Program-made: the position numbers and the translations under genes
Notes under the pieces: model-generated
Databases searched by the model: none
Seen by the model: the letters and a program-made list of their open reading frames with translations, nothing else
Told to the model about the DNA's origin: nothing
Assembly: GCF_001591705.1 (NCBI RefSeq)
Contig: NZ_BCVK01000003.1
Span: forward strand, 1 to 64,000
Source: Lactococcus cremoris subsp. cremoris NBRC 100676
GTDB taxonomy: Bacteria > Bacillota > Bacilli > Lactobacillales > Streptococcaceae
Direction of reading: 5' to 3'
DNA length: 64,000 nt
Shown: positions 1-64,000 of the stretch, piece after piece
Layout of the letters: each line of letters opens with the position of its first letter
Numbering within the stretch: the first letter of the stretch is position 1

Positions 1-708
1 ACGTCAACCACAAGAAGGTACAGCGCTTAATGAAGAAGCTAGGGCTTCGTGTGACGTCTTATTGGCACAAATCACGTAATAAATATAATTCATATAAAGG
101 AAAAGTAGGGACGGTAGCTAAAAATAAATTGCACAGACGCTTCAGAACTTCCATTCCTCATCAAAAAATCACAACAGATACGACAGAATTCAAATATTAT
201 GAAGATGGAATTCAGAAAAAGTGTTATCTCAATCCTTACATTGATTTATTTAATAGCGAGGTGATTAGTTATCATATCTCTAAACAACCCTCTTATCAAT
301 CAATTGATATTGCTCTAAATCAAGCCTTAGCTGTGACATCTGATTGTCCTTATCGACGTACTTTCCACTCAGATCAAGGATGGGGATACCAAATGAGAGA
401 CTATGTTTCTAAATTAAAATCTCATAGAATTTTTCAGTCTATGAGCCGTAAAGGAAACTGTCATGATAATTCAGTTATGGAGAATTTCTTTGGGCTACTT
501 AAACAAGAAATTTACTACGGACATATCTTCTCGTCTTTCGAAGAACTTGAACAGGTTATTGTAATCTGGATTAGGTACTATAATACAAAACGAATCAAAC
601 AAAAATTGAACTGGATGAGTCCAATTCAATTTCGCTTGAATTACCAAAACAATTAAAAAAATCCAAGTATTTCTACTTGGATAAAAAGTCTAACTTTTGG
701 GGTGCACA
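1..708 (+). mobile_element. Right part of an IS3-family (IS904/IS150-like) insertion sequence
   Basis: The left end lies outside the window. What is visible is most of the orfB transposase and the right terminus. The terminal inverted repeat read inward is TGTGCACCCCAAAAGTTAGA (688-708 on the minus strand), ending in the TG...CA expected of IS3 elements. Between the orfB stop and this end is a perfect 9-bp hairpin (661-669 with 674-682), probably an internal terminator. Just outside, at 714-727, lies an orphan T-rich half of a hairpin, suggesting insertion into or beside a terminator. The target duplication cannot be checked without the left end. Attribution to IS904 rather than a sister element is from memory. 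Confidence 0.85.
3..656 (+). CDS. IS3-family transposase OrfB (5' end outside window)
   Basis: Integrase-type DDE transposase that cuts and joins the IS ends, in IS3 elements normally made as an OrfAB frameshift fusion. The frame is open from base 3, so the protein starts upstream of the window and the ATG at 30 is internal. The catalytic triad is visible: Asp in TTDTTEF, Asp in HSDQGWGY, and Glu in VMENFFG with exactly 35 residues between the last two (D35E), typical of IS3. The C-terminal YYNTKR...SPIQF segment is also characteristic. No internal stop is seen, so this part looks functional. The orfA and left inverted repeat are not visible, so activity cannot be judged. Confidence 0.93.
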   Translation, partial: VNHKKVQRLMKKLGLRVTSYWHKSRNKYNSYKGKVGTVAKNKLHRRFRTSIPHQKITTDTTEFKYYEDGIQKKCYLNPYIDLFNSEVISYHISKQPSYQSIDIALNQALAVTSDCPYRRTFHSDQGWGYQMRDYVSKLKSHRIFQSMSRKGNCHDNSVMENFFGLLKQEIYYGHIFSSFEELEQVIVIWIRYYNTKRIKQKLNWMSPIQFRLNYQNN

Positions 709-778
709 TCATTTGGCGGTTTTTTTATTTCTGTCAGTAAATATATATCTTCAAAATTACTGACAGGCTCTTGTTTTC

Positions 779-1756
779 TTATTCAAATTCAAAACTTTTA
801 TCAGCAATATATATTTGATTTTTAGGAATACCAACGGTTTTTATCTTTTTATTCTTACTAATAAAGATTGCTCCATAAACTTCTGGATGCTCTGTCAGCC
901 AATTTTCAATTGGTCCGTCAGCAAAAAATAATCTACTCGTTTCAATCTCTCCATCAATGGATTTTCTCGATAAGACCGTGACACTTGCAAGTGAATTGGG
1001 GTGAGGATAACCTGTTTCTGGGTCAATAATATGATGATAACTTTTATTATTGACTTTTAAATAACGCTCAGTAATTCCTGAGGTTACTACTGAACTTTCC
1101 TCAGTCAAAATCTGTAAAATAGGTTCTTTGCGACTACTTAGTGGATTTTTAACTCCAACACGCCATTTTTTATTTGTCTGATGGGGTGCTTCACCCATTA
1201 ATAGAAGATTTCCGCCTAGATTAATGATGCCTGACGAGACGCCATAAGCCCTCCAAAAATCCTTGATCCGATCAGCAATATAACCTTTTGCTATTGCCCC
1301 TAGATCAATTTCCATTCCTTTTTTAGGAAGAAATATTGAAAATTCTTCATCCTTTAAAACAATCTCATCAGGATTGATAAGTTTTAGTTTTTCAGAGATT
1401 TCTGCTTGGCTTGGTACTTTAGCATCTGAAAAACCAATGTGCCAAAGTTTAACTAAAGGCCCAATTGCTGCATTAAATCCGAAATGTTCTTTACTTTTTT
1501 CTAAGGAAATTTTTGTCAGTTGATAGACAGGTTCAGTAACTTGTACACTTTCTATTCCTGCCATCTGATTAACAGTCATTAATTCAGATTTTTCTCGATT
1601 TACAGTAAAAATATCTTCATAATATTTGATTAATTGATAACTTTGGTCTAAAATTCCTTCGTCTTGGCAACCATAGATTGTTAAATCAATAACTGTTCCT
1701 AATGCTCGATAAGATTTTGTAATTTTGTTTGCCGCTTTTTTTTCTAAAGATTTCAT
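779..1756 (-). CDS. apbE: ApbE-like FAD:protein FMN transferase
   Basis: Family members transfer FMN from FAD to a Thr/Ser of target flavoproteins in a Mg-dependent reaction. Recognised by FNAAIGPLVKLW (residues 94-105), EIDLGAIAKGYIAD (149-162), INLGGN (178-183), TSGITERY (225-232) and HHIIDPETGYP (241-251). Length 325 is normal. There is no signal peptide or lipobox Cys, so it is predicted cytoplasmic, unlike the lipoprotein ApbEs of exported flavoproteins. The usual metal-site segment ADALST near 270 reads GEIETS, with Glu and Ser where Asp and Thr are normal; these are conservative changes that may alter activity. The start overlaps the stop of the upstream reductase by 4 bp (ATGA), so the pair is a translationally coupled operon. 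Confidence 0.88.
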   Translation of the reverse strand: MKSLEKKAANKITKSYRALGTVIDLTIYGCQDEGILDQSYQLIKYYEDIFTVNREKSELMTVNQMAGIESVQVTEPVYQLTKISLEKSKEHFGFNAAIGPLVKLWHIGFSDAKVPSQAEISEKLKLINPDEIVLKDEEFSIFLPKKGMEIDLGAIAKGYIADRIKDFWRAYGVSSGIINLGGNLLLMGEAPHQTNKKWRVGVKNPLSSRKEPILQILTEESSVVTSGITERYLKVNNKSYHHIIDPETGYPHPNSLASVTVLSRKSIDGEIETSRLFFADGPIENWLTEHPEVYGAIFISKNKKIKTVGIPKNQIYIADKSFEFE

Positions 1757-2556
1757 TCGTTTTCAAAAGTCCCTTTTGAGTCCATAATATCATCGGGCCA
1801 CAAATCTTCCTCAAGAAATTGAGTATAGGCTGATATTTCAGGCTCATTCACTTCTTCATTTTCGGTAGCTCCCGTATCTGCATCTGAAAGGAGAGGAAAA
1901 CCAAGACTCGTGTCTTCAATCCACCAATCTTCATCATCAGCAGCAGCTTGTTTTTCCTCTTTAGCTTTCGATTTTTTTTCAACTTCTTTTTCATCTTGAA
2001 TCTCCAAGCGCATCGGTTTTATTGTCTTACTATAAAGCATAAAATTACTAAAACAATGCTCTAACCAGCTAATCGTATGCTCATCAATCAGGTTATCCTG
2101 ATGATCAAAAGCTTCGGTGGCACGCCCCAAGAGAAATTGATTTGAAGGCAAAACAAAAGCATCAAGACCTGGTGAACTTAAGATTTGGCGAAGATTTTCT
2201 TGAGCAAAAACGGTTCCCATATTTCCTAACGAGGCCCCAACAATCATGACTGGTCTATTGTTCAATGGCTGATTTTTCCCCCAAGAGAGCCATTCAACTA
2301 AGGATTTCAAAGCAGCAGTGATGGCATGGTCATATTCAGGTGTGGAAAAAATTACCCCGTCGGCATCTTTTATCGCCAGAGCAATTTTCTTTACTGATTC
2401 AGGAAATACTTTTGTATCCTCAGAAAATAGTGGAACATCTGTAATTTCCACTACATCTATTTGTGCTTGATTTTTGAAATGTTTTTTCATATACCAAAGC
2501 AGTTTTCGATTATATGAAAAACTAGCATTGGTCCCTACAATGGCGATAAATTTCAT
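1753..2556 (-). CDS. NAD(P)H-dependent FMN reductase family protein with acidic C-terminal tail
   Basis: Flavodoxin-like NADPH-dependent FMN reductase/azoreductase fold: N-terminal phosphate-binding segment GTNASFSYNRKL (8-19), the family motif TPEYDHAIT (72-80) and GASLGNMGT (107-115). The catalytic domain ends near residue 180; residues 185-267 form an extra, strongly charged, low-complexity Glu/Asp/Lys-rich tail that is not part of the usual roughly 180-residue enzyme and may be a protein-interaction extension. AGAGGAAATGGG precedes the ATG. First gene of a coupled operon with apbE, which suggests it supplies or reduces flavin for the transferase or its target. The electron acceptor cannot be told from sequence. 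Confidence 0.85.
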   Translation of the reverse strand: MKFIAIVGTNASFSYNRKLLWYMKKHFKNQAQIDVVEITDVPLFSEDTKVFPESVKKIALAIKDADGVIFSTPEYDHAITAALKSLVEWLSWGKNQPLNNRPVMIVGASLGNMGTVFAQENLRQILSSPGLDAFVLPSNQFLLGRATEAFDHQDNLIDEHTISWLEHCFSNFMLYSKTIKPMRLEIQDEKEVEKKSKAKEEKQAAADDEDWWIEDTSLGFPLLSDADTGATENEEVNEPEISAYTQFLEEDLWPDDIMDSKGTFENE

Positions 2557-2673
2557 CCCATTTCCTCTTTCAATTGATAAGTATTCTGTAAGTGTATTCT
2601 ATATTTTATTCTTTATTAATAGTAGCCTTTATACTATATTGATGTCTATTTCGACTTACTGCTCTTTATATTA

Positions 2674-2708
2674 TAAATAAAAAATCACAACTCTATAAGA
2701 ATTGTGAT
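2674..2708 (-). terminator. Rho-independent terminator of the APC permease
   Basis: Stem 2684-2694 with 2698-2708 (one G-U pair), followed on the minus strand by a U-rich run (A-rich 2674-2683 on plus). Lies just past the permease stop. Confidence 0.85.
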
Positions 2709-2715
2709 TCAGATA

Positions 2716-4149
2716 TTATTTTTCTCGACTTAAATCGACTTCTTCAAGTGGAATAATTTTTGTATTATACTTCCATTTATAACCAAAATAAAGAACAATG
2801 AAAATCGGAATAGCCGCATATAAAGCTAAGCCTTCACCCCAGTGCTCACTAAAGAGCATGGCTGGGTCAAGATTAATTGCGATGGCTGCAGTCATCAAGA
2901 GCGCCACAATTGGTCCAAATGGGAACCATTTTGCTTTGTAAGGAAGATCTTCCAATTTTTTTCCTTGAGCAATATAAGCTCTTCTAAAACTAATGTGGCT
3001 GACAGAAATTCCAAGCCAAGCAAGAAATCCTGTCAGTGAAGACAAATCAACCAAGAAAAGATAGATTTGCGTTCCAAATATTCCCGTTAAGAAAGCAATG
3101 AAACAAATGATTGTCGTTGCTAGAAGCGCATAAAAAGGAATTCCATTTTTAGCCGTGCGGCCAAAGAATTTTGGTGCTCCCTTTTCTTGACCTAAAGAAT
3201 AAAGAATCCGAGTTGAAGCGTACATCACTGAATTTGCTGACGAAATGACAGAGGTCAGAATGACCGCATTCATCACTGAGGCTGCTACAGCGAATCCAAT
3301 ATTTTTAAAGACTATGGTAAATGGACTCATGACAGCTGTTGAGCTTGGGTTCAACAAGCGAGGGTCTTTGAAATTAATAATAGCTGCTATGACAATAATT
3401 GAAAAGATGTAAAAGAGTAAGATTCGCCAGAAAATAGAATTCATTGCTTTAGGAATCGTTTTCCCTGGGTCTTCAGATTCTCCTGCTGTAATTCCTAACA
3501 TTTCAGTTCCTTGGAAAGAGAAGCCTGCAATGAGTAAAACACCAACAAAACCTGAAATTCCACCAACAAAGCCATGATTTCCTGCTGTCAAATTGGCAAC
3601 AACATCAACATTTCCTTGTCCCAAGACTTCAAAAATTGTTAGTAGTCCAATGGCTAAGAAGAGAATAATCGTAATCACTTTAATCGTTGATAGCCAATAC
3701 TCAGTTTCTCCAAAAGCACCAACTGCCATAACATTAATAATAAAAATTAGAACTGTCGCAATTCCTGAAAAAATCCAGGAAGGAAGGTGTGGGAACCAAA
3801 ACTGAGTAATCAATCCAGCCGTCGTTAAATCCACGGCAATCGTAATGGCTCCATTTAGCCAATAATTCCAACCTAGTGCAAATCCAAAGGCAGGGTCAAC
3901 ATAACGTCCACCATAGTCAGAAAATGAACCAGAGGTAGGCAGATAAGTCGCCATCTCTCCCAGTGAAGTCATTACAAAATAAACCATGATTCCAATAAAA
4001 CAATAAGCAAGGACTGCTCCCCAAGGACCCGCTTGACTAATTGTTGCTCCTGAGGTTAAAAACAAACCTGTTCCAATGGTTCCCCCTAAAGCAATCATAG
4101 TAATGTGGCGCTGTTTAAGGTTGCGCTTGACCTGATTTTGATTTTCCAT
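2716..4149 (-). CDS. hisP: APC-superfamily amino-acid permease, probable histidine permease HisP (LysQ)
   Basis: Secondary transporter that imports a basic or aromatic amino acid, driven by the proton gradient. About 12 hydrophobic segments in 477 residues; the first contains GGTIGTGLFL, the APC substrate-binding loop, and GESEDPGKTIPKAM in the middle matches the AAT/LysP subgroup. In L. lactis the paralogue first called LysQ was later shown to carry histidine. The choice of histidine here rests mainly on the upstream leader ORF, which carries four His codons and a terminator. LysP (lysine) is the alternative if the leader is ignored. The gene is monocistronic: its own promoter, attenuator and terminator flank it. 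No strong SD is seen before the ATG (GAAAG at modest distance). Confidence 0.85.
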   Translation of the reverse strand: MENQNQVKRNLKQRHITMIALGGTIGTGLFLTSGATISQAGPWGAVLAYCFIGIMVYFVMTSLGEMATYLPTSGSFSDYGGRYVDPAFGFALGWNYWLNGAITIAVDLTTAGLITQFWFPHLPSWIFSGIATVLIFIINVMAVGAFGETEYWLSTIKVITIILFLAIGLLTIFEVLGQGNVDVVANLTAGNHGFVGGISGFVGVLLIAGFSFQGTEMLGITAGESEDPGKTIPKAMNSIFWRILLFYIFSIIVIAAIINFKDPRLLNPSSTAVMSPFTIVFKNIGFAVAASVMNAVILTSVISSANSVMYASTRILYSLGQEKGAPKFFGRTAKNGIPFYALLATTIICFIAFLTGIFGTQIYLFLVDLSSLTGFLAWLGISVSHISFRRAYIAQGKKLEDLPYKAKWFPFGPIVALLMTAAIAINLDPAMLFSEHWGEGLALYAAIPIFIVLYFGYKWKYNTKIIPLEEVDLSREK

Positions 4150-4199
4150 AATCTTTACTTTCTAATCTCTTGTTTTTTTTACAAACCAGAGCACGAGCA

Positions 4200-4232
4200 A
4201 ATAAAAAGACCAGTTGTCTTTACAACCGGTCT
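4200..4232 (-). terminator. Attenuator terminator in hisP leader
   Basis: Stem AGACCGGTTGT / ACAACTGGTCT (one G-U pair, AAAG loop) followed on the minus strand by TTTTTATTT. It lies between the leader ORF and the permease, so read-through must be needed for permease expression. A competing 5-bp pairing CCGGT/ACCGG joins 4241-4245 to the terminator's 5' arm and could act as anti-terminator. Confidence 0.85.
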
Positions 4233-4304
4233 CTTGAGAATCACCGGCATAGATACTTGAGCGTACTCTAAAGCTGTATCTATACCTACTGTATGACACA
4301 ACTC

Positions 4305-4346
4305 TTATCTATGCAAATGATGATGGCGCAATGAGAAGTTATTCAT
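4305..4346 (-). CDS. His-rich leader peptide MNNFSLRHHHLHR (attenuation control)
   Basis: A 13-codon ORF with a good ribosome-binding site (GAAAGGAG, 9 nt before ATG) placed about 25 nt after the predicted transcription start. Four of the 13 codons are His (CAT CAT CAT TTG CAT) directly before the stop, the classic layout of an amino-acid-sensing leader peptide. Its 3' end (GCATAGATA) can pair with TATCTATGC at 4247-4255, which can alternatively pair with 4276-4286; the SD region (4350-4358) can pair with 4236-4244 just before the terminator. These mutually exclusive pairings support ribosome-mediated attenuation, but the exact mechanism is not resolved. Too short for an ordinary gene search. 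Confidence 0.8.
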   Translation of the reverse strand: MNNFSLRHHHLHR

Positions 4347-4376
4347 TTCGTGATTCTCCTTTCGTGATTTTTCTAT

Positions 4377-4405
4377 ATTCTATACCTTTTTTTTTGAAAT
4401 TGCAA
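4377..4405 (-). promoter_or_regulatory. Promoter of hisP leader transcript
   Basis: TTGCAA, 17-nt spacer, TAGAAT on the minus strand. The start of transcription would fall near 4370, so the leader SD follows within about 10 nt. The direct repeat AATCACGAAA occurs on both sides of the leader SD. Confidence 0.7.
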
Positions 4406-4423
4406 GAATTAATTTAATAAAAA

Positions 4424-4459
4424 TTTATAATTACTCGTTTTTATGATAAAATATTCCTA
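4424..4459 (+). promoter_or_regulatory. Promoter of ppi, probably leaderless
   Basis: TTTATA at 4424, 17-nt spacer, TAAAAT at 4447-4452, then only 6 nt to the ATG. No Shine-Dalgarno. Transcription is predicted to start at or next to the A of ATG. Confidence 0.6.
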
Positions 4460-5292
4460 TGAATACGAATAAAAAAAATAACACCATTCTTTTTACAATC
4501 TTTGGGATTGTCCTAATTGTTGTCGTTGGGCTCTTAGTTTTCTTTGCAAATCGCCCAAAAACAGATGATAGTTCAGCAAGTAGTACAAATACTTCTTCTT
4601 CAAGTCAAAAAGTTAACTATCCAACAAATTATACCTTAAATGCTGCAGTAAAAAATTCAAGTACTGCCCTTAATGATTTAACTTTACCCCAACTTTCAAC
4701 AACTGTTGGTGAAGACGAAGCTGAAGTTCAAATCAAAACAAGTGCTGGAAATATCAACATTAAACTTTTCCCTAAATTAGCTCCAAATGCCGTTCAAAAT
4801 TTCCTTGTTCTTGCCAAAAATGGTTACTACAAAAACAATGAGTTCTTCCGTGTCATTAAAGATTTCATGATTCAATCTGGTGACCCTTCAAACAAAGGAA
4901 CTGGAACAGCTTCAATCTTCGGTGGGAAAACATTTGATACAGAGATTTCAAATCAACTCTATAATATCCGTGGAGCACTTGCTTTAGCAAATACAGGGCA
5001 AGCAAGCTCTAGCAGTTCACAATTTTTCATTGTCCAAAACCCTCAGGATATGACTAGTCAAATCCAAGATAAGAGCAAATATCCTCAAAAAATTATTGAT
5101 GCTTATAAAAAGGGAGGATATCCTAGTTTAGATGGAAGTTACACTGTCTTTGGCCAAGTCATTTCAGGAATGGATGTTGTTGATAAAATTGCTAAAGCCG
5201 ATGTAAAAACAAATTCTTCTGGGGAATCCTCAGCACCGATTGACCCTGTAAAAATTAAATCCGTTAAAATCCTTAAAGACTGGAAATTTTAA
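4459..5292 (+). CDS. Membrane-anchored cyclophilin-type peptidyl-prolyl cis-trans isomerase
   Basis: Catalyses proline cis-trans isomerisation, presumably on exported proteins outside the membrane. One hydrophobic segment at residues 10-30 with positive N-flank and no lipobox Cys indicates an uncleaved signal anchor; a Ser/Thr-rich linker (36-50) follows. The cyclophilin domain starts near residue 85 and shows NAVQNFL, FFRVIKDFMIQSGDP and SSSQFFIVQN, which carry the active-site Arg, Phe and Gln positions. About 277 residues, with a short insert near 200. Monocistronic, convergent with rluD and separated by a bidirectional terminator. The promoter geometry predicts a leaderless mRNA. Confidence 0.92.
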   Translation: MNTNKKNNTILFTIFGIVLIVVVGLLVFFANRPKTDDSSASSTNTSSSSQKVNYPTNYTLNAAVKNSSTALNDLTLPQLSTTVGEDEAEVQIKTSAGNINIKLFPKLAPNAVQNFLVLAKNGYYKNNEFFRVIKDFMIQSGDPSNKGTGTASIFGGKTFDTEISNQLYNIRGALALANTGQASSSSSQFFIVQNPQDMTSQIQDKSKYPQKIIDAYKKGGYPSLDGSYTVFGQVISGMDVVDKIAKADVKTNSSGESSAPIDPVKIKSVKILKDWKF

Positions 5293-5297
5293 TCAAT

Positions 5298-5334
5298 AAA
5301 AAGTTACTGACAGCTTTTCTGTCAGTAACTTTTT
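5298..5334. terminator. Bidirectional terminator between ppi and rluD-like gene
   Basis: Perfect 16-bp inverted repeat (5298-5313 with 5319-5334) containing the recurrent TTACTGACAG/CTGTCAGTAA motif, with A- and T-tracts at both ends, suitable for the two converging genes. Confidence 0.9.
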
Positions 5335-5335
5335 T

Positions 5336-6217
5336 TTATTTCAATAAGTTTTTCATATCATCTGGCATGTCTAATTCCACATGAACCATTTCGTCAGTAA
5401 ACGGATTTAAAAATTGTAAATGATGACAATGAAGGGCTTGACGTGAAATCAAATCATGATTTTCACCGTATAAATCATCACCAACTAAAGGATAGCCAAG
5501 ATGAGAAAAATGGACACGAATTTGATGCGTTCGACCTGTATGTAAAATAATATCAAGAAGCGCTAAATCATTTTTTCGCTCAGTCACAACATAAGACGTC
5601 AGTGCATTTTTTGATTTTTCATCAAAACGCACTTGCCGCTCTATAATCGAATCATCACGGCGTCCAATCGGTAAATCAATTTGACCAGAATCCGGCAAAT
5701 CTCCATCATTAATAATGGCGTAATATCGTTTTTCTAAAGTCTCTCGAAACTTATGCTGAACCATTAACGCATGAGCATAGCGATGCTTGGCTAGAAACAT
5801 AATTCCACTGGTATCACGATCTAATCTAGTAATAATATGCACGGTTTGATTGGGATAATTTTTTCTAGAAATATATCCTTTGACAGCATTGGACATTGCC
5901 CCTGTCGGATGAAGAGACCCTGTGATTGAAGCCTTTCCCGCTGGCTTTTCAACAACCAGATAGTGGTCATCTTCAAACAAAACATTAAGTGGAACATCGT
6001 CAGGAATTAATTTTTCGTTATCTGGTTCATCAGGTACCGTAATCGTAACTAAATCACCTTTTTCCAGACGGTAAATAGCAGTTTTTTCAATACCATTCAC
6101 CATAATTTTTCCACCATCAAATTTAACTTTTGTCAGTAATCTCCTAGAAATACCATGACGGCCTAGCATTGATTTGACCATGCTTCCTTCAATCTCGTTT
6201 CTAAAAGCAAACTGCAT
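5336..6217 (-). CDS. RluD-family 23S rRNA pseudouridine synthase
   Basis: Isomerises uridines in rRNA. N-terminal S4-like RNA-binding part (residues about 15-62: GISRRLLTKVKFDGGKIMVNG), then the synthase domain with HIITRLDRDTSG (128-138), whose Asp is the catalytic residue, and KRYYAII, GRTHQIRVHF and YPLVGDDLYG motifs. 293 residues, normal. Its ATG overlaps the NAD kinase stop (TAATG), so it is the last gene of a coupled relQ-ppnK-rluD operon, the same order as Bacillus yjbM-yjbN-yjbO. The exact uridine target cannot be told from sequence. Confidence 0.93.
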   Translation of the reverse strand: MQFAFRNEIEGSMVKSMLGRHGISRRLLTKVKFDGGKIMVNGIEKTAIYRLEKGDLVTITVPDEPDNEKLIPDDVPLNVLFEDDHYLVVEKPAGKASITGSLHPTGAMSNAVKGYISRKNYPNQTVHIITRLDRDTSGIMFLAKHRYAHALMVQHKFRETLEKRYYAIINDGDLPDSGQIDLPIGRRDDSIIERQVRFDEKSKNALTSYVVTERKNDLALLDIILHTGRTHQIRVHFSHLGYPLVGDDLYGENHDLISRQALHCHHLQFLNPFTDEMVHVELDMPDDMKNLLK

Positions 6218-7029
6218 TATTCAACCTCCCCGATGAAGGATTTACTGACCCGTTCCCAAAATGGTGTATGGGCGCAATTAGCAAAAGAAATCGTTGTTCC
6301 ATCTAAAGAAAACTCAATTGACTTAATATTTTTATATTCAAAAGTTAATTGGTCAAAAGTTAAACTATAATCATCTTCTGGCGCAGGACAAACCGTAATT
6401 GTATCTTTCTCAGCCACAATCATTGGTGAACCTAAAGTCCGATAAACAACATTATTCAAACTCGCAATTTCAGCAATTTGCATGGCCTTCACACGTGGAT
6501 GGACTACTGCCCCCCCAATTGATTTATTATAAGCCGTTGAACCAGTTGGTGTAGAAATAGATAAACCATCTCCCCGGAAGCGTTCAAAAAGATAATCAGA
6601 AATTCTGACATCACCCACCATTGTTTTACTTGCACGTCGAATGGTTGCTTCATTAAGGACATGACGAACAATTTGATAGCCATCAGTAAAACTAACTTGA
6701 ACACGAATTAGTGGATAGTGAATGGCTTGAGCTGGATTTTCGTCATAAAGTGCTTCAACGACTTCAAATAAATCTTCATCAGTAAAATCTGTATAAAAGC
6801 CCAAATGTCCCGTATGAACACCTAAAAAACGTACCCGGTCTAGTTGATACTCGTACATATGCATGGCCCGTAGAAGCGTTCCATCTCCTCCAACTGAAAT
6901 CACAATTTCAGGATTAATATCATCAAAAACAAAATGTTCAGCTTTCAAAATCTTGCTCAATTTATTGAGTATTTTTTTAGACTTCTCACTTGAATTTCCA
7001 ATTAGCCAGACTTTTTTACCAAAGTTCAT
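6217..7029 (-). CDS. ppnK: NAD kinase
   Basis: Phosphorylates NAD to NADP in the cytoplasm. Contains SVGGDGTLLRAMH (GGDG at residues 47-50, nucleotide binding and catalysis), the NEATIRR motif and STPTGSTAYNKSIGGAVVHP. I chose the ATG that gives 270 residues (MNFGKK...), preceded by GGTGAAG, because the longer frame would read deep into relQ and the family is about 265-275 residues. This start overlaps relQ by 14 bp. Sits between relQ and the rluD-like gene in one operon, as in many Firmicutes, linking (p)ppGpp synthesis and NADP supply. Confidence 0.95.
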   Translation of the reverse strand: MNFGKKVWLIGNSSEKSKKILNKLSKILKAEHFVFDDINPEIVISVGGDGTLLRAMHMYEYQLDRVRFLGVHTGHLGFYTDFTDEDLFEVVEALYDENPAQAIHYPLIRVQVSFTDGYQIVRHVLNEATIRRASKTMVGDVRISDYLFERFRGDGLSISTPTGSTAYNKSIGGAVVHPRVKAMQIAEIASLNNVVYRTLGSPMIVAEKDTITVCPAPEDDYSLTFDQLTFEYKNIKSIEFSLDGTTISFANCAHTPFWERVSKSFIGEVE

Positions 7030-7675
7030 TTTCTTCACCATTTTCTTTTTTAAAGTCTTGTTTTTGCTGAGGGCTATCAAAAAGTAACTGTGCTTCTTGA
7101 ATATCTTCCCGAATTTCGCCCATTTCAGAATCAAGCTGTGCAGCTTCACGCGCCGCATTTGTCAATCTAGCTTTGACATCCTGAGGAATTAATCCTCCAT
7201 ATTTATAATTAAGAGAATGTTCAATCGTTGCCCAAAAGTTCATGGCCAAAGTTCTAATCTGAATCTCAGCATTAACAATTTGGAAGCCATCAATCGTATC
7301 AATCGGATATTCAATAATGACATGATAAGAACGATAACCTGAAGCTTTTTGATTATTAATATAATCCCGTTCTTCAATTATTTTAAAATCTTTACGTTTA
7401 CGTAAAAGCTCTAGCACATCCCAGACATCATCAACGAACTGAACCATTACCCGAACGCCGGCAATATCTTCCATTTCAGATAAATTTTCTCGGGTATAAC
7501 CACGGAGTTTTGCTTTATTTCTGATTGATTCTCGACGCTTCACGCGCCCTGTAACAAACTCAATTGGAGAATACAAGCCTTTCTTGAGATATTGTTTACG
7601 AACACCACGAAATTTTATTTTTAATTCTCCGACAGTTTGGACGTAGGGGTCCAGAAATTCTTCCCAATTAAACAT
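7016..7675 (-). CDS. relQ: Small alarmone synthetase RelQ (GTP pyrophosphokinase)
   Basis: Makes (p)ppGpp from ATP and GDP/GTP. Only the RelA/SpoT synthetase domain is present (219 residues), with RRESIRNKAK, the EDIAGVRVMVQFVDD motif, GYRSYHVIIEYP and EIQIRTLAMNFWATIEHSLNYKY; no hydrolase, TGS or ACT domain, which defines the small RelQ/YjbM class. Start chosen at MFNWEEF, preceded by AAGGTG, giving the usual length; the longer frame adds an unconserved MLLQGEK. First gene of relQ-ppnK-rluD. A 9-codon GTG mini-ORF with its own SD ends inside the relQ SD (7680-7706). Confidence 0.95.
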   Translation of the reverse strand: MFNWEEFLDPYVQTVGELKIKFRGVRKQYLKKGLYSPIEFVTGRVKRRESIRNKAKLRGYTRENLSEMEDIAGVRVMVQFVDDVWDVLELLRKRKDFKIIEERDYINNQKASGYRSYHVIIEYPIDTIDGFQIVNAEIQIRTLAMNFWATIEHSLNYKYGGLIPQDVKARLTNAAREAAQLDSEMGEIREDIQEAQLLFDSPQQKQDFKKENGEENELW

Positions 7676-7679
7676 TTTT

Positions 7680-7706
7680 TCACCTTGTAAAAGCAATCGC
7701 CCTCAC
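7680..7706 (-). other. Possible upstream mini-ORF overlapping relQ ribosome-binding site
   Basis: GTG AGG GCG ATT GCT TTT ACA... (product VRAIAFTR) preceded by AAAGGAG; its TGA lies in the AAGGTGA that serves as relQ SD. This would couple relQ initiation to termination of the mini-ORF. Short enough to be chance. Confidence 0.3.
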
Positions 7707-7836
7707 ATACTCCTTTCTGATGTATTTAAATATTAAAACGTTTTCTGACTTCTTTTTTATTAGAATCACATCTAATATTTTAACATAAGTTTCTATTATT
7801 CACATTATTGTTACTTAAATGGATTGAGCTTTTTAC

Positions 7837-7865
7837 AAAAAAGAAGCAAACTTTTTGCTTCTTTT
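7837..7865 (-). terminator. Terminator of DUF817 gene
   Basis: AAAAGAAGCAAA / TTTGCTTCTTTT inverted repeat at the end of the gene, ending in a U-run on the minus strand. Confidence 0.8.
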
Positions 7866-8670
7866 AGTCATTAATAATATTTTTTATTTTTATCTTTTGT
7901 GAAAAATATCTCTGTAGTTCAATTACAATAATAATTGAAACAATAATCAATAAGGTCCAAGAAGAAATTTTCCCTAAGTCAACGAATTTCCAAGCTTTCA
8001 GCTGGTAAGAATAGGTCCAAGCGCTGAAATAAGAGCCAATATTTTCTGCGAAATAAATGAAAAGACCAATTAAAAAGAAGCTTAAAATAGCTGGCATTTG
8101 ATAACGCTTTGTCCTTAAGACAAAAGTAAATTTTGTTTTCCAGAAAATAATCAAAATAAAGAGATAAAATAAATTTCTAAAGTCAAAACCAAAGGTTCCG
8201 CTAAAAAAATTCAAATAAATGATTGAAGATATCCCAATTGAAATAAACCATTTTGGCCAATGAATGACTTCCAAATCAAATTCTTTTATCGCCCGAACAA
8301 TATAAGAGCCAATTGCTGAATACATAAAGGCACTATAGAGAGGAACATCCATAATTTTGAATATACCAGCATCTGGATAAGACCAACTTCCATGTCTGAC
8401 TTTAAAAATTTCTAAAATCATTCCTAAAATATGAAAAACCATTATCGGGATTAAATCATATACACGCTCATATTTACTGACCAACAAAATAACTTGAATG
8501 ACCAAAACACAAATCAATAACGTATCATAACGAGCAAGATGTGGAATCTTTATAAAGGTGGTCACAATTAATGACAAAATAATCGTAATTCCAAAAATTG
8601 CTGACCGAAATTGTTTTAAACCGAAATCCCAGAAATCTTTCAAGCGGTACTTCTCATTTACTTTTCTCAT
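7864..8670 (-). CDS. DUF817 family integral membrane protein
   Basis: 268 residues with about eight hydrophobic segments and no signal peptide or known catalytic motif. The segment HGSWSYPDAGIFKIMDVPLYSAFMY followed by GSYIVRA matches my memory of the DUF817 (YoaT-like) family, whose function is unknown to me. Separated from relQ by a terminator and divergent from the CYTH gene, so it is a single-gene unit. TATGAT lies 12 nt before the ATG. Confidence 0.75.
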   Translation of the reverse strand: MRKVNEKYRLKDFWDFGLKQFRSAIFGITIILSLIVTTFIKIPHLARYDTLLICVLVIQVILLVSKYERVYDLIPIMVFHILGMILEIFKVRHGSWSYPDAGIFKIMDVPLYSAFMYSAIGSYIVRAIKEFDLEVIHWPKWFISIGISSIIYLNFFSGTFGFDFRNLFYLFILIIFWKTKFTFVLRTKRYQMPAILSFFLIGLFIYFAENIGSYFSAWTYSYQLKAWKFVDLGKISSWTLLIIVSIIIVIELQRYFSQKIKIKNIIND

Positions 8671-8853
8671 AAAAACAATTCTATCATATTTTCATTTTTT
8701 AGCTAAGCTCCTTAAATTTTGGGGATTTTTCCCTTTATTTATCTGCTTTGAGAGGGATTTGACTGTCGTTATAAGCGGGGCAGAACTTTACTTATAGTCA
8801 GCCTTTTGATATACTTTTAATTAATATATCGTTTAAACCTATTGAAAGGAAAG

Positions 8854-8886
8854 ATGTTTTCTTTTGAAAATAATCTTAAAAATTAA
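8854..8886 (+). other. Possible mini-ORF upstream of CYTH gene
   Basis: ATG with AAAGGAAAG upstream encodes MFSFENNLKN and stops 3 nt before the CYTH start, in the same frame. The CYTH ATG itself has no SD, so coupled re-initiation is possible. Confidence 0.35.
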
Positions 8887-8889
8887 TTA

Positions 8890-9483
8890 ATGAGTACGAA
8901 CTTGGAGATTGAGTATAAGTCGCTATTGTCGCTGGCTGAGTATGACCAGCTCAAAAAACTCTTTACTCACGTAACCCCTGTTAGACAAACTAACCACTAC
9001 TTAGATTCAAAAGATTTTAAATTGCGCAAGAAAAAATTAGCTTTGCGAATTAGAACTTTTGATAAGTCCGCCGAAATGACTTTAAAGGTTCCACAAGAAG
9101 TTGGAAATATCGAGTATAACATTGATCTCAGCCTTGAAGAAGCTCAACAACTTCTTGGTGAACGAAATATTGTTTGTGGGGCTACTGATTTAAGTGAAAT
9201 ATGTGAATTATTGACGGCACGCGATATCAATCTTGAGGAAATTACCTTGATTGGAAGTTTAACAACCATTCGTTATGAGCAACACCTTCCGATTGGTCTT
9301 GCTGCTTTAGATAAAAATGATTACTTAGGTCATACCGATTATGAACTTGAACTTGAAGTTGATGACAGTAAACAAGGTAAAAAAGACTTCTTCGATTTCT
9401 TAGATAAAAATCGTGTTGAATATCGATTTTCAAAATCAAAAGTAGTTCGATTCTTAGACTGTTTAAGACATTTACGAAAATAA
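8890..9483 (+). CDS. CYTH domain protein (triphosphate tunnel metalloenzyme)
   Basis: Hydrolyses or forms triphosphate compounds in a beta-barrel tunnel. Diagnostic EIEYK (ExExK, residues 6-10), TNHYLDSKDFKLRKKKLALRIR and the acidic ELELEVDD motif, all consistent with metal and triphosphate binding. 197 residues, normal for the YjbK class. In Bacillus yjbK sits directly with relQ (yjbM), and here the gene lies near relQ but on the other strand, separated by DUF817. The substrate is not known; inorganic triphosphate or an adenylated polyphosphate are options. The start has no SD; see the mini-ORF just upstream. Confidence 0.9.
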   Translation: MSTNLEIEYKSLLSLAEYDQLKKLFTHVTPVRQTNHYLDSKDFKLRKKKLALRIRTFDKSAEMTLKVPQEVGNIEYNIDLSLEEAQQLLGERNIVCGATDLSEICELLTARDINLEEITLIGSLTTIRYEQHLPIGLAALDKNDYLGHTDYELELEVDDSKQGKKDFFDFLDKNRVEYRFSKSKVVRFLDCLRHLRK

Positions 9484-9489
9484 TTTTTA

Positions 9490-9524
9490 AATATTTACTG
9501 ACAGCATTCTGTCAGTATTTTTTT
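9490..9524 (+). terminator. Terminator of CYTH gene
   Basis: ATTTACTGACAG / CTGTCAGTAT hairpin (9493-9504 with 9509-9518) and a T-run on plus. Confidence 0.85.
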
Positions 9525-9546
9525 ATAAAAAAAATGTCTGATTCTA

Positions 9547-10065
9547 TCAGGCAGTTTTTTCAATTTGTTCTAAATATTGTTGTAAGAGTGCATGAGAACA
9601 ATTTTCCACTCTCAAACATTCTTTGTCAGTTAAAATTAAACTGGCTGGTGAAGTTTGGAAATTGTTTTTTCGAAAGTCTTTTAAAATTAAAGCAAGATGT
9701 TTTTTGGCAAAAGAGCGATATTCCAGAAAGTTGAGTGTAGAAACCCCAATTTCTTGTAAAATTTGCTGACGAATTTGAGCTGTATAGTCCAAGATAGTTG
9801 TTTCTTCCAAAAAATCTTGAAGTAAAAGGAGAAACAAACGGCCCTGTTTACGTCCATATAAATTAACAGTTAGATAATCAAGCGATACTTTTTGCAAGCG
9901 GTCATAGCAAGCATTTAGTGAGCTAATAGTTTTAGGCAAATCTTCCTCATCACGTAATTGCTTAGCAGCAGGTAACGTAACAATTGGATATAAATGCCAA
10001 TCATTATGATCAAATTCTTCCAAATGGTCTAAAATGGGAGTGAAGTAATAATGAGTCTCCAACAT
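9547..10065 (-). CDS. Conserved-looking hypothetical protein, 172 residues
   Basis: I do not recognise the family. From the ATG chosen (MLETHYYF, SD AAGGA 8 nt upstream) the protein is soluble, Leu/Gln-rich and probably mainly helical, with no signal peptide or membrane segment. The frame is open further upstream to 10272, but that extension is not protein-like in composition and would have no SD, so I rejected it. It lies 225 bp downstream of ylbG on the same strand and may belong to the ylbF-ylbG transcript; this position is the only functional hint. Confidence 0.65.
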   Translation of the reverse strand: MLETHYYFTPILDHLEEFDHNDWHLYPIVTLPAAKQLRDEEDLPKTISSLNACYDRLQKVSLDYLTVNLYGRKQGRLFLLLLQDFLEETTILDYTAQIRQQILQEIGVSTLNFLEYRSFAKKHLALILKDFRKNNFQTSPASLILTDKECLRVENCSHALLQQYLEQIEKTA

Positions 10066-10289
10066 AGTTTTTTTCCTTGGCTCTGGTCTATTTTTCATAT
10101 TTTTAGAAAAAGAAATATAAAGCAATTTATAGAATACATCAATTTCACAGATTTCTTTGACTTCTATATGAAGTCCTACAACTCTACCAAGACTCCTCTC
10201 TTTTTTTACTATCTTATCAAAAAATGCCTGCCCACTCAAACAATATACAAGTTTATTTTCTAGTGAGCACAAACTTCCCTAGTCACCTA

Positions 10290-10613
10290 TCAGTGTTCAA
10301 GTTCTTCTTTCACTTCAAGATTTGTCTGAATAAAAGCTTCCGAAAAGTTTTGGTCGAGTTCTTTAATATGACCCACACGTACCTTTTTGACAAATCTCAA
10401 CTCTTTTAATTTATTTAATAAATCGGCAACTTCATCATTATTCACATAAAGTAAGCTATAGTGCGATTTCTGGCTACTATAAACAATATCACCAAAACGA
10501 CTAAGTTGTCTAGTTCCTTTATAAGAGTAACAATAAACATAAACCGCCACACGCTCTCTTATATAAAGGGGGCGAATTTCTTTTTTTTCAATGTTTTCCA
10601 TGATGTCGTCCAT
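10290..10613 (-). CDS. ylbG: YlbG family protein (DUF2129)
   Basis: 107 residues. The core [40 protein letters not shown] with FVKKVRVG fits YlbG, a small conserved Firmicute protein of unknown function. I kept the first ATG because AGGAGG lies 5-6 nt before it; this overlaps ylbF by 26 bp, so the two genes are translationally coupled. The ylbF-ylbG pair is conserved in Bacillales and Lactobacillales. Confidence 0.85.
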
Positions 10614-10968
10614 GCTGCCCTCCTTTCAATGGTAAATTTTCATCAACATAAATCTGTTCAGAAATACTCTTTGTAATTTTTTTAGTCAAATCTGTTAAAA
10701 TTTGCTGAACGTCATTTTCTGCCAAACGTAAGGCATAAACTTTCTCATTCGTATTAATTTCATGCTGTAACGTTTTTAATTCTGGACGAAAAGAAATGTA
10801 GTCAGAATTATCATTTAAAACTTTCAATTGGTTTTGCAAAGTTTCATCTGCCATAAAATCAGCTTTTGCTTTTTGATAAAGCTTGATTTCAGGAAATTCC
10901 AAGAAACTATCCATAATTTTTTCTAACAAATCATCTATTTCCACTAGATTTTCATCGATAATTAACAT
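10588..10968 (-). CDS. ylbF: YlbF family regulator protein
   Basis: 126 residues, predicted all-helical; the region from about residue 10 to 110 fits the YlbF/YmcA family. In Bacillus, YlbF with YmcA and YaaT forms a complex that steers RNase Y and affects competence and sporulation; whether lactococci keep the complex cannot be seen here. The C-terminus [11 protein letters not shown] is unusually His/Gly-rich and could bind metal. No other partner of the complex is in the window. Confidence 0.8.
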
Positions 10969-11037
10969 AAATTTATTATATCATAAATATGAAATGATAC
11001 ACTTTACTGTTATCTTTAGCAAAATAGAATATGACTC

Positions 11038-11066
11038 TTGATACAATTTTATTAATTTGGTATAAT
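11038..11066 (+). promoter_or_regulatory. Promoter of serP1
   Basis: TTGATA, 17-nt spacer, TATAAT: near-consensus sigma-A promoter, 48 nt before the TTG start. Confidence 0.88.
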
Positions 11067-11114
11067 AATTAACACATTATCGGAATCATCTGATAATTTA
11101 AGGAGGAAAAACTT

Positions 11115-12494
11115 TTGGAAGATATTCAAAAGAATCATGAAGCCCAAAGGGGCTTACAAAACCGGCATATTCAACTCATTGCAATTGCCGGCACAATTGG
11201 TACTGGACTTTTTCTCGGTGCCGGAAAAACAATTCAAATGACTGGACCAAGTGTCATTTTTGCTTATATTTTAATTGGGATTGCTATGTTCTTTTTCCTT
11301 AGAACTATCGGGGAAATGCTCTATAATGACCCTAGTCAGCATTCATTTTTAAATTTTGTTACCAAATATTCAGGAATCAGAACAGGTTACTTCACTCAGT
11401 GGTCTTATTGGTTAGTTATTATTTTTGTCTGTATCTCTGAATTGACGGCCATTGGAACTTATATTCAATTTTGGCTTCCTCATCTTCCTTTATGGTTGAT
11501 TGAAATTGTGATGCTCGCACTTCTTTTTGGTCTCAATACCTTAAATTCTCGTTTTTTTGGTGAAACTGAATTTTGGTTTGCTATGATTAAAGTGGCAGCA
11601 ATTCTTGGAATGATTGTAACTGCCATCATTCTCGTAGCAAGTAATTTCCACTACACCACAGTCTTAAGTGGTAAAACGGTTAATGATACGGCTTCGCTAA
11701 ATAATATTTTTGACGGTTTTCAACTTTTCCCACATGGTGCTTGGAATTTTGTCGGAGCCCTACAAATGGTAATGTTTGCTTTCACTTCGATGGAATTTAT
11801 CGGAATGACCGCCGCAGAAACAGTTAACCCTAAAAAGAGTCTACCAAAAGCTATTAATCAAATTCCCGTCCGTATCTTGCTTTTCTACGTCGGAGCACTT
11901 CTGGCAATTATGGCAATTTTTAATTGGCACTATATTCCAGCAGACAAATCACCATTCGTTATTGTTTTCCAACTCATTGGAATCAAATGGGCTGCAGCTC
12001 TCATTAACTTCGTGGTATTAACTTCTGCTGCTTCGGCTCTCAATAGCTCTCTCTTCTCAGCAACACGCAATATGTACTCTCTTGCCAAACAGCATGACAA
12101 GGGGAGATTGACCGCTTTTACAAAACTTTCTAAAGCAGGCATCCCGATTAATGCCCTTTATATGGCAACGGCTCTTTCTCTTTTAGCCCCTGTCCTAACT
12201 TTAATTCCTCAAATAAAAAATGCTTTTAACTTTGCCGCCTCTTGTACGACCAATTTATTTTTGGTAGTTTATTTTATTACTTTGTATACCTACTGGCAAT
12301 ATCGTAAGTCTGATGATTATAATCCTAATGGCTTTTTGACTCCTAAACCCGCTATTGCCGTACCATTTATTGCGATTATCTTTGCCATCGTTTTTGCTTC
12401 CTTGTTCTTCAATGCCGATACATTTTATCCTGCTTTAGGAGCGATTGTTTGGACTCTTATCTTTGGGCTTTACTCCCATTTCAAAAAAATCTAA
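11115..12494 (+). CDS. serP1: APC-family serine/threonine permease SerP1
   Basis: Proton-driven import of L-serine, L-threonine and L-cysteine in characterised L. lactis. 459 residues, 12 membrane segments; GTIGTGLFLGAG near residue 28 is the APC binding loop and GMTAAETVNPKKSLPKAI the conserved cytoplasmic loop. Starts at TTG with a perfect AGGAGG 8 nt upstream; no ATG in frame fits. The downstream paralogue is closely similar (GLKNRHIQLIAIAGTIGTG shared almost completely), and the pair lies beside recA as known for serP1-serP2. The assignment of which is SerP1 follows gene order from memory. Confidence 0.88.
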   Translation: MEDIQKNHEAQRGLQNRHIQLIAIAGTIGTGLFLGAGKTIQMTGPSVIFAYILIGIAMFFFLRTIGEMLYNDPSQHSFLNFVTKYSGIRTGYFTQWSYWLVIIFVCISELTAIGTYIQFWLPHLPLWLIEIVMLALLFGLNTLNSRFFGETEFWFAMIKVAAILGMIVTAIILVASNFHYTTVLSGKTVNDTASLNNIFDGFQLFPHGAWNFVGALQMVMFAFTSMEFIGMTAAETVNPKKSLPKAINQIPVRILLFYVGALLAIMAIFNWHYIPADKSPFVIVFQLIGIKWAAALINFVVLTSAASALNSSLFSATRNMYSLAKQHDKGRLTAFTKLSKAGIPINALYMATALSLLAPVLTLIPQIKNAFNFAASCTTNLFLVVYFITLYTYWQYRKSDDYNPNGFLTPKPAIAVPFIAIIFAIVFASLFFNADTFYPALGAIVWTLIFGLYSHFKKI

Positions 12495-12528
12495 TTCAGG
12501 TTCACTCCTTTATAAAATAGAGCAGTCT

Positions 12529-12566
12529 CTGAAAATCTTAATGAAAAAGCGTATAATATTATATTA
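12529..12566 (+). promoter_or_regulatory. Promoter of serP2, probably leaderless
   Basis: CTGAAA, 17-nt spacer, perfect TATAAT (12552-12557), then 8 nt to ATG and no SD. serP2 can therefore be transcribed separately from serP1. Confidence 0.65.
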
Positions 12567-13948
12567 TGAATACAAATCAAAATGATGAAAACATAGAAAA
12601 ACAGCCTTCTCAACGTGGTTTAAAAAATAGGCATATTCAACTGATTGCGATTGCGGGAACAATCGGTACCGGACTTTTCCTTGGAGCCGGAAAATCAATT
12701 CATCTTACTGGTCCTTCGATTATTTTTGTTTATTTGATTATCGGAGCTCTGATGTACATCCTATTAAGAGCAATTGGAGAGATGCTTTATCAAGATCCTA
12801 GTCAGCATTCCTTTTTGAACTTTGTCTCACGATATATGGGAGCCAAACCTGGATACTTTATTCAGTGGTCTTATTTGCTAGTCGTTGTTTTTGTCGCGAT
12901 GGCCGAACTAATTGCCATCGGAACTTATATTAATTTTTGGTTGCCAGATTTACCGATTTGGATGACTGAGGTTTTTGTTTTAGTTCTTTTAACACTATTA
13001 AATACTTTAAATCCTAAATTCTTCGGTGAAACAGAATTTTGGTTTGGAATGATTAAAATTGTTGCCATCATTGGTTTGATATTAACTGCAATTATTTTAA
13101 TTTTTAGCCACTATCATACGGGAACTGACACAGTTAGTTTAACGAACATCACTAAAGGCTTTGAGTTCTTCCCTAACGGCGTCTCTAGTTTCTTTGAAAG
13201 CTTTCAAATGGTAATGTTTGCCTTTGTTTCTATGGAATTCATAGGGATGACTGCGGCTGAAACGGACAATCCAAGGCCTACTTTGAAAAAAGCTATTAAT
13301 CAAATTCCAATTAGAATTGTACTCTTTTATATTGGGGCTCTTCTTGCCATTATGAGTATTTATCAATGGCGAGATATTCCTGCTGATAAATCTCCATTTG
13401 TCACCATTTTCCAATTAATTGGTATCAAATGGGCTGCCGCTTTGGTTAATTTCGTTGTTTTAACCTCTGCTGCTTCTGCCTTGAACTCCGCTCTCTTTTC
13501 AATCACGCGAAATCTCTACTCATTATCACAACTTAATGATGATAAAATTCTTAAGCCATTTACAAAATTCTCAAAAGCTGGTGTCCCCGTAAATGCGTTA
13601 CTTTTCACATCACTATTGATTTTATTTACTCCATTTATTTCAATGATTCCAGCAATCTCTAATTCCTTTGTCTTTATTACCAGTGTCGCAACAAATCTTT
13701 TTCTAGTCGTCTATCTGATGACTTTAATCACTTATCTAAAATATCGCAAATCAAAAGATTTTGATCCAAGTGGCTTTACTTTACCAGCGGCTCATATCTT
13801 TATTCCATTAGCTATTGCTGGATTTGTATTAATCTTTATTTCACTTTTCTGCTTTAAAGATACAATTATTCCGGCCATTGGTTCTGTGATTTGGGTTCTT
13901 ATCTTTGGATTATTTACCTTCTTTAGAAAAATAAAAACAGCTGATTAA
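12566..13948 (+). CDS. serP2: APC-family alanine/serine/glycine permease SerP2
   Basis: Paralogue of SerP1; the characterised L. lactis protein prefers DL-alanine, DL-serine and glycine, which links it to supply of D-alanine for the cell wall. 460 residues with the same APC loop (GTIGTGLFLGAG) and about 12 membrane segments. The N-terminus has an extra acidic stretch (MNTNQNDENIEKQ). A TATAAT box just before the ATG and absence of an SD suggest a leaderless transcript of its own. Ends in a terminator shared with recA on the other strand. Confidence 0.88.
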   Translation: MNTNQNDENIEKQPSQRGLKNRHIQLIAIAGTIGTGLFLGAGKSIHLTGPSIIFVYLIIGALMYILLRAIGEMLYQDPSQHSFLNFVSRYMGAKPGYFIQWSYLLVVVFVAMAELIAIGTYINFWLPDLPIWMTEVFVLVLLTLLNTLNPKFFGETEFWFGMIKIVAIIGLILTAIILIFSHYHTGTDTVSLTNITKGFEFFPNGVSSFFESFQMVMFAFVSMEFIGMTAAETDNPRPTLKKAINQIPIRIVLFYIGALLAIMSIYQWRDIPADKSPFVTIFQLIGIKWAAALVNFVVLTSAASALNSALFSITRNLYSLSQLNDDKILKPFTKFSKAGVPVNALLFTSLLILFTPFISMIPAISNSFVFITSVATNLFLVVYLMTLITYLKYRKSKDFDPSGFTLPAAHIFIPLAIAGFVLIFISLFCFKDTIIPAIGSVIWVLIFGLFTFFRKIKTAD

Positions 13949-13963
13949 TTCAGCTGCTTTTTT
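13938..13963. terminator. Terminator between serP2 and recA
   Basis: CAGCTGA / TCAGCTG stem (13938-13944 with 13950-13956) flanked by A- and T-runs; serves converging genes and overlaps the serP2 stop. Confidence 0.75.
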
Positions 13964-15126
13964 TAATCTTCAAGTTCAAGTTCGATTTCTTCTGTTTCTA
14001 CTGCTTTTTCTTCTTTTTTAGCTTTTGCTTTAGTTTTTGAAGCTGTAGTTTCTTCTTCAGTTTCTGCTACTTCTGAATCATCAAGAAGTCCATGAGCTGC
14101 CCGAACTTTGTGGTCTATTTCATCAAAAACATCTTGATGCTCTTTGAGGTAGTTTTTAGCTTTTTCTGCCCCTTGACCAATCTTCTCATCATTATAAGCA
14201 AACCAAGCACCAGATTTCTTAATAATGCCTTCTTCAACAGCAATATTTAAAAGCTCACCTGTACTTGAAATTCCTTCACCAAACATGATATCAACAAGCG
14301 CAACCTTAAATGGTGGTGCAACTTTATTTTTAACGACTTTGATTTTGGTGATTTTACCAATTTGAGTTTTGTTATCTCCAGAACCTTCTTCAATTTTTGT
14401 TGAACCACGTACGTCAAGACGAACTGAGGCGTAAAATTTCAAGGCACGACCACCAGGAGTTGTTTCTGGTGAACCAAACATCACTCCAACTTTTTCACGC
14501 AATTGGTTGATGAAAATCGCTGTTGTTTTTGTTTTGTTGATATGTCCTGCAAGTTTACGCATAGCTTGTGACATCATACGTGCTTGAAGACCAACTGAAC
14601 TGTCTCCGATTTCGCCATCAATTTCGGACTTTGGTACCAAGGCTGCAACTGAGTCAATAACGACCAAGTCAACCGCTCCAGAAGTAATCAATTTTTCAGC
14701 AATTTGAAGTCCTTGTTCACCATAGTCAGGTTGTGAGAGCAAAAGTTCATCAATATTTACACCGAGTGCTTTTGCATATTCTGGGTCAAGAGCATTTTCA
14801 GCATCGATAAAGGCTGCAATTCCACCTTCTTTTTGAACCGCTGCAACGGCATGAAGAGCGACTGTTGTTTTACCAGAAGATTCTGGTCCGTAGATTTCAA
14901 CGATACGACCTTTAGGGTAACCACCTGCACCAAGTGCAATATCAAGCGCAAGAGAACCTGAACTTACAACTGATACTTTTTGGTTAGCTGCTTCACCAAG
15001 ACGCATGAGTGAACCTTTCCCAAAGTCTTTTTCAATCAGAGCAAGAGCATCAGCCAATGCTTTATCACGCTCAGCGCCATATTTTTTGGTAATATCATCA
15101 AAATTTGTTTTTTTCTTTGTTGCCAA
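13963..15126 (-). CDS. recA: Recombinase RecA
   Basis: ATP-dependent strand exchange protein and co-protease for the SOS response. Walker A GPESSGKT near residue 79, Walker B region [12 protein letters not shown], and loops [15 protein letters not shown] and [16 protein letters not shown] all intact. 387 residues with an acidic Lys/Glu-rich tail typical of Firmicute RecA. The start is TTG, preceded by GGAG at 8 nt. Monocistronic here: no cinA upstream. I saw no convincing DinR/LexA box, in keeping with lactococci using HdiR. Confidence 0.98.
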
Positions 15127-15159
15127 ATTTTATCTCCGTTATTCTTTATTTATGGTTTA

Positions 15160-15169
15160 ATTATAGCAT
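15160..15169 (-). promoter_or_regulatory. recA promoter (extended -10)
   Basis: TGCTATAAT on the minus strand, 33 nt before the TTG start; the same extended -10 occurs before the DEAD-box helicase gene. The -35 is weak. Confidence 0.7.
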
Positions 15170-15278
15170 TTTTCAGGATTTTTTATAAGCCCCTATATTA
15201 TATCTATACGTTTTTTTATGAACTTTGTCACTGACTTTTTTAGTTAATTTACCTTGTCTGTCAGTAAATATTCTTCAC

Positions 15279-16097
15279 TTATTTTTGCTGACAAACTGGG
15301 CAAAAATGAGTGCCTCGACCAGCAACTTTTATTTTTTGAATCTCTGCACCACAACGGGAACATTTTTCACCCGTTTTACCATAAACTTGCAACTCATTTT
15401 GCATTTTACCAGTTGATCCTAAGGCACTATAAGTTCTAATACTTGAACCACCAAGCTTAATCGCTTTTTGCAAAATTTCAATAATTGAGTCGTGCAAAAG
15501 GTGGATGGAACTTTCTGTCAGCTGATTAGCCTCTTTTTCTGGATGAATTTTTGCTAACCAGAGCACTTCATCAACATAAATATTGCCAAGCCCAGCAACA
15601 AGGGTTTGCTCAAGTAAATAAGGTTTTATTTTCTTTGTTGATTTTCTTAATTTCTCTCGAAAAAGCTTTTCATCAAAATCTTCATAGGTCGGTTCTGGTC
15701 CAATTTTTTTGTTCAGAAAATAGGGAATCACTTGGTCAGTAGAAATCAATTCCCAAGTTCCAAATTTCCTTACATCGGCATAGATTAACTGCCCATCAGA
15801 AAATTTCATTGTCAAATGGTCATGCTTTTCTCTTGGTGCATCAAGTGTTGCTAAGCGATATTTCCCTTCCATTCGTAAATGAGAAATCAAGCGAAAGTCA
15901 TCTCCAATTTCAAAAATTAAATATTTCCCTCGCCGCAAGATGCCCTGAATGATTTTTCCTGTCAATTCTTTTTTCAATTGCTCAAAACCAGTTAAGACCA
16001 TTCTTGGATAAGTGGCTTCTATAGATATAATTTTTTGTCCAACAATTCTTTTTTCAAGTTCTCTTCTAACGGTTTCAACTTCTGGTAATTCTGGCAT
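15279..16097 (-). CDS. mutM: Formamidopyrimidine-DNA glycosylase (Fpg/MutM)
   Basis: Base-excision repair enzyme removing 8-oxoguanine and formamidopyrimidines, with AP lyase activity. N-terminus MPELPEVET gives the catalytic Pro2 and Glu3; GRRGKYLIFE contains the conserved Lys; the C-terminal zinc finger is CSRCG...FCPVCQQ (four Cys). 272 residues, the length of the well-studied L. lactis enzyme. GAGGG precedes the ATG. In many relatives coaE follows; here it does not. Confidence 0.97.
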   Translation of the reverse strand: MPELPEVETVRRELEKRIVGQKIISIEATYPRMVLTGFEQLKKELTGKIIQGILRRGKYLIFEIGDDFRLISHLRMEGKYRLATLDAPREKHDHLTMKFSDGQLIYADVRKFGTWELISTDQVIPYFLNKKIGPEPTYEDFDEKLFREKLRKSTKKIKPYLLEQTLVAGLGNIYVDEVLWLAKIHPEKEANQLTESSIHLLHDSIIEILQKAIKLGGSSIRTYSALGSTGKMQNELQVYGKTGEKCSRCGAEIQKIKVAGRGTHFCPVCQQK

Positions 16098-16287
16098 TTT
16101 TCCCTCTTATCACAAAATTTACTGACAGACTTTCCAGTCAGTTCTTTTATTTTACTGACAGCTTTCTATTTTCATTCTGTACTAAATTTCAACATAAAAA
16201 ATCACTGACAATTTATCATCAGATAAGTTTTATCAGTGACTATTTTAACATTTCTTATTCATTTTTTTATGATAAAGATTTCAAAAT

Positions 16288-17880
16288 TTATTTTCCGGAA
16301 TCACCATAATTTGACAAGACGCGTGCTGATGGATCTTTAACATCTGCTCCCACCCAATCAGGGTTTGGCATCCAAAAATCAATAATCCAATCTTCATAAC
16401 CTGGGTAAAATTCTGAAAAAATTTCCCGATACATCAAGGATTCTTTGGTAAATGGTGTATGTTTTGGATACTTTTCACTAGCCTTTGCTAAATCTTCATC
16501 AGAATATTTTTCGTCAGCAAATTCTTTTAAATAGTCGACCATGGAATGACCAACAGCATCAGAAAAAGCCGCTTTTTCTCTAAATAAAATCTCGTCTGGC
16601 AATAGCTCCGTTCCTTCAAAAGCATGGCGTAAGAGATATTTTCCTTTGCCATAAGTATTCAGCTTTCTACTCGGATTGATGGACATGACATAAGTCGCAA
16701 AGTCCAAGTCAGCAAATGGAACGCGAGCTTCAAGAGAATGAGCCGCTAAGCAACGGTCAGCCCGCAGGACATCATACATATATAGTTCATGTACTCGCTT
16801 TTGTGCTTCTTTTTGAAAGGCCCCAGCTGATGGAGCAAAGTCAGTATATTTATAGCCGAACATTTCATCGGAAACCTCACCGGTCATCAAAACTTTCAGC
16901 TCTGTATTCTCATGAATATACTTACAGATTAAATACATCCCAATAGAAGCCCGAATCGTCGTGATATCCCAAGTTTCCAAATGCCAAATCACTTCACGAA
17001 CTGCTGAAAGTACGTCTTCTTTTGTCATCAAAATTTCGGTATGGTCAGTCCGTAAGAAATCTGCTACTTCCCGAGCATATTTCAAATCAATCGGGTCTGT
17101 TTCCATTCCAATCGCAAAGGTCTTGATTGGACTTTCTAATTCTTTAGCTGCAATGGCACAGACCAATGATGAATCTAAACCGCCTGACAAGAGATAACCC
17201 ATTGGAGCATCTGCATGAAGACGTTTTTTTACTGCACGTTCCAATTTGCGACGGATATGTCCTGAAATTTCAGCCAAAGGTTCTTCAACAATCGTTGAAA
17301 CTTCCGCAATATCATTATAAACATAAAATTCACCACCCGTATAATAATAACCTGGTGGAAAAGGCGTCACATCTTTACAGGTTGAAATAAGGGCCTTAGC
17401 TTCAGAAGAGAAAGAAATTTTTCCCGTAACTTTATTATAACCATAAAAAAGTGGACGAATTCCAAAGGGGTCACGAGCCGCAAAAATCTCACCAGTATTT
17501 TCATCAACTAGGACAAAAGCAAATTCAGCATCAAGCATTTTGACCATTGTTTCGATTCCTGTGGTTTCAAAAAGAGGTAAAAGCACTTCACAATCAGAAT
17601 CTCCTGTAAATTTATATCCCTTAGTTTCCAAGAACTTACGAAGGCTTAAAAAGTTATAAATTTCACCATTACACATGACTCTTTTACCGTTCAGTCCAAA
17701 GGGCTGACGCCCCAAGTCTGACAAATCCATGATTGAAAGTCGGCAAAAACCAAAATCATTTCCCAAAGTATCACGAACATGTTGTTGGTCGTCTGGTCCT
17801 CGATGTTCAATCAGTTCCAAATTGCTTTTAAACTCTTCTATCGTTAAGTCAGATGTTTCCATAAATAAAAAACCGCACAT
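16288..17880 (-). CDS. asnB: Asparagine synthase (glutamine-hydrolysing) AsnB
   Basis: Converts aspartate to asparagine with ATP and glutamine. Class-II amidotransferase domain starts with MCGFLF, so Cys2 becomes the N-terminal nucleophile; I therefore set the start at this ATG (SD GGGGGAAA) rather than the in-frame TTG 12 nt upstream. The synthetase domain carries the pyrophosphate loop YLLSGGLDSSL. About 530 residues, normal for the AsnB type. Monocistronic. Upstream at 16098-16287 there is only TTACTGACAG-type hairpin sequence. Confidence 0.96.
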   Translation of the reverse strand: MCGFLFMETSDLTIEEFKSNLELIEHRGPDDQQHVRDTLGNDFGFCRLSIMDLSDLGRQPFGLNGKRVMCNGEIYNFLSLRKFLETKGYKFTGDSDCEVLLPLFETTGIETMVKMLDAEFAFVLVDENTGEIFAARDPFGIRPLFYGYNKVTGKISFSSEAKALISTCKDVTPFPPGYYYTGGEFYVYNDIAEVSTIVEEPLAEISGHIRRKLERAVKKRLHADAPMGYLLSGGLDSSLVCAIAAKELESPIKTFAIGMETDPIDLKYAREVADFLRTDHTEILMTKEDVLSAVREVIWHLETWDITTIRASIGMYLICKYIHENTELKVLMTGEVSDEMFGYKYTDFAPSAGAFQKEAQKRVHELYMYDVLRADRCLAAHSLEARVPFADLDFATYVMSINPSRKLNTYGKGKYLLRHAFEGTELLPDEILFREKAAFSDAVGHSMVDYLKEFADEKYSDEDLAKASEKYPKHTPFTKESLMYREIFSEFYPGYEDWIIDFWMPNPDWVGADVKDPSARVLSNYGDSGK

Positions 17881-17977
17881 AATTTCCCCCAATAATAATT
17901 ATAATTTTCAATATTATATCACAATTGTCTGGAAATTTCATAATAAAACAAAAAATAGCGATAATTCGCTATTTTCA

Positions 17978-18889
17978 TTACATATAATCATCACGATTGT
18001 AGCCAAAGTCAGCTAAATCCATTTTACGGTCGCGCCAATCATTTTTAATTTTAACCCAAGTTTCAAGGTAAACCTTGTCACCAAGCATGATTTCAATATC
18101 ACGACGAGCCATTTTCCCGATTTTACGAATCATATCGCCACCTTTACCAAGAATAATTCCTTTTTGGCTCTTGCGTTCGACAATAATTGTTGCCATGATA
18201 TGAATTTTACCCGTTTCTTCATCTCGAGTCATTTGGTCAGTAGTAACCGCAATAGAATGCGGAACTTCTTCGCGAGTCAACAACAAGATTTTTTCACGAA
18301 TCATTTCTGAAACGAGGAAACGTTCTGGATGGTCAGTAATTTGGTCTTCTGGGAAATATTGAGGCCCTTCATCCAATTTTTCAGAGAGTGTATCAATTAA
18401 TCTTTCGGTGTTATTTCCTTGTTTAGCTGAAATTGGAACGACTTCTGAAAATTCCATTTGTGAAGTGTAATCAGCTACAATTTCAAAAAGACGGTCAGGA
18501 TGAATTTTATCAATTTTATTGACAACCAAAATGACTGGAACTTCTGCTTTTTTCAAGCGTTCAATAATCATATTTTCACCAGTTGAACGAGGTTCATCAG
18601 CTGCAACCATAAATAAAACGACATCACATTCACGCAAAGTAGAATAAGCAGATTGAACCATAAAATCGCCTAAAGCATTGTGTGGTTTGTGAATCCCTGG
18701 TGTATCAATGAAGACAATTTGTTCATTTTCTGTAGTATAAATTCCTTGAATTTTATTTCTTGTTGTTTGAGGTTTATCTGACATGATGGCAATTTTTTGA
18801 CCCATCACGTGATTCATAAATGTTGATTTTCCAACATTTGGACGACCTAAAATTGCCACAAATCCTGATTTAAATTTTTTATTTGTCAT
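17978..18889 (-). CDS. era: GTPase Era
   Basis: Essential GTPase in 16S rRNA maturation and 30S assembly. G1 GRPNVGKST (residues 15-23), G2 QTTRN, G3 [10 protein letters not shown]4 NKID, then a C-terminal KH domain ([20 protein letters not shown]). 303 residues. Unlike the usual Firmicute arrangement, ybeY and dgkA are not directly upstream: the gene has its own promoter 6 nt before the ATG and no SD, so it is probably leaderless. The upstream 680 bp is a repeat-rich gap, suggesting that an insertion separated era from its former neighbours. Confidence 0.97.
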
Positions 18890-18895
18890 AGCGCT

Positions 18896-18950
18896 ATTAT
18901 ATCACAGCCAGTGGGACGAAACAAGGTTTCGTATTACTGGTCCTCATTAT
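18896..18950 (-). promoter_or_regulatory. era promoter with overlapping hairpin
   Basis: TTGTTT, 17-nt spacer, TATAAT (18901-18896), 6 nt before ATG. The -35 lies in the right arm of a perfect inverted repeat ACGAAAC CTT GTTTCGT, nested in CCAGT...ACTGG. Nearly the same sequence precedes murF. Confidence 0.75.
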
Positions 18951-19500
18951 TAATTATGCTATAGAGAAGCGTAGGATAGCTGTCGCCACTTTAGTGGCTT
19001 ACAGATATGCTGGTTGTCCCTCCCAGAAACGATAATTTTCCACTTAGGATAGTCGTTGTCAGCTGTCCGTTTTATCATTCGCTTTAGCGGATAGACAAAA
19101 TGGACAGCGTAGCGCGTAATCGCGTAGATGCTGACTTACGAATATGCTAGTATTTTCACCAGAGTGATTGATAAGGTATCTACTTCGTTTCACTACGTTG
19201 TACATAGCACGGCTGTCCGTTTTGCTATCAACGCTAAAACATTGGGCAAAAAGGCTCGCTCTAAGCCAGCAAAGCTGGCAAGATGAAATGGCAGTAAATG
19301 CGTCATAGCAACTTCCGTCTGCGCGTTATAAGCAGTGATATTTATATCATAAAATCAGCCTTTTGCGGAAGAATATTTTGCTGACAGATGCATCAGTAAA
19401 ACTGACAAATTCTTTATCCACAGAATTAATGCCTCTACTCAATCAGATTAAACTGACAGACTTATGACTAATATAAAAAATACTGACAGCTGACAAAAGA
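18951..19500. repeat. Repeat- and hairpin-rich non-coding region before era
   Basis: About 700 bp between the helicase and era without a credible gene, visibly richer in G+C than the flanks. It holds short perfect hairpins (GCCACT TT AGTGGC, GCCAGC AAA GCTGGC), a long imperfect hairpin at 19063-19107, a direct repeat GCTGTCCGTTTT (19062 and 19212) and two diverged copies of a unit bounded by TAGGATAG and CTTACNNATATGCT (about 18970-19020 and 19045-19150). It does not look like tRNA, tmRNA, RNase P or 6S RNA. Possibly remains of a small mobile or palindromic element, or an unknown structured RNA. Confidence 0.5.
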
Positions 19501-19586
19501 AAAAATCATCAGATAACTGATGATTCCTTTATTTACCGATTTAAAGCTCATTAAGCCGCTCATTTCAGTAATTTTTATAACTTATT

Positions 19587-21242
19587 TTATTTATCGCCAC
19601 GGCTACGCATTACGAAGCCAGCTGATTTTTCAGTTCCTGTGGTACGTTTACGAGGAGTTTTTTCACCTTGTTTACGGTCGTCAAAGCGACGGTCATCACG
19701 TTTTCCACGGTAACCTCCACGATTATCATCACGGTCTTTCCAGTTACGTTTACGATCTCCACCGCGTTCGCCATCTTTAGAATCACGATTACCACGGTAG
19801 CCTCCACGGTTTCCGTCACGATTACCATCACGGTCGCCATTTCCACGGCCTTTGTAGCGTCCGCCGCCACCTTTACCTTTTTTCTTGAATCCTTTTCCTT
19901 CACCATTGTATGGTAATGGACGTTCGGCTGTAATTTTAACTTCTTCTTGGTTATCCGGGTCTTTAACACGTCCTTGGAGAAGTAAGGCAACCAATTCTTT
20001 AGCATCAAATTTTTCAAGTAAGCTTGCTGCTTGTTTGTCAAATTTTGCTAATTTTGCTTTACCTGATTCATCAGACAAATCACGAAGAACATCATCCATC
20101 GCAACAGAAAGTGACGCTTGGTAAGCTTCTTCTTTTGTTGGTGGTTTCAAGCCTTTCATTTCTTTGTTTGTCAATTTTTCAATGGCACGAAGGTAGCCCA
20201 TTTCATTGTATGAAACAAAAGTTACTGAGCGGCCTGATTTACCAGCACGACCTGTACGTCCGATACGGTGAACATAGCTTTCTTGGTCTTGGGTAATATC
20301 GTAGTTGTAAACGTGTGTTACACCTGATACGTCAAGCCCCCGAGCGGCAACGTCAGTAGCAACTAAGACATCAATATGTCCAGCTTTGAAATCACGCAAA
20401 ACGGCCAAACGTTTGTTTTGGTCCAAATCTCCGTGCATTCCTTCAGCACGATATCCGCGCAATTTAAGACCACGAATCAATTCGTCAACGCGGCGTTTTG
20501 TACGACCGAAAACAATTGCAAGTTGTGGACGTTCAACATCAAGCAAACGAGTCAAAACATCAAATTTTTCAAATTCTTTTGTTTTCACAAAGTATTGGTC
20601 AATACGGTCAGCAGTCATTTCTTTGGCTGCAATTTTGATGTGTTCAGGATTCTTCATGAATTTCACACCAATTTTTTTGATATCAGCAGGCATTGTTGCT
20701 GAGAAAAGCAATGTTTGACGATTTTCTGGTGTTTTTTCAATAATAAAATGAATGTCTTCCAAAAATCCCATGTTAAGCATTTCATCTGCTTCATCAAGAA
20801 TCAAAGTTTCAAGTTGGTCAAGTTTGATTGCTTTACGTTTAATCAAGTCAACCAAACGACCTGGTGTTCCCACAACGATATGTGCGCCAGCTTTAAGTCC
20901 TTTGATTTGTTTTTCAATACTTGAACCACCGAATACAGTACGAACTTTAAGTCCTTTTGATTTACCAAAACGGAAAAGTTCTTCTTGTCCTTGAACTGCA
21001 AGTTCACGGGTTGGAGCAATAACAAGTGCTTGAATGGCTGGATTTTCAGCATTGATTTTCTCAATAGTAGGAAGACCAAATGCCGCTGTTTTACCAGTCC
21101 CTGTTTGCGCTTGACCAAGAACGTCACGGCCTTCAAGCGCCAATTTAATTGTTTCTTCTTGGATTGGTGTAGGTTGTTCATAACCAATCTCTGTAAGTGT
21201 TTTTACGATTCCTTCTGACAGGCCGAGTTCACTAAATTTCAT
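19587..21242 (-). CDS. cshA: DEAD-box ATP-dependent RNA helicase (CshA/DeaD type)
   Basis: Unwinds RNA in ribosome assembly and mRNA decay. Motifs in order: Q motif EQPTPIQ, I AQTGTGKT (45-52), PTRELA, GTPGR, II DEAD, III SAT, VATDVAARGLDV, VI HRIGRTGRAG. Beyond residue 450 is a long Arg/Gly/Asp-rich tail with RGGYRG- and RDGNRDGNRGG-type repeats that binds RNA non-specifically. 551 residues. The 5' UTR is about 110 nt with two stem-loops, as often seen for cold-induced helicases. Assignment to CshA rather than another paralogue is by overall form. Confidence 0.93.
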   Translation of the reverse strand: MKFSELGLSEGIVKTLTEIGYEQPTPIQEETIKLALEGRDVLGQAQTGTGKTAAFGLPTIEKINAENPAIQALVIAPTRELAVQGQEELFRFGKSKGLKVRTVFGGSSIEKQIKGLKAGAHIVVGTPGRLVDLIKRKAIKLDQLETLILDEADEMLNMGFLEDIHFIIEKTPENRQTLLFSATMPADIKKIGVKFMKNPEHIKIAAKEMTADRIDQYFVKTKEFEKFDVLTRLLDVERPQLAIVFGRTKRRVDELIRGLKLRGYRAEGMHGDLDQNKRLAVLRDFKAGHIDVLVATDVAARGLDVSGVTHVYNYDITQDQESYVHRIGRTGRAGKSGRSVTFVSYNEMGYLRAIEKLTNKEMKGLKPPTKEEAYQASLSVAMDDVLRDLSDESGKAKLAKFDKQAASLLEKFDAKELVALLLQGRVKDPDNQEEVKITAERPLPYNGEGKGFKKKGKGGGGRYKGRGNGDRDGNRDGNRGGYRGNRDSKDGERGGDRKRNWKDRDDNRGGYRGKRDDRRFDDRKQGEKTPRKRTTGTEKSAGFVMRSRGDK

Positions 21243-21360
21243 TTTTTACCTATATTTCTACTGCATGTTCCCACGCCAAAATTTTTATTACAGGGTACGA
21301 AACCCTTGCTACAGGCGAAATTTATGTGACTCGCCTGACGTAACTTATCTATTATAGCAT
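21243..21360 (-). promoter_or_regulatory. Promoter and structured 5' UTR of the helicase gene
   Basis: Extended -10 TGCTATAAT (TATAAT at 21356-21351). The roughly 105-nt leader contains CAGGCGA...TCGCCTG (7 bp) and AGGGT TTCGT ACCCT stem-loops before the ATG. The rest of the gap to 21564 is AT-rich with TTACTGACAG/TGTCAGTAA hairpins, probably the prfC terminator. Confidence 0.6.
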
Positions 21361-21564
21361 AATTTTTTGACTGAAAATGCTTACGCCCTTTACTTTTTTA
21401 AAAATATTTTCATAAAAAAATTACTGACAGTTTTTCAAAGGATAATTATCGGTAATTTTACAACTACACTATCCACAAATTTTTGTCAGTAATTTTAAAA
21501 TATATCATTTTTTTAATGGAAATTTTTATTAAAAATAAACATTCTGTCAGTAAATTTATAAAAC

Positions 21565-23136
21565 TTATACTGAAAATTGTTCCATTAATTCAACATCTGG
21601 ATATTTATCTTTGAACCAGCGCATGGCAAATTCATTTTCAAATAAGAACAATGGATGGTCAAAACGGTCTCGCGCCAAGATGTTTCGCGAACTTGACATT
21701 TTTTCATCTAAATCTTCTTCTTTAATCCAACGCACTGTTTTTGAGCCCATCGGTGTCATGATTGTTTCCGAATTATATTCGCGCTCCATCCGGTCTTTAA
21801 AGACTTCAAATTGAAGTTGTCCAACCGCACCAAGCATGATATCGCCAGTCGTATAAGATTTGTAGAGCTGAATGGCTCCCTCTTGAACCAATTGGTCAAT
21901 TCCTTTTTGGAATGATTTTTGTTTCATGACATTTTTCGCTTGCACACGCATGAAAAGTTCCGGTGTAAACGTTGGAAGTGGCTCAAATGATTTCTTTAAT
22001 TTACCAGTTGTCAAAGTATCACCAACTTGATAAGTTCCGGTATCATAAACCCCAATAATATCACCAGCGACAGCATTTTCGACATTTTCTCGTGATTCAG
22101 CCATGAACTGTGTCACATTAGATAATTTTACTTTTTTACCCGTGCGGACAAGATTAACATCCATTCCACGCTCAAATTCGCCAGAAACAATACGGACAAA
22201 AGCAATTCGGTCACGGTGACGAGGGTCCATATTCGCTTGAATTTTGAAAATGAAACCAGAAAAATCAGGATTTAAAGGTTCAATTTCTTCTTCATCAACC
22301 GTTTTGTGTGAATGAGGTTCTGGTGCGTATTCTAAAAATGTTTCGAGGAAAGTTTCCACCCCAAAACTGGTCAAAGCTGACCCAAAGAAAACTGGTGTCA
22401 ATTGCCCAGCAACTACTTCGTCTTCTGAAAATTGATTTCCTGCATCCAAAAGTAATTCAGCATCTTCTAAAGCTTGCGTGAAAAATGGATTTTTCGTTAA
22501 AGGATGACTTGTTGGTACTTCCCCATTTTCATCAAATTCAACAAAACGTTTTCCATCTTCTGGTTGATAAACTTCTACGCGCCCATGCGTAAAATCATAA
22601 AGCCCTTGGAAATTTTTCCCCATGCCGATTGGCCAATTCATTGGTACACTGGCAATTCCAAGAATTTCTTCCAATTCAGAAAGCAAATCAAGTGGTTCAC
22701 GTCCATCACGGTCAAGTTTATTGATGAAAGTGAAAACTGGAATTCCACGACGTTTGACAACTTGGAAAAGTTTTTTCGTCTGTGCTTCAATCCCTTTAGC
22801 ACTATCAATAACCATGACTGCCGCATCAACTGCCATCAACGTTCGATAAGTATCTTCTGAGAAATCCTCATGCCCTGGCGTGTCCAAGATATTAACCCGT
22901 TTTCCCGCATAGTCAAACTGCATGACAGAACTCGTTACAGAAATTCCACGTTCTTTTTCAATGTCCATCCAGTCTGATTTGGCAAAATTTCCTGTTTTAC
23001 GTGCTTTTACAGTACCAGCTTCACGGATGGCACCCCCAAATTTCAATAGTTGTTCTGTAATCGTCGTCTTACCGGCATCCGGGTGACTGATAATGGCAAA
23101 AGTCCGACGTTTTTTTATTTCTTCTTGTAAAGTCAT
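21565..23136 (-). CDS. prfC: Peptide chain release factor 3 (RF3)
   Basis: GTPase that recycles RF1/RF2 from the ribosome after termination. G1 SHPDAGKTT (residues 18-26), G2 RGISVTSS, G3 DTPGHEDF, G4 NKLD, followed by EF-G-like domain II and the RF3 C-terminal domain. 523 residues, typical. The SD is weak. The promoter is probably TTGATATAAT at 23226, about 85 nt upstream, at the foot of a large imperfect hairpin. Confidence 0.97.
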
Positions 23137-23217
23137 TTATACTCTCATTTTCTTTAATTATTCATTTATACTTTTAATTTAATTTACATTGGCTAAACCT
23201 CAAAAAAAATAGTTCTT

Positions 23218-23407
23218 TTAATTATATCAAGATGCGAGGCCGACTGCAAGAAACGTAGAAAATTGCGGCTCGACTTGTCGCTTCAACGACATAGCGAGAG
23301 CGGACAACGTAAGGTAGGGAATCGTGGTTCTGCACTTGTGCAGGTTCCGATTTTTCTACTTTCCTAGTTTCTAGGAGGACGAACTCAATTATACCAAAAT
23401 TTGCCAT
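23218..23407. repeat. Large imperfect hairpin element upstream of prfC
   Basis: The 390-bp gap between optF and prfC has no credible gene. Arms 23250-23268 (GAAACGTAGAAAATTGCGG) and 23346-23363 pair with small bulges; inside and beside them are perfect short stems CTGCAC TT GTGCAG (23330-23343), CCTAG TTT CTAGG (23363-23375) and GTCG...CGAC (23277-23290). Higher G+C than the flanks. Resembles in style the region before era. The minus strand reads TTGATATAATT at its edge, a likely prfC -10. Confidence 0.5.
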
Positions 23408-23529
23408 AATTTTATAGCTGATTTTTTTACACTTACTGATGGATTAAAGAGTGAAAAATTTATTCGGGCAGTAAGAAAACAATAGAAAAAACAATCAGTA
23501 GAACTAATTGTTTTATCATTATTTTTTAC

Positions 23530-24471
23530 TTATAGAGTGGCATTTTTCTTATACACTTCCGCTTCAGCTTCTGTTGAAAAGACAAAATGTCCAGGCGTAA
23601 TTTCACGCATCTCACGTTCTTGTCCATCCAATTCTGCTGTTGGGTCATAAACAATTGGGGTCCGCTGACGTTCAGAGATAGGGTCTGGTGACGGAATCGA
23701 ACTTAGCAAACTCTTAGTGTAAGGATGAATTGGATGATTGTAAACTTGCTCAGAAGTTCCAACTTCCAAAATTTTCCCCCAATGCATCACACCAATGCGG
23801 TCTGAAATGTATTTAACCATTGACAAATCATGAGCGATAAATAAGTAAGTCAAATTTTCTTTTGCTTGAATATCTCTCATCAAGTTAACGACTTGGGCCT
23901 GAATTGATACATCTAGTGCCGAGATAGGTTCATCGGCAACGACAAATTTTGGTTTTACAGCAAGTGCACGTGCAATCCCAATCCGTTGACGTTGTCCACC
24001 AGAAAACTCATGGGGATAACGTGTCAAATGGTCATCATTCAATCCAACCAGACGCAAAAGTTCCAATACACGAGCATCACGTTCAGCTTTAGTTTTTACT
24101 AAACCGTTAGCGTCAAGTCCTTCAGCAACAATATCTTTAACGCGCATCCGCCCATTCAATGAAGCTTGTGGATCTTGGAAAATCATTTGTGCTTCTGAAC
24201 GATATTCTCGCAACTCTGAGCCTTTTAGATTACGAACATCTTTACCTTCAAAGAGAATTTCTCCACCAGTAATAAAATTATCGTAAAGTTTAAGAATTGC
24301 TCGACCAATCGTTGTTTTACCAGAACCTGATTCTCCAACAAGTCCAAATGTTTCTCCTTCATAAATATCTAAAGAAACATTATTAATTGCTTTATTTGCC
24401 CCTTTTTTTCCTTTATTAAAAGTCAAATCAAGGTTTTTTATTTCAACCACTTTTTTAGGATCTGTCATCAT
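23530..24471 (-). CDS. optF: Oligopeptide ABC transporter ATPase OptF
   Basis: Cytoplasmic ATPase of the Opt peptide importer. Walker A GESGSGKTT, signature FSGGQRQRIGIARAL, Walker B FVVADEP, and the OppF-type C-terminal extension HPYTKSLLSSIPSPDP. 313 residues. Its ATG overlaps the optD stop (ATGA), showing tight coupling. Last gene of the opt operon. Intact, so the export of energy to the permease should work if a binding protein is available. Confidence 0.95.
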   Translation of the reverse strand: MMTDPKKVVEIKNLDLTFNKGKKGANKAINNVSLDIYEGETFGLVGESGSGKTTIGRAILKLYDNFITGGEILFEGKDVRNLKGSELREYRSEAQMIFQDPQASLNGRMRVKDIVAEGLDANGLVKTKAERDARVLELLRLVGLNDDHLTRYPHEFSGGQRQRIGIARALAVKPKFVVADEPISALDVSIQAQVVNLMRDIQAKENLTYLFIAHDLSMVKYISDRIGVMHWGKILEVGTSEQVYNHPIHPYTKSLLSSIPSPDPISERQRTPIVYDPTAELDGQEREMREITPGHFVFSTEAEAEVYKKNATL

Positions 24472-25517
24472 TTATCCCCTTTCAATTCTTCCCAGCGTTT
24501 CCAACGTGCCAAGATATTATCGGAAGGCGTTACTTTTGGTGCTCGTGGATCTAAAAGCCAAGTTTTAGCAAAATGAGTTGGAGAAACTTCAAAGTATGGA
24601 GGTTCTTCTTCAAAGTCAATTGCTAGGGCAAATTTATTACGTGCCGCAAAGGCATCCCCTTTTGGCGGATTCAACAAGTCAGGAGGAGTTCCTGGAATTG
24701 AAACCAAGCGGTCTACACTTGAATCAACTGTTGGCATTGAATCCAAAAGTCCCCAAGTGTAAGGATGTTGTGGGTTATAGAAAATTTCTTCAACTGTCCC
24801 ATATTCAACGATTTCTCCCGCATACATTACTGCAACTTTATGTGCAAATCCAGCAACAACCCCTAAATCATGGGTGATAAAGACAATAGATGAATTAATA
24901 CGCTCTTGCAATTCGGCCATCATGTGCATGATTTGTGCTTGAATAGTAACGTCAAGCGCAGTTGTAGGTTCATCTGCAATCAATATTTCAGGGTCAGCAG
25001 CCAAGGCAATGGCGATAACCGCCCGTTGACGCATCCCACCTGACCATTGGTGTGGATAATCATTGATATGTACTTCGGCATCAGGAATCCCTACTTGTTG
25101 CATCAATTCAAGGGCCCGTTTCATGGCATCGGCTTTACTCATGCCTTTATTGTGTTTCAACAAAGGTTCAGCAATCTGTTTTCCAATACGCATGGTTGGG
25201 TCAAGAGAAGTCATTGGGTCTTGGAAAATCATTGAAATTTCATTTCCACGAATTTTTTGCCATTCTTCTTCTTTTAAATCAAGAAGGTTACGCCCTTTAA
25301 ATAATAATTCACCTTGCGGTATTACCGCATTTTTCGCATTCAAGCCCATCAAAGTTTTTGTTGTTACTGATTTACCAGAACCAGACTCACCAACAATCGC
25401 TAGGGTCTGTCCTTTTTCTAAATCAAAAGAAACATCACGAATCGCTTTAACATCTCCAGCATAGGTGTGGAAATTGACATGCAAATTTTTAACTTCTAAT
25501 ACTTTTTCTTCTGCCAT
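24468..25517 (-). CDS. optD: Oligopeptide ABC transporter ATPase OptD
   Basis: Second ATPase of the importer, pairing with OptF. Walker A GESGSGKSVT, signature WSGGMRQRAVIAIAL, Walker B LIADEPTTALD, and the OppD C-terminal region with PGTPPDLLNPPKGDAFAARN. The usual Cys residues of the OppD/OppF iron-sulfur-type C-terminal motif (C-x-x-R-C) are absent: CAFAARC is replaced by DAFAARN. 349 residues, intact. Confidence 0.95.
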   Translation of the reverse strand: MAEEKVLEVKNLHVNFHTYAGDVKAIRDVSFDLEKGQTLAIVGESGSGKSVTTKTLMGLNAKNAVIPQGELLFKGRNLLDLKEEEWQKIRGNEISMIFQDPMTSLDPTMRIGKQIAEPLLKHNKGMSKADAMKRALELMQQVGIPDAEVHINDYPHQWSGGMRQRAVIAIALAADPEILIADEPTTALDVTIQAQIMHMMAELQERINSSIVFITHDLGVVAGFAHKVAVMYAGEIVEYGTVEEIFYNPQHPYTWGLLDSMPTVDSSVDRLVSIPGTPPDLLNPPKGDAFAARNKFALAIDFEEEPPYFEVSPTHFAKTWLLDPRAPKVTPSDNILARWKRWEELKGDK

Positions 25518-25519
25518 TT

Positions 25520-26551
25520 CTAATCCTCACTTGCTCTAGGGTCAAATGCATCACGCAAACCATCTCCAAAGAAGATAAATGTGAGTGAAAGCACAGACAA
25601 TACTACTGCTGGAATAATCAATTGGAATGGATAGAATTGCAAACTTGCAATCCCATCATTAATCAAAGTCCCCAAAGAAGACGTTGGCGGTTTAACCCCA
25701 AGGTTAATCGCTGATAAAACAGCCTCATACATAATCATACTTGGAATATCAAACATGATTTGGACAACAATAACCCCTGAAACGTTTGGCAACAAATGTT
25801 TTACTGCAATTTTCCAAGTAGATTGTCCTAAAGTTTTTGAAGCTAAGACAAAGTCACGCTCTTTATAGGAGAGCACCATATTCCTGACTTGCCGGGCCAT
25901 TCCGGTCCAGGCAAAGAGCCCAATGGCAATGATAATTGATGAAATCCCTTGTCCCAATAAGAGGGCAAGCATGGTTACCACAACTAAGTTTGGTACAGAT
26001 TGGATAATTTCAATAATCCGTTGCATGACCATATCGACTTTTCCGCCCATCCAGCCGGAAATAATCCCGTAGGTCACCCCAATTACTAAGTCAATTAGAG
26101 CCGCAGCAAGGGCAATAATCAATGAAATACGCAAACCAACAACTGTTCGTTTAGCTAATGAACGACCATATTTATCAGTCCCGAAGACATATTTGTCTTT
26201 GCTTGGAACATCTTGTGATTTATAGACATCTGTTCTTTCAGTAGAACCCGGTGCTTTAAATTCACCATTCCAAAATGGTAAATCACCTGATAGTTTTGGC
26301 GGAAGATTTCCATAAACTTGTGATTTATTTGGATTAAAGTAATTTGCCTTTGATTGTGGTACAACAAATGCTGAAATCACTGAGAAAACCAATGTAATCG
26401 CAATAATCCACATGGCAACCAAAGCTGCTTTATTTTTCTTAAAACGACGCCAAGCATCTTGGAAAAAACTCAAGGCAGGTTTCGCAATTTTTTCTGTTGA
26501 ATCTGAACCCTTTGAACCAACAAGGGTGAAGTCTTTATTTAAATTTTCCAT
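25520..26551 (-). CDS. optC: Oligopeptide ABC transporter permease OptC
   Basis: Inner permease subunit of the Opt importer. 343 residues: cytoplasmic N-terminus, first membrane segment near 48-65, an extracytoplasmic loop (about 70-130), then five segments and the EAA loop (VLASKTLGQSTWKIAVKHLLPN) that docks the ATPases. Belongs to the DppC/OppC family. Two bases separate its stop from optD. Intact. Confidence 0.95.
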   Translation of the reverse strand: MENLNKDFTLVGSKGSDSTEKIAKPALSFFQDAWRRFKKNKAALVAMWIIAITLVFSVISAFVVPQSKANYFNPNKSQVYGNLPPKLSGDLPFWNGEFKAPGSTERTDVYKSQDVPSKDKYVFGTDKYGRSLAKRTVVGLRISLIIALAAALIDLVIGVTYGIISGWMGGKVDMVMQRIIEIIQSVPNLVVVTMLALLLGQGISSIIIAIGLFAWTGMARQVRNMVLSYKERDFVLASKTLGQSTWKIAVKHLLPNVSGVIVVQIMFDIPSMIMYEAVLSAINLGVKPPTSSLGTLINDGIASLQFYPFQLIIPAVVLSVLSLTFIFFGDGLRDAFDPRASED

Positions 26552-26566
26552 TTCGACAAACCCTTT

Positions 26567-27478
26567 CTAGAGACGAACTCGTGGATCAACAATTGCAGTC
26601 AGAATATCTGTAACTAAGATAAATAACATCAAGATTACTGCATAGACAATTGTTGTTGCCATAATAACTGGGAAGTCTTTGGCTGGAATTGAATCAACAA
26701 ATTGTGAACCAATCCCGGGGATTGAAAAGATTTTTTCAATCAAGACCGAACCTGTCAAAAGATTGGCAGCCATTGGCCCAATCAAAGTCAACATCGGAAT
26801 CAATGAATTACGCAATGCATGTTTATTGACCACTTCTTTTTCAGAAAGTCCTTTAGCACGAGCTAACAAGATGTAGTCAGAAGATAAAGACTCAATCATT
26901 TCAGAACGAACAAAACGGGTTACCACAGCCATTGGAGCGAAAGATAGAGCTATTGTTGGCATAATTGTCTGTGAGAAGGTTCCCCAACCAGAAATTGGGA
27001 AAAGATTCAAATTGAACCCTAAGTAAAGAAGGATTAAGGTACCAATTACGAATGAAGGAACGGAAATCCCTAGGACTGAGACAAAACCAAAAATTCCATC
27101 AAGCAATCCATTTTTACGACGAGCGGAAGCTTTTTCCATGAAGGCTCCAAGAACTGTTCCAAGAATAAGTGCTTGGACCCCAAGTTGCATTGAAACTGGT
27201 AAACGTTGAGCGATCATTGTAATAACCGGTTGATTTGTATAAACAAATGATGTACCAAAATTACCTGTGAACATATGTCCAACATAGATAAAGTATTGTT
27301 GCCAAAGCGGTTTATCTAAACCATAGGTATGTTTTAAAATTTCCAGTTGATCTGGCGTTAGTTTGGGATTTGAGAAAGGTGTTCCGGGCATGACTTGCAT
27401 CATAAAGAAAGTCAATGTCACAATCAGGAACAAAGTCAGAAGCAAAAGTCCCAAACGTTTAAGAATATATTTAACCAT
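26567..27478 (-). CDS. optB: Oligopeptide ABC transporter permease OptB
   Basis: Partner permease of OptC; 303 residues, six membrane segments, DppB/OppB family. N-terminus MVKYILKRLGLLLLTLFLIVTLTFFMMQVMPGTPF is characteristic, and the EAA loop reads LLARAKGLSEKEVVNKHALRN. 15 bp before optC. The gene is intact and directly follows the damaged optA. Confidence 0.95.
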   Translation of the reverse strand: MVKYILKRLGLLLLTLFLIVTLTFFMMQVMPGTPFSNPKLTPDQLEILKHTYGLDKPLWQQYFIYVGHMFTGNFGTSFVYTNQPVITMIAQRLPVSMQLGVQALILGTVLGAFMEKASARRKNGLLDGIFGFVSVLGISVPSFVIGTLILLYLGFNLNLFPISGWGTFSQTIMPTIALSFAPMAVVTRFVRSEMIESLSSDYILLARAKGLSEKEVVNKHALRNSLIPMLTLIGPMAANLLTGSVLIEKIFSIPGIGSQFVDSIPAKDFPVIMATTIVYAVILMLFILVTDILTAIVDPRVRL

Positions 27479-27556
27479 AAAAAATTTCCTAATCTAAGCG
27501 AAAAGATAGGGTTGGCAATCTGCCAATCCTAACTTTCTTGCTCTAAAACTCTATTA

Positions 27557-29038
27557 TTATTTGAGGTAAGCTGTTTTGAAGTCATACATTAAACCAGTTG
27601 AACCGAATCGTACATCCTTAAGGTTAGGATTACGCAGGACTGGAGTTGTACGGAAGTACAGTGGATTGAGATTTGATTCTGTATAAAGTGCTTCTTCAGC
27701 CGCTTTATAATCTGCAAAATGCTTTTCAGGATCAAGGGCATCTGTTACTTCGGCAGCTTTAATGGCTTTATCATAAGTAACATTGTTGATTTTACCATTG
27801 TTGTTTGGTCCATCTTTTACAAATAGGTCAAGGAAAGTTGATGGTTCAGCATAGTCACCACCCCAAAGAGAGATGACCATATCAAAGTTACCAGTTGTTG
27901 AGTCATTCAAACGTTGTTTAAATGGTACTGATTTGATATTAAGCGTCAATCCTGGAAGTTGTTTTTCCCATGCTTGTTTAAGGAAAGTTGCTGAATCTTT
28001 TGAAGCTGATGTATCATCAGTTGTTAAAGTCAACGTAAGTTTAGTTTCGCCAATTTCACTCAATCCTTTAGCCCAAGCTGCTTTTGCTGCTGTAGCATCG
28101 TATTTGTATGGTTGTGCTGCATACTTAGCGAAGTCTTCACCAGTATTTGTTTTAGCCATACCCGCTGGTGTTAATCCTGTCGCAGGATTAGAAGCAGGCA
28201 TTACTGTATCAACATATTGTTGGCGGTCGGTAGCGAGGTTGAAGGCTTCACGAATGTTCTTGTTAGCAAGAGCTTTATTTTTCCCAGATTGATTATATTG
28301 AATGTAAGCTGTTGTTGCTTCATCCAAAGATACGACATCTTTATTATTTTTATTTGCTTTGAAAAGGTCTGGGTCACCAATACTTGCTTGGACAATCTTA
28401 CCTTGTTTATAAAGGTTAAATGAAGTTTTAGGGTCTTGAACAACTTGGAAGTCGATTTCTTTAGTTTTAACTGCACTCTTATCCCAATAATCATCATTCT
28501 TCACGATTGAGAATGTTTGGTTTGAACCGTTCCAACCTTTTGATTTTTCGAATTTATATGGTCCTGAGTAAACCATCTTTTCTGATGATGTTCCATATTG
28601 TTTTCCATATTTTTCAACCACTTTTTGATTGAGTGGGTAATAAACAGAGTTAGCTGTCAAGAATTCAAAGTATGGTGTTGGTTGTGCAAGGGTAACAACA
28701 AATGTTTTGTCATCAGTTGCTTTAACACCAAGTGTTGATTTATCAGCTTTACCACCATTAATCTCGTTGGCGTTTTTAACTGGGCCAAGGAGGTATCCGT
28801 ATTCTGAAGCAGTCGCTGGATCAACCGCACGTTGCCAAGAATAAACGAAGTCTTTAGCTGTCAAAGCATCACCGTTTGACCATTTCAAGCCATCACGAAG
28901 ATGGAAAGTATAAGTCAAGCCATCTTTTGATACATCAACAGATTTTGCCAATTCTGGCTGTGCTTTACCATCTTTGTCCACACGTGTCAAACCTGCATTG
29001 GTGTTACCAATAATGATGTTTGAGTATGTATTTGTATT
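27557..29038 (-). pseudogene. optA: 5'-truncated peptide-binding protein gene OptA (DppP-like)
   Basis: Extracytoplasmic solute-binding protein of the OppA/DppA (SBP_bac_5) family: GLTYTFHLRDGLKWSNGDALTAKDFVYSWQRAV and SGPYKFEKSKGWNG are diagnostic. The reading frame can be followed back to YSNIIIGNTNAGLTRVD, but directly before it lies TAG and non-coding sequence ending in a terminator-like hairpin (29062-29098). The signal peptide, lipobox Cys and about 25 mature residues are thus missing, probably by deletion. A TTG could start a 477-residue product, but it would be cytoplasmic and useless for uptake. About 480 downstream codons are free of stops, so the loss looks recent. Confidence 0.85.
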
Positions 29039-29106
29039 CTATTTCAACCAGTAAGAATATTCAATAAAAAAGATAAATTTTCAGAAAATTTATCTTTATG
29101 TTTTAA

Positions 29107-30760
29107 TTATTTAATATAAGCCGATTTTAAGTCGTAAGCTAGACCTGTTGAATGAAATTCTAAGCCTGTGATTTTAGGATTCATTAAAGCTGGATTGGCT
29201 TGAAAATCAATTGGATTGATATATGATCCTTCATAAAGAGCTGCTTCTGCCGCTTTATAATGTTCGTCTACTTTGGCTGGCTCAAGAACATCTGGTGTTG
29301 TTGTTGCTGCTTTAAAAGCATCATCATAGGTTTTACTTGAGAATTTTCCGTCATTATAGGATTGACCTGTTGTAAAGAGTTGCAAGAAGGTAGAGGGTTC
29401 AGCATAATCTCCACCCCAACCTGAGAGCACCATGTCAAAATTTCCATTTTGCGCATCATTCAGTCTTTGTTTGAATGGAACGAGTTTTAAATTAACCGTC
29501 AATCCTGGCAGATTTTGTTGATAAGCCGTTTGCAAGAAGTTAGCCGTTGCTTCTGATGGTGCCAAATCTCCAGCAGCTTCAAGGCTAAGACTGAGTTTGG
29601 TCAAACCAAGTTCTTTTAATCCGTTTGCCCAAAGTTCCTTTGCTTTTGTCGGGTCATAACTATAATCTTGTTTGGCATAAGTTGCAAAATCTTCTCCCGT
29701 TGAGGTCTTACTCATCCCCACTGGTATGAAACTTGTCGCAACGGTCGAGCCTGGGAGGGCTGTTTTGACAACCTCTGCTCGATTTGTTGCTAAGTTTAAA
29801 GCCTGACGGATGTCTTGATTTGCTAAAGCTTTTTGAGCATCAGGACTTGAGGCATTTTTTCCAGACTGATTGTATTCAATATAGTCTGTCCGTGCTTGTT
29901 TAAAGACTGTATAACCCTCTGTTTTTTTATTGGCATTAATCAAATCAGTTGTTGAAAGGAGTGTAAAGTCGAGTTTTCCTTGTTTATAGAGTTGAGCTCC
30001 TGTATTAGCATTTGAAATGACTTGAAAATCAATTTGTTTAGACTTGACTGCTGATTTATCATAATAATTTGGATTGGCATAAATTGAAAAATTCTTATTT
30101 GTTCCAGTCCAAGCTTTATCTGATTTGAACATGAATGGGCCATTATAGACGGTTTTATCTGAGGATGTCCCATATTGTTTACCATATTTATCAACGACTT
30201 TTTGATCAAGTGGATAATAAACGGGTTCTGACAAAAGGAATTTGAAATATGGTGTTGGTTGTGCCAAGGTGACTGTAAATTCTGTATCTGACTCAGCTTT
30301 AATTCCTAGACTATCAAGTGATGATTTACCAGAAATAATATCATTAGCTCCAGAAACTGCTCCCATCAAATAGGCATATTCTGAACCCGTTTTAGGGTCC
30401 ACTGCTCTTTTCCATGAATAAACAAAATCTTTAGCGGTCAATTTGTCACCGTTTGACCATTTCAAATTATCTTTAAGGGTGACCGTATAGGTCAAGCCGT
30501 CTTTTGAAACGTCAATTGATTTTGCAAGAGCCAAGGCAGCATTTCCTTTAGAGTCAACGCGTGTCAATCCTTCTTCAACATTTCCTGCAAACATCATAAG
30601 AATACTGGTCAGTTAAAATTGTGGTATCCAGCGAGGCCACATCAGTGGGAATTGAAAATTGAATGTTTTTTTGCTCACTTGTTTTTGAACCACAGGCCAC
30701 TAAAATAATTCCTGACAGAGCAATGACGGTGGTGAGCCCAATAATTTTTGCTTGTTTCAT
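29107..30760 (-). pseudogene. optS: Frameshifted peptide-binding lipoprotein gene OptS (DppA-like)
   Basis: First gene of the opt operon. The N-terminus is a lipoprotein signal with lipobox GIILVACGS, and the frame runs to TDQYSYDVCRKC and stops (30575-30760). The remainder, starting MFAGNVEEGLTRVDSKG, continues in another frame to the natural end. The junction reads TATGATGTTTGCA; restoring 2 bases (TATGATATGTTTGCA) would give YSYDMFAG. About 60 residues plus 495 residues fit one 550-residue binding protein. Unless the frame is restored by slippage or this is a sequence error, no full OptS is made. Family markers: GLTYTVTLKDNLKWSNGD, VYNGPFMFKSDKAW. Confidence 0.87.
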
Positions 30761-30799
30761 CTGGTTTCTCCAAATCCTAAAAGTACTATCGAATTTTCT

Positions 30800-30815
30800 A
30801 ATTATTCTGAAAATT
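30800..30815 (-). promoter_or_regulatory. CodY-like box in the opt leader
   Basis: AATTTTCAGAATAATT matches the 15-nt CodY consensus (AATTTTCWGAAAATT) with two differences and overlaps a weaker second match at 30792-30806. It lies just downstream of the promoter, as expected for repression under amino-acid excess. CodY control of opt is known in L. lactis. Confidence 0.7.
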
Positions 30816-30827
30816 AAACGTGGACCT

Positions 30828-30856
30828 ATTATACTTCTTCAAAAATCTAATGTCAA
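30828..30856 (-). promoter_or_regulatory. Consensus promoter of the opt operon
   Basis: TTGACA (30856-30851), 17-nt spacer, TATAAT (30833-30828): a perfect sigma-A promoter, about 68 nt before the optS ATG. Confidence 0.93.
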
Positions 30857-30893
30857 GAATATTATTGTATTTTTCTGACAATTTAACAAAACT

Positions 30894-30925
30894 AAAAAGT
30901 ACCGACTCTTGTCAGTACTTTTTTG
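30894..30925 (-). terminator. Terminator of murF
   Basis: AAAAGTAC...GTACTTTT hairpin containing the GTCAGTA motif, ending in U-runs; insulates murF from the opt promoter. Confidence 0.75.
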
Positions 30926-30928
30926 TCA

Positions 30929-32251
30929 TTATAATTTTTCAACAACTTCTGAAAGTTTCATGCTGTTTGAACCCTTGAATAAAACTTGGTCTGCTGGTTT
31001 CAAATCTGCTGACAGACTTTCTGTCAGTAAATCCAAATCTGTAAAATAGCTGACAGGTTTGTCAGTCGAAATATCTGCCAAATTTTTCATCATTTCGCCA
31101 TAAAGATAGACTTTATCAATTTTTGTGAAATCAATCGATTTCAGCACCTCTTTATGAAGTTGAGCAGCAGTTGGCCCGAGTTCTAACATGTCAGCAAGAA
31201 CTGCGATTTTTCGACCATTTTCATTTTTAGGAATGGCTTGGAAAGTTTCCAAAATCAGGCGCATAGCTGTTGGATTGGCATTATAGACGTCGCTTAAAAG
31301 GTCAGCTCCATTTTTAGATTTTTTCCACTCTGTCCGATTTCTGGTCAGTTCAACTTCTTTCAAAGCATTTTTGATTTCAGCTTCTGTCAACCCATAATGT
31401 AAGCCAACATAAGCAGCTAACATAGCATTCGTTGCATTATATTTACCAGGAACTGGAATCGTTATTGATTCATCTAAAAAATTAGTTTCAAAAGTCAATC
31501 TTTCTTTGTGCTCAATTAATTTTGTAATGAATAAATCTTCACCGGGCAAACCAAAACGACTGATTTTTTGATTTTCTGGAATAAAAGCATTAATAATTGG
31601 GTCAGCAGGGGCAATTAATTCACCATGTAGACCAGCAGTAATACCCATTTTACCTTTTGCAATATTTTCACGACTACCCATAAATTCAAGATGAGCTTCA
31701 CCAATTAAGGTAATAAGAGCTAGTTCAGGTTGAGCTAGTTGTGAGAGAAAATCAATATCGCCAGGGTGGTCCATTCCCATTTCTAATACTAATTTTTCAG
31801 TATCCTCTGGCATGTGTAAAATTGTGTAAGGCAATCCAATTTCGTTATTATGATTTCCTTGTGTTTTATAGGTTTTATATTTTTTAGATAAAACAGCAGC
31901 AATCATATCCTTGGTGGTTGTTTTACCATTTGAGCCTGTCACCGCAATAACTGGAACTTTTGTTTTTTCCAGATAATATTTTGCTAATGTTTGGAAAGCT
32001 GCTAGATTATCATCAACCAAAAGATGAGCTTGTTCAACTTCTTTTTCTGAAAAGCTAATTATTGCTCCATTGTCAAAAGCAATCTCGATGAAATCATGAC
32101 CATCTCGTGCCCCTTTGAGTGGCAAAAAGATATCTCCTTTTTCAATTAAACGGCTGTCAAATTCAATTTTATTTACTGACAAATCTGCCAGTTGCGACCA
32201 ATCATTTTTTGCGCCAACGACTTGAGCGATTTCGTGAATTGTGAGTTTCAT
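30929..32251 (-). CDS. murF: UDP-MurNAc-tripeptide--D-Ala-D-Ala ligase MurF
   Basis: Adds D-Ala-D-Ala to the peptidoglycan precursor, using ATP. Mur ligase middle domain with VTGSNGKTTTKDM (P-loop), GNHNNEIGLPYTIL, EMGMDHPGDI, and C-terminal YNANPTAMRLILETF. Start chosen at MKLTIHE (GGAG 6-9 nt upstream), giving 440 residues; the longer frame to 32335 reads through the promoter. Lies downstream of ddl, which makes its substrate, but with its own promoter. The stretch 31009-31070 contains three copies of the CTGACAG/CTGTCAG motif inside the coding sequence. Confidence 0.97.
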   Translation of the reverse strand: MKLTIHEIAQVVGAKNDWSQLADLSVNKIEFDSRLIEKGDIFLPLKGARDGHDFIEIAFDNGAIISFSEKEVEQAHLLVDDNLAAFQTLAKYYLEKTKVPVIAVTGSNGKTTTKDMIAAVLSKKYKTYKTQGNHNNEIGLPYTILHMPEDTEKLVLEMGMDHPGDIDFLSQLAQPELALITLIGEAHLEFMGSRENIAKGKMGITAGLHGELIAPADPIINAFIPENQKISRFGLPGEDLFITKLIEHKERLTFETNFLDESITIPVPGKYNATNAMLAAYVGLHYGLTEAEIKNALKEVELTRNRTEWKKSKNGADLLSDVYNANPTAMRLILETFQAIPKNENGRKIAVLADMLELGPTAAQLHKEVLKSIDFTKIDKVYLYGEMMKNLADISTDKPVSYFTDLDLLTESLSADLKPADQVLFKGSNSMKLSEVVEKL

Positions 32252-32260
32252 AGTGACTCC

Positions 32261-32310
32261 ATTATAACACAGCCAGCCAGATGAAACACGTTTCGTGTGA
32301 CTGGCTTTCA
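32261..32310 (-). promoter_or_regulatory. murF promoter with hairpin shared with era
   Basis: GTGTTT, 17-nt spacer, TATAAT (32266-32261), 9 nt before ATG. The upstream sequence CCAGTCACACGAAACG...GTTTC...CTGGCTGTG is nearly the same as before era, including position relative to -35 and -10. Predicted transcription start leaves at most 3 nt of leader. Confidence 0.7.
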
Positions 32311-32370
32311 ATTTATTAGGACCGAATGAAACCAACCCTATCTGCGGTTATACCTTAGAATGATAATTTC

Positions 32371-32387
32371 TTACATCCGGCCTCCTT
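32371..32387 (-). other. Perfect Shine-Dalgarno followed by ATG-TAA
   Basis: AAGGAGG, 4-nt CCGG, ATG, TAA on the minus strand, about 35 nt after a TATAAT (near 32415). No longer ORF follows. Either a minimal start-stop element or the remnant of a lost small gene between ddl and murF. Confidence 0.35.
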
Positions 32388-32514
32388 ATCAACTTAAACT
32401 TTTTACTCTGAATTATAGAAAAAAGTAACACAGCCCATAAGCAGTGGTACTTTTTGCCCTTTTTACTGATGAAAAAATCTGTCAGCAATTAATTTACTGA
32501 CAGATTCGTATTTT

Positions 32515-33564
32515 TTATAAGAGATGATTTTCGCGTGTTTCAAAAGTTTCTTTAGCTAAATCAACTAATTTTTCAATTAAATCAGAGTAAGACAAGCCCA
32601 TATTTTCCCAAAGCAATGGATACATTGACCATTGAGTGAAACCAGGGATGGCATTGACTTCATTAAGATACACATTTCCATCTTTAGTCACAAAGAAATC
32701 ACAACGTGACAAACCAGCTCCATTAACTGCTTTATAAGCTTTCTTGGCATATTCTTGAATTTTTTGAGCTAAATCTGCTGAAACTTTTGCAGGAATGTCC
32801 ATTTGGATTTTATTATCAATATATTTTGAGTTGTAATCATAAAATCCAACATCTTTCACGACTTCTCCTGGAAGTGTTGCAGAAACGTCACTATTATTTC
32901 CCAAGACAGCACACTCGATTTCACGCGCATCCACCCCTTGTTCAATGACCACACGGTTATCATATTTGTAAGCTTCACTCAGGGCTGGTTGAAGATCTGC
33001 TAAATCATCAACTTTTGAAATCCCCACACTAGAACCCATATTAGCAGGTTTAACAAAAACTGGAAATTCTAATTTTTCGACGACTTCTTGAGCAATCTCC
33101 GCTTGATTTTCGTCAGCAAAAGCGGCAATATAAGGAACTTGTGGCACACCAACAGCTTCAAAAACATGTTTTGCTAATAATTTATCCATTGTACTTGAGG
33201 CAGATAAAATATTCGGTCCGACATATGCCAAACGCAAAATTTCTAAAAATCCTTGAATAGAGCCGTCTTCACCCATTGGACCATGTAGAACTGGAAATAC
33301 AACAGCATCTTTTTCATAAATTGCCGCAGGTGAAATCTTTGGATAAGACTCTGCCAAATCGTTTGTCAGTAATTTTTCTTCTTCAGCAGGTGTGTCAGTA
33401 AATTCTTGTGTTTTTATGAATTCACCACCCTTAGTGATAAAGTAAGTTTTCACAATAAAACGAGAATAATTGACAGCTCTCATCACTGATTCTGCTGATA
33501 AAACTGATACTTCTCGCTCAGCAGAACGACCACCATACAACAAAATTAATGTTTCTTTTGACAT
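32515..33564 (-). CDS. ddl: D-alanine--D-alanine ligase
   Basis: Makes D-Ala-D-Ala for the cell wall. ATP-grasp enzyme: [19 protein letters not shown] at the N-terminus, [37 protein letters not shown] (written in the sequence as [15 protein letters not shown]) at the C-terminal metal site. Start at MSKETLILL with AAGGAAG 5 nt upstream gives 349 residues, the family length; the longer frame is not conserved-looking. Tyr in the FTQWSMYP region and Tyr-type active site suggest the normal D-Ala rather than D-Lac class, though this is a weak call. Confidence 0.97.
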
Positions 33565-33682
33565 ATTTCTTCCTTTTTTACTGACTGCCTTGTCAGTCGC
33601 TTCTTTTTTACTGACCATTTTTAAGATTTCTTTATAATACAAAACGTCAATAATTGTCTTTTTTATTTTACCACAGAAAAAA

Positions 33683-34279
33683 TCAAATTTCCAACCGATT
33701 CTCCACGGCTTTTGATAAGGTAACCTCATCAGCGTATTCTATATCAGACCCTACAGCTAATCCACGAGCCAGTCGTGTCACTTTAATTCCCGCAGGTTTA
33801 ATCATTCGAGCCAGATACATAGCGGTTGCTTCACCATCCGATGTCGCATTGGTCGCAATAATCACTTCTTTAACTTCTGAGTCCATTAACCTTGTAATCA
33901 AAGATTTAACATTAATTTCATCAGGAGAGATTCCGTTCATTGGACTAATTGTTCCATGTAAGACATGATAGAGTCCACGATATTCGCGGATTTTTTCCAT
34001 GGCAAGAACATCTTTAGATTCTTCGACAACCAATATCGTTGTTCTATCACGTGTGGGATCAGTACAAATAGCACAAGGATCACTTTCTGTTAAATTCCCA
34101 CAAATAGAGCAAAAGCGTAAATCTCGTTTTGCTGACAAGAGATTTTTCGCAAATTCATTGACATCTTGATCTTCCATGCCAATCGTATAAAAAGCTAGCC
34201 GTGTCGCCGTTTTCTTCCCAATTCCGGGTAATTTTGAAAATGACTCAATCAGGCGAGCAATAGGTTCTGGATAATACAT
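33683..34279 (-). CDS. recR: Recombination protein RecR
   Basis: DNA gap-repair mediator acting with RecO and RecF. N-terminal helix-hairpin-helix ([15 protein letters not shown]), zinc finger [16 protein letters not shown], and Toprim domain ([27 protein letters not shown]). 198 residues. Directly downstream of pbp2B and upstream of ddl, the order known in lactococci and streptococci. Confidence 0.97.
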
Positions 34280-34408
34280 ATTTCACCAATTCTTCACTTG
34301 TAAATATTTTATTCAATTTATTAATTTTACTATAAAAGGCTTAAAATGAAAAGGAAATGCGACAAGATTTTTAAAAGAAAAACCCTCATTCAAGAGGGCT
34401 TTTTTATT

Positions 34409-36574
34409 TTAATTTGTTCGAAAAGCTTCGTTTGAGTAGTATAAATCGGTAATTCCAGTGACAATGCTTTGGTTTGCCTTCGTACCACTAGAAGCATCAC
34501 TTTCAGTATTATCTGGCAACACAACTCCAATCGCAATCTCTGGATTGTCTGACGGAGCAAAAGCAACTGCATTATTTGCTGTTACGATAACTTGACTACC
34601 ATCTCCTAATATTTTCGTACTTTCGGAAGTACCCGTTTTACCAGAAATAGAAACCGTTGCAGCGCTCATTGGCTTACCAGTAGTCAAACCACCTGCACCA
34701 TGAACAACAGCATACATCCCTTGATGAAGAACATCCATATTGTCTGGAGTAATATTAACCTTATCCATAATTTTAGGCGTAATATTTTTAATTAAGGTTC
34801 CTGGTTGTCGATCATTTCCGCCCTCATAAATCCCTTGGACGATGTGTGGCGCTAAGCGCGTTCCATTATTTCCTAAAGTTGCAGCATAAACTGCCAATTG
34901 AAGTGGAGTATAGTTATCATACTGACCAAATGATTCATACAATACATTAACCCCAGAAGCATCTTTAGATTTTGCTGAAGGAATAAATCCTGTGGACTCT
35001 CCCGGAATATCGAATCCTGTTGAAGTCCCTAAACTGTAAGAAGCAAATGCGCTTCGTAGCTGCTCATAGACTTTAACCCGGTTACTATCATTGAGATATT
35101 GTCCAGCACCAGTATAAGGAGCCCCTAACATTCTCATTGCTAACTGCATCATATAAGTATTTGATGAATATTGCAGGGCTTCAACAGCCGTTAAAGCCAT
35201 TGGTGAAGCATCTCCCCACCAGTCATTGATAGGAGGTGAACCTTTAAATTGAATAGACTGCGCAGTTAAAGTGTCATTTCCCGAAATCACCCCTGCATTC
35301 CAAGCAGCAGTCAATGTTCCCATTTTCACAACAGACCCTGGCGTAAAGACGCTTTGGAAAGTTCCAAGTGTATTATCCGTAATTACTCCTGTATTAGGGT
35401 CACGGTTATATCCAGATAGGGCTAGTACTGCACCTGTTTTAACATTGAGAACAACAGCATAAGCCCCTCTGTTATACTGACCATAACCTTGGGCAATTAA
35501 TTGGTCCAATTGTGTTTTAACCAAATCGTTGACAGCATTTTGGAAATCTAGGTTAATCGTTAATTTTAAATCATCCCCACGTTTTCCTTTTTGAATTGTT
35601 TTTGTTCCAGAAACATCACCATTTTTATCAAATTTGACTTTGCTAATACTGTGCGTTCCTTGAAGTTCACTTTCGTAGCCTTTCTCAAGAAGTCCAGTTC
35701 CCACACGGTCATTACGTTGATAACCTTTTTTAAGATAGGCATCTAAATCTTCCGCCGGAATCCCCGATTTCTGTGAAGTAATAGTCCCCATTAATGGAGT
35801 TAGCGAATTTTGAGCATAAGAGCGATCCCAAGAAGTTCCAATCGTAATTCCTGGAAAATCTCCTTCTTGCTCCGCAATTGTCGCTTGTTGCTCTGCCGTA
35901 ATACTTCCAGTTGCAATTTTAGTAGTATTAAAAGTACTTGTACTATTCATTTCTTTGAATAATTTTGCGGCAAAAGTTTGTTCCGCCGTAAAGTTCAAGT
36001 CACTATCTTTAACTTTACTTAGCTCAATCTCATAGATTTGTGAGCCAGTTAAATCATTGCCTTGTTTATCTTTCTTTTCTTTATCAGTTAGCTTGTTTGC
36101 GATTTTTTCCAAATTTTTAGCATTAGCCAAGAAATAATCTTTTTTGTCACGAGTTGTCAAATCAGCAACATCAATATCATTAGATAAAATAGTTGCTAGC
36201 TTATTTGCCACCTGATACATTTCATCTGCTGTCGCATTTTGACTACGTGTGAATTCAACGGCTTGGACAGGGATTGTTGTTGCTAAAGCTTTACCACTTG
36301 CATCGTAAATATTTCCCCTCGGAGCTCCTTCGATAATCTGAACATCGCCACCGGCGCTAATTGATTTTTCGGCATAGAAATGAGAATTCAAAACTTGCAT
36401 GTGAAAAAGTTTTCCGATTAAAATCATAAACAGAACAAAAATAACGAAAAATAGAAGATTAATGCGTTTTGGGATTAATTTTGTTGGATCTTTTAATACT
36501 TTTGTTTCTTTATTTGTTTTTTTAGACTGATCGACTTTATTGCGCTTATCGTTTTTTCTTTTATTAACTGACAT
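34409..36574 (-). CDS. pbp2B: Class B penicillin-binding protein 2B (transpeptidase)
   Basis: Septal or side-wall cross-linking enzyme. Cytoplasmic Lys-rich N-terminus, one membrane anchor (residues about 38-56), dimerisation domain with RGNIYDASGKALA (86-98), then the transpeptidase domain: SxxK SVVK (414-417), SxN SSN (470-472), KTG (646-648). 721 residues. The first motif normally reads STxK; SVVK keeps both catalytic residues. Followed by recR, as in related species. No PASTA domains. Confidence 0.95.
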   Translation of the reverse strand: MSVNKRKNDKRNKVDQSKKTNKETKVLKDPTKLIPKRINLLFFVIFVLFMILIGKLFHMQVLNSHFYAEKSISAGGDVQIIEGAPRGNIYDASGKALATTIPVQAVEFTRSQNATADEMYQVANKLATILSNDIDVADLTTRDKKDYFLANAKNLEKIANKLTDKEKKDKQGNDLTGSQIYEIELSKVKDSDLNFTAEQTFAAKLFKEMNSTSTFNTTKIATGSITAEQQATIAEQEGDFPGITIGTSWDRSYAQNSLTPLMGTITSQKSGIPAEDLDAYLKKGYQRNDRVGTGLLEKGYESELQGTHSISKVKFDKNGDVSGTKTIQKGKRGDDLKLTINLDFQNAVNDLVKTQLDQLIAQGYGQYNRGAYAVVLNVKTGAVLALSGYNRDPNTGVITDNTLGTFQSVFTPGSVVKMGTLTAAWNAGVISGNDTLTAQSIQFKGSPPINDWWGDASPMALTAVEALQYSSNTYMMQLAMRMLGAPYTGAGQYLNDSNRVKVYEQLRSAFASYSLGTSTGFDIPGESTGFIPSAKSKDASGVNVLYESFGQYDNYTPLQLAVYAATLGNNGTRLAPHIVQGIYEGGNDRQPGTLIKNITPKIMDKVNITPDNMDVLHQGMYAVVHGAGGLTTGKPMSAATVSISGKTGTSESTKILGDGSQVIVTANNAVAFAPSDNPEIAIGVVLPDNTESDASSGTKANQSIVTGITDLYYSNEAFRTN

Positions 36575-36768
36575 TTGGACTCCAAGAATGAGTTTTATAA
36601 ATAATTTTTTAATTCAAAATTTGTACTTAAACATTTTACCACATTTATGAAAAGTTTTCCTTACAATTTTGATTAGTTCTAGTTTAATCGAGAAACGCAA
36701 CTTAATCAAGAAAAATGAAAAGACTAAAAAAGGAAACTCAGACAAGCTTCCTTTTTAAGAAAAACAAC

Positions 36769-38295
36769 TTAATTTCTTATCAAATAATCAAAGGCACCTA
36801 AGGAAGCAGTCGCTCCACTTCCCATTGACACAATAATTTGTTTATAAACAGTATCTGTGCAATCTCCTGCTGCAAAGACACCCGGAATATTTGTTGCTCC
36901 AACCTTATCAGTCACAATTTCATGACGATCTGTCAAATCAATTGTCCCTTCCAACCACTGAGTATTGGGAACTAAACCAATCAAAACAAAGACACCGGCA
37001 AGCTCTAAATGAATCGTTTCTTTAGAGCCTCGAACTTGATAATTCAACCCCGTGACTTGCTCATCTCCTAAAATCTCTTTAGTTTCCACATTGGTCAAAA
37101 CAGTAACATTAGTTAGACTAGCAAGTTTTTTTTGTAAGATTTTATCTGCTTTAAGTTCTGGTAAAAATTCAAGAACAGTGACATGGTTGACCAAACCAGC
37201 TAAGTCTATCCCTGCTTCAATCCCTGAATTTCCTCCACCAATAACTGCCACATCTTTACCAGAGAAAAGCGGACCATCACAATGAGGACAATAAGCCACT
37301 CCTTTATTCTTAAAGCGTTGTTCTCCTGGGATTCCTAAATCCCGCCAACGAGCGCCAGTTGAGAGAATAACAGCTTTACTCTTCAAGGTTGCACCATTTT
37401 CAAGACTTACTTCAATTAAATCTTTTTTCTCAAGTTTAACTGCTTTTTGCAGATTCATCAAATCTACTGGATATTTTTTCACGTGTTCTTCAAGCTGACG
37501 CCCAAGCTGAACACCCTCTATATAGGGTGTTCCAATCAGATTTTCAATCCCTAAAGTTTCTAAAGGTTGGCCTCCAAAGCGCTCGGCAATCAATCCTGTC
37601 CTGATTCCCTTACGTGCCGCATAAATAGCTGCACTCGCACCAGCTGGCCCCCCTCCTACTACCAAAACATCATAAGGTTCTTTTTCTGCGAAACTATCCG
37701 AACTTTCTGGACCTGTAATTTTTTCCAACAATTCTTCAAGACTTGCTCGTCCACTATGAAATTCTTCGGCATTTTTAAAGACAGCAGGAACAGCCATAAT
37801 TCCTTTTGCTTCTACTTCTGCTTGGAACATGCCTCCCTCAATCATGGTATGACTAATGTTAGGGTTGAGAATGGTCATTGTATTTAAAGCTTGAACCACA
37901 TCTGGACAATTATGACAAGTTAAACTGACATAAGTATCAAAATGAAGTGAAGTTTTAATAGCCTTAATTTGTTCAATTAATTCTTGTTCAATACGTGGTG
38001 GTCGACCACTCACTTGCACAAGGGCCAAAACCAATGAATTTAACTCATGACCCAAAGGAAGACCTGAAAAAGCAACCCCTGAAACACCTTCTCTTTCAAT
38101 TGAAAAAGCCGGTTTATGATTCAGATTTGTTTTCTCTTTTGAAATCAAGTCTGATAAACTTGCCAGTTCATCTGTAAATTCATTTATTTTTTGTCCATTT
38201 TCACTATCGTTTGCGTCCACTTTTAAAATAATTGGATTTTCTAATAAATCCATATACGGCAGTAACTGAGAACGCAGATTTTCATCTAAAATCAT
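36769..38295 (-). CDS. ahpF: Alkyl hydroperoxide reductase subunit F
   Basis: NADH-dependent flavoprotein disulfide reductase that recharges AhpC. N-terminal double thioredoxin-fold part with CHNCPD redox pair, FAD-binding GGGPAGASAAIYAARKG, NADH-binding VIGGGNSGIEAGIDLAG, and the CPHC redox centre. The start at MILDENL (AAAGG upstream) gives 508 residues, family length; upstream in-frame codons run into the ahpC-ahpF gap. Second gene after ahpC. Confidence 0.96.
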   Translation of the reverse strand: MILDENLRSQLLPYMDLLENPIILKVDANDSENGQKINEFTDELASLSDLISKEKTNLNHKPAFSIEREGVSGVAFSGLPLGHELNSLVLALVQVSGRPPRIEQELIEQIKAIKTSLHFDTYVSLTCHNCPDVVQALNTMTILNPNISHTMIEGGMFQAEVEAKGIMAVPAVFKNAEEFHSGRASLEELLEKITGPESSDSFAEKEPYDVLVVGGGPAGASAAIYAARKGIRTGLIAERFGGQPLETLGIENLIGTPYIEGVQLGRQLEEHVKKYPVDLMNLQKAVKLEKKDLIEVSLENGATLKSKAVILSTGARWRDLGIPGEQRFKNKGVAYCPHCDGPLFSGKDVAVIGGGNSGIEAGIDLAGLVNHVTVLEFLPELKADKILQKKLASLTNVTVLTNVETKEILGDEQVTGLNYQVRGSKETIHLELAGVFVLIGLVPNTQWLEGTIDLTDRHEIVTDKVGATNIPGVFAAGDCTDTVYKQIIVSMGSGATASLGAFDYLIRN

Positions 38296-38360
38296 ATTAA
38301 ACCTTTCTGTCATTAAATTTTTCAAGACAAATAAAGTGAGTCAAGACTCACTTATTTATT

Positions 38361-38924
38361 TTAAATTTTTCCTACAAGGTCAATTCCTACATGAAGGCTT
38401 TCCCCATCTTCTTTCCACTTAGCGGGACAAACTTCACCTGGATGATTGCGGACATATTGGGCTGCCTTAATTTTATCAATTAACTGACTGGCATCTCGCC
38501 CAATTCCATCTGCTGTAATTTCAAAAGCTTGAATCACATCATCAGGGTCAATAATAAATGTTCCACGTTGAGCAAGTCCAGCTTCTTCATCAAGAACATC
38601 AAAAGCCCGTGAAATTTTTTGTGAAGGGTCCGCAAGCATAGGATAAGTAATCTTAGAAATTGCATCGCTATGGTCATGCCATGCAGCATGAACAAAATGA
38701 GTATCTGTTGAAGCAGAGTAAACTTCTACTCCGAGTTTTTTCAATTCAGGATATGTTTCTTCCAAATCTTCTAACTCTGTCGGACAAACAAATGAAAAGT
38801 CCGCTGGATAGAAACAAAGTACATTCCATTTCCCATAAAAATCTTTGTCAGAAACTTTAATAAATTTCCCACCAAGATAAGCATCTGTTGAAAATTCTTC
38901 TATTTTTTTACCAATTAGTGACAT
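38361..38924 (-). CDS. ahpC: Alkyl hydroperoxide reductase subunit C (peroxiredoxin)
   Basis: 2-Cys peroxiredoxin reducing H2O2 and organic peroxides. Peroxidatic Cys in [13 protein letters not shown], resolving Cys in [20 protein letters not shown] and the C-terminal helix also fit. 187 residues. AAGGAG before ATG. First gene of ahpCF with a clear promoter. Confidence 0.98.
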
Positions 38925-38961
38925 GATGTTCTCCTTTTTTTGTTTAAAACTTTACTATTAA

Positions 38962-38990
38962 ATTATCTCAAGAAAAAAATGAAGAATCAA
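38962..38990 (-). promoter_or_regulatory. ahpC promoter
   Basis: TTGATT, 17-nt spacer, GATAAT on the minus strand. No certain PerR box seen. Confidence 0.65.
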
Positions 38991-39030
38991 TTAATTTGTC
39001 TAAAAACTCACAAACTATTAAATTGAATAC

Positions 39031-39077
39031 AAAAAAGCTCCGATTTATCAGTAGAAATTCCACTGACAAATCAGAGC
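39031..39077 (-). terminator. Terminator of gpmA
   Basis: GCTC-GATTT-TCAGT / ACTGA-AAATC-GAGC stem with single bulges, U-run on the minus strand (A-run at 39031-39036). Confidence 0.85.
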
Positions 39078-39101
39078 ATTATATGGCTTATTCAATTATG
39101 T

Positions 39102-39803
39102 TTAAGCTTTTTTTGGAGCCAAATAGTATTCATTTTGAACGTTCAAATTGTCATCAAATTCGAAAACAAGTGGTGGGAAGTTAGGGATTTCAACATCCAT
39201 AATTTCGTCATCAGAAAGTTTTTTGATTTGTTTAACGAGGGCGCGAATTGAGTTACCGTGAGCACCAACGAAGACATTTTTTCCTTCTTTCAAAGCTGGA
39301 GCGATTTGGTCTTCCCAGAATGGAAGAGCGCGTTCCAAAGTAACTTTGAGGTTTTCAGCATCAGGAATCAATGAATCTTCAAGACCAGCATAACGACGGT
39401 CTCCGTGAGCTGTATATTTATCATCATGATCCATTGCAGGTGGCAATACATCATATGAACGACGCCAGATGTGAACTTGTTCATCACCATGTTTTGCAGC
39501 AGCGTCAGCTTTGTTCAAACCTGTCAAACCACCGTAGTGACGTTCGTTCAAGCGCCATGATTTAACAACTGGTACCCAAAGTTGATCTGAAAATTCAAGA
39601 GCAAGGTTAGTTGTTTTGATCGCACGTTTCAATACTGAAGTGTATGCAATATCAAATTCGATTCCAGCTTCTTTAATCAATTTACCAGCTTCAATCGCTT
39701 GTTTAGTTCCGTTTTCAGAAAGGTCAACGTCAGCCCAACCTGTGAAAAGGTTAGCAAGATTCCATTCAGATTCACCGTGACGTGCAAATACTAATTTTGG
39801 CAT
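39102..39803 (-). CDS. gpmA: 2,3-bisphosphoglycerate-dependent phosphoglycerate mutase
   Basis: Glycolytic interconversion of 3- and 2-phosphoglycerate. [12 protein letters not shown] carries the phospho-His; [12 protein letters not shown], and [10 protein letters not shown] the second His. 233 residues from MPKLVF, chosen because CGGAG precedes it and the family begins here; the longer frame adds 17 unrelated residues. Monocistronic with its own terminator. Confidence 0.97.
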
Positions 39804-39981
39804 TTTGTGTATTCTCCGTTTATTTTTTACTTGAACGACATTTAGTTCGTTCATTTACAAAGTTAATTTTACTACATTTTTTCTTTTTTTTCTAGCTTTT
39901 ATTTTCTGTAAGCCCTTTTATTTACTGACAGAAGCGTCAGCAAAAATAAAAATCTTTCCTTCATCTGATTTTTTCAAAAAA

Positions 39982-40374
39982 TTACTCATGAAGTTCTATT
40001 GGTAAATCATCTGGGTCATAAAAGAAGAGCATTTTTTTGTCAGTAATCTCATCCTGCCGAATTTCCTCTACTTTTACCCCTTGGCTTATCAAATAATTTC
40101 GATCTTCTTCAATATTTGTTGTTGTTAAAGCGAGATGTCGGTATCCTTTTGCTTCTGGATAAGTTAAACGTTCGGGCGCTCCTGATTTAATAAATAATTC
40201 AAGTTCTGTTTCATCATTCAGTCTTAAATCAAGTTTAACATCCTCTTTTTCTGGCCGATGATTTTCTCGAATAATTGAAAATCCTAAAATATCAACATAG
40301 AAATGACGAGCTTTTTCATAATCGTCGGCGATGATTGCAATATGATGAATTTTGTTGAATCTTGGTTGATACAT
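39982..40374 (-). CDS. VOC-family metalloprotein (YaeR/glyoxalase-like)
   Basis: Single vicinal-oxygen-chelate module of 130 residues: HHIAIIADDYEKARHFYVDILGF at the start, YRHLALTTTNIEEDRNYL in the middle and LFFYDPDDLPIELHE at the end. His and Glu positions for metal are retained. Related to lactoylglutathione lyase, but the YaeR group has no firmly known substrate. Lies 43 bp after the HxlR gene on the same strand, so it may belong to that regulator's unit, which would fit a role in aldehyde or electrophile stress. Confidence 0.85.
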   Translation of the reverse strand: MYQPRFNKIHHIAIIADDYEKARHFYVDILGFSIIRENHRPEKEDVKLDLRLNDETELELFIKSGAPERLTYPEAKGYRHLALTTTNIEEDRNYLISQGVKVEEIRQDEITDKKMLFFYDPDDLPIELHE

Positions 40375-40417
40375 TTCCTAACTCCTCTTACCTATCAGCT
40401 ACTCATTATTCACTAGA

Positions 40418-40765
40418 TTATTCTAAAATTTGAACTTCTTCACCTTTACTTTTTAAAGTTTGGACATGGCCTTCGCCCCATGAACAAAGAATATCTAGTA
40501 AGCCATTTAAAGTTTCCCCATAAGGACTTAGTGAATATTCAACCTTAGGTGGGACCTGATTATAAACCTTACGCACGATAATATTATCAATTTCTAATTC
40601 TCTTAATTGCTGGGTCAGCATTTTTTGACTGATTCCTGGAATTAGTCTTCTCAATTCTCCTGGACGACTTGGATGATGTCTTAAATTACACAAAATAATT
40701 GGTTTCCATTTTCCACCAATAACATCCATTGTCGCTTCCACACCTATATTATAAATTTTTTTCAA
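40418..40765 (-). CDS. HxlR-family transcriptional regulator
   Basis: Winged-helix regulator of 115 residues: DVIGGKWKPIILCNLRHHPSRPGELRRLIPGISQKMLTQQLRELE contains the helix-turn-helix, and PPKVEYSLSPYG the wing. The Cys found near residue 6-9 in redox-sensing members (YodB/HypR) is not present; the sequence there is YNIGVEATM. Divergent from an aldo-keto reductase and MFS pump, with an inverted repeat in the shared promoter region, so it most likely controls those genes and itself. Confidence 0.9.
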   Translation of the reverse strand: MKKIYNIGVEATMDVIGGKWKPIILCNLRHHPSRPGELRRLIPGISQKMLTQQLRELEIDNIIVRKVYNQVPPKVEYSLSPYGETLNGLLDILCSWGEGHVQTLKSKGEEVQILE

Positions 40766-40812
40766 AATTAATTTCCTTTCTAATTCCTTATTCTATCCAA
40801 TTATTACTTTTT

Positions 40813-40869
40813 AGTACGTATGACACAAAAAAGTAGGTACTGTTCAAGAGGTTTTATTTATTATATACT
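40813..40869. promoter_or_regulatory. Divergent promoter region and likely HxlR operator
   Basis: Inverted repeat AGTAC (40813) ... GTACT (40837) with further partial symmetry, the spacing seen in HxlR-type operators. A plausible plus-strand -10 TATACT lies at 40864, whose -35 would overlap the right half-site. Confidence 0.5.
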
Positions 40870-40906
40870 AATTTTCTGCCAAAACAAAATAGATGAGGAG
40901 CAAAAA

Positions 40907-41725
40907 ATGAAACTTAATAATCAAATTGAAATTCCAGAACTCGGTTTAGGAGTCTTTCAAATTCCGAATGAAGAAACTGCTGAAGTGGTAAAGAACGGAA
41001 TTATCAATGGATATCGTTTAATTGATACAGCTAAAATTTATGAAAATGAAGAAGGGACTGGTCAAGGAATAAAAGAAGGTTTGACCTCGACAGGGCTTAC
41101 TCGTGAAGATCTCTTTGTCACATCAAAACTTTGGGGAGACAATCATTCTTATAAAGAAACAATTCAAAGCTTTGAAGAAAGTTTGAAAAAATTAGATTTG
41201 GATTATCTTGATTTATATCTTATCCACTGGCCTGGCACTAATTATGCTTACAAAGAAGCTTGGAAAGCAATGGAAGATTTATATAAAGCGGGAAAAGTTA
41301 AAGCGATTGGTGTCAGCAACTTTCAAAAACATCATTTAGAAGAACTTCTTAGCTATGCTGAAATAAAACCAGTATTAAATCAAATTGAACTTCACCCTAA
41401 GCTTTCACAAAAAGAACTTCGTGAATTTTTGAAACTTCATGATATTAAGGTCCAAGCTTGGTCTCCTTTGATGCAAGGTCAACTATTAGACAATGAAATG
41501 CTCAAAAAAATTGCTGACAAACATGGAAAATCTGTTGCCCAAATTATTCTTCGTTGGGATATTCAGCAAGAGATTTTAGTCAATGTCAAATCAATCAAGA
41601 GTGAGCGAATGATTGCTAATCGACAAATATTTGATTTTGCACTTGACCAAGAAGATATGAAGGCCCTAAACTCATTAAATGAAGCCCTTCGTGTTGGCCC
41701 TAACCCAGATACTTTTAATTTTTAA
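40907..41725 (+). CDS. Aldo-keto reductase
   Basis: NADPH-dependent reduction of aldehydes/ketones. TIM-barrel AKR with LGLGVFQIPN, DTAKIYENEEGTGQGIK (catalytic Asp, Tyr), SKLW (Lys), LIHWP (His), GVSNF, and C-terminal IKSERMIANRQIFDF for NADPH. 272 residues from MKLNNQ, preceded by GAGGAG; the longer frame upstream runs through the promoter. Family resembles Bacillus YvgN/YtbE, which reduce methylglyoxal. Cotranscribed with the MFS pump 12 bp downstream. Confidence 0.94.
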   Translation: MKLNNQIEIPELGLGVFQIPNEETAEVVKNGIINGYRLIDTAKIYENEEGTGQGIKEGLTSTGLTREDLFVTSKLWGDNHSYKETIQSFEESLKKLDLDYLDLYLIHWPGTNYAYKEAWKAMEDLYKAGKVKAIGVSNFQKHHLEELLSYAEIKPVLNQIELHPKLSQKELREFLKLHDIKVQAWSPLMQGQLLDNEMLKKIADKHGKSVAQIILRWDIQQEILVNVKSIKSERMIANRQIFDFALDQEDMKALNSLNEALRVGPNPDTFNF

Positions 41726-41737
41726 GAAAGAAATATA

Positions 41738-42913
41738 ATGAAAAAAATCTCTCCTAGTCTTACACTTCTTGCTTTAGCGATTAATGCTTTTGCAATTGGT
41801 TCAACCGAATTTATCAGCGTTGGTTTAATGCCAATGATTGTGAACACTTTTAATATTAGTTTATCGCAAGCCGGTTTAACAGTCTCTCTTTATGCGCTAG
41901 GTGTAACGGTTGGTGCACCATTACTAACTATTCTCACAGGAACTTGGAATCGAAAAACTTTGATGGTTGCCATTATGATTTTGTTTATCCTTGGTAATTT
42001 ACTCTCAGCCTTTGCCCCAACTTTTATTTTACTTTTAGTTGGACGGGTGCTAGCTTCACTTGCCCATGGGATCTTCATGTCCATTTCCACAGTTATTGCC
42101 GCTGATGTTGTTCGTCCTGAAAAAAGAGCTTCAGCGATTGCCTTAATGTTTACAGGACTTACAGTTGCTACAGTTATCGGTGTTCCTTTGGGAACTTTCA
42201 TTGGTCAACACTCTACTTGGCACATGTCATTTATTTTCATTGTTGTCATTGGATTGATTGGACTGATAGCTACAAGTATTCTTGTTCCTAAAGGTCTTCC
42301 AATCCCTGGAAAAATCAACTTGAGTGGACTTGCACGAATTTTCACGAATAAATCAATTATGATGTCCTTCTTTATCACTGCTTTTGGATATGGTGGAACT
42401 TTCGCTGCTTACACTTATCTTAGCCCCATACTTGAAGGGACTTTTAGATTTTCAGCAAGTACAGTCGTTATTATTTTAGTTGCCTTTGGTGTGATGGTTG
42501 CCATTGGTAATTCACTAGGTGGACATCTAGCAAATAAAAATATCCTTCCTGCTTTGCAAAAAATGTTTGCGGCTCTTGCCTTAAGCTTACTCTTTCTTTT
42601 TATCAGTACAAGCTTAGCTTCTCAACCTTTGGGATTGATTGCAACATTACTCTTGGGACTCTTTGCTTTTATGAATGTTCCTGGTTTACAATTATATGTT
42701 GTTCAACTGGCCGAAAAATTCACTCCAAAAGATATTACTCTGGTTTCTGCATTCAATATTGCAGCCTTTAACATTGGAATTACTCTTGGTTCTTTTGTAG
42801 GAGGCCAAATTTCCAAAACCTCTAGTGTTGTCTTTACGCCTATCGGAGGAATTGTTATCATCTTGCTTGCAATGATTCTCATTGGCATAGCCCAAAAACA
42901 AAAAGCTCAGTAA
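41738..42913 (+). CDS. MFS drug-efflux type transporter (DHA1 family)
   Basis: 391 residues with about 12 membrane segments; N-terminal GSTEFISVGLMPMI and the RPEKRASAIAL loop between segments place it in the AraJ/YdhP-like DHA1 group of proton-driven exporters. The substrate is unknown. Second gene of the unit controlled by the divergent HxlR regulator. An IS982-like element has inserted 17 bp after its stop, parting it from its terminator at 43942-43979. Confidence 0.92.
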   Translation: MKKISPSLTLLALAINAFAIGSTEFISVGLMPMIVNTFNISLSQAGLTVSLYALGVTVGAPLLTILTGTWNRKTLMVAIMILFILGNLLSAFAPTFILLLVGRVLASLAHGIFMSISTVIAADVVRPEKRASAIALMFTGLTVATVIGVPLGTFIGQHSTWHMSFIFIVVIGLIGLIATSILVPKGLPIPGKINLSGLARIFTNKSIMMSFFITAFGYGGTFAAYTYLSPILEGTFRFSASTVVIILVAFGVMVAIGNSLGGHLANKNILPALQKMFAALALSLLFLFISTSLASQPLGLIATLLLGLFAFMNVPGLQLYVVQLAEKFTPKDITLVSAFNIAAFNIGITLGSFVGGQISKTSSVVFTPIGGIVIILLAMILIGIAQKQKAQ

Positions 42914-42930
42914 GAAGTTTTAGTAATCCT

Positions 42931-43929
42931 ACCCGAATTGCTAGTTAAGTTCATTGGAAAATAAATAAGTCGTGCTATCCTAATCTTAAACCACTAAGCA
43001 TTAGAAAGCGCACGACTTATATGACTTATAATAGCACACTTCCAAAAGTTTTTGTTTATTTACTGACAACCATTGAGACGCTTTATCAAACGAGTGTTCC
43101 CCTTGAGGTTCAAAACCGAAAGAACGTCCATCTCGCAACATCAGATTGCTTAGTTATCGCTTGTTACCTCTGGGGCGTACTGCATTTTAGTGAAACGCTT
43201 AAAGCTAAGCACCAATTGGCTCAAAGTTTATTTCCTAATTTCCTAGAATATTCTCGCTTTGTCCGCCGTTGTAATGCCCTCTTACCGAGTATCCAAGTCA
43301 TTCGCCAAGCAATCGTCTTTAAAGAGGTTGAAGGAATGAGTGTATCCATTATTGACAGCTTCCCCATTCCTTTGTGTCAGCCTATTCGTAATTTCAGAAG
43401 CAAAGTTCTTGGAGATTATGCAAATGTTGGCTACAATGCTACAAAGGGGCAGTACTTCTATGGATGTAAATGTCATGCTTTAGTCAGTGAATCAGGCTAT
43501 GTCATAGACTACACAATTACTCCTGCTTCAATGGCTGATAGTTCAATGACCGAGGAAGTGTTGAGTCAATTTGGGACACCAACAGTCCTTGGAGATATGG
43601 GATATCTAGGTCAGTCACTGCATGATAGGCTGGAATTAGAAGGAATTGATCTAATGACACCTGTCAGGAAGAACATGAAGCAAAAGAAAATCCTTTTCCC
43701 TAATTTTTAAAAACGTAGAAAAGTGATTGAGCGAGTTTTCTCTTTTTTGACAAATCTAGGAGCTGAGCGTTGTAAAAGTCGTTCGCCTCAAGGTTTTCAA
43801 TTGAAATTAGAGATGATACTTTTAGCGTATTCTTTACTGTTAAAATCAGCTAAATCACTGGAACCAGAGACTTTAAGATATTCTATCGGGTATCAAGTCA
43901 TGGCTAAATAATCAACTAGCAATTCGGGT
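42931..43929 (+). mobile_element. IS982-like insertion sequence
   Basis: Perfect 16-bp terminal inverted repeats ACCCGAATTGCTAGTT (42931-42946 and 43914-43929) and a 9-bp target duplication AGTAATCCT (42922-42930 and 43930-43938). About 1 kb, as IS982. One transposase gene, interrupted by a stop codon. The intact duplication shows a simple, not very old transposition. Confidence 0.95.
43021..43911 (+). pseudogene. IS982-family transposase with in-frame stop
   Basis: DDE transposase of about 296 residues. SIIDSFPIP holds the first Asp, VLGDMGYLG the second, and the Glu is in RKVIERVFSF. Codon 230 is TAA (43708-43710, in FPNF-stop-KRRKVIE), and the same frame continues to the normal end, so the loss is a nonsense change just before the catalytic Glu. 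The element could then only move if a sister copy supplies transposase. Confidence 0.93.
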
Positions 43930-43941
43930 AGTAATCCTAAT

Positions 43942-43979
43942 AAAAATACTCTCTGATAAATAAATCAGAGAGTATTTTT
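43942..43979. terminator. Terminator after MFS gene / LysR gene
   Basis: Perfect 15-bp stem AAAAATACTCTCTGA / TCAGAGAGTATTTTT with 8-nt loop; serves converging MFS and LysR genes. Confidence 0.9.
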
Positions 43980-43982
43980 ATT

Positions 43983-44888
43983 TTAGAATTCATAGTTTTC
44001 AAAATAAACTTCAAGGCTGCGTTTATAAGAAGTTGCCGCATTTGAAAGTAAATGTCCACGGTGTTTGACTAAAATCAAACTATTTCCATTATCCCCTTGC
44101 ATAGGAACAACAGTCACGTTGTGAACACTTGCTTTATCGATAAAGCCAAGACCTGTCGCATAAGCGTCTGTTCGTTCTAAAATACCGTTTAAACTAGCTC
44201 GGTCAGTAACATTATAAATCAATGTATTTTCAAAAGTTTCAACCAAATCTTCTGAATAGTAAAGAAACTGTTCATTTTCTTGGGTAAATCGAACACGATC
44301 TAGCGGTTTTAAGTCATCATCTGAAATCGTCTCGCGCTGAGCGAGTGGATGTCCTTTGCGAATATAAATATGCGTTTGCGATAAGAAAATCTCTTCATAA
44401 TCTAATTCAAGTTTATTGAGCATTCTTAAAATCCCTGAGCGGTTTTGTTTATTCAGATAAACTACCCCAAGTTCGCTATGCCCTTGTGCAACTTCTTGTA
44501 AAATATTATAAGTGGTAGATTCAAAAATTCTAAAATTCTTTATTTCGGGATTTTTCTTCTCAAATTCAACGGCGACCGGTGCTAAAAAATCATAATGTTG
44601 GCTAGCAACTGAAAATGTTTTGTCTGATTCTTTAGGTTTAGAATATTTCGATTCAAAGCTTTCGAAATTACGTAAAACAGTTTGTGCTTGTTCATAAAAT
44701 CGTTCGCCTTCAATAGTCAAAGTTGCGCCTGTATTTGTTCTTTCAAAAATTTGAAAGCCAAGTTCTTGTTCTAAATCTTTTACTGCAATTGACATTGAGG
44801 GTTGACTAACAAAGAGTTGCTCTGAGGCTTCACGAAAAGTTCCACTATTAGCAATGGCGACGACGTACCGTAATTGTTTAATATTCAT
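43983..44888 (-). CDS. fhuR: LysR-family regulator (FhuR, probably CmbR of sulfur amino-acid control)
   Basis: N-terminal helix-turn-helix MNIKQLRYVVAIANSGTFREASEQLFVSQPSMSIAVKDLE, then a LysR co-inducer domain; 301 residues. In L. lactis a LysR protein annotated FhuR beside the fhu genes is, as I recall, the same as CmbR, the activator of cysteine and methionine genes, with O-acetylserine as effector. Its position next to fhuD and the plp operon fits. I cannot see its binding sites with certainty. If the identity is wrong, it would be a local regulator of iron uptake. Confidence 0.8.
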   Translation of the reverse strand: MNIKQLRYVVAIANSGTFREASEQLFVSQPSMSIAVKDLEQELGFQIFERTNTGATLTIEGERFYEQAQTVLRNFESFESKYSKPKESDKTFSVASQHYDFLAPVAVEFEKKNPEIKNFRIFESTTYNILQEVAQGHSELGVVYLNKQNRSGILRMLNKLELDYEEIFLSQTHIYIRKGHPLAQRETISDDDLKPLDRVRFTQENEQFLYYSEDLVETFENTLIYNVTDRASLNGILERTDAYATGLGFIDKASVHNVTVVPMQGDNGNSLILVKHRGHLLSNAATSYKRSLEVYFENYEF

Positions 44889-44949
44889 GTCATAAAGTCC
44901 TTAATTTTTCACAAAAAAAGTGTATAAGTTGATTATACACTTTTTCTTT

Positions 44950-45891
44950 TTATTTTGTAGCTTTAATGATAGCGTCAGTGTAGAGTGACAGCTCTTTTTT
45001 AGCCGCTGTTGGTCCGCCAAAGAAGTAAACTTTGTCGTAGTCCATTGTGATGACATGTCCTTCTTTAACCGCTTTAAGATTTTGCCAAACCGGATTATTT
45101 TTTAGAGCAGCATATTGTTCTTTATCTTTCTCTGCAAAATCAATAAAGATATAGTCTGCATCAAATTCGCCCAAGCTTTCTGTATTTACTTCGGCATAAC
45201 CCACCCCTTTTGAGAGTTCGGACATTTTGCTTGATTCTTTAAAGCCTAAACCAGTTGTTAAGGCTTGTCCTCCACGAGCAAAATTATCTCCAAAGGCATA
45301 AACCTTATCTCCTTGAAGTTCAAGAAGTGAAATGGTATTTTTAGCTGGTTTAACATCAACCTTAGCCAATTTTTCTTTTTGTTTATCAGCTTCTTTTTTA
45401 AAGTTTTTAAGGAAACTTGCTTTTTCATCTTCACGATTAAGAAGTTTAGCAAAGTAATCAAGTGATTTATTCATTCCTGAAAGATCTTTATAATTAACGA
45501 GAACAGTTGGTGCCACTTTTTGATAGTCAGCCACTTGGTCTTTATCAACTGTAATAATCAAATCAGGATTTTGAGCAATCAATTTTTCCATATTGAATTT
45601 TGGTGCTCCCAAATCAACCATATTCTTTTTTTGTTCTTTCGATAAGAAGGTATTTGGGAAAGCCCATGAGTCTGTTCCAACAACATTTGCACCTAATGAA
45701 GCCACTTCATCTGGGTAATTTTGAACGGCAATACGTTTTGGATCTTTAGGAACTTTAACATCACCATTCAAAGCGTGAAAGGTCACTTTGTCTTCACTCG
45801 ATGTTGATTTTTTTGATGATGAATTTGGAGAACAGGCAGCTAAAGTAAGTAAAGCTCCTGCAGCAATTAGGGTTGTGAGTACTTTTTTCAA
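44950..45891 (-). CDS. fhuD: Ferric-hydroxamate siderophore-binding lipoprotein FhuD
   Basis: Periplasmic-binding-protein type II lipoprotein: signal MKKVLTTLIAAGALLTLAAC with the lipobox Cys20, Ser-rich linker, then a FecB/FhuD fold (PKRIAVQNYPDEVASLGANVVGTDSW). 313 residues. Starts at TTG with GAGGAG 6 nt before it. Lies downstream of fhuG on the same strand with an 83-bp gap. Supplies the receptor for FhuBGC. Substrate class (hydroxamates, possibly heme or other) is by family and neighbours. Confidence 0.92.
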   Translation of the reverse strand: MKKVLTTLIAAGALLTLAACSPNSSSKKSTSSEDKVTFHALNGDVKVPKDPKRIAVQNYPDEVASLGANVVGTDSWAFPNTFLSKEQKKNMVDLGAPKFNMEKLIAQNPDLIITVDKDQVADYQKVAPTVLVNYKDLSGMNKSLDYFAKLLNREDEKASFLKNFKKEADKQKEKLAKVDVKPAKNTISLLELQGDKVYAFGDNFARGGQALTTGLGFKESSKMSELSKGVGYAEVNTESLGEFDADYIFIDFAEKDKEQYAALKNNPVWQNLKAVKEGHVITMDYDKVYFFGGPTAAKKELSLYTDAIIKATK

Positions 45892-45974
45892 AAGAATCTC
45901 CTCTATTTTTAGGTCATTTTATAGAAATAAACCATTATTTTTTTATAAGAAATTTACAAAAGTAAATTAATTTC

Positions 45975-46913
45975 TTAAACTTTTTGAATAAGATAAATAT
46001 AATATGGAGCCCCAATAAAGGCGACAACAAAGCCTAAAGGTAAACTTGATGGAGCTATAATCATTTGGGAGATAATATCAGCAAAAGATAATATAATCAT
46101 CCCTGAAAGAGCTGTTGCGATTAGGCTTTTCCGTGATTTAAATCCAACAATTTCACGTGCAATGTGCGGAGCAATCAAACCAACAAAGGCTAATCCACCA
46201 ACCAATAAAACACCAACAGCTGCAAAAAGTAAAGCCAGCAAGTATAGATAGATTTTAGTTTTGGGAACATCAAGTCCCAAAACCGTCGCCATTTCTTCTC
46301 CCAAGGATAAAATTTCAAGTTTTTTGAGGAAAAAAGGGAGAATTATCAATCCGATGACTAATAATAAAATACAAATTATCAGATAAGTGGTTCCCGTTTG
46401 CCAAATATCTCCTGACAGCCAAACTGCCACTTTCTGAAAATCAAATGCATTGACAGAAAGTTGACCAATCGTAATCAGGGCTTGGAAAAAAGCTGTAATT
46501 GCAATCCCTGTCAAGAGTACTCGGACAGAGCTCACTTGCTTTCTCAGAGCAAAAATATAAATTAAAGCAAAAGAAAGAAGGGCACCAATTAAGGCGAATA
46601 GGGGATAAGAAAAATTCCAAATGCCCGTCAATTTAAAATGATCAGCAATTAATAAAAAGGCGACGCTTCCTGCTGATGCACCAGAAGTTATCCCAATTGT
46701 TCCACTATCAGCAAGAGGGTTCTCTGTGATATTTTGAATGATATAACCGGATAATGAAAGGGCAATCCCTGCTGACAAAATAGTTATTAATCTTGGTAAA
46801 CGGAAATTAGGAATCAAAATAGATAGGATTTGAGAATTAGTCGAAAATTGTGTCAAATCAGCCACAATCAAAACCAAAAGAAGGACAAAAAGTAAAGTGA
46901 ATTTTCTTTTCAT
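45975..46913 (-). CDS. fhuG: Iron-siderophore ABC permease FhuG
   Basis: FecCD/BtuC-type permease, 312 residues and about nine hydrophobic segments. SAGIALSLSGYIIQNITENPLADSGTIGITSGAS and GGLAFVGLIAPHIAREIVGFKSRKSL are family signatures, the latter docking the ATPase. Its start is 1 bp from the end of fhuB. Confidence 0.93.
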   Translation of the reverse strand: MKRKFTLLFVLLLVLIVADLTQFSTNSQILSILIPNFRLPRLITILSAGIALSLSGYIIQNITENPLADSGTIGITSGASAGSVAFLLIADHFKLTGIWNFSYPLFALIGALLSFALIYIFALRKQVSSVRVLLTGIAITAFFQALITIGQLSVNAFDFQKVAVWLSGDIWQTGTTYLIICILLLVIGLIILPFFLKKLEILSLGEEMATVLGLDVPKTKIYLYLLALLFAAVGVLLVGGLAFVGLIAPHIAREIVGFKSRKSLIATALSGMIILSFADIISQMIIAPSSLPLGFVVAFIGAPYYIYLIQKV

Positions 46914-47864
46914 TTATTTCGCCTCCTTTGTAATGACCCACAAAAAGAAAGGAGCCCCCAGAAGCATGGTTAAACTTCCTGCTGGAAATTCGTATGGTTT
47001 AAATAAATTCCTAGCCGCCAAATCTGCCAAAACAAGCAAAACCATCCCTGTCAGCACGGACAAAATCACATTTTGCCAAAAATTCGTTCTAACAATTTTC
47101 TTGGCAATATGTGGAGCTATCAGACCAACAAAGCTAACCACTCCAACTGAGGCAACGGTCACACCCGAAGCAAGAGCAACTAAAAACATAATGAGTAGAC
47201 GGACAAAATTTACGGAAACTCCAAAAGATTGGGCCAGCTCGTCTCCAAAGTTTAATAAATAAATTTGTTTAGAGAATAGGAGCAAGAGTAGGAGAAAAAA
47301 CAGACTCACGACTGCCATTAAAAGAACTTTAGTATTGGTTATACCAGAAAAAGAACCGACAATCCAGCGAAAATAAGCCTGCGTATCATGACTAGCAAAA
47401 GTCATTGAGCTCGCTAAACTCGTTGCAAAAAGTCCGACTGATGTTCCAACTAAAACAACTTTTAAGGGCTGAAAATGTGTCCTGGCAGTCAAAAGCATGA
47501 CGACGGCTAGAGCAATAAATGCTCCTAGTGATGAAACCATGACTGAAATTCCATCATTTGTCGACCAATCCAAAGTCAACAAAAGAGATAAAGCCAGACT
47601 TGAACCACCAGAAATTCCTAGAGTAGACATTTCGGCAATTGGATTTCTGGTCATAATTTGAACTAGAAATCCACTGACCGACAGGAGAAATCCGGTTAGA
47701 AAAAGACTTATCAATCGTGGTAAGCGTAATTGTAAAACTATTTTATTTGTGGATAACTCTGTCAGTGGAACATTTTTGTTTCCTAGCATCAGATAAAGAA
47801 CTGACAAAAAAAGTAAAGAAAAAACTAGGGCAAAAAAGATTGTCAGAAAATGTTTTTTAGGCAT
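46914..47864 (-). CDS. fhuB: Iron-siderophore ABC permease FhuB
   Basis: Second FecCD-type permease, 316 residues, pairing with FhuG. Signatures LSVSGFLVQIMTRNPIAEMSTLGISGGSS and SVVSFVGLIAPHIAKKIVR. Overlaps the fhuC stop by 8 bp, so translation is coupled. Unlike E. coli, FhuB is a single-length permease. Confidence 0.93.
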   Translation of the reverse strand: MPKKHFLTIFFALVFSLLFLSVLYLMLGNKNVPLTELSTNKIVLQLRLPRLISLFLTGFLLSVSGFLVQIMTRNPIAEMSTLGISGGSSLALSLLLTLDWSTNDGISVMVSSLGAFIALAVVMLLTARTHFQPLKVVLVGTSVGLFATSLASSMTFASHDTQAYFRWIVGSFSGITNTKVLLMAVVSLFFLLLLLLFSKQIYLLNFGDELAQSFGVSVNFVRLLIMFLVALASGVTVASVGVVSFVGLIAPHIAKKIVRTNFWQNVILSVLTGMVLLVLADLAARNLFKPYEFPAGSLTMLLGAPFFLWVITKEAK

Positions 47865-48636
47865 CTTTCACCCCAGTAATCATTAATTTTTTGGTAAAGG
47901 TATCACATCCTAAAGTAACGTCCAATCCAAAGCATTCTTTCAATGTTTTTTGAGTAAATAAGTCATCAACAGTCCCTTGCTCGACCACTTTCCCATTTTT
48001 GACGAGAACTAGGTTGTCGGCAAAACGAGCGGCATGGTTCAAGTCATGAATAACGTAAACAATGGTTTTATTTCGCTTTGTCGCTAAATCTTTAAGCAGA
48101 CACAAAATATCCAACTGATGAGCTAAATCCAAATATGTTGTGGGTTCATCTAGTAAAATAATCTCACTATCTTGGGCTAAAATCATTGTGATAAATACTC
48201 TTTGTTTTTGCCCACCAGAAAGTTCTGATACTTTACTTTCACGAATATCCCAAACATTTGTTTCCCTCATTAATTCCTCAATAAAAGTAATATCTTCTTT
48301 TGATAAACGTTGTTGCATCAGTTTTTGATGTGGGAAACGTCCTAGACTAACAAGCTCATAGACTGTAATATCTGCGGGAGCAGTAATTGATTGAGGCAAT
48401 AGGGCTAAAATGCGAGCAATCTCCCGATTTGAATGATTGCTTAAGGGCTGATTATCAAAAATAACCTGACCTTCTGCTTTAATCAAGCGCCCTAGGGCTT
48501 TTAATATCGTTGATTTTCCAGAACCATTGACTCCAATAATAGCTGTCGTTTTTCCTTTTTCAATCGACAGCGTTACGTTTTTCAATACCTGCTCTTTTCC
48601 ATAAGACACATTGATATTTTTCGCACCAAAATACAT
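47857..48636 (-). CDS. fhuC: Iron-siderophore ABC ATPase FhuC
   Basis: Walker A GVNGSGKST, signature LSGGQKQRVFI, Walker B EIILLDEPTTYLDL, switch His in VIHDLNHA. 259 residues. Start at the ATG after AAAGGAAAG; the upstream Xre ORF runs 77 bp into it in another frame. First structural gene of fhuCBGD. Confidence 0.95.
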   Translation of the reverse strand: MYFGAKNINVSYGKEQVLKNVTLSIEKGKTTAIIGVNGSGKSTILKALGRLIKAEGQVIFDNQPLSNHSNREIARILALLPQSITAPADITVYELVSLGRFPHQKLMQQRLSKEDITFIEELMRETNVWDIRESKVSELSGGQKQRVFITMILAQDSEIILLDEPTTYLDLAHQLDILCLLKDLATKRNKTIVYVIHDLNHAARFADNLVLVKNGKVVEQGTVDDLFTQKTLKECFGLDVTLGCDTFTKKLMITGVKDA

Positions 48637-48853
48637 CGTTTTCTTTCCTTTTCACAACGGTTGGTTGATAGTTAAAAAGCTCATCAACGGTTGTCCCTAA
48701 GGTTTCGGCAAGTTTGAAAGCAAGAGTCAACTCAGGGTCGTATTTGTCATTTTCGATTGCATTAATCGTCTGCCGCGAGACATGTGCGATATGAGCAACA
48801 TCCTCTTGTGAAAGATGAGACAAACGACGCAATTCACGTATTTTATTTTCCAT
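48560..48853 (-). CDS. Small Xre-family HTH regulator
   Basis: The first 65 residues form an HTH_3 domain (IRELRRLSHLSQEDVAHIAHVSRQTINAIENDKYDP and LAETLGTTVDELF) of the small YozG-like group. The remaining 30 residues (VKRKENDVFWCEKYQCVLWKR) are not typical and overlap fhuC by 77 bp, so the natural stop may have been shifted by a small deletion. Directly upstream of fhuCBGD and probably controls it or itself; this is the first such regulator I would test for iron regulation. Confidence 0.8.
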   Translation of the reverse strand: MENKIRELRRLSHLSQEDVAHIAHVSRQTINAIENDKYDPELTLAFKLAETLGTTVDELFNYQPTVVKRKENDVFWCEKYQCVLWKRAGIEKRNAVD

Positions 48854-49027
48854 GTTTTTCCCTTCTAATTCTTTTGGAAGTTCTTTGTTATAGATTTAAT
48901 TCAAATTTTATAAGCTTTTGCAAACAATCGGCTTGTCAAAAGTTTTTTACAAGTCCTATTATGCCATTTTCCACTCATTTTTGCAAGATAACAAAAAGCA
49001 AAAAACTTGCCTCAGAACAAAGGTAAA

Positions 49028-49060
49028 CTCCCTTTTCAAAGTTTGAGAAGGGAGTTTTGA
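49028..49060. terminator. Likely terminator between ECF T gene and Xre gene
   Basis: CTCCCTT / AAGGGAG stem (49028-49034 with 49048-49054). The better T-run is on plus. The rest of 48854-49164 shows no gene; it should hold the Xre/fhu promoter. Confidence 0.5.
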
Positions 49061-49164
49061 ATTTTTGAGCGGAAAGAAGACTTTTAGTAAAATACGATAA
49101 AAATAGCTAATATGGACTCCAGATTCGCTATTAGACTTACAAAGGATAACTTGTGCAGGCTTTT

Positions 49165-49985
49165 TTAATGAAAGGGATTAAAAAATCGCCCTTGATTAAC
49201 AAAAAACAAAAGGATTACAAGAGCCACTCCTAAAAGTGCGAGTAAGATAACAAAGTAGTCTTTTACTTTTAAGGGTTGATATGAATACCAACTTCTTTTT
49301 TTCTTTTTCCCAAATCGTCGTAATTCCATTGCTGTTGAAATGGTATCAATTTGCTCCAAGCTAGAAAAAATCAAAGGCAATAACAATTGAACATTTAGTT
49401 TTATTCGAGAAAAAAGACCTACTTTTTTGATAAATCCATTCCTCTAGCTTGCCCAGCATTACGAATAGCTAAAAACTTTTCTTGCATGTCAGGAATATAG
49501 CGCAAAGCCAATGATACCGAATATGAGGAACGATAAGGAAGACCAATTTTGTTCAGACTACTAGCAAATTGACTCGGATTAGTCGTTAAAATAAACAATA
49601 AGGCAAGTGGAATGGTCGAAAAATATTTCAAGACGAGGTTAAAGAGATAAAAAAGTTCTTCTAAAGTTAAAGGCCCCCAAATAATCGTTTTAGAATCATA
49701 GAGTCTTACACCATAGCCGAGGTCAAAAACAAACACAAATAGGAGATTTAAGAAAGCAAAAAGGGCGGCAAACTGAGCGACTCGTTTGACTGACGAAAAA
49801 GGAATCTTCGAAAAGTAAAAGAGGAGCATAGAAAAGAGAGCCACAAAAGCCAGATATCTTGTATCATAAGTGACCATACTACTGATGGAAATCAAAAGAA
49901 AAAACAAGAGCTTGGCAGTCGCATTGAGTTGATAAATAAAACCACTTCCGGCTTGATAGCCTAAGACTTTAAGTTGATTATTCAT
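49165..49985 (-). pseudogene. ECF transporter T component (CbiQ family), frameshifted
   Basis: Membrane T component that couples ECF ATPases to S components. The first frame ends RNAGQARGMDLSKK-stop; the continuation VGLFSRIKLNVQLL... lies one frame over and contains the second coupling motif SLEQIDTISTAMELRRFG. The shift is in an A-run of six (49423-49428 on plus as T); seven A restore DLSKKVGLF and a normal 273-residue protein. The N-terminal part has five or six hydrophobic segments. Starts inside the end of the ATPase gene by 8 bp. Homopolymer context means a sequencing error is possible. Confidence 0.85.
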
Positions 49986-51681
49986 GCTTTAATCTCTCCT
50001 GATTTTGAAAATTAATAAAAGCTTTTGTCAGTGAAATTGGACTAATATCAGCTTTTCTCGCAAGTTGATAAAGACTGGGTTGTCTCAGATTTCCCATCTT
50101 AACAAAATTTTCATTTTCTAAAATTTCAAATGGACTTTCGTCAGCAACAATTTTCCCGTCAGCAAAAACTAGAGTCCGATCTGTATATTCTGTAATCAAA
50201 TACATATCGTGCGTAATCATAATCATTGTCAAATGAAGACGATGATTAAGTTGGTCAAGAAAATCCATGATTTCACGATAAGCTTTTAAATCTTGAGCAG
50301 CAGTTGGCTCATCAAGAACCAAAATTTCTGGCTCCAAAATTAAAATACTGGCAATCGTTACTCTTTTTTTCTGCCCATAACTCAAAGAAGAAATTGGCCA
50401 ATTTCTAAATGGATAAAGTCCGCAAACCTGTAAAATTTCTTCAACTTTTTCACTAATGACTCCTTCATCAAACCCACGAAGTCTCAAACCAGAGGCCACC
50501 TCATCACTGACAATATTTTGCGAAATCATAAGGTTTGGATTTTGCATAATATAACCAATTTTTGCTGCACGTTCCGAAATAGAATCATTAACAATTGATT
50601 GCCCACGATACAAAATTTCACCACTGGCTTCGACAAAATGGCAGAGCGCATTCGCAAAGGTCGATTTCCCAACGCCATTTTTCCCAACAATCGAAATTTT
50701 TTCTCCTTCTTGAATCTCTAAATTTATTCCTTTTAGAACTTCATGTTTACCAAAATTTACCGTCAAATTTTTTACTGACAGGATATTATTTTTACTGACA
50801 GCTTTGTCAGTCACTTTATAAGAGCTTGTAAAATCTGTCAGTATTTTTTTTAGATTTGGGGCATCTAACGTTTTCAAATCAGAAAAATTTGTCAGTGAGT
50901 CAGCCACTTTTACAGCCTTTAATGCTGATAAATAAAGGGGTTCACGTAAAGAATTTTCTCTGAAAACTTCTGTTTTCAATAACTCATCAGGGCTACCAAT
51001 CGCAACAATTTCACCCTCATTGACAACCACAATTTTATCGATTCCGAGTGATAGAACTTCCTCAATTCTATGTTCAATGATAATTGTCGTCACATTCTTT
51101 TCTTCATGAATATTTTTAATTAAAGCTATTGTTTCTCCACAAGTTTGTGGTTCCAAATTGGCTAAAGGCTCATCAAACAGTAAAATTGGTGATTCATCAA
51201 TTAAAACTCCCGCCAAAGAAACTCTTTGTTTTTGTCCATCTGACAGGTCTTGAGGACGATGATTCAAAAGGCTCTTGCTTTCGGTTTTCTCTGACCACTA
51301 GGCAACTTTGCTGACCATTTCATCATGAATCAGACCGTCATTTTCTAAAGCAAAAGCAATATCCTCAGCTACGCTTAGGCCAATAAATTGTCCATCAGTA
51401 TCTTGGAGCACAGTGGATACTCTTTCTGATAGTTCAGTAATTGAAGTCCCAAAAGGTAAGCCAGCAATTGATAATTCCCCGCTTGCTTCCCCTTTGTACA
51501 AATGAGGCAATATTCCATTCAGACATGAGCCAATGGTTGATTTTCCTGAACCAGATGGTCCAACAATCAGTACTTTTTCGCCAGGAAAAATTTCTAAATT
51601 TATCTTTTTTAATGTTGGATTTTTTTGCAAATCATATTTAAATGTAAAATCTTTGAACGAGATTAATGGTTCCATTTTCAC
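49978..51681 (-). pseudogene. Tandem ABC ATPase of ECF transporter with in-frame stop
   Basis: Double-ATPase of YkoD/EcfA type, 567 codons. First ATPase: Walker [10 protein letters not shown] (N-terminal part), then TAG at 51298-51300 (SKVA-stop-WSEKTESKSLL), then in the same frame LSDGQKQRVSL and LFDEPLANLEP. Second ATPase intact: GKNGVGKST, LSYGQKKRV, LVLDEPTAAQDL. The stop lies just before the first signature motif. CAG (Gln) to TAG is the simplest origin. Follows a UPF0397 S component 112 bp upstream and overlaps the T component: one ECF cassette. Confidence 0.87.
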
Positions 51682-51793
51682 CCTTCTTATTAATTACAAA
51701 CATTCTTAGACAATGGTCTCACTCTAAGGATACAAGCGCAAAAGCAGCAAGTATTTGCTGCTTTTATTCTAGCACATCTGATGTTAAAAATAT

Positions 51794-52342
51794 TTATTCC
51801 TTATCAAGCGTTCCTGATTTTGTTCGTGTCGCAGCATAAAGTTTGAGCAATAAAGTACCGGCTACAGCAATCGTTAAGGCATTAACTAAACCTGCAACTA
51901 CTCCCTGTGTAAAGACTTTATTAGCCGGTTCACTATAAACCAGAATATCCCCAATGGGAGCAATTAGACCCCACACGACTACATTTGCCAAAAATTGGAC
52001 AATATTAAAATGAATAATTTCTTTATTTCCAAAAATCCCTTGAGTCAAACTTTCTCTTTTTACTCCAAAGCCTAGAAATAGTCCCATCAAACCTGAGCCT
52101 AAAACCCAAGTCCACCAAGGAGCCCCATAAAGAAATGAATCTTTGAGGGCATGACCAATAAATCCAATTAGAAAGCCAGCAAGAGGGCCAAACAAGGCCG
52201 AAAATAGGGCAAGTACAGCATATTGTAATTGGATACTAGTATTTGGAATTGGCGTAGGAATGTTAATCAACCAGCCAATAATTACAAATAGAGCGGCACC
52301 AATTCCAGTCGCAACAACAATTTTTACAGAATTATTTTTCAT
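51794..52342 (-). CDS. ydcD: UPF0397 family ECF S component (YdcD)
   Basis: Substrate-capture membrane protein, 182 residues with five or six hydrophobic segments; start at MKNNSVK (AAAGGAGA upstream). LQYAVLALFSALFGPLAGFLIGFIGHALKD is the UPF0397 signature. I recall the IL1403 orthologue as YdcD. Next to the methionine operon, and predicted methionine-related ECF systems (MtsTUV) are of this form, so it may carry methionine or a precursor; thiamine precursors are the other option. Intact although its ATPase and T partners are broken. Confidence 0.85.
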   Translation of the reverse strand: MKNNSVKIVVATGIGAALFVIIGWLINIPTPIPNTSIQLQYAVLALFSALFGPLAGFLIGFIGHALKDSFLYGAPWWTWVLGSGLMGLFLGFGVKRESLTQGIFGNKEIIHFNIVQFLANVVVWGLIAPIGDILVYSEPANKVFTQGVVAGLVNALTIAVAGTLLLKLYAATRTKSGTLDKE

Positions 52343-52358
52343 TGTTTCTCCTTTAATC

Positions 52359-52378
52359 AAATAGACTTAAGTCTATTT
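52359..52378. repeat. Perfect 20-bp palindrome before ydcD
   Basis: Ten-base half-site AAATAGACTT followed by its exact complement, between metI and the ydcD SD. Could be a weak hairpin or an operator separating the ECF genes from the Met operon. Confidence 0.6.
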
Positions 52379-52384
52379 ATTTAA

Positions 52385-53080
52385 TTATCGATGTGAAACG
52401 CGTCTTGCCAAGAAATCCCCGACAAGTTGAACCAATAAAACAAAAATCAAAATCAAAATCGTAGCAAACCAAGTGACATCATTGGCAAATCGGTTGTAAC
52501 CATAAGAGATAGCAGTATTTCCAAGTCCACCAGCCCCAATCGCACCGGCCATTGCGGTCAAACCAATCAAGGAAATTAAGGTAACCGTTGAAACCCGTAT
52601 CAAACTTGCCAGTTCTTCACGAAGATAAACAGTAAAGACGATGTCAAGGAAATCTGCCCCCACCGTCTGAGCTGCCTCTACTTTCCCGTGGTCAACAGAC
52701 TCAAGTGATGCTTGAACTTGCCTAGCGTAGAAAGGAGCAACTCCAAAGGCCAAGGGAACCAAGGCTGCTGTTACACCAATTTGCGTTCCCACTAATATTT
52801 TAGTCAAGGGCGCAATGGCTGCCAATAAGATAATAAAGGGAAAAGCGCGTCCGATAGAGACAATCTTATCTAAAATCCAGAATAATGGTCGATTGGGTGT
52901 AATTCCATCTTCAGCAGTCACAACAACCCCAATTCCGAAAATCAATCCCAATAAGCCACCAATAAGTGCCGAAATAAATGTCATATAAAGCGTTTGAACA
53001 ATTGCTGTCCACCAACCTGTCTCGCCCGTCCATCCTAAATAAACTACATTAGGAAATGTATGTGCAAACCATTCTGCCAT
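52385..53080 (-). CDS. metI: Methionine ABC transporter permease MetI
   Basis: 231 residues with five membrane segments; EAA-loop AQTVGADFLDIVFTVYLREELASL and GAIGAGGLGNTAISYGYNRF are typical for MetI. Its ATG overlaps the metN stop (TAATG). Works with MetN and the PlpA-D binding proteins. Confidence 0.95.
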   Translation of the reverse strand: MAEWFAHTFPNVVYLGWTGETGWWTAIVQTLYMTFISALIGGLLGLIFGIGVVVTAEDGITPNRPLFWILDKIVSIGRAFPFIILLAAIAPLTKILVGTQIGVTAALVPLAFGVAPFYARQVQASLESVDHGKVEAAQTVGADFLDIVFTVYLREELASLIRVSTVTLISLIGLTAMAGAIGAGGLGNTAISYGYNRFANDVTWFATILILIFVLLVQLVGDFLARRVSHR

Positions 53081-54186
53081 TAGTCTACCGTCCTTTCAAT
53101 TTTACCTAAAACTTCAAATTTCAAATGTCTTTCAACAAAATATGCCTTTGCGGCAGCTCGATGTTCACTTGAACCTTTTAAGGTCAAGACTAATGAGCCA
53201 AAAGGTTGACCTTGAAGTAATTCAACATTCCCATAGAAAATATTAGTCGTTACATCAAATTTTTTCGTAATATCAGAAACCACTGGGTCTTCAAGTTCTG
53301 AACCTGAATAATCTAAGTGAATTAATTCTTCATCATCTGCTAATTGAGCCAGAAGTTCTGTCTTAGAAAGACTGGCAATAAATCGATTGACCGAACTTGT
53401 TGTTTCAATAAATTGTTTGGTCAAAGCTTCTTTAGGTTGCGCAAAAATATCAATTAAAGAATTTTGTTCAATGATTTCACCATTTTGCATAACGGCTACT
53501 TTATTAGCAATTTCCTTAACCACTTGCATCTCATGAGTAATCAAAACCACTGTAATTCCCAATTTTTCATGAAGGGATTTGAGCAAATCCAAGATTTGAT
53601 TGGTTGTTTTCGGGTCGAGGGCTGAGGTTCCTTCATCTGAAATCAAAATTTCGGGGTCATTAGTCAAAGCACGCGCAATCGCTACTCTTTGTTTTTGGCC
53701 TCCAGAAAGCTGTGCCGGATATTTATCAGAAAGGTCTGCTAAATCAACCAATTTTAATAATTCAGTGACTTTATCGTTCTTTTCTTTCTTTGTGAGATAA
53801 CGTTTTTTCCCGTTTTTATCCTCGATTTGACTATGTTGCAAAGCAAAAGCCACATTATTAAAAACAGTTTTCTCACTCAGAAGATTAAAGTGTTGAAAAA
53901 TCATCCCAATTTTTTGACGAAATTCACGTAATTTTGCACCTGTAAACTTCACGGGATTTGCACTATCAAAAATCTTCTCACCATTAATCACAATTTGACC
54001 TTCGGTTGGTTTTTGAAGCAGATTGATGGTTCTAACCAAAGTTGATTTCCCAGCTCCAGAATAACCAATCACACCATAAATATCCCCTTTTTCAATGTGT
54101 AAAGTGGCGTTTTTAACTGCTGTGACTAATCGTCCTTTCTGATGAAATTGCACAGAAAGATTATTTAATTCAATAATTGCTGTCAT
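53080..54186 (-). CDS. metN: Methionine ABC transporter ATPase MetN
   Basis: Walker A GYSGAGKST, signature LSGGQKQRVAIARAL, Walker B ILISDEGTSALDP, then the C-terminal NIL/ACT-like domain (about residues 270-368) that binds methionine and inhibits transport. 368 residues from MTAIIEL, preceded by AAAGGAAG; the frame opens 8 codons earlier but without SD. Part of the plp operon. Confidence 0.95.
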   Translation of the reverse strand: MTAIIELNNLSVQFHQKGRLVTAVKNATLHIEKGDIYGVIGYSGAGKSTLVRTINLLQKPTEGQIVINGEKIFDSANPVKFTGAKLREFRQKIGMIFQHFNLLSEKTVFNNVAFALQHSQIEDKNGKKRYLTKKEKNDKVTELLKLVDLADLSDKYPAQLSGGQKQRVAIARALTNDPEILISDEGTSALDPKTTNQILDLLKSLHEKLGITVVLITHEMQVVKEIANKVAVMQNGEIIEQNSLIDIFAQPKEALTKQFIETTSSVNRFIASLSKTELLAQLADDEELIHLDYSGSELEDPVVSDITKKFDVTTNIFYGNVELLQGQPFGSLVLTLKGSSEHRAAAKAYFVERHLKFEVLGKIERTVD

Positions 54187-54309
54187 ACTTACTTCCTTTA
54201 TCTTTTTCATTCTCTGTCAGTGCTGACAAAGCTTTTCCTTAACTTTCGTCAGTAAAATTCAGCTTTGTTAATACTGACAGAAAATCTCGTCAAAGACGAG
54301 TTTTCTTAT

Positions 54310-55170
54310 TTACAATTTTAAATTCCAAGCGGGGAGTTCTCTTCCATCTGGATATTCTTTTTTGATGATATCAGCGATATTTTTTTGTTCATAAGCCTTG
54401 ACGACTTCTTTATAAACTTTATTATTTTTATCAGACTGATTTGCTGCAATAAAATTAATCCATTGAGCCGAATCTTCATTTAATGGTTCTTGATAAATTG
54501 ATTCTTTATCAGAAATTTTTGCCGAAATAGCAAAATTATAATTAATGACTGCTGCAGCAACAGAATCAAGCGCACGTGGTGTTTGACTGGCATCAATTTC
54601 TTTGATAATTAATCCTTTGGGATTCTCTCTGATATCTTTGACCGTTGCTAATACTCCTCTAGAGGTGTCTAGTTTAATGAGTCCCGCATTTTTTAAAACA
54701 TAAAGTGCGCGGCTTTCATTTGTGACATCATTTGGAATGGCAATCGTACTTTTATCAGGAATTTCATCGACCTTTTTGTATTTCGTTGAGTATAAATGAA
54801 TCGGCGTAATAATTGTATCACCAATTGACACAATATTTCCATTATTAGCTTTATTCCATGATTTCAAATAAGCATAATGTTGAAAGGCGTTGAGGTCTAC
54901 TTCATGGTTGACCAAAGCCTTATTAGGCTCATCTCCATCAGTAAAATTGACAAATTTCAATGTAATCCCAAATTGGTCTTTAGCATTTTTTTGAACTTGT
55001 TTCCAAATGACATCTTCTTGTTTACCACCAGGCATCAATCCAATTTTTACAATTTTTGAAGAAACTTTTGATTTATTACCACTGTGAGAAAAGGCAAAAA
55101 TCCCGCCTACTATAATAATGAATACAAGAATAATAATCGTAATTAATATTCTTCGATTTTTTACATTCAT
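54310..55170 (-). CDS. plpD: MetQ/NlpA-family methionine-binding protein PlpD
   Basis: 286 residues. NLPA domain: KIGLMPGGKQEDVIWKQVQ, GDEPNKALVNHEVDLNAFQHYAYL, IPNDVTNESRALYVLKNAGLI, DASQTPRALDSVAAAVIN, and YPDGRELPAWNLKL. There is a hydrophobic N-terminal segment (7-28) but no Cys anywhere near a lipobox, so it is anchored by an uncleaved signal segment. Directly before metN. Four such proteins in one operon suggest differing specificities (D- and L-methionine, derivatives). Confidence 0.92.
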   Translation of the reverse strand: MNVKNRRILITIIILVFIIIVGGIFAFSHSGNKSKVSSKIVKIGLMPGGKQEDVIWKQVQKNAKDQFGITLKFVNFTDGDEPNKALVNHEVDLNAFQHYAYLKSWNKANNGNIVSIGDTIITPIHLYSTKYKKVDEIPDKSTIAIPNDVTNESRALYVLKNAGLIKLDTSRGVLATVKDIRENPKGLIIKEIDASQTPRALDSVAAAVINYNFAISAKISDKESIYQEPLNEDSAQWINFIAANQSDKNNKVYKEVVKAYEQKNIADIIKKEYPDGRELPAWNLKL

Positions 55171-55185
55171 ATTTTTTCCTTCTTG

Positions 55186-55955
55186 CTAATGGAATCTCAT
55201 CCCGCCATCCACTAAGATAGATTGTCCTGTAATATATTCTGCTGCATCTGAAGCGAACCAGGCCACAACTTCTGCAACATCTTCTGGTCTTCCTTCACGT
55301 CCGAGGTAGATTTCATTCAAACAATTCTGTCGTTGCTGTTCAATGCTAATTCCTTTGATTTGAGCCGTTTTTTATCAATCTCATCTCGCATAGCGGTACG
55401 TACAATTCCAGGATTATAAGCATTCACTGTGATATGGTCTTTTGCAAGTTCTTTCGCTGCCGACTGTGTCAATCCACGTATTGCAAATTTTGAAGCAGAA
55501 TAAGCACTTTGCAAGGCAGAACCTTCAACACTTGCAAGCGAAGACGCATTGATAATTCGTCCGCCATGACCTTGTTTTTTAAATTGGGTAGCTGCTGCTT
55601 GTATTCCCCAATAAGTACCTTTGATATTGACATCAAATAGTCGTTCAACCCTTTCTGAATCAGAATCTATAATGCTATCAATAAAAGCAACCCCAGCATT
55701 ATTAACAAATACAGCAAGTTCACCAAAATCACTCACCGCTTGTTCAATAAGCTGAAAAACTGCCGAACGGTTCGCAACATCAAGCACGTAAGCTTTAGCT
55801 TCAAATCCTTTATCTATCAAAGTTTTTGCAACATTTTTTGCTGTTTGAGGATTAATATCTGCTACGGCAACCGCAAATCCATCTTTTGCTAACCGATAGA
55901 CAATACCTTCCCCAAAACCTTGTCCGCTTCCCGTTACAATCGCTAATTTCCCCAT
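55186..55955 (-). pseudogene. SDR-family dehydrogenase (acetoin/diacetyl reductase-like), frameshifted
   Basis: NAD-binding [13 protein letters not shown], catalytic Ser in [11 protein letters not shown] and YSASK (Tyr, Lys). The frame ends [14 protein letters not shown]-stop, while [27 protein letters not shown] and [12 protein letters not shown] of the normal C-terminus follow in another frame. An A-run of six (55368-55373) with one more A would give [11 protein letters not shown] and a normal 256-residue protein. Lies between plpC and plpD, an odd place for a reductase. The last quarter, needed for substrate binding and tetramer formation, would be lost. Confidence 0.85.
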
Positions 55956-56023
55956 ATTTTTCTTCTTTCACAATTTCTAGGAGCTTAATAATTTTTTGTC
56001 CTCAGCTGCTGAAGAGTATTTAT

Positions 56024-56887
56024 TCAAAGTTTCAAGTCCCAAGCGGGCAATTCTCCACCATCAGGATACTGTTCTTTGATTGCTTTTTCTGTTGCTTTTG
56101 AAGCATAGGCTTTGGCAACTTCTTTATAAACTTTATTATTTTTTTCTTTACTTGTCGCAGCAATAAAGTTGATGTATTGAGCAGAAGTTTTATTAAGTGG
56201 CTCCATGAAGACTGATTCAGATTTTGGCAAACTAGCGGCTGTCGCATAATTATAATTAACCACCGAAAGAGCAACTGAATCAAGAGCACGTGGTGTTTGA
56301 CTTGCATCCACTTCTTTGAATTTCAATTGATGAGGATTTTCTGTGATATCTGGTAAGCCCACCAGTTTACTTGAATCACTAGTTGTCAATTTAAGCAAAC
56401 CTGCACTTTGGAGTACAAACAATGCCCGACTTTCATTTGAAGCATCATTAGGAATAGCAACCGTTGAACCCTCTTTTAAATCTGACAATTTGCTAATTTC
56501 TTTTGAATAAATATGCATAGGTGTGATATAAGTATTCCCTACGGCAACAATATCACTCTTGTGCGCCTTATTCCATGTTTTTACATAATTATAAGACTGA
56601 AAAGCGTTGATATCAATATCTCCTGACAGAAGAGCTTCATTTGGCTGATTATAATCAGAAAAATAAACAAATTTCAGCTTCAAATCGTATTTTTCTTTAG
56701 CGGTTTTAGCTACTGATTTCCAAACTTCCTGATCTTGTTTGTCGCCACTCATAATTCCAACTTTGACTGTTTTTTCGCCAGCAGATGCTTTCACTCCGCC
56801 TTGATGGTTCAAACTAAAGAAGGCAACCAGCGCAACAAGAATAAGAACAGCAACAGCAATGATAATATTTCGATTTTTAGGATTCAA
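56024..56887 (-). CDS. plpC: MetQ/NlpA-family methionine-binding protein PlpC
   Basis: 287 residues with the NLPA domain (GIMSGDKQDQEVWKSV, NDASNESRALFVLQSAGLL, DASQTPRALDSVALSVVN). The start is TTG (LNPKNRN), with GGAG at the same distance as the plpB ATG; the two leaders share a block of over 20 bases, evidence of tandem duplication. Anchor segment near 8-25, no lipobox Cys. More diverged from plpA and plpB than they are from each other. Confidence 0.92.
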   Translation of the reverse strand: MNPKNRNIIIAVAVLILVALVAFFSLNHQGGVKASAGEKTVKVGIMSGDKQDQEVWKSVAKTAKEKYDLKLKFVYFSDYNQPNEALLSGDIDINAFQSYNYVKTWNKAHKSDIVAVGNTYITPMHIYSKEISKLSDLKEGSTVAIPNDASNESRALFVLQSAGLLKLTTSDSSKLVGLPDITENPHQLKFKEVDASQTPRALDSVALSVVNYNYATAASLPKSESVFMEPLNKTSAQYINFIAATSKEKNNKVYKEVAKAYASKATEKAIKEQYPDGGELPAWDLKL

Positions 56888-57032
56888 AATTTTCTCCAAT
56901 TTCTACTGACAAAGCTGTCAGAGAACTTTCATTTACTTCTCAGGAAAACTCATCCATTCATCAGAAAATAGGAAATTTCGTCAGTAACTCTAACTTCCTG
57001 TGATGCTGATAAACAATTAAGTGCAAAAGAAA

Positions 57033-57893
57033 TTATTTTAATTTCAAGCCCCAAGCAGGAATGGTGCTCTTATCCGGATATGCTTTTGCGATGGCTTTTT
57101 TGGTTGCTTCTGATTCATAAGCTTTGACAACATCTTTATAAACGCTACTATTTGCATCTTTTTTGTTAGCAACAATTATATTAATCCATTGTTGACTATC
57201 TTTGTTGACAGGCTCAGTGAAAATTGCATCAGCTTTCTTTAAACCTGCAGTAACGGCATAATTATTATTGATAACTGCGGCGTCAACTGAATCTAAAGCA
57301 CGCGCAGTTTGTGAAGCATCAAGTTCTTTAATAACCAAATTTTTCGGATTTGAAGTGATATCTTTGACTGTCGCGAGCGTTTGACCAGAAACATCCAATT
57401 TAATCAAGCCGGCAGACTTCAAGACATAAAGCGCACGACTTTCATTTGACGCATCATTTGGTACTGCAATAGTTCCGCCCTCTTTGATATCAGACAAAGT
57501 CTTAAGACTCTTAGAATAGACACTGATTGGCGAAATTACAGTATCACCAATGGCCACCAAATCACCATTATTTGCTTTATTCCATGCTTTTAAGAAAGCA
57601 TAATGTTGAAAAGCATTCAAATCAATATCACCATTTTTCAAGGCTGTATTTGGTTGTGTATAATCTGTGAAATGAGTGAACTTCAAAGTAATTCCATACT
57701 TATCTTTGGCTGTTTTAGATACTGTTTGCCAAATACTGTCATCTTCTTTAGTTCCTGTCATTATTCCAATTTTCACTGTTTTATTGACTGTTTTATTTGC
57801 TTTAGTTTGATGTCCAAAGCCAATGAAAGCAGCAATAGCAATAATAACAACCACAATTATTCCAATAATAATATTACGATTTCTAGGATTCAT
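57033..57893 (-). CDS. plpB: MetQ/NlpA-family methionine-binding protein PlpB
   Basis: 286 residues; MNPRNRNI start preceded by TTGGAGAAAATT, so the in-frame TTG further upstream is part of the SD. Close paralogue of PlpA (THFTDYTQPNTALKNGDIDL and more shared). NLPA domain complete, ending YPDKSTIPAWGLKLK. N-terminal membrane segment about 9-26 without Cys. Confidence 0.93.
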   Translation of the reverse strand: MNPRNRNIIIGIIVVVIIAIAAFIGFGHQTKANKTVNKTVKIGIMTGTKEDDSIWQTVSKTAKDKYGITLKFTHFTDYTQPNTALKNGDIDLNAFQHYAFLKAWNKANNGDLVAIGDTVISPISVYSKSLKTLSDIKEGGTIAVPNDASNESRALYVLKSAGLIKLDVSGQTLATVKDITSNPKNLVIKELDASQTARALDSVDAAVINNNYAVTAGLKKADAIFTEPVNKDSQQWINIIVANKKDANSSVYKDVVKAYESEATKKAIAKAYPDKSTIPAWGLKLK

Positions 57894-58037
57894 AATTTTC
57901 TCCAATTTCTACTGACCAAACTGTTTTGAAAACAGTTTAAGTCTTCTGTCAGTAAAATTTATTAGCCTTAAGGCAAGAATTTCTAAAATAGAAACTCCCG
58001 AAGTTCTGACCTAACCGTTACTCCGTCAACGAATTTG

Positions 58038-58898
58038 CTAGTCGAGTTTCAATCCCCAAGCAGCAATTTTTCTCTTATCAGGATAAGCTTTTTCAATTGC
58101 TTTCTTCGTTGCTTCAGTTTGGTAAGCTTTGACTACTTCTTTATAAATTTTGTTATTTTCATCTTTTTTATTTGCAACGATGATATTAATCCATTGCTCA
58201 CTATCTTTGTTTACAGGTTCAGTATAAATAGACTCTTCAACCGTTAATTTTGCTGTTGTTGCAAAATCGTCATTAATTACTGCTGCTGTAATTGAATCAA
58301 GCGCACGTGGTGTTTGTGCCGCATCTAATTCTTTTATGACCAAATTTTTTGGATTAGAATTAATATCTTTAACCGTCGCAAGTGTATCACCTGATACAGA
58401 AAGGCCAATCAGACCAGCATTTTTCAAAACATAAAGCGCGCGGCTTTCATTTGAATCATCATTCGGTACAGCAATTGTATCTCCTGATTTAATTTGGCTC
58501 AATGAAGTGATTTTTTTAGAATAAAGACGAATAGGTGAAATTGTAGTATTTCCAATCGCCTTCAAATCACCATTATTAGCTTTATTCCAAGCATTTAAGA
58601 AAGCATAATGTTGGAAGGCATTCAAATCAATATCGCCATTTTTCAAAGCTGTATTTGGTTGTGTATAATCTGTAAAATGAGTAAATTTTAAAGTAATTCC
58701 GTATTTGTCTTTGGCTGTTTTTGAAACAGTAGACCAAATGGAATCATCTTCTTTAGTTCCTGTCATTATTCCAATATTCACAGTTTTATTTGCCGTTTTA
58801 CTTCCGCCAGATTTGTGATTAAAACCGAAGAATGCAGCGATAGCAACAATTACAACAACAATAACGACAAGTAAAATATTTCTGTTTCTTGGATTCAT
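58038..58898 (-). CDS. plpA: MetQ/NlpA-family methionine-binding protein PlpA
   Basis: First gene of the methionine uptake operon; 286 residues from MNPRNRN (GGGAG upstream). NLPA domain with GIMTGTKEDDSIWSTV, NDDSNESRALYVLKNAGLI, DAAQTPRALDSITAAVIN and C-terminal YPDKRKIAAWGLKLD. A Val/Ile-rich anchor (8-24), no lipobox Cys. Expression is probably controlled by the T-box leader upstream. Confidence 0.93.
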   Translation of the reverse strand: MNPRNRNILLVVIVVVIVAIAAFFGFNHKSGGSKTANKTVNIGIMTGTKEDDSIWSTVSKTAKDKYGITLKFTHFTDYTQPNTALKNGDIDLNAFQHYAFLNAWNKANNGDLKAIGNTTISPIRLYSKKITSLSQIKSGDTIAVPNDDSNESRALYVLKNAGLIGLSVSGDTLATVKDINSNPKNLVIKELDAAQTPRALDSITAAVINDDFATTAKLTVEESIYTEPVNKDSEQWINIIVANKKDENNKIYKEVVKAYQTEATKKAIEKAYPDKRKIAAWGLKLD

Positions 58899-59044
58899 TT
58901 CTTCTCCCTTTTTTCTAATTGATTTATTTTTCAAAATCAATTATTTCCCTTTGATAAACTTTTGCATCATATCAGAAAATTAACCGTGCACCTGCCAATT
59001 TTCTGACTCTAAACAAATTCGTCAAACAAAAACAATCTGACTAA

Positions 59045-59321
59045 ACAAAAAGAGCCCATTTCATAAAAAGAAACGAGCTATATCGTGGTACCATTCTTGA
59101 TTTAAGCACTTTGTAGCTCACTGAAAATTTTCAGATAAACTTTACAAAAGCAAACTTTTAAGTTCAATAACGAGAACCATGCCGTCAAAAGCTTGGTAAA
59201 ACCTCACTTTTGCTACGCTTATCAAGCCATTTTCATTGCTTCATTCAGGCTTGCTCTCACCGCTACAAGCTCTCTGTACTGACTTTCACAATTACTTACT
59301 CGACCGCTTTTATTTTGTCCG
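59045..59321 (-). promoter_or_regulatory. T-box riboswitch upstream of plpA (probably methionine)
   Basis: On the minus strand AAGAATGGTACCACG (59084-59098) is the T-box element that pairs with the tRNA acceptor end, followed by a terminator GCTCGTTTC / GAAATGGGCTC with U-run (59046-59079). Upstream lie GAAAGTCAGTACAGAGAGC and GGTGAGAGC, typical of Stem I. Two ATG triplets in the Stem I 3' side (near 59237 and 59250) could be the Met specifier; I could not decide. Uncharged tRNA-Met would favour read-through into plpA. Confidence 0.85.
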
Positions 59322-59327
59322 AATTTG

Positions 59328-59356
59328 TGTATAGATTTATTCTAACAGACTTTCAA
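59328..59356 (-). promoter_or_regulatory. Promoter of the T-box/plp operon
   Basis: TTGAAA (59356-59351), 17-nt spacer, TATACA (59333-59328). Confidence 0.7.
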
Positions 59357-59495
59357 ATTTTTTGAATTATTGATTTTTTATGTTGCCTTAAAAAATTTTT
59401 AAGTTTAATTTATAAAATAGAATTCTGATCTCCCATCAATGCTTTTCAACATAAATTATGCTAAACTTAAACTTGTAAAAATAAATATTTGCACA

Positions 59496-59631
59496 ATGGG
59501 TCTATTGACAAGTCTGTCAGTAGCGAGAAATACCATCTGACCTGATCTGGGTAATGCCAGCGTAGGAATGTGTTAAGACAATCGTCTAATTTCTAACCCT
59601 CCTTTTGTGCGCATCAAAAAGGAGTTTTTTT
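59496..59631 (+). promoter_or_regulatory. TPP riboswitch (thi box) and terminator controlling thiT
   Basis: Conserved CCTGATCTGGGTAATGCC followed by AGCGTAGGAA identifies the TPP aptamer (59496-59575). The expression platform is a stem CTCCTTTT (59599-59606) / AAAAGGAG (59617-59624) with a T-run 59625-59631 reaching the ATG at 59632. The SD (AGGAG) is thus in the terminator stem, so the same hairpin can stop transcription and hide the SD. Confidence 0.93.
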
Positions 59632-60180
59632 ATGTCTAATTCTAAGTTCAATGTCCGTTTATTAACGGAAATTGCCTTCATGGCGGCACTCGCCTTCATC
59701 ATCAGCCTCATTCCAAATACTGTTTATGGTTGGATTATCGTTGAAATCGCCTGTATCCCTATCCTTCTTCTCAGCTTACGACGAGGTTTAACCGCTGGTC
59801 TCGTTGGAGGATTAATCTGGGGAATTCTTTCAATGATTACTGGACATGCTTATATCTTAAGCCTATCCCAAGCTTTCATTGAATATCTTGTGGCTCCTGT
59901 TTCACTCGGAATAGCTGGCCTTTTCCGCCAAAAAACAGCCCCTCTAAAACTAGCACCTGTACTTTTGGGAACTTTTGTTGCTGTTCTTCTTAAATACTTT
60001 TTCCATTTCATTGCCGGAATTATTTTCTGGAGCCAATATGCTTGGAAAGGTTGGGGCGCTGTTGCTTATTCTCTTGCTGTTAATGGAATCAGCGGTATTT
60101 TGACGGCCATTGCTGCCTTTGTTATCTTAATAATTTTTGTCAAAAAATTCCCTAAACTTTTTATCCATAGTAATTACTAA
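59632..60180 (+). CDS. thiT: Thiamine ECF transporter S component ThiT
   Basis: High-affinity thiamine-binding membrane protein working with the shared EcfAA'T module. 182 residues, six membrane segments; the sequence matches the L. lactis ThiT of known structure in length and in features such as the EIACIPI and [12 protein letters not shown] segments, whose Trp and Glu residues bind thiamine. Start at MSNSKFN after AAGGAG. Monocistronic, under the TPP riboswitch. Confidence 0.97.
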
Positions 60181-60207
60181 TAAACCTGTTAGTAAAATTA
60201 TTATATC

Positions 60208-60243
60208 TTGTCAGTCAGAATAAAATCTTCTATAATATAGCTA
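60208..60243 (+). promoter_or_regulatory. Promoter of ybaK/ebsC, leaderless
   Basis: TTGTCA, 17-nt spacer, TATAAT (60231-60236), then 6 nt to ATG. No SD. Confidence 0.8.
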
Positions 60244-60719
60244 TGTCTAAAAAGCAAAAATTAAAGAAAACACTTGTAGAACAAATTCTTGATAAGGCGA
60301 AAATTGAGCATACTGGACTTGCCATCAATGCTTTGGAAAGTGATAGCCTTCCTGACGATATTAATCGTAGTGATATCTATAAAACACTCGCATTGATTGG
60401 AGATAAAACAGGACCTGTCATTGGTATTCTTCCTTTGACAGAGCATCTGTCAGAAAAAAAATTAGCAAAAGTTTCGGGCAACAAAAAAGTAAGTATGATT
60501 CCTCAAAAAGACCTACAAAAAACCACGGGTTATATTCACGGGGCAAATAATCCCGTAAGCATTTGGCAAAATAAAAAGTTTCCAATTTATATTGATTCCA
60601 TTGCTTTGGAACATGACTTTATTGTCTGTTCCGCGGGTGAAGTTGGACGTAGTATAAAAATTGCTCCCCAAGAACTAGCAGATTTTGTCCATGCTCACTT
60701 TGTTGAAATCAGAGAATAA
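60243..60719 (+). CDS. ybaK: YbaK/EbsC aminoacyl-tRNA deacylase
   Basis: Hydrolyses mischarged Cys-tRNA(Pro). 158 residues, YbaK fold: KTLALIGDKTGPVIGILPLTEHLSEKKLA contains the conserved Lys used for catalysis, and GYIHGANNPVSIW and SAGEVGRSIKIAPQEL are family motifs. Leaderless promoter geometry. Ends in a TTACTGACAG-type terminator. Confidence 0.94.
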   Translation: MSKKQKLKKTLVEQILDKAKIEHTGLAINALESDSLPDDINRSDIYKTLALIGDKTGPVIGILPLTEHLSEKKLAKVSGNKKVSMIPQKDLQKTTGYIHGANNPVSIWQNKKFPIYIDSIALEHDFIVCSAGEVGRSIKIAPQELADFVHAHFVEIRE

Positions 60720-60720
60720 A

Positions 60721-60752
60721 AATACTGACAGAAATTCTGTCAGTATTTTTTT
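60721..60752 (+). terminator. Terminator of ybaK
   Basis: AATACTGACAG / CTGTCAGTATT perfect 11-bp stem (60721-60731 with 60737-60747) and T-run. Confidence 0.9.
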
Positions 60753-60771
60753 GTATATTTGGAGCAATAGT

Positions 60772-60800
60772 TTGCAAAAATTCTTCTTTTTTAGTATATT
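60772..60800 (+). promoter_or_regulatory. bioY promoter
   Basis: TTGCAA, 17-nt spacer, TATATT. No clear BirA operator seen. Confidence 0.7.
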
Positions 60801-60830
60801 TTATTTTATACATAAAACAAAGGACTCGGA

Positions 60831-61379
60831 ATGCAAAACACAAAATTATATTCATTAACCCTAATTGCTCTTGGTGCAGCGATTATCGCGGTTCTTTCTC
60901 CATTGGCTATCCCAATTGGTATCGTCCCAGTCACCTTACAAACACTAGCTGTCGGACTCGTTGCCACAGTACTCAAAGCACGTGAAACTTTCTTTGCCAT
61001 TTTACTTTATCTACTTCTCGGATTTATTGGAATTCCCGTATTCACTGGAGGAACTTCAGGAATTGCTGTTCTTTTTGGACCAACTGGTGGATTTCTACTT
61101 GCTTTTTTAATCATGGGAACCCTCATTTCTTGGGGACTTCATCAAATCAAATACAAAACAATCCCAGCTTTTATCATAAATATTGTTGGTCATCTCCTAA
61201 TGTTGGTCATCGGCACTCTCTGGCTCAAATTTTTCACTCAAGTGGATTGGTCTTTGGCATTAAAGCTTGGATTCACTCCCTTTGTATTTGTTGAAATCAT
61301 TAAAGCTATCCTTGTTACAATCTTTGGATTAGCACTGATACGTGCACTCTCTCACACAAATAAATACTTTACAAACTAG
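60831..61379 (+). CDS. bioY: Biotin ECF transporter S component BioY
   Basis: Biotin-capturing membrane protein, 182 residues with six segments. IPIGIVPVTLQTLAVGL, GIPVFTGGTSGIAVLFGPTGGFL are the BioY signatures. Has its own promoter and works with the shared ECF module encoded elsewhere. The DUF3397 gene follows 23 bp downstream. Confidence 0.96.
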   Translation: MQNTKLYSLTLIALGAAIIAVLSPLAIPIGIVPVTLQTLAVGLVATVLKARETFFAILLYLLLGFIGIPVFTGGTSGIAVLFGPTGGFLLAFLIMGTLISWGLHQIKYKTIPAFIINIVGHLLMLVIGTLWLKFFTQVDWSLALKLGFTPFVFVEIIKAILVTIFGLALIRALSHTNKYFTN

Positions 61380-61403
61380 TCTAAAACCGCTACAATTAGT
61401 CTA
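61368..61403 (+). promoter_or_regulatory. Leaderless promoter of DUF3397 gene inside bioY end
   Basis: TTTACA (61368), 17-nt spacer, TACAAT (61391-61396), 6 nt to ATG, no SD. The -35 lies in the last bioY codons. Confidence 0.7.
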
Positions 61404-61759
61404 TGTTTATAAAAGTACTTATGGCGCTATATCCGCTTATCGTCTTTATTGCGTTGGTCTTTATTTTCAAGTTTTTCAGACTACGTCATTTAACCAATCG
61501 TAAATTAAAAATTCCAGATGTATTCACACTTTTTCTAATTCTAGGAATGCAAATCTTTTCAAAAAATGTAACAAGTATCAGTATTATTCCTTACTATCTG
61601 CTAATCATTTCTGGTTTAGCACTTATTTTGTTGTTACTTGATTTGTTCTATTATAAACAATTCGCCTACCGCCGCTTTTTAAAGCTTTGGTGGCGACTGA
61701 CCTTCTTTATTACTTTGATTATTTACCTCATCCTTGTTGTGATGACCTTTACCCATTAA
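61403..61759 (+). CDS. DUF3397 family membrane protein
   Basis: 118 residues with four hydrophobic segments, as DUF3397 (function unknown to me). RKLKIPDVFTLFLILGMQIFS and the KLWWRLTFFI segment fit the family. The promoter geometry predicts a leaderless mRNA, although it may also be read from bioY. Followed by a terminator that closes this conserved region. Confidence 0.78.
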   Translation: MFIKVLMALYPLIVFIALVFIFKFFRLRHLTNRKLKIPDVFTLFLILGMQIFSKNVTSISIIPYYLLIISGLALILLLLDLFYYKQFAYRRFLKLWWRLTFFITLIIYLILVVMTFTH

Positions 61760-61792
61760 AAAACCTATCAGACCTAACTGATGGGTTTTTTA
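61758..61792 (+). terminator. Terminator of DUF3397 gene
   Basis: AAAAAACCTATCAG / CTGATGGGTTTTTT stem with T-run. 61793-61989 beyond it holds nothing I recognise. Confidence 0.85.
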
Positions 61793-61989
61793 ATCGTTAA
61801 ACTTTTTCTCTTATAAAATTGAAAAGAATTCAGAATTATCCTTCCCTAATTAAAATGTACCTCTCTAATCGCACTTTATGGTACCCTTAGAAGAAAAATA
61901 TTTCAAATTAGTCGCAGATAAGATTTCATATCTCTCAGGCTGCTTTATTATTATATTGCTCAAAGAGTCAAATTCTCTAAAGTAAAAAC

Positions 61990-63229
61990 TCAGTAAATAT
62001 AGTTTTCTTTATCTGCTCTGTCAACAAACCAAAATCCAACTATTAATACCCCAAACATCAAAAATGAAGAAAATAGATAAATCCAACCTCCTGAAAAATT
62101 ATCAAACAATACTCCATAAAACCTTAAACCGAGTGATGAAAGAATCTGAGCAGAGGTATCTATAATTGAGAACGCTCTTCCTTGTATATTTTCAGGAATA
62201 TTATTTTGAGCAAAGGTCATCATTGGTACTCTAGAAAAGCCTAAACCTAATCCCATAAATAACATCAATACAGATAAAACAACTACCGTAAAAACTATTG
62301 ACCCTATCAAAAAGCTCAAAATAATTCCAAATGAGAAAATAACAAAAGCACAGGAAAAGTATGAAATTTTCAGCAATTTAAAAAGCTGAAACTTAGGTAA
62401 TTTTTGTACTAATAAACTACTCAAAATAATTCCAAGAGGAAAGCTAAACTGGACAATGCCTAGTATCACTGTATTTCCTTGATAATTGTTGTTTAAAATA
62501 AACGGAATTCCAACATTAATGGAACCCAATAAAAATTTAAGAACAATCATGATGGAAACAATAATCATTACAATATATTTTTTATTTAAAAGCTGTAAAA
62601 CTCTTTTATATGAAATTTTTTCAACACTAACGCTCTCTTCTTCATTCTTCGTATCAAACCTCTCAAAGTTTAATCGAAATACTAACAAAACAACAATAGA
62701 TTCACAGACTATCTCAACCCAAGAAAAAATTCTGACTGAAATGAAAGTAAGAGTAAACCCAGCGACCGCTGGGGAAACGATGGCAAATAAAGCCCCTATC
62801 CCTTGTTCAATGCCATTTATTTTTGACATTTCAGTTTTATCATCTGATAGCGACTTTACAGAAGCATACATTGTAATTGAAAATAATAGATCTCCTAAAT
62901 TAAGACCAATAGAAAAAAGAATGTAAATTATTAAACCATGAAATGGTTGAAAAATAAAGCTCAGTAAAACAAACAAACAAACTGAACACTTGGGCAATCA
63001 CAAGCAAATGTTTATGGTCGTATCTATCAACGATTATTCCGATTACTGGCATAGCAATAAGCATTACGAGAGAAGATATTGTAGACAATAGCGCAAATTG
63101 AGAGGCCTGATGTGTCTCCTTTAATACTGTCCACGAAATCATAAAAGTCAACGTACCACTTGCTAAACTTCCAAAAAGAAACATCAAAAAAATTGTTAAT
63201 AGTTTATTTTGTGTAAAATATTTTTTCAC
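61990..63229 (-). pseudogene. MFS exporter with frameshift in a tetranucleotide repeat
   Basis: MFS transporter of about 410 residues, 12 segments. Starts with GTG after AGGAGG. The first frame reads correctly through VDRYDHKHLLVIAQVFSLFV (loop 2-3 motif and segment 3) and then diverges; the rest, starting LLSFIFQPFHGLIIYILF, lies in another frame. Between them is (GTTT)4 (62967-62982 as AAAC on plus). With three units the frame is restored exactly: VFSLFVLLSFIFQ. So a one-unit expansion inactivated the gene, or it is phase-variable. Follows the ThiF gene by 55 bp; likely exports its product. Confidence 0.85.
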
Positions 63230-63284
63230 AATTCCTCCTATAATTAATTACTTAGTGTACTTGCAGTCGATTTATCCAAAATGT

Positions 63285-64000
63285 TTATCGAAATGGGACG
63301 TCTCTCATTGTTATATCCAATAAATTTATTTCAATTACTCTGTCATTCTGATTGAGGGCACAGACATGGTTGATAATGCTACGTGCCCCTAAACTTCCCA
63401 GAAGTTGAGAGTCAATAATCGTTCCTCTATTGCTTGAAATCTGATATTTTCTTTTAGAAATTGCCCAATTATTTCTCATAAACATTCTAAATTTATCAAA
63501 GTTTTTTGATATTACAAAAATAAAATCTCGGTCATCAGTATAGCCAGTTGACATATATACACTTCCAAGTTGCTCAGCAAATTTTATAAACTGAATGTCT
63601 AATTCTTCATCTTTCGTATCAGCGCAATCAATTATAAAATTAGGATAAAATTCTTGATAATTAATCATGAACTCTTCTCCGTGATTAATAAATTTATCGC
63701 TGATTTCAACATTATTTTTTCCAATATTGAATGATTCTACATAGTTTTTTATCACTTCAATTTTTTTTAAACCAATATCTTTTTTCTGAAAAATTGACTG
63801 GGCAATAATATTTTTTTCCTCAACGATATCTGAATCAATAAGTAAAAAATTTTTAACTCCCATTTTAACTAAATTATCAACAATTGCTGTACCAACTGTT
63901 CCACATCCCCAAATCATAACTCTTATATTACTGATTCTCTCTAAATTACTTGCATTATAAGTGCTATAAAAATTATAAATTCTCTCGAGGTGTCTTGGGA
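63285..64000 (-). CDS. ThiF/MoeB/MccB-like adenylating (E1-type) enzyme, 5' end outside window
   Basis: E1-like superfamily: MIWGCGTVGTAIVDNL (Rossmann glycine loop), LIDSDIVEEKNIIAQSIFQKKDIGLKK (ATP and Mg region) and FIIDCADTKDEE (catalytic Asp region). The frame stays open to the window edge (PRHLERIYNFYSTYNASNLERISNIRVM), so the protein starts outside and has an N-terminal region before the Rossmann fold, as MccB has. The Arg normally in NLNRQ reads NIIAQ, and no C-terminal CxxC zinc pairs are seen in the visible part, unlike ThiF/MoeB. AT-rich. Pairing with an MFS exporter suggests peptide modification and export (microcin C-like), inferred only. Confidence 0.78.
   Translation of the reverse strand, partial: PRHLERIYNFYSTYNASNLERISNIRVMIWGCGTVGTAIVDNLVKMGVKNFLLIDSDIVEEKNIIAQSIFQKKDIGLKKIEVIKNYVESFNIGKNNVEISDKFINHGEEFMINYQEFYPNFIIDCADTKDEELDIQFIKFAEQLGSVYMSTGYTDDRDFIFVISKNFDKFRMFMRNNWAISKRKYQISSNRGTIIDSQLLGSLGARSIINHVCALNQNDRVIEINLLDITMRDVPFR

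Follow-up and report, generated by a model that had tools for sequence, protein, structure and literature searches.

A His-codon leader ahead of a predicted histidine permease in Lactococcus cremoris, a probable ribosome-mediated attenuator built on the chassis of the trpB motif

Introduction

The enterobacterial his attenuator comprises a leader peptide with a run of His codons and alternative hairpins, B:C with D:E on the one hand and C:D with E:F on the other. Leaders of this type (RF00514, His_leader) were not found in Firmicutes by PMC9413887, in which other His-leader attenuators are described from the B. cereus group, Peptostreptococcaceae and Erysipelotrichales; further ones are known from hisS*/hisZ in bacilli (PMC2965389). 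A second described element is the trpB motif (SRC-39-1, Rfam RF04312). In the sections that Narunsky et al. (2024, PMC11109978) devote to this motif, it ranks as a strong candidate for a riboswitch, and over 900 members are counted from Firmicutes and Fusobacteria; its antiterminator is placed in the right shoulder of P1, and a riboswitch is favoured, a classic attenuator not being excluded. Our literature search found no mention of the trpB motif in other papers. For S. suis trpX, an upstream T-box has been reported experimentally (PMC9382623).

Here we analyse a leader on the minus strand of a 64,000-nucleotide stretch of the Lactococcus cremoris subsp. cremoris NBRC 100676 genome (hereafter the window), lying ahead of an APC-family permease gene. 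Judged from its sequence, this leader is very probably a ribosome-mediated attenuator of transcription, which governs a histidine permease in response to charged tRNA-His, and a recoded member of a family in which one RNA chassis carries different codon runs.

Materials and methods

Orthologues of the permease were searched for in 18 Lactococcus genomes, and a first covariance model was built from nine orthologous leaders. RF04312 was searched over 399 Bacilli genomes, and the matches were then read for leader ORFs. A refined covariance model was used for an independent search of 395 Lactobacillales genomes. Of the leaders that were read, 82 were classified by their codons (24 His, 39 Trp, 14 F/Y/W and 5 F/Y); two loci with a single Trp (L200 and L202, MNTQAKFMKI/NNRWQGQ) failed the automatic ORF rule and stand outside the 82. 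Leader codons are numbered backwards from the stop.

Duplexes were assessed by a swap test, in which native pairs were compared with partners taken from other groups. The influence of the ribosome was modelled by equilibrium folding of transcripts that extended as far as the terminator loop and carried a ribosome footprint of 27 nt, counting the R3:T5 pairs.

Results

The regulated gene occupies positions 2716 to 4149 (ATG at 4149), and all parts of its leader lie on the same minus strand. A promoter-like site spans 4405-4377, with TTGCAA at 4405-4400, a 17-nt spacer and TAGAAT at 4382-4377 (9/12 match). The preliminary description called it a good promoter; the site is there, but promoter-scan counts do not exceed those of shuffled sequences, so that it is weak when taken alone. 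By eye, TTGCAA followed by TATAAT or TATACT stands at the equivalent position in the other eight orthologous leaders. The Shine-Dalgarno (SD) sequence AAAGGAG (4362-4356), of which AAGGAG is invariant in the nine orthologues, precedes the 13-codon leader ORF MNNFSLRHHHLHR (4346-4305; ATG 4346-4344, TAA 4307-4305). As described earlier, four His codons stand at its end, namely CAT CAT CAT at 4325-4317 (codons -6, -5 and -4) and a fourth at 4313-4311 (codon -2).

The end of the ORF forms segment R1 (GCATAGATA, 4314-4306), a near-copy of R2 that is able to pair with R3. Right after the stop lies R1b (AGAGTTGTGTCATAC, 4305-4291), the partner of R2 in hairpin 1b:2, which would permit antitermination. 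R2 (GGTATAGATACAGCTTT, 4286-4270) can pair with either R1b or R3, and between R2 and R3 sits a small hairpin, GAG-TACG-CTC, with a UNCG-type loop (4268-4259). R3 (GTATCTATGCC, 4256-4246) can engage R2, forming the P1 of the Rfam trpB motif, or R1, or, through its 3' end, the 5' arm of the terminator (T5). This last pairing brings together the antiterminator 5' strand CCGGT (4247-4243) and ACCGG (4230-4226) within the terminator; ACCGG is kept in 8 of 9 orthologues, whereas the 3' terminator arm drifts. R4 (GTGATTCTC, 4244-4236) is complementary to the SD region at 4358-4350 (GAGAATCAC). The intrinsic terminator (4235-4204) has 14 pairs between T5 (4235-4222) and T3 (4217-4204), followed by a U-rich tail. 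The mutually exclusive pairings of the preliminary description were correct; they join 4246-4256 with either 4306-4314 or 4276-4286, and 4236-4244 with 4350-4358. Overlooked at that time were a hairpin after the stop (4291-4305 with 4270-4286), an antiterminator pairing (4243-4247 with 4226-4230) and the wider family. The leader folds at -58.9 kcal/mol compared with -35.1 ± 3.6 for shuffled sequences (z = -6.6, 0 of 200 shuffles), and SD:R4 is the outer helix of its minimum-energy fold.

The search of the 18 Lactococcus genomes yielded 17 permease orthologues. In nine genomes the leader lies directly upstream of the permease, with HHHxHR invariant and the stems conserved. The N-terminus of the peptide varies by whole codons, with 7, 8 or 9 before HHH, always in frame. 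The check proposed with the preliminary description, whether the stems outlast the His codons, thus found both conserved together. The nine-leader covariance model detected the element in 18 of 18 Lactococcus genomes, before hisP, before an operon of ABC transporter, racemase-like and hisP genes or, in one species, before hisC-hisZ; this second copy in genome G005 reads MILLSTLSHHHHLHR. In most species without a leader right before the permease, the element heads an operon beginning about 3 kb upstream with hisP as its last gene. Gene by gene in L096, the order is ABC permease, ATPase, binding protein, epimerase and hisP. The epimerase (L096:2983-3810) scores 64.6 and 52.9 bits on histidine racemase models, both below cut-off, and 22.6 bits on DapF; it is possibly a racemase of histidine that is linked to the uptake of this amino acid. 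The same racemase-like epimerase probably occurs in the operons of L098-L100, L102 and L103. Among all 24 His leaders, His is found at codons -6, -5, -4 and -2 in 22, 23, 22 and 23 cases, respectively, and the synonymous CAC replaces CAT in 8 of 97 codons with His retained.

Within the same genome, the paralogue closest to the permease (66% identity) lies behind a lysine riboswitch (L019, 97.8 bits). Since this paralogue has the lysine riboswitch and the permease itself the His leader, the latter is better read as a predicted histidine permease than as LysP; the reassignment from lysine to histidine made in the preliminary description is supported, also by the histidine-racemase-like gene in the operon of an orthologue. 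HisP of L. lactis, which carries the annotation of a lysine permease, and FywP have reportedly been assayed as histidine and aromatic transporters. In the window's genome hisG (L222, G000:C16:4905-5450) is interrupted by a single in-frame TGA, and a search for hisC gave nothing at 1e-30, so histidine biosynthesis looks degraded, which would make the control of uptake important. G007, a near relative, has its hisG divided between two frames. A leader ending in HRHHR stands ahead of a YjeM-family APC transporter in L104 (G014:C43), which its leader would mark as histidine-related.

The same chassis recurs with other codons at an equal distance from the stop. A second site in the window's genome has the leader MKTQQSTVFYFWRR before another APC permease, and the nine-leader model also matched trpXYZ in Lactococcus (WQSWRS leaders) and loci in streptococci (WQSWHR leaders). 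FYFW or YYYW leaders precede the second APC permease, WQxW leaders trpXYZ and trpB, YYFSYF leaders aroE-aroF and TrpX-like ABC genes, and His-codon leaders hisP/ABC, hisC-hisZ and hisZ-hisG, the last in L198, from another family, with an HHHH leader. In L186, L188, L189 and L205 the leaders read YYFSYFR or FYFSYFR, and the genes behind them are aroE-aroF or TrpX-like ABC genes. Trp leaders have W at -6 and -3 in 38 of 39 cases, and F/Y/W leaders have F/Y at -6 to -4 together with W at -3 in 13 of 14. Curated gene names fit the codons: trpB and TrpX go with W, hisC, hisZ and hisG with H, and aroE and DAHP synthase with F/Y. Since paralogous copies keep the stems but carry codons that match the regulated gene, the codons are probably what is sensed; this match argues strongly for codon sensing, and ribosome-mediated His attenuation as first proposed gains support from it.

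All 11 binding proteins tested from W-leader loci pass the cut-off of 390 bits on the TrpX equivalog model, with 432-476 bits, and all three from F/Y-leader loci fall below it, at 269-384 bits. These three, the TrpX-like ABC binding proteins of L189, L201 and L205 (352, 384 and 269 bits), are probably Phe/Tyr transporters and likely to be annotated as tryptophan ones. Two further loci were observed. In L078 (G016:C4) two APC permease genes adjoin, each with its own leader (FYFWRR and YYYYRHG), and in L086 (G013:C33) a WQNWRS leader precedes an OppA-like peptide-binding protein, which suggests peptide uptake under tryptophan control.

For most Trp members, the Rfam model RF04312 matches the 3' half at more than its gathering score. 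The window's leader aligns with it over its full length (model positions 1-107, window positions 4286-4197), with the P1 hairpin and terminator in register, at 42.5 bits, which is below the gathering score of 59; the aromatic copy in the same genome reaches 49.0 bits. Outside the window, every RF04312 match that scores 46 bits or more comes with a short ORF containing Trp, aromatic or His codons. The weaker ones are mostly 3' ends of genes without a leader ORF, L186, L188, L189 and L205 with their F/Y leaders being exceptions. Chance matches of this kind, at the 3' end of a gene or without leader ORF, were dropped (L134, L135, L185, L187, L190, L203, L204, L206-L215, L322 and L323). The independent search found the family in 113 of 395 Lactobacillales genomes, covering 27 of the 81 sampled genera. 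Among the further order-wide loci, 72 of 75 have a closed leader with Trp codons and the stop at a nearly fixed offset; L294, L295 and L320 have WQ codons with no closed ORF at the usual place, run on in frame, and were not counted. A phylum-wide search of 249 genomes gave only two chance matches beyond Lactobacillales. Trp is thus the widespread form; judged by distribution and not by a tree, the His and mixed aromatic forms appear to have been derived within Lactococcus and the genus that is its sister. Not every trpX leader belongs to the family, since that of S. suis has the reported T-box (PMC9382623).

In 63 aligned cores, 95.6% of the cells are paired for R2:R3, 87.0% for R1b:R2 and 91.3% for R1:R3, compared with at most 58% when the partners are slid. 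Six pairs of hairpin 1b:2 show changes on both sides. The swap test comprised 80 members in 24 genome groups, which share ancestry and are not phylogenetically independent; native duplexes were more stable than swapped ones for R2:R3 (-16.0 versus -13.7 kcal/mol, 24 of 24 groups, p = 1e-7), R1b:R2 (-16.9 versus -13.7 kcal/mol, 22 of 24, p = 6e-7) and R3:T5 (-11.0 versus -7.8 kcal/mol, 22 of 24, p = 2.5e-5). The R3:T5 sequences differ by clade, being CCGGU/ACCGG here, CUAUGCGC/GCGCGUAG in streptococci and of the AUCUAUG/CAUAGA types in more distant families. The SD:R4 pairing, clear in lactococci and positive in streptococci, passed in 11 of 24 groups (p = 0.66) and was rejected as a universal feature; the helix proposed in the preliminary description exists, but it is lineage-specific and not the core switch.

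With the A site placed on codon -6, the folding model gave 3.86 R3:T5 pairs across the 24 groups, compared with 1.13 for a ribosome at the stop and 1.27 without a ribosome. The corresponding values were 5.5, 12.0 and 7.7 for P1 and 7.6, 0.1 and 5.2 for 1b:2. Antitermination was favoured at codon -6 over the stop in 19 of 24 groups (p = 9e-5), a result that holds for three footprints, and the difference was lost when the stretch from stop to terminator was shuffled (-0.25, p = 0.44). The window alone switches weakly, with 1.8 R3:T5 pairs in the stalled state, 0.0 at the stop and 0.1 without a ribosome, and for the garvieae-like group (L011) the model gives antitermination in no state, P1 never opening. 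Kinetic folding must be invoked because the equilibrium model is weak for the window and gives nothing for the garvieae-like group; in that group the order of synthesis, with R1b:R2 formed before R3 exists, would do the work.

Elsewhere in the window, a T-box that scores 82 bits, under the gathering score, at 59066-59313 on the minus strand lies near a TPP riboswitch at 59486-59585 on the plus strand (60.6 bits), and the left end holds a transposase-like ORF (30-656, plus strand), by eye an IS3-type integrase.

Discussion

Directly legible at this locus and in its relatives are an ORF, codon conservation and swapping, a fixed distance from codons to stop, co-varying competing helices, a terminator and cognate genes. 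The ORF is predicted to be translated, given its SD, its in-frame changes of length and the synonymous changes in its codon run; across the His, Trp, F/Y and F/Y/W classes the codon cluster fits what is regulated; and a choice between terminator and antiterminator made by the ribosome emerges from the model for the family, although it is weak in the window's own case and absent in that of the garvieae-like group. We infer from this that ribosomes stall on the leader, that stalling leads to read-through and that the system responds to histidine. When charged tRNA-His is scarce, the ribosome would stall at codons -6 to -4, masking R1 and leaving R1b free to pair with R2, so that R3 would be barred from R2; the CCGGU end of R3 would then pair with ACCGG of the terminator, and the permease would be transcribed. 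With enough charged tRNA-His, the ribosome would reach the stop and cover R1 and R1b, and R2:R3 (P1) would tie up the antiterminator strand and let the terminator form. Without translation, SD:R4, R1:R3 and 1b:2 would fold and transcription would terminate, the untranslated RNA taking the terminating form because of the extra pairings R1:R3 and SD:R4.

Other readings of the leader were weighed against this attenuator. The first published interpretation of the trpB motif, a metabolite-binding riboswitch to which the short ORF would be incidental, draws on the high sequence conservation of P1 and on the listing of the motif as a strong candidate in PMC11109978. We regard it as highly improbable: the His, Trp and aromatic copies of lactococci are nearly alike in R2 and R3 yet precede genes for different amino acids, what varies with the gene is the codon run, and the leader stop keeps its nearly fixed offset in 72 of the 75 order-wide matches. 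A further idea is that the His-rich peptide is itself the sensor, for example by binding metal, for a metal-linked operon. HHHxH could bind metal, and the racemase-like neighbour present in some species resembles CntK of metallophore pathways; however, WQxW or FYFW peptides on the same chassis govern Trp and aromatic genes, and the His versions govern hisC-hisZ and hisZ-hisG, which leaves this explanation scarcely any credit.

Control of the permease by a His T-box is practically ruled out by the sequence. Such T-boxes are found in the his operon region of five other Lactococcus genomes and no other type of His regulator is as common in Lactobacillales (PMC9413887), but RF00230 gave no match in the window between 4100 and 4500, and the ten T-box matches of this genome lie elsewhere. 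The remaining alternative is an attenuator in which SD:R4 would be the main switch, limiting re-initiation on the leader, with R3:T5 in a minor role. The position of SD:R4 as outer helix speaks for it, as does its strength in lactococcal His leaders (-12.8 versus -6.0 when swapped). It is nonetheless unlikely, as native SD:R4 pairs prevail in 11 of the 24 groups whereas R3:T5 pairs do so in 22.

The attenuator acting through R3:T5 thus remains our preferred reading, and it is likely that the trpB motif in general makes up the 3' half of ribosome-mediated attenuators that are present in the 27 genera and recoded for Trp, Phe/Tyr, mixed or His codons, the His form serving uptake in Lactococcus and once biosynthesis. 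This would give a mechanism to a riboswitch candidate for which none was available, and ligand screens on the trpB motif are predicted to fail. Leader-peptide attenuators would be widespread in an order where T-boxes are regarded as the main means of amino-acid control. The family would provide natural cases in which the specificity of a regulator was re-programmed by codon change while the RNA was kept, a design directly copyable in Lactococcus. The codon run also predicts substrates, Phe/Tyr for the TrpX-like ABC transporters with F/Y leaders and histidine for the permease in the window.

With the trpB motif as described, the leader shares the R2:R3 hairpin (P1) followed by a terminator, but the passages of PMC11109978 on the motif describe neither a leader ORF nor hairpin 1b:2, and histidine is nowhere mentioned in the text of the paper. 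The T-box leaders found ahead of his operons in Lactobacillales also monitor how far the tRNA for histidine is charged; they bind the tRNA directly and need no translation, and the window's leader has no T-box homology. The attenuators of PMC9413887 and PMC2965389 are also Firmicute leaders with three to five consecutive His codons and proposed ribosome-mediated attenuation, but they are described for his operons and hisS paralogues and not for hisP-type permeases or Lactobacillales; L198, with its HHHH leader before hisZ-hisG, may overlap with them. The enterobacterial his attenuator (RF00514) has the His-run leader peptide and the same logic of alternative hairpins. Its R1 equivalent pairs with the next segment, whereas here R1 pairs with R3 and the SD with R4, and its covariance model had no match in the window or relatives. 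The element is, by analogy, one that works like the enterobacterial his attenuator without being a member by sequence; the enterobacterial-type logic of the preliminary description holds, and what was taken for an isolated copy appears instead as a recoded member of a Lactobacillales family.
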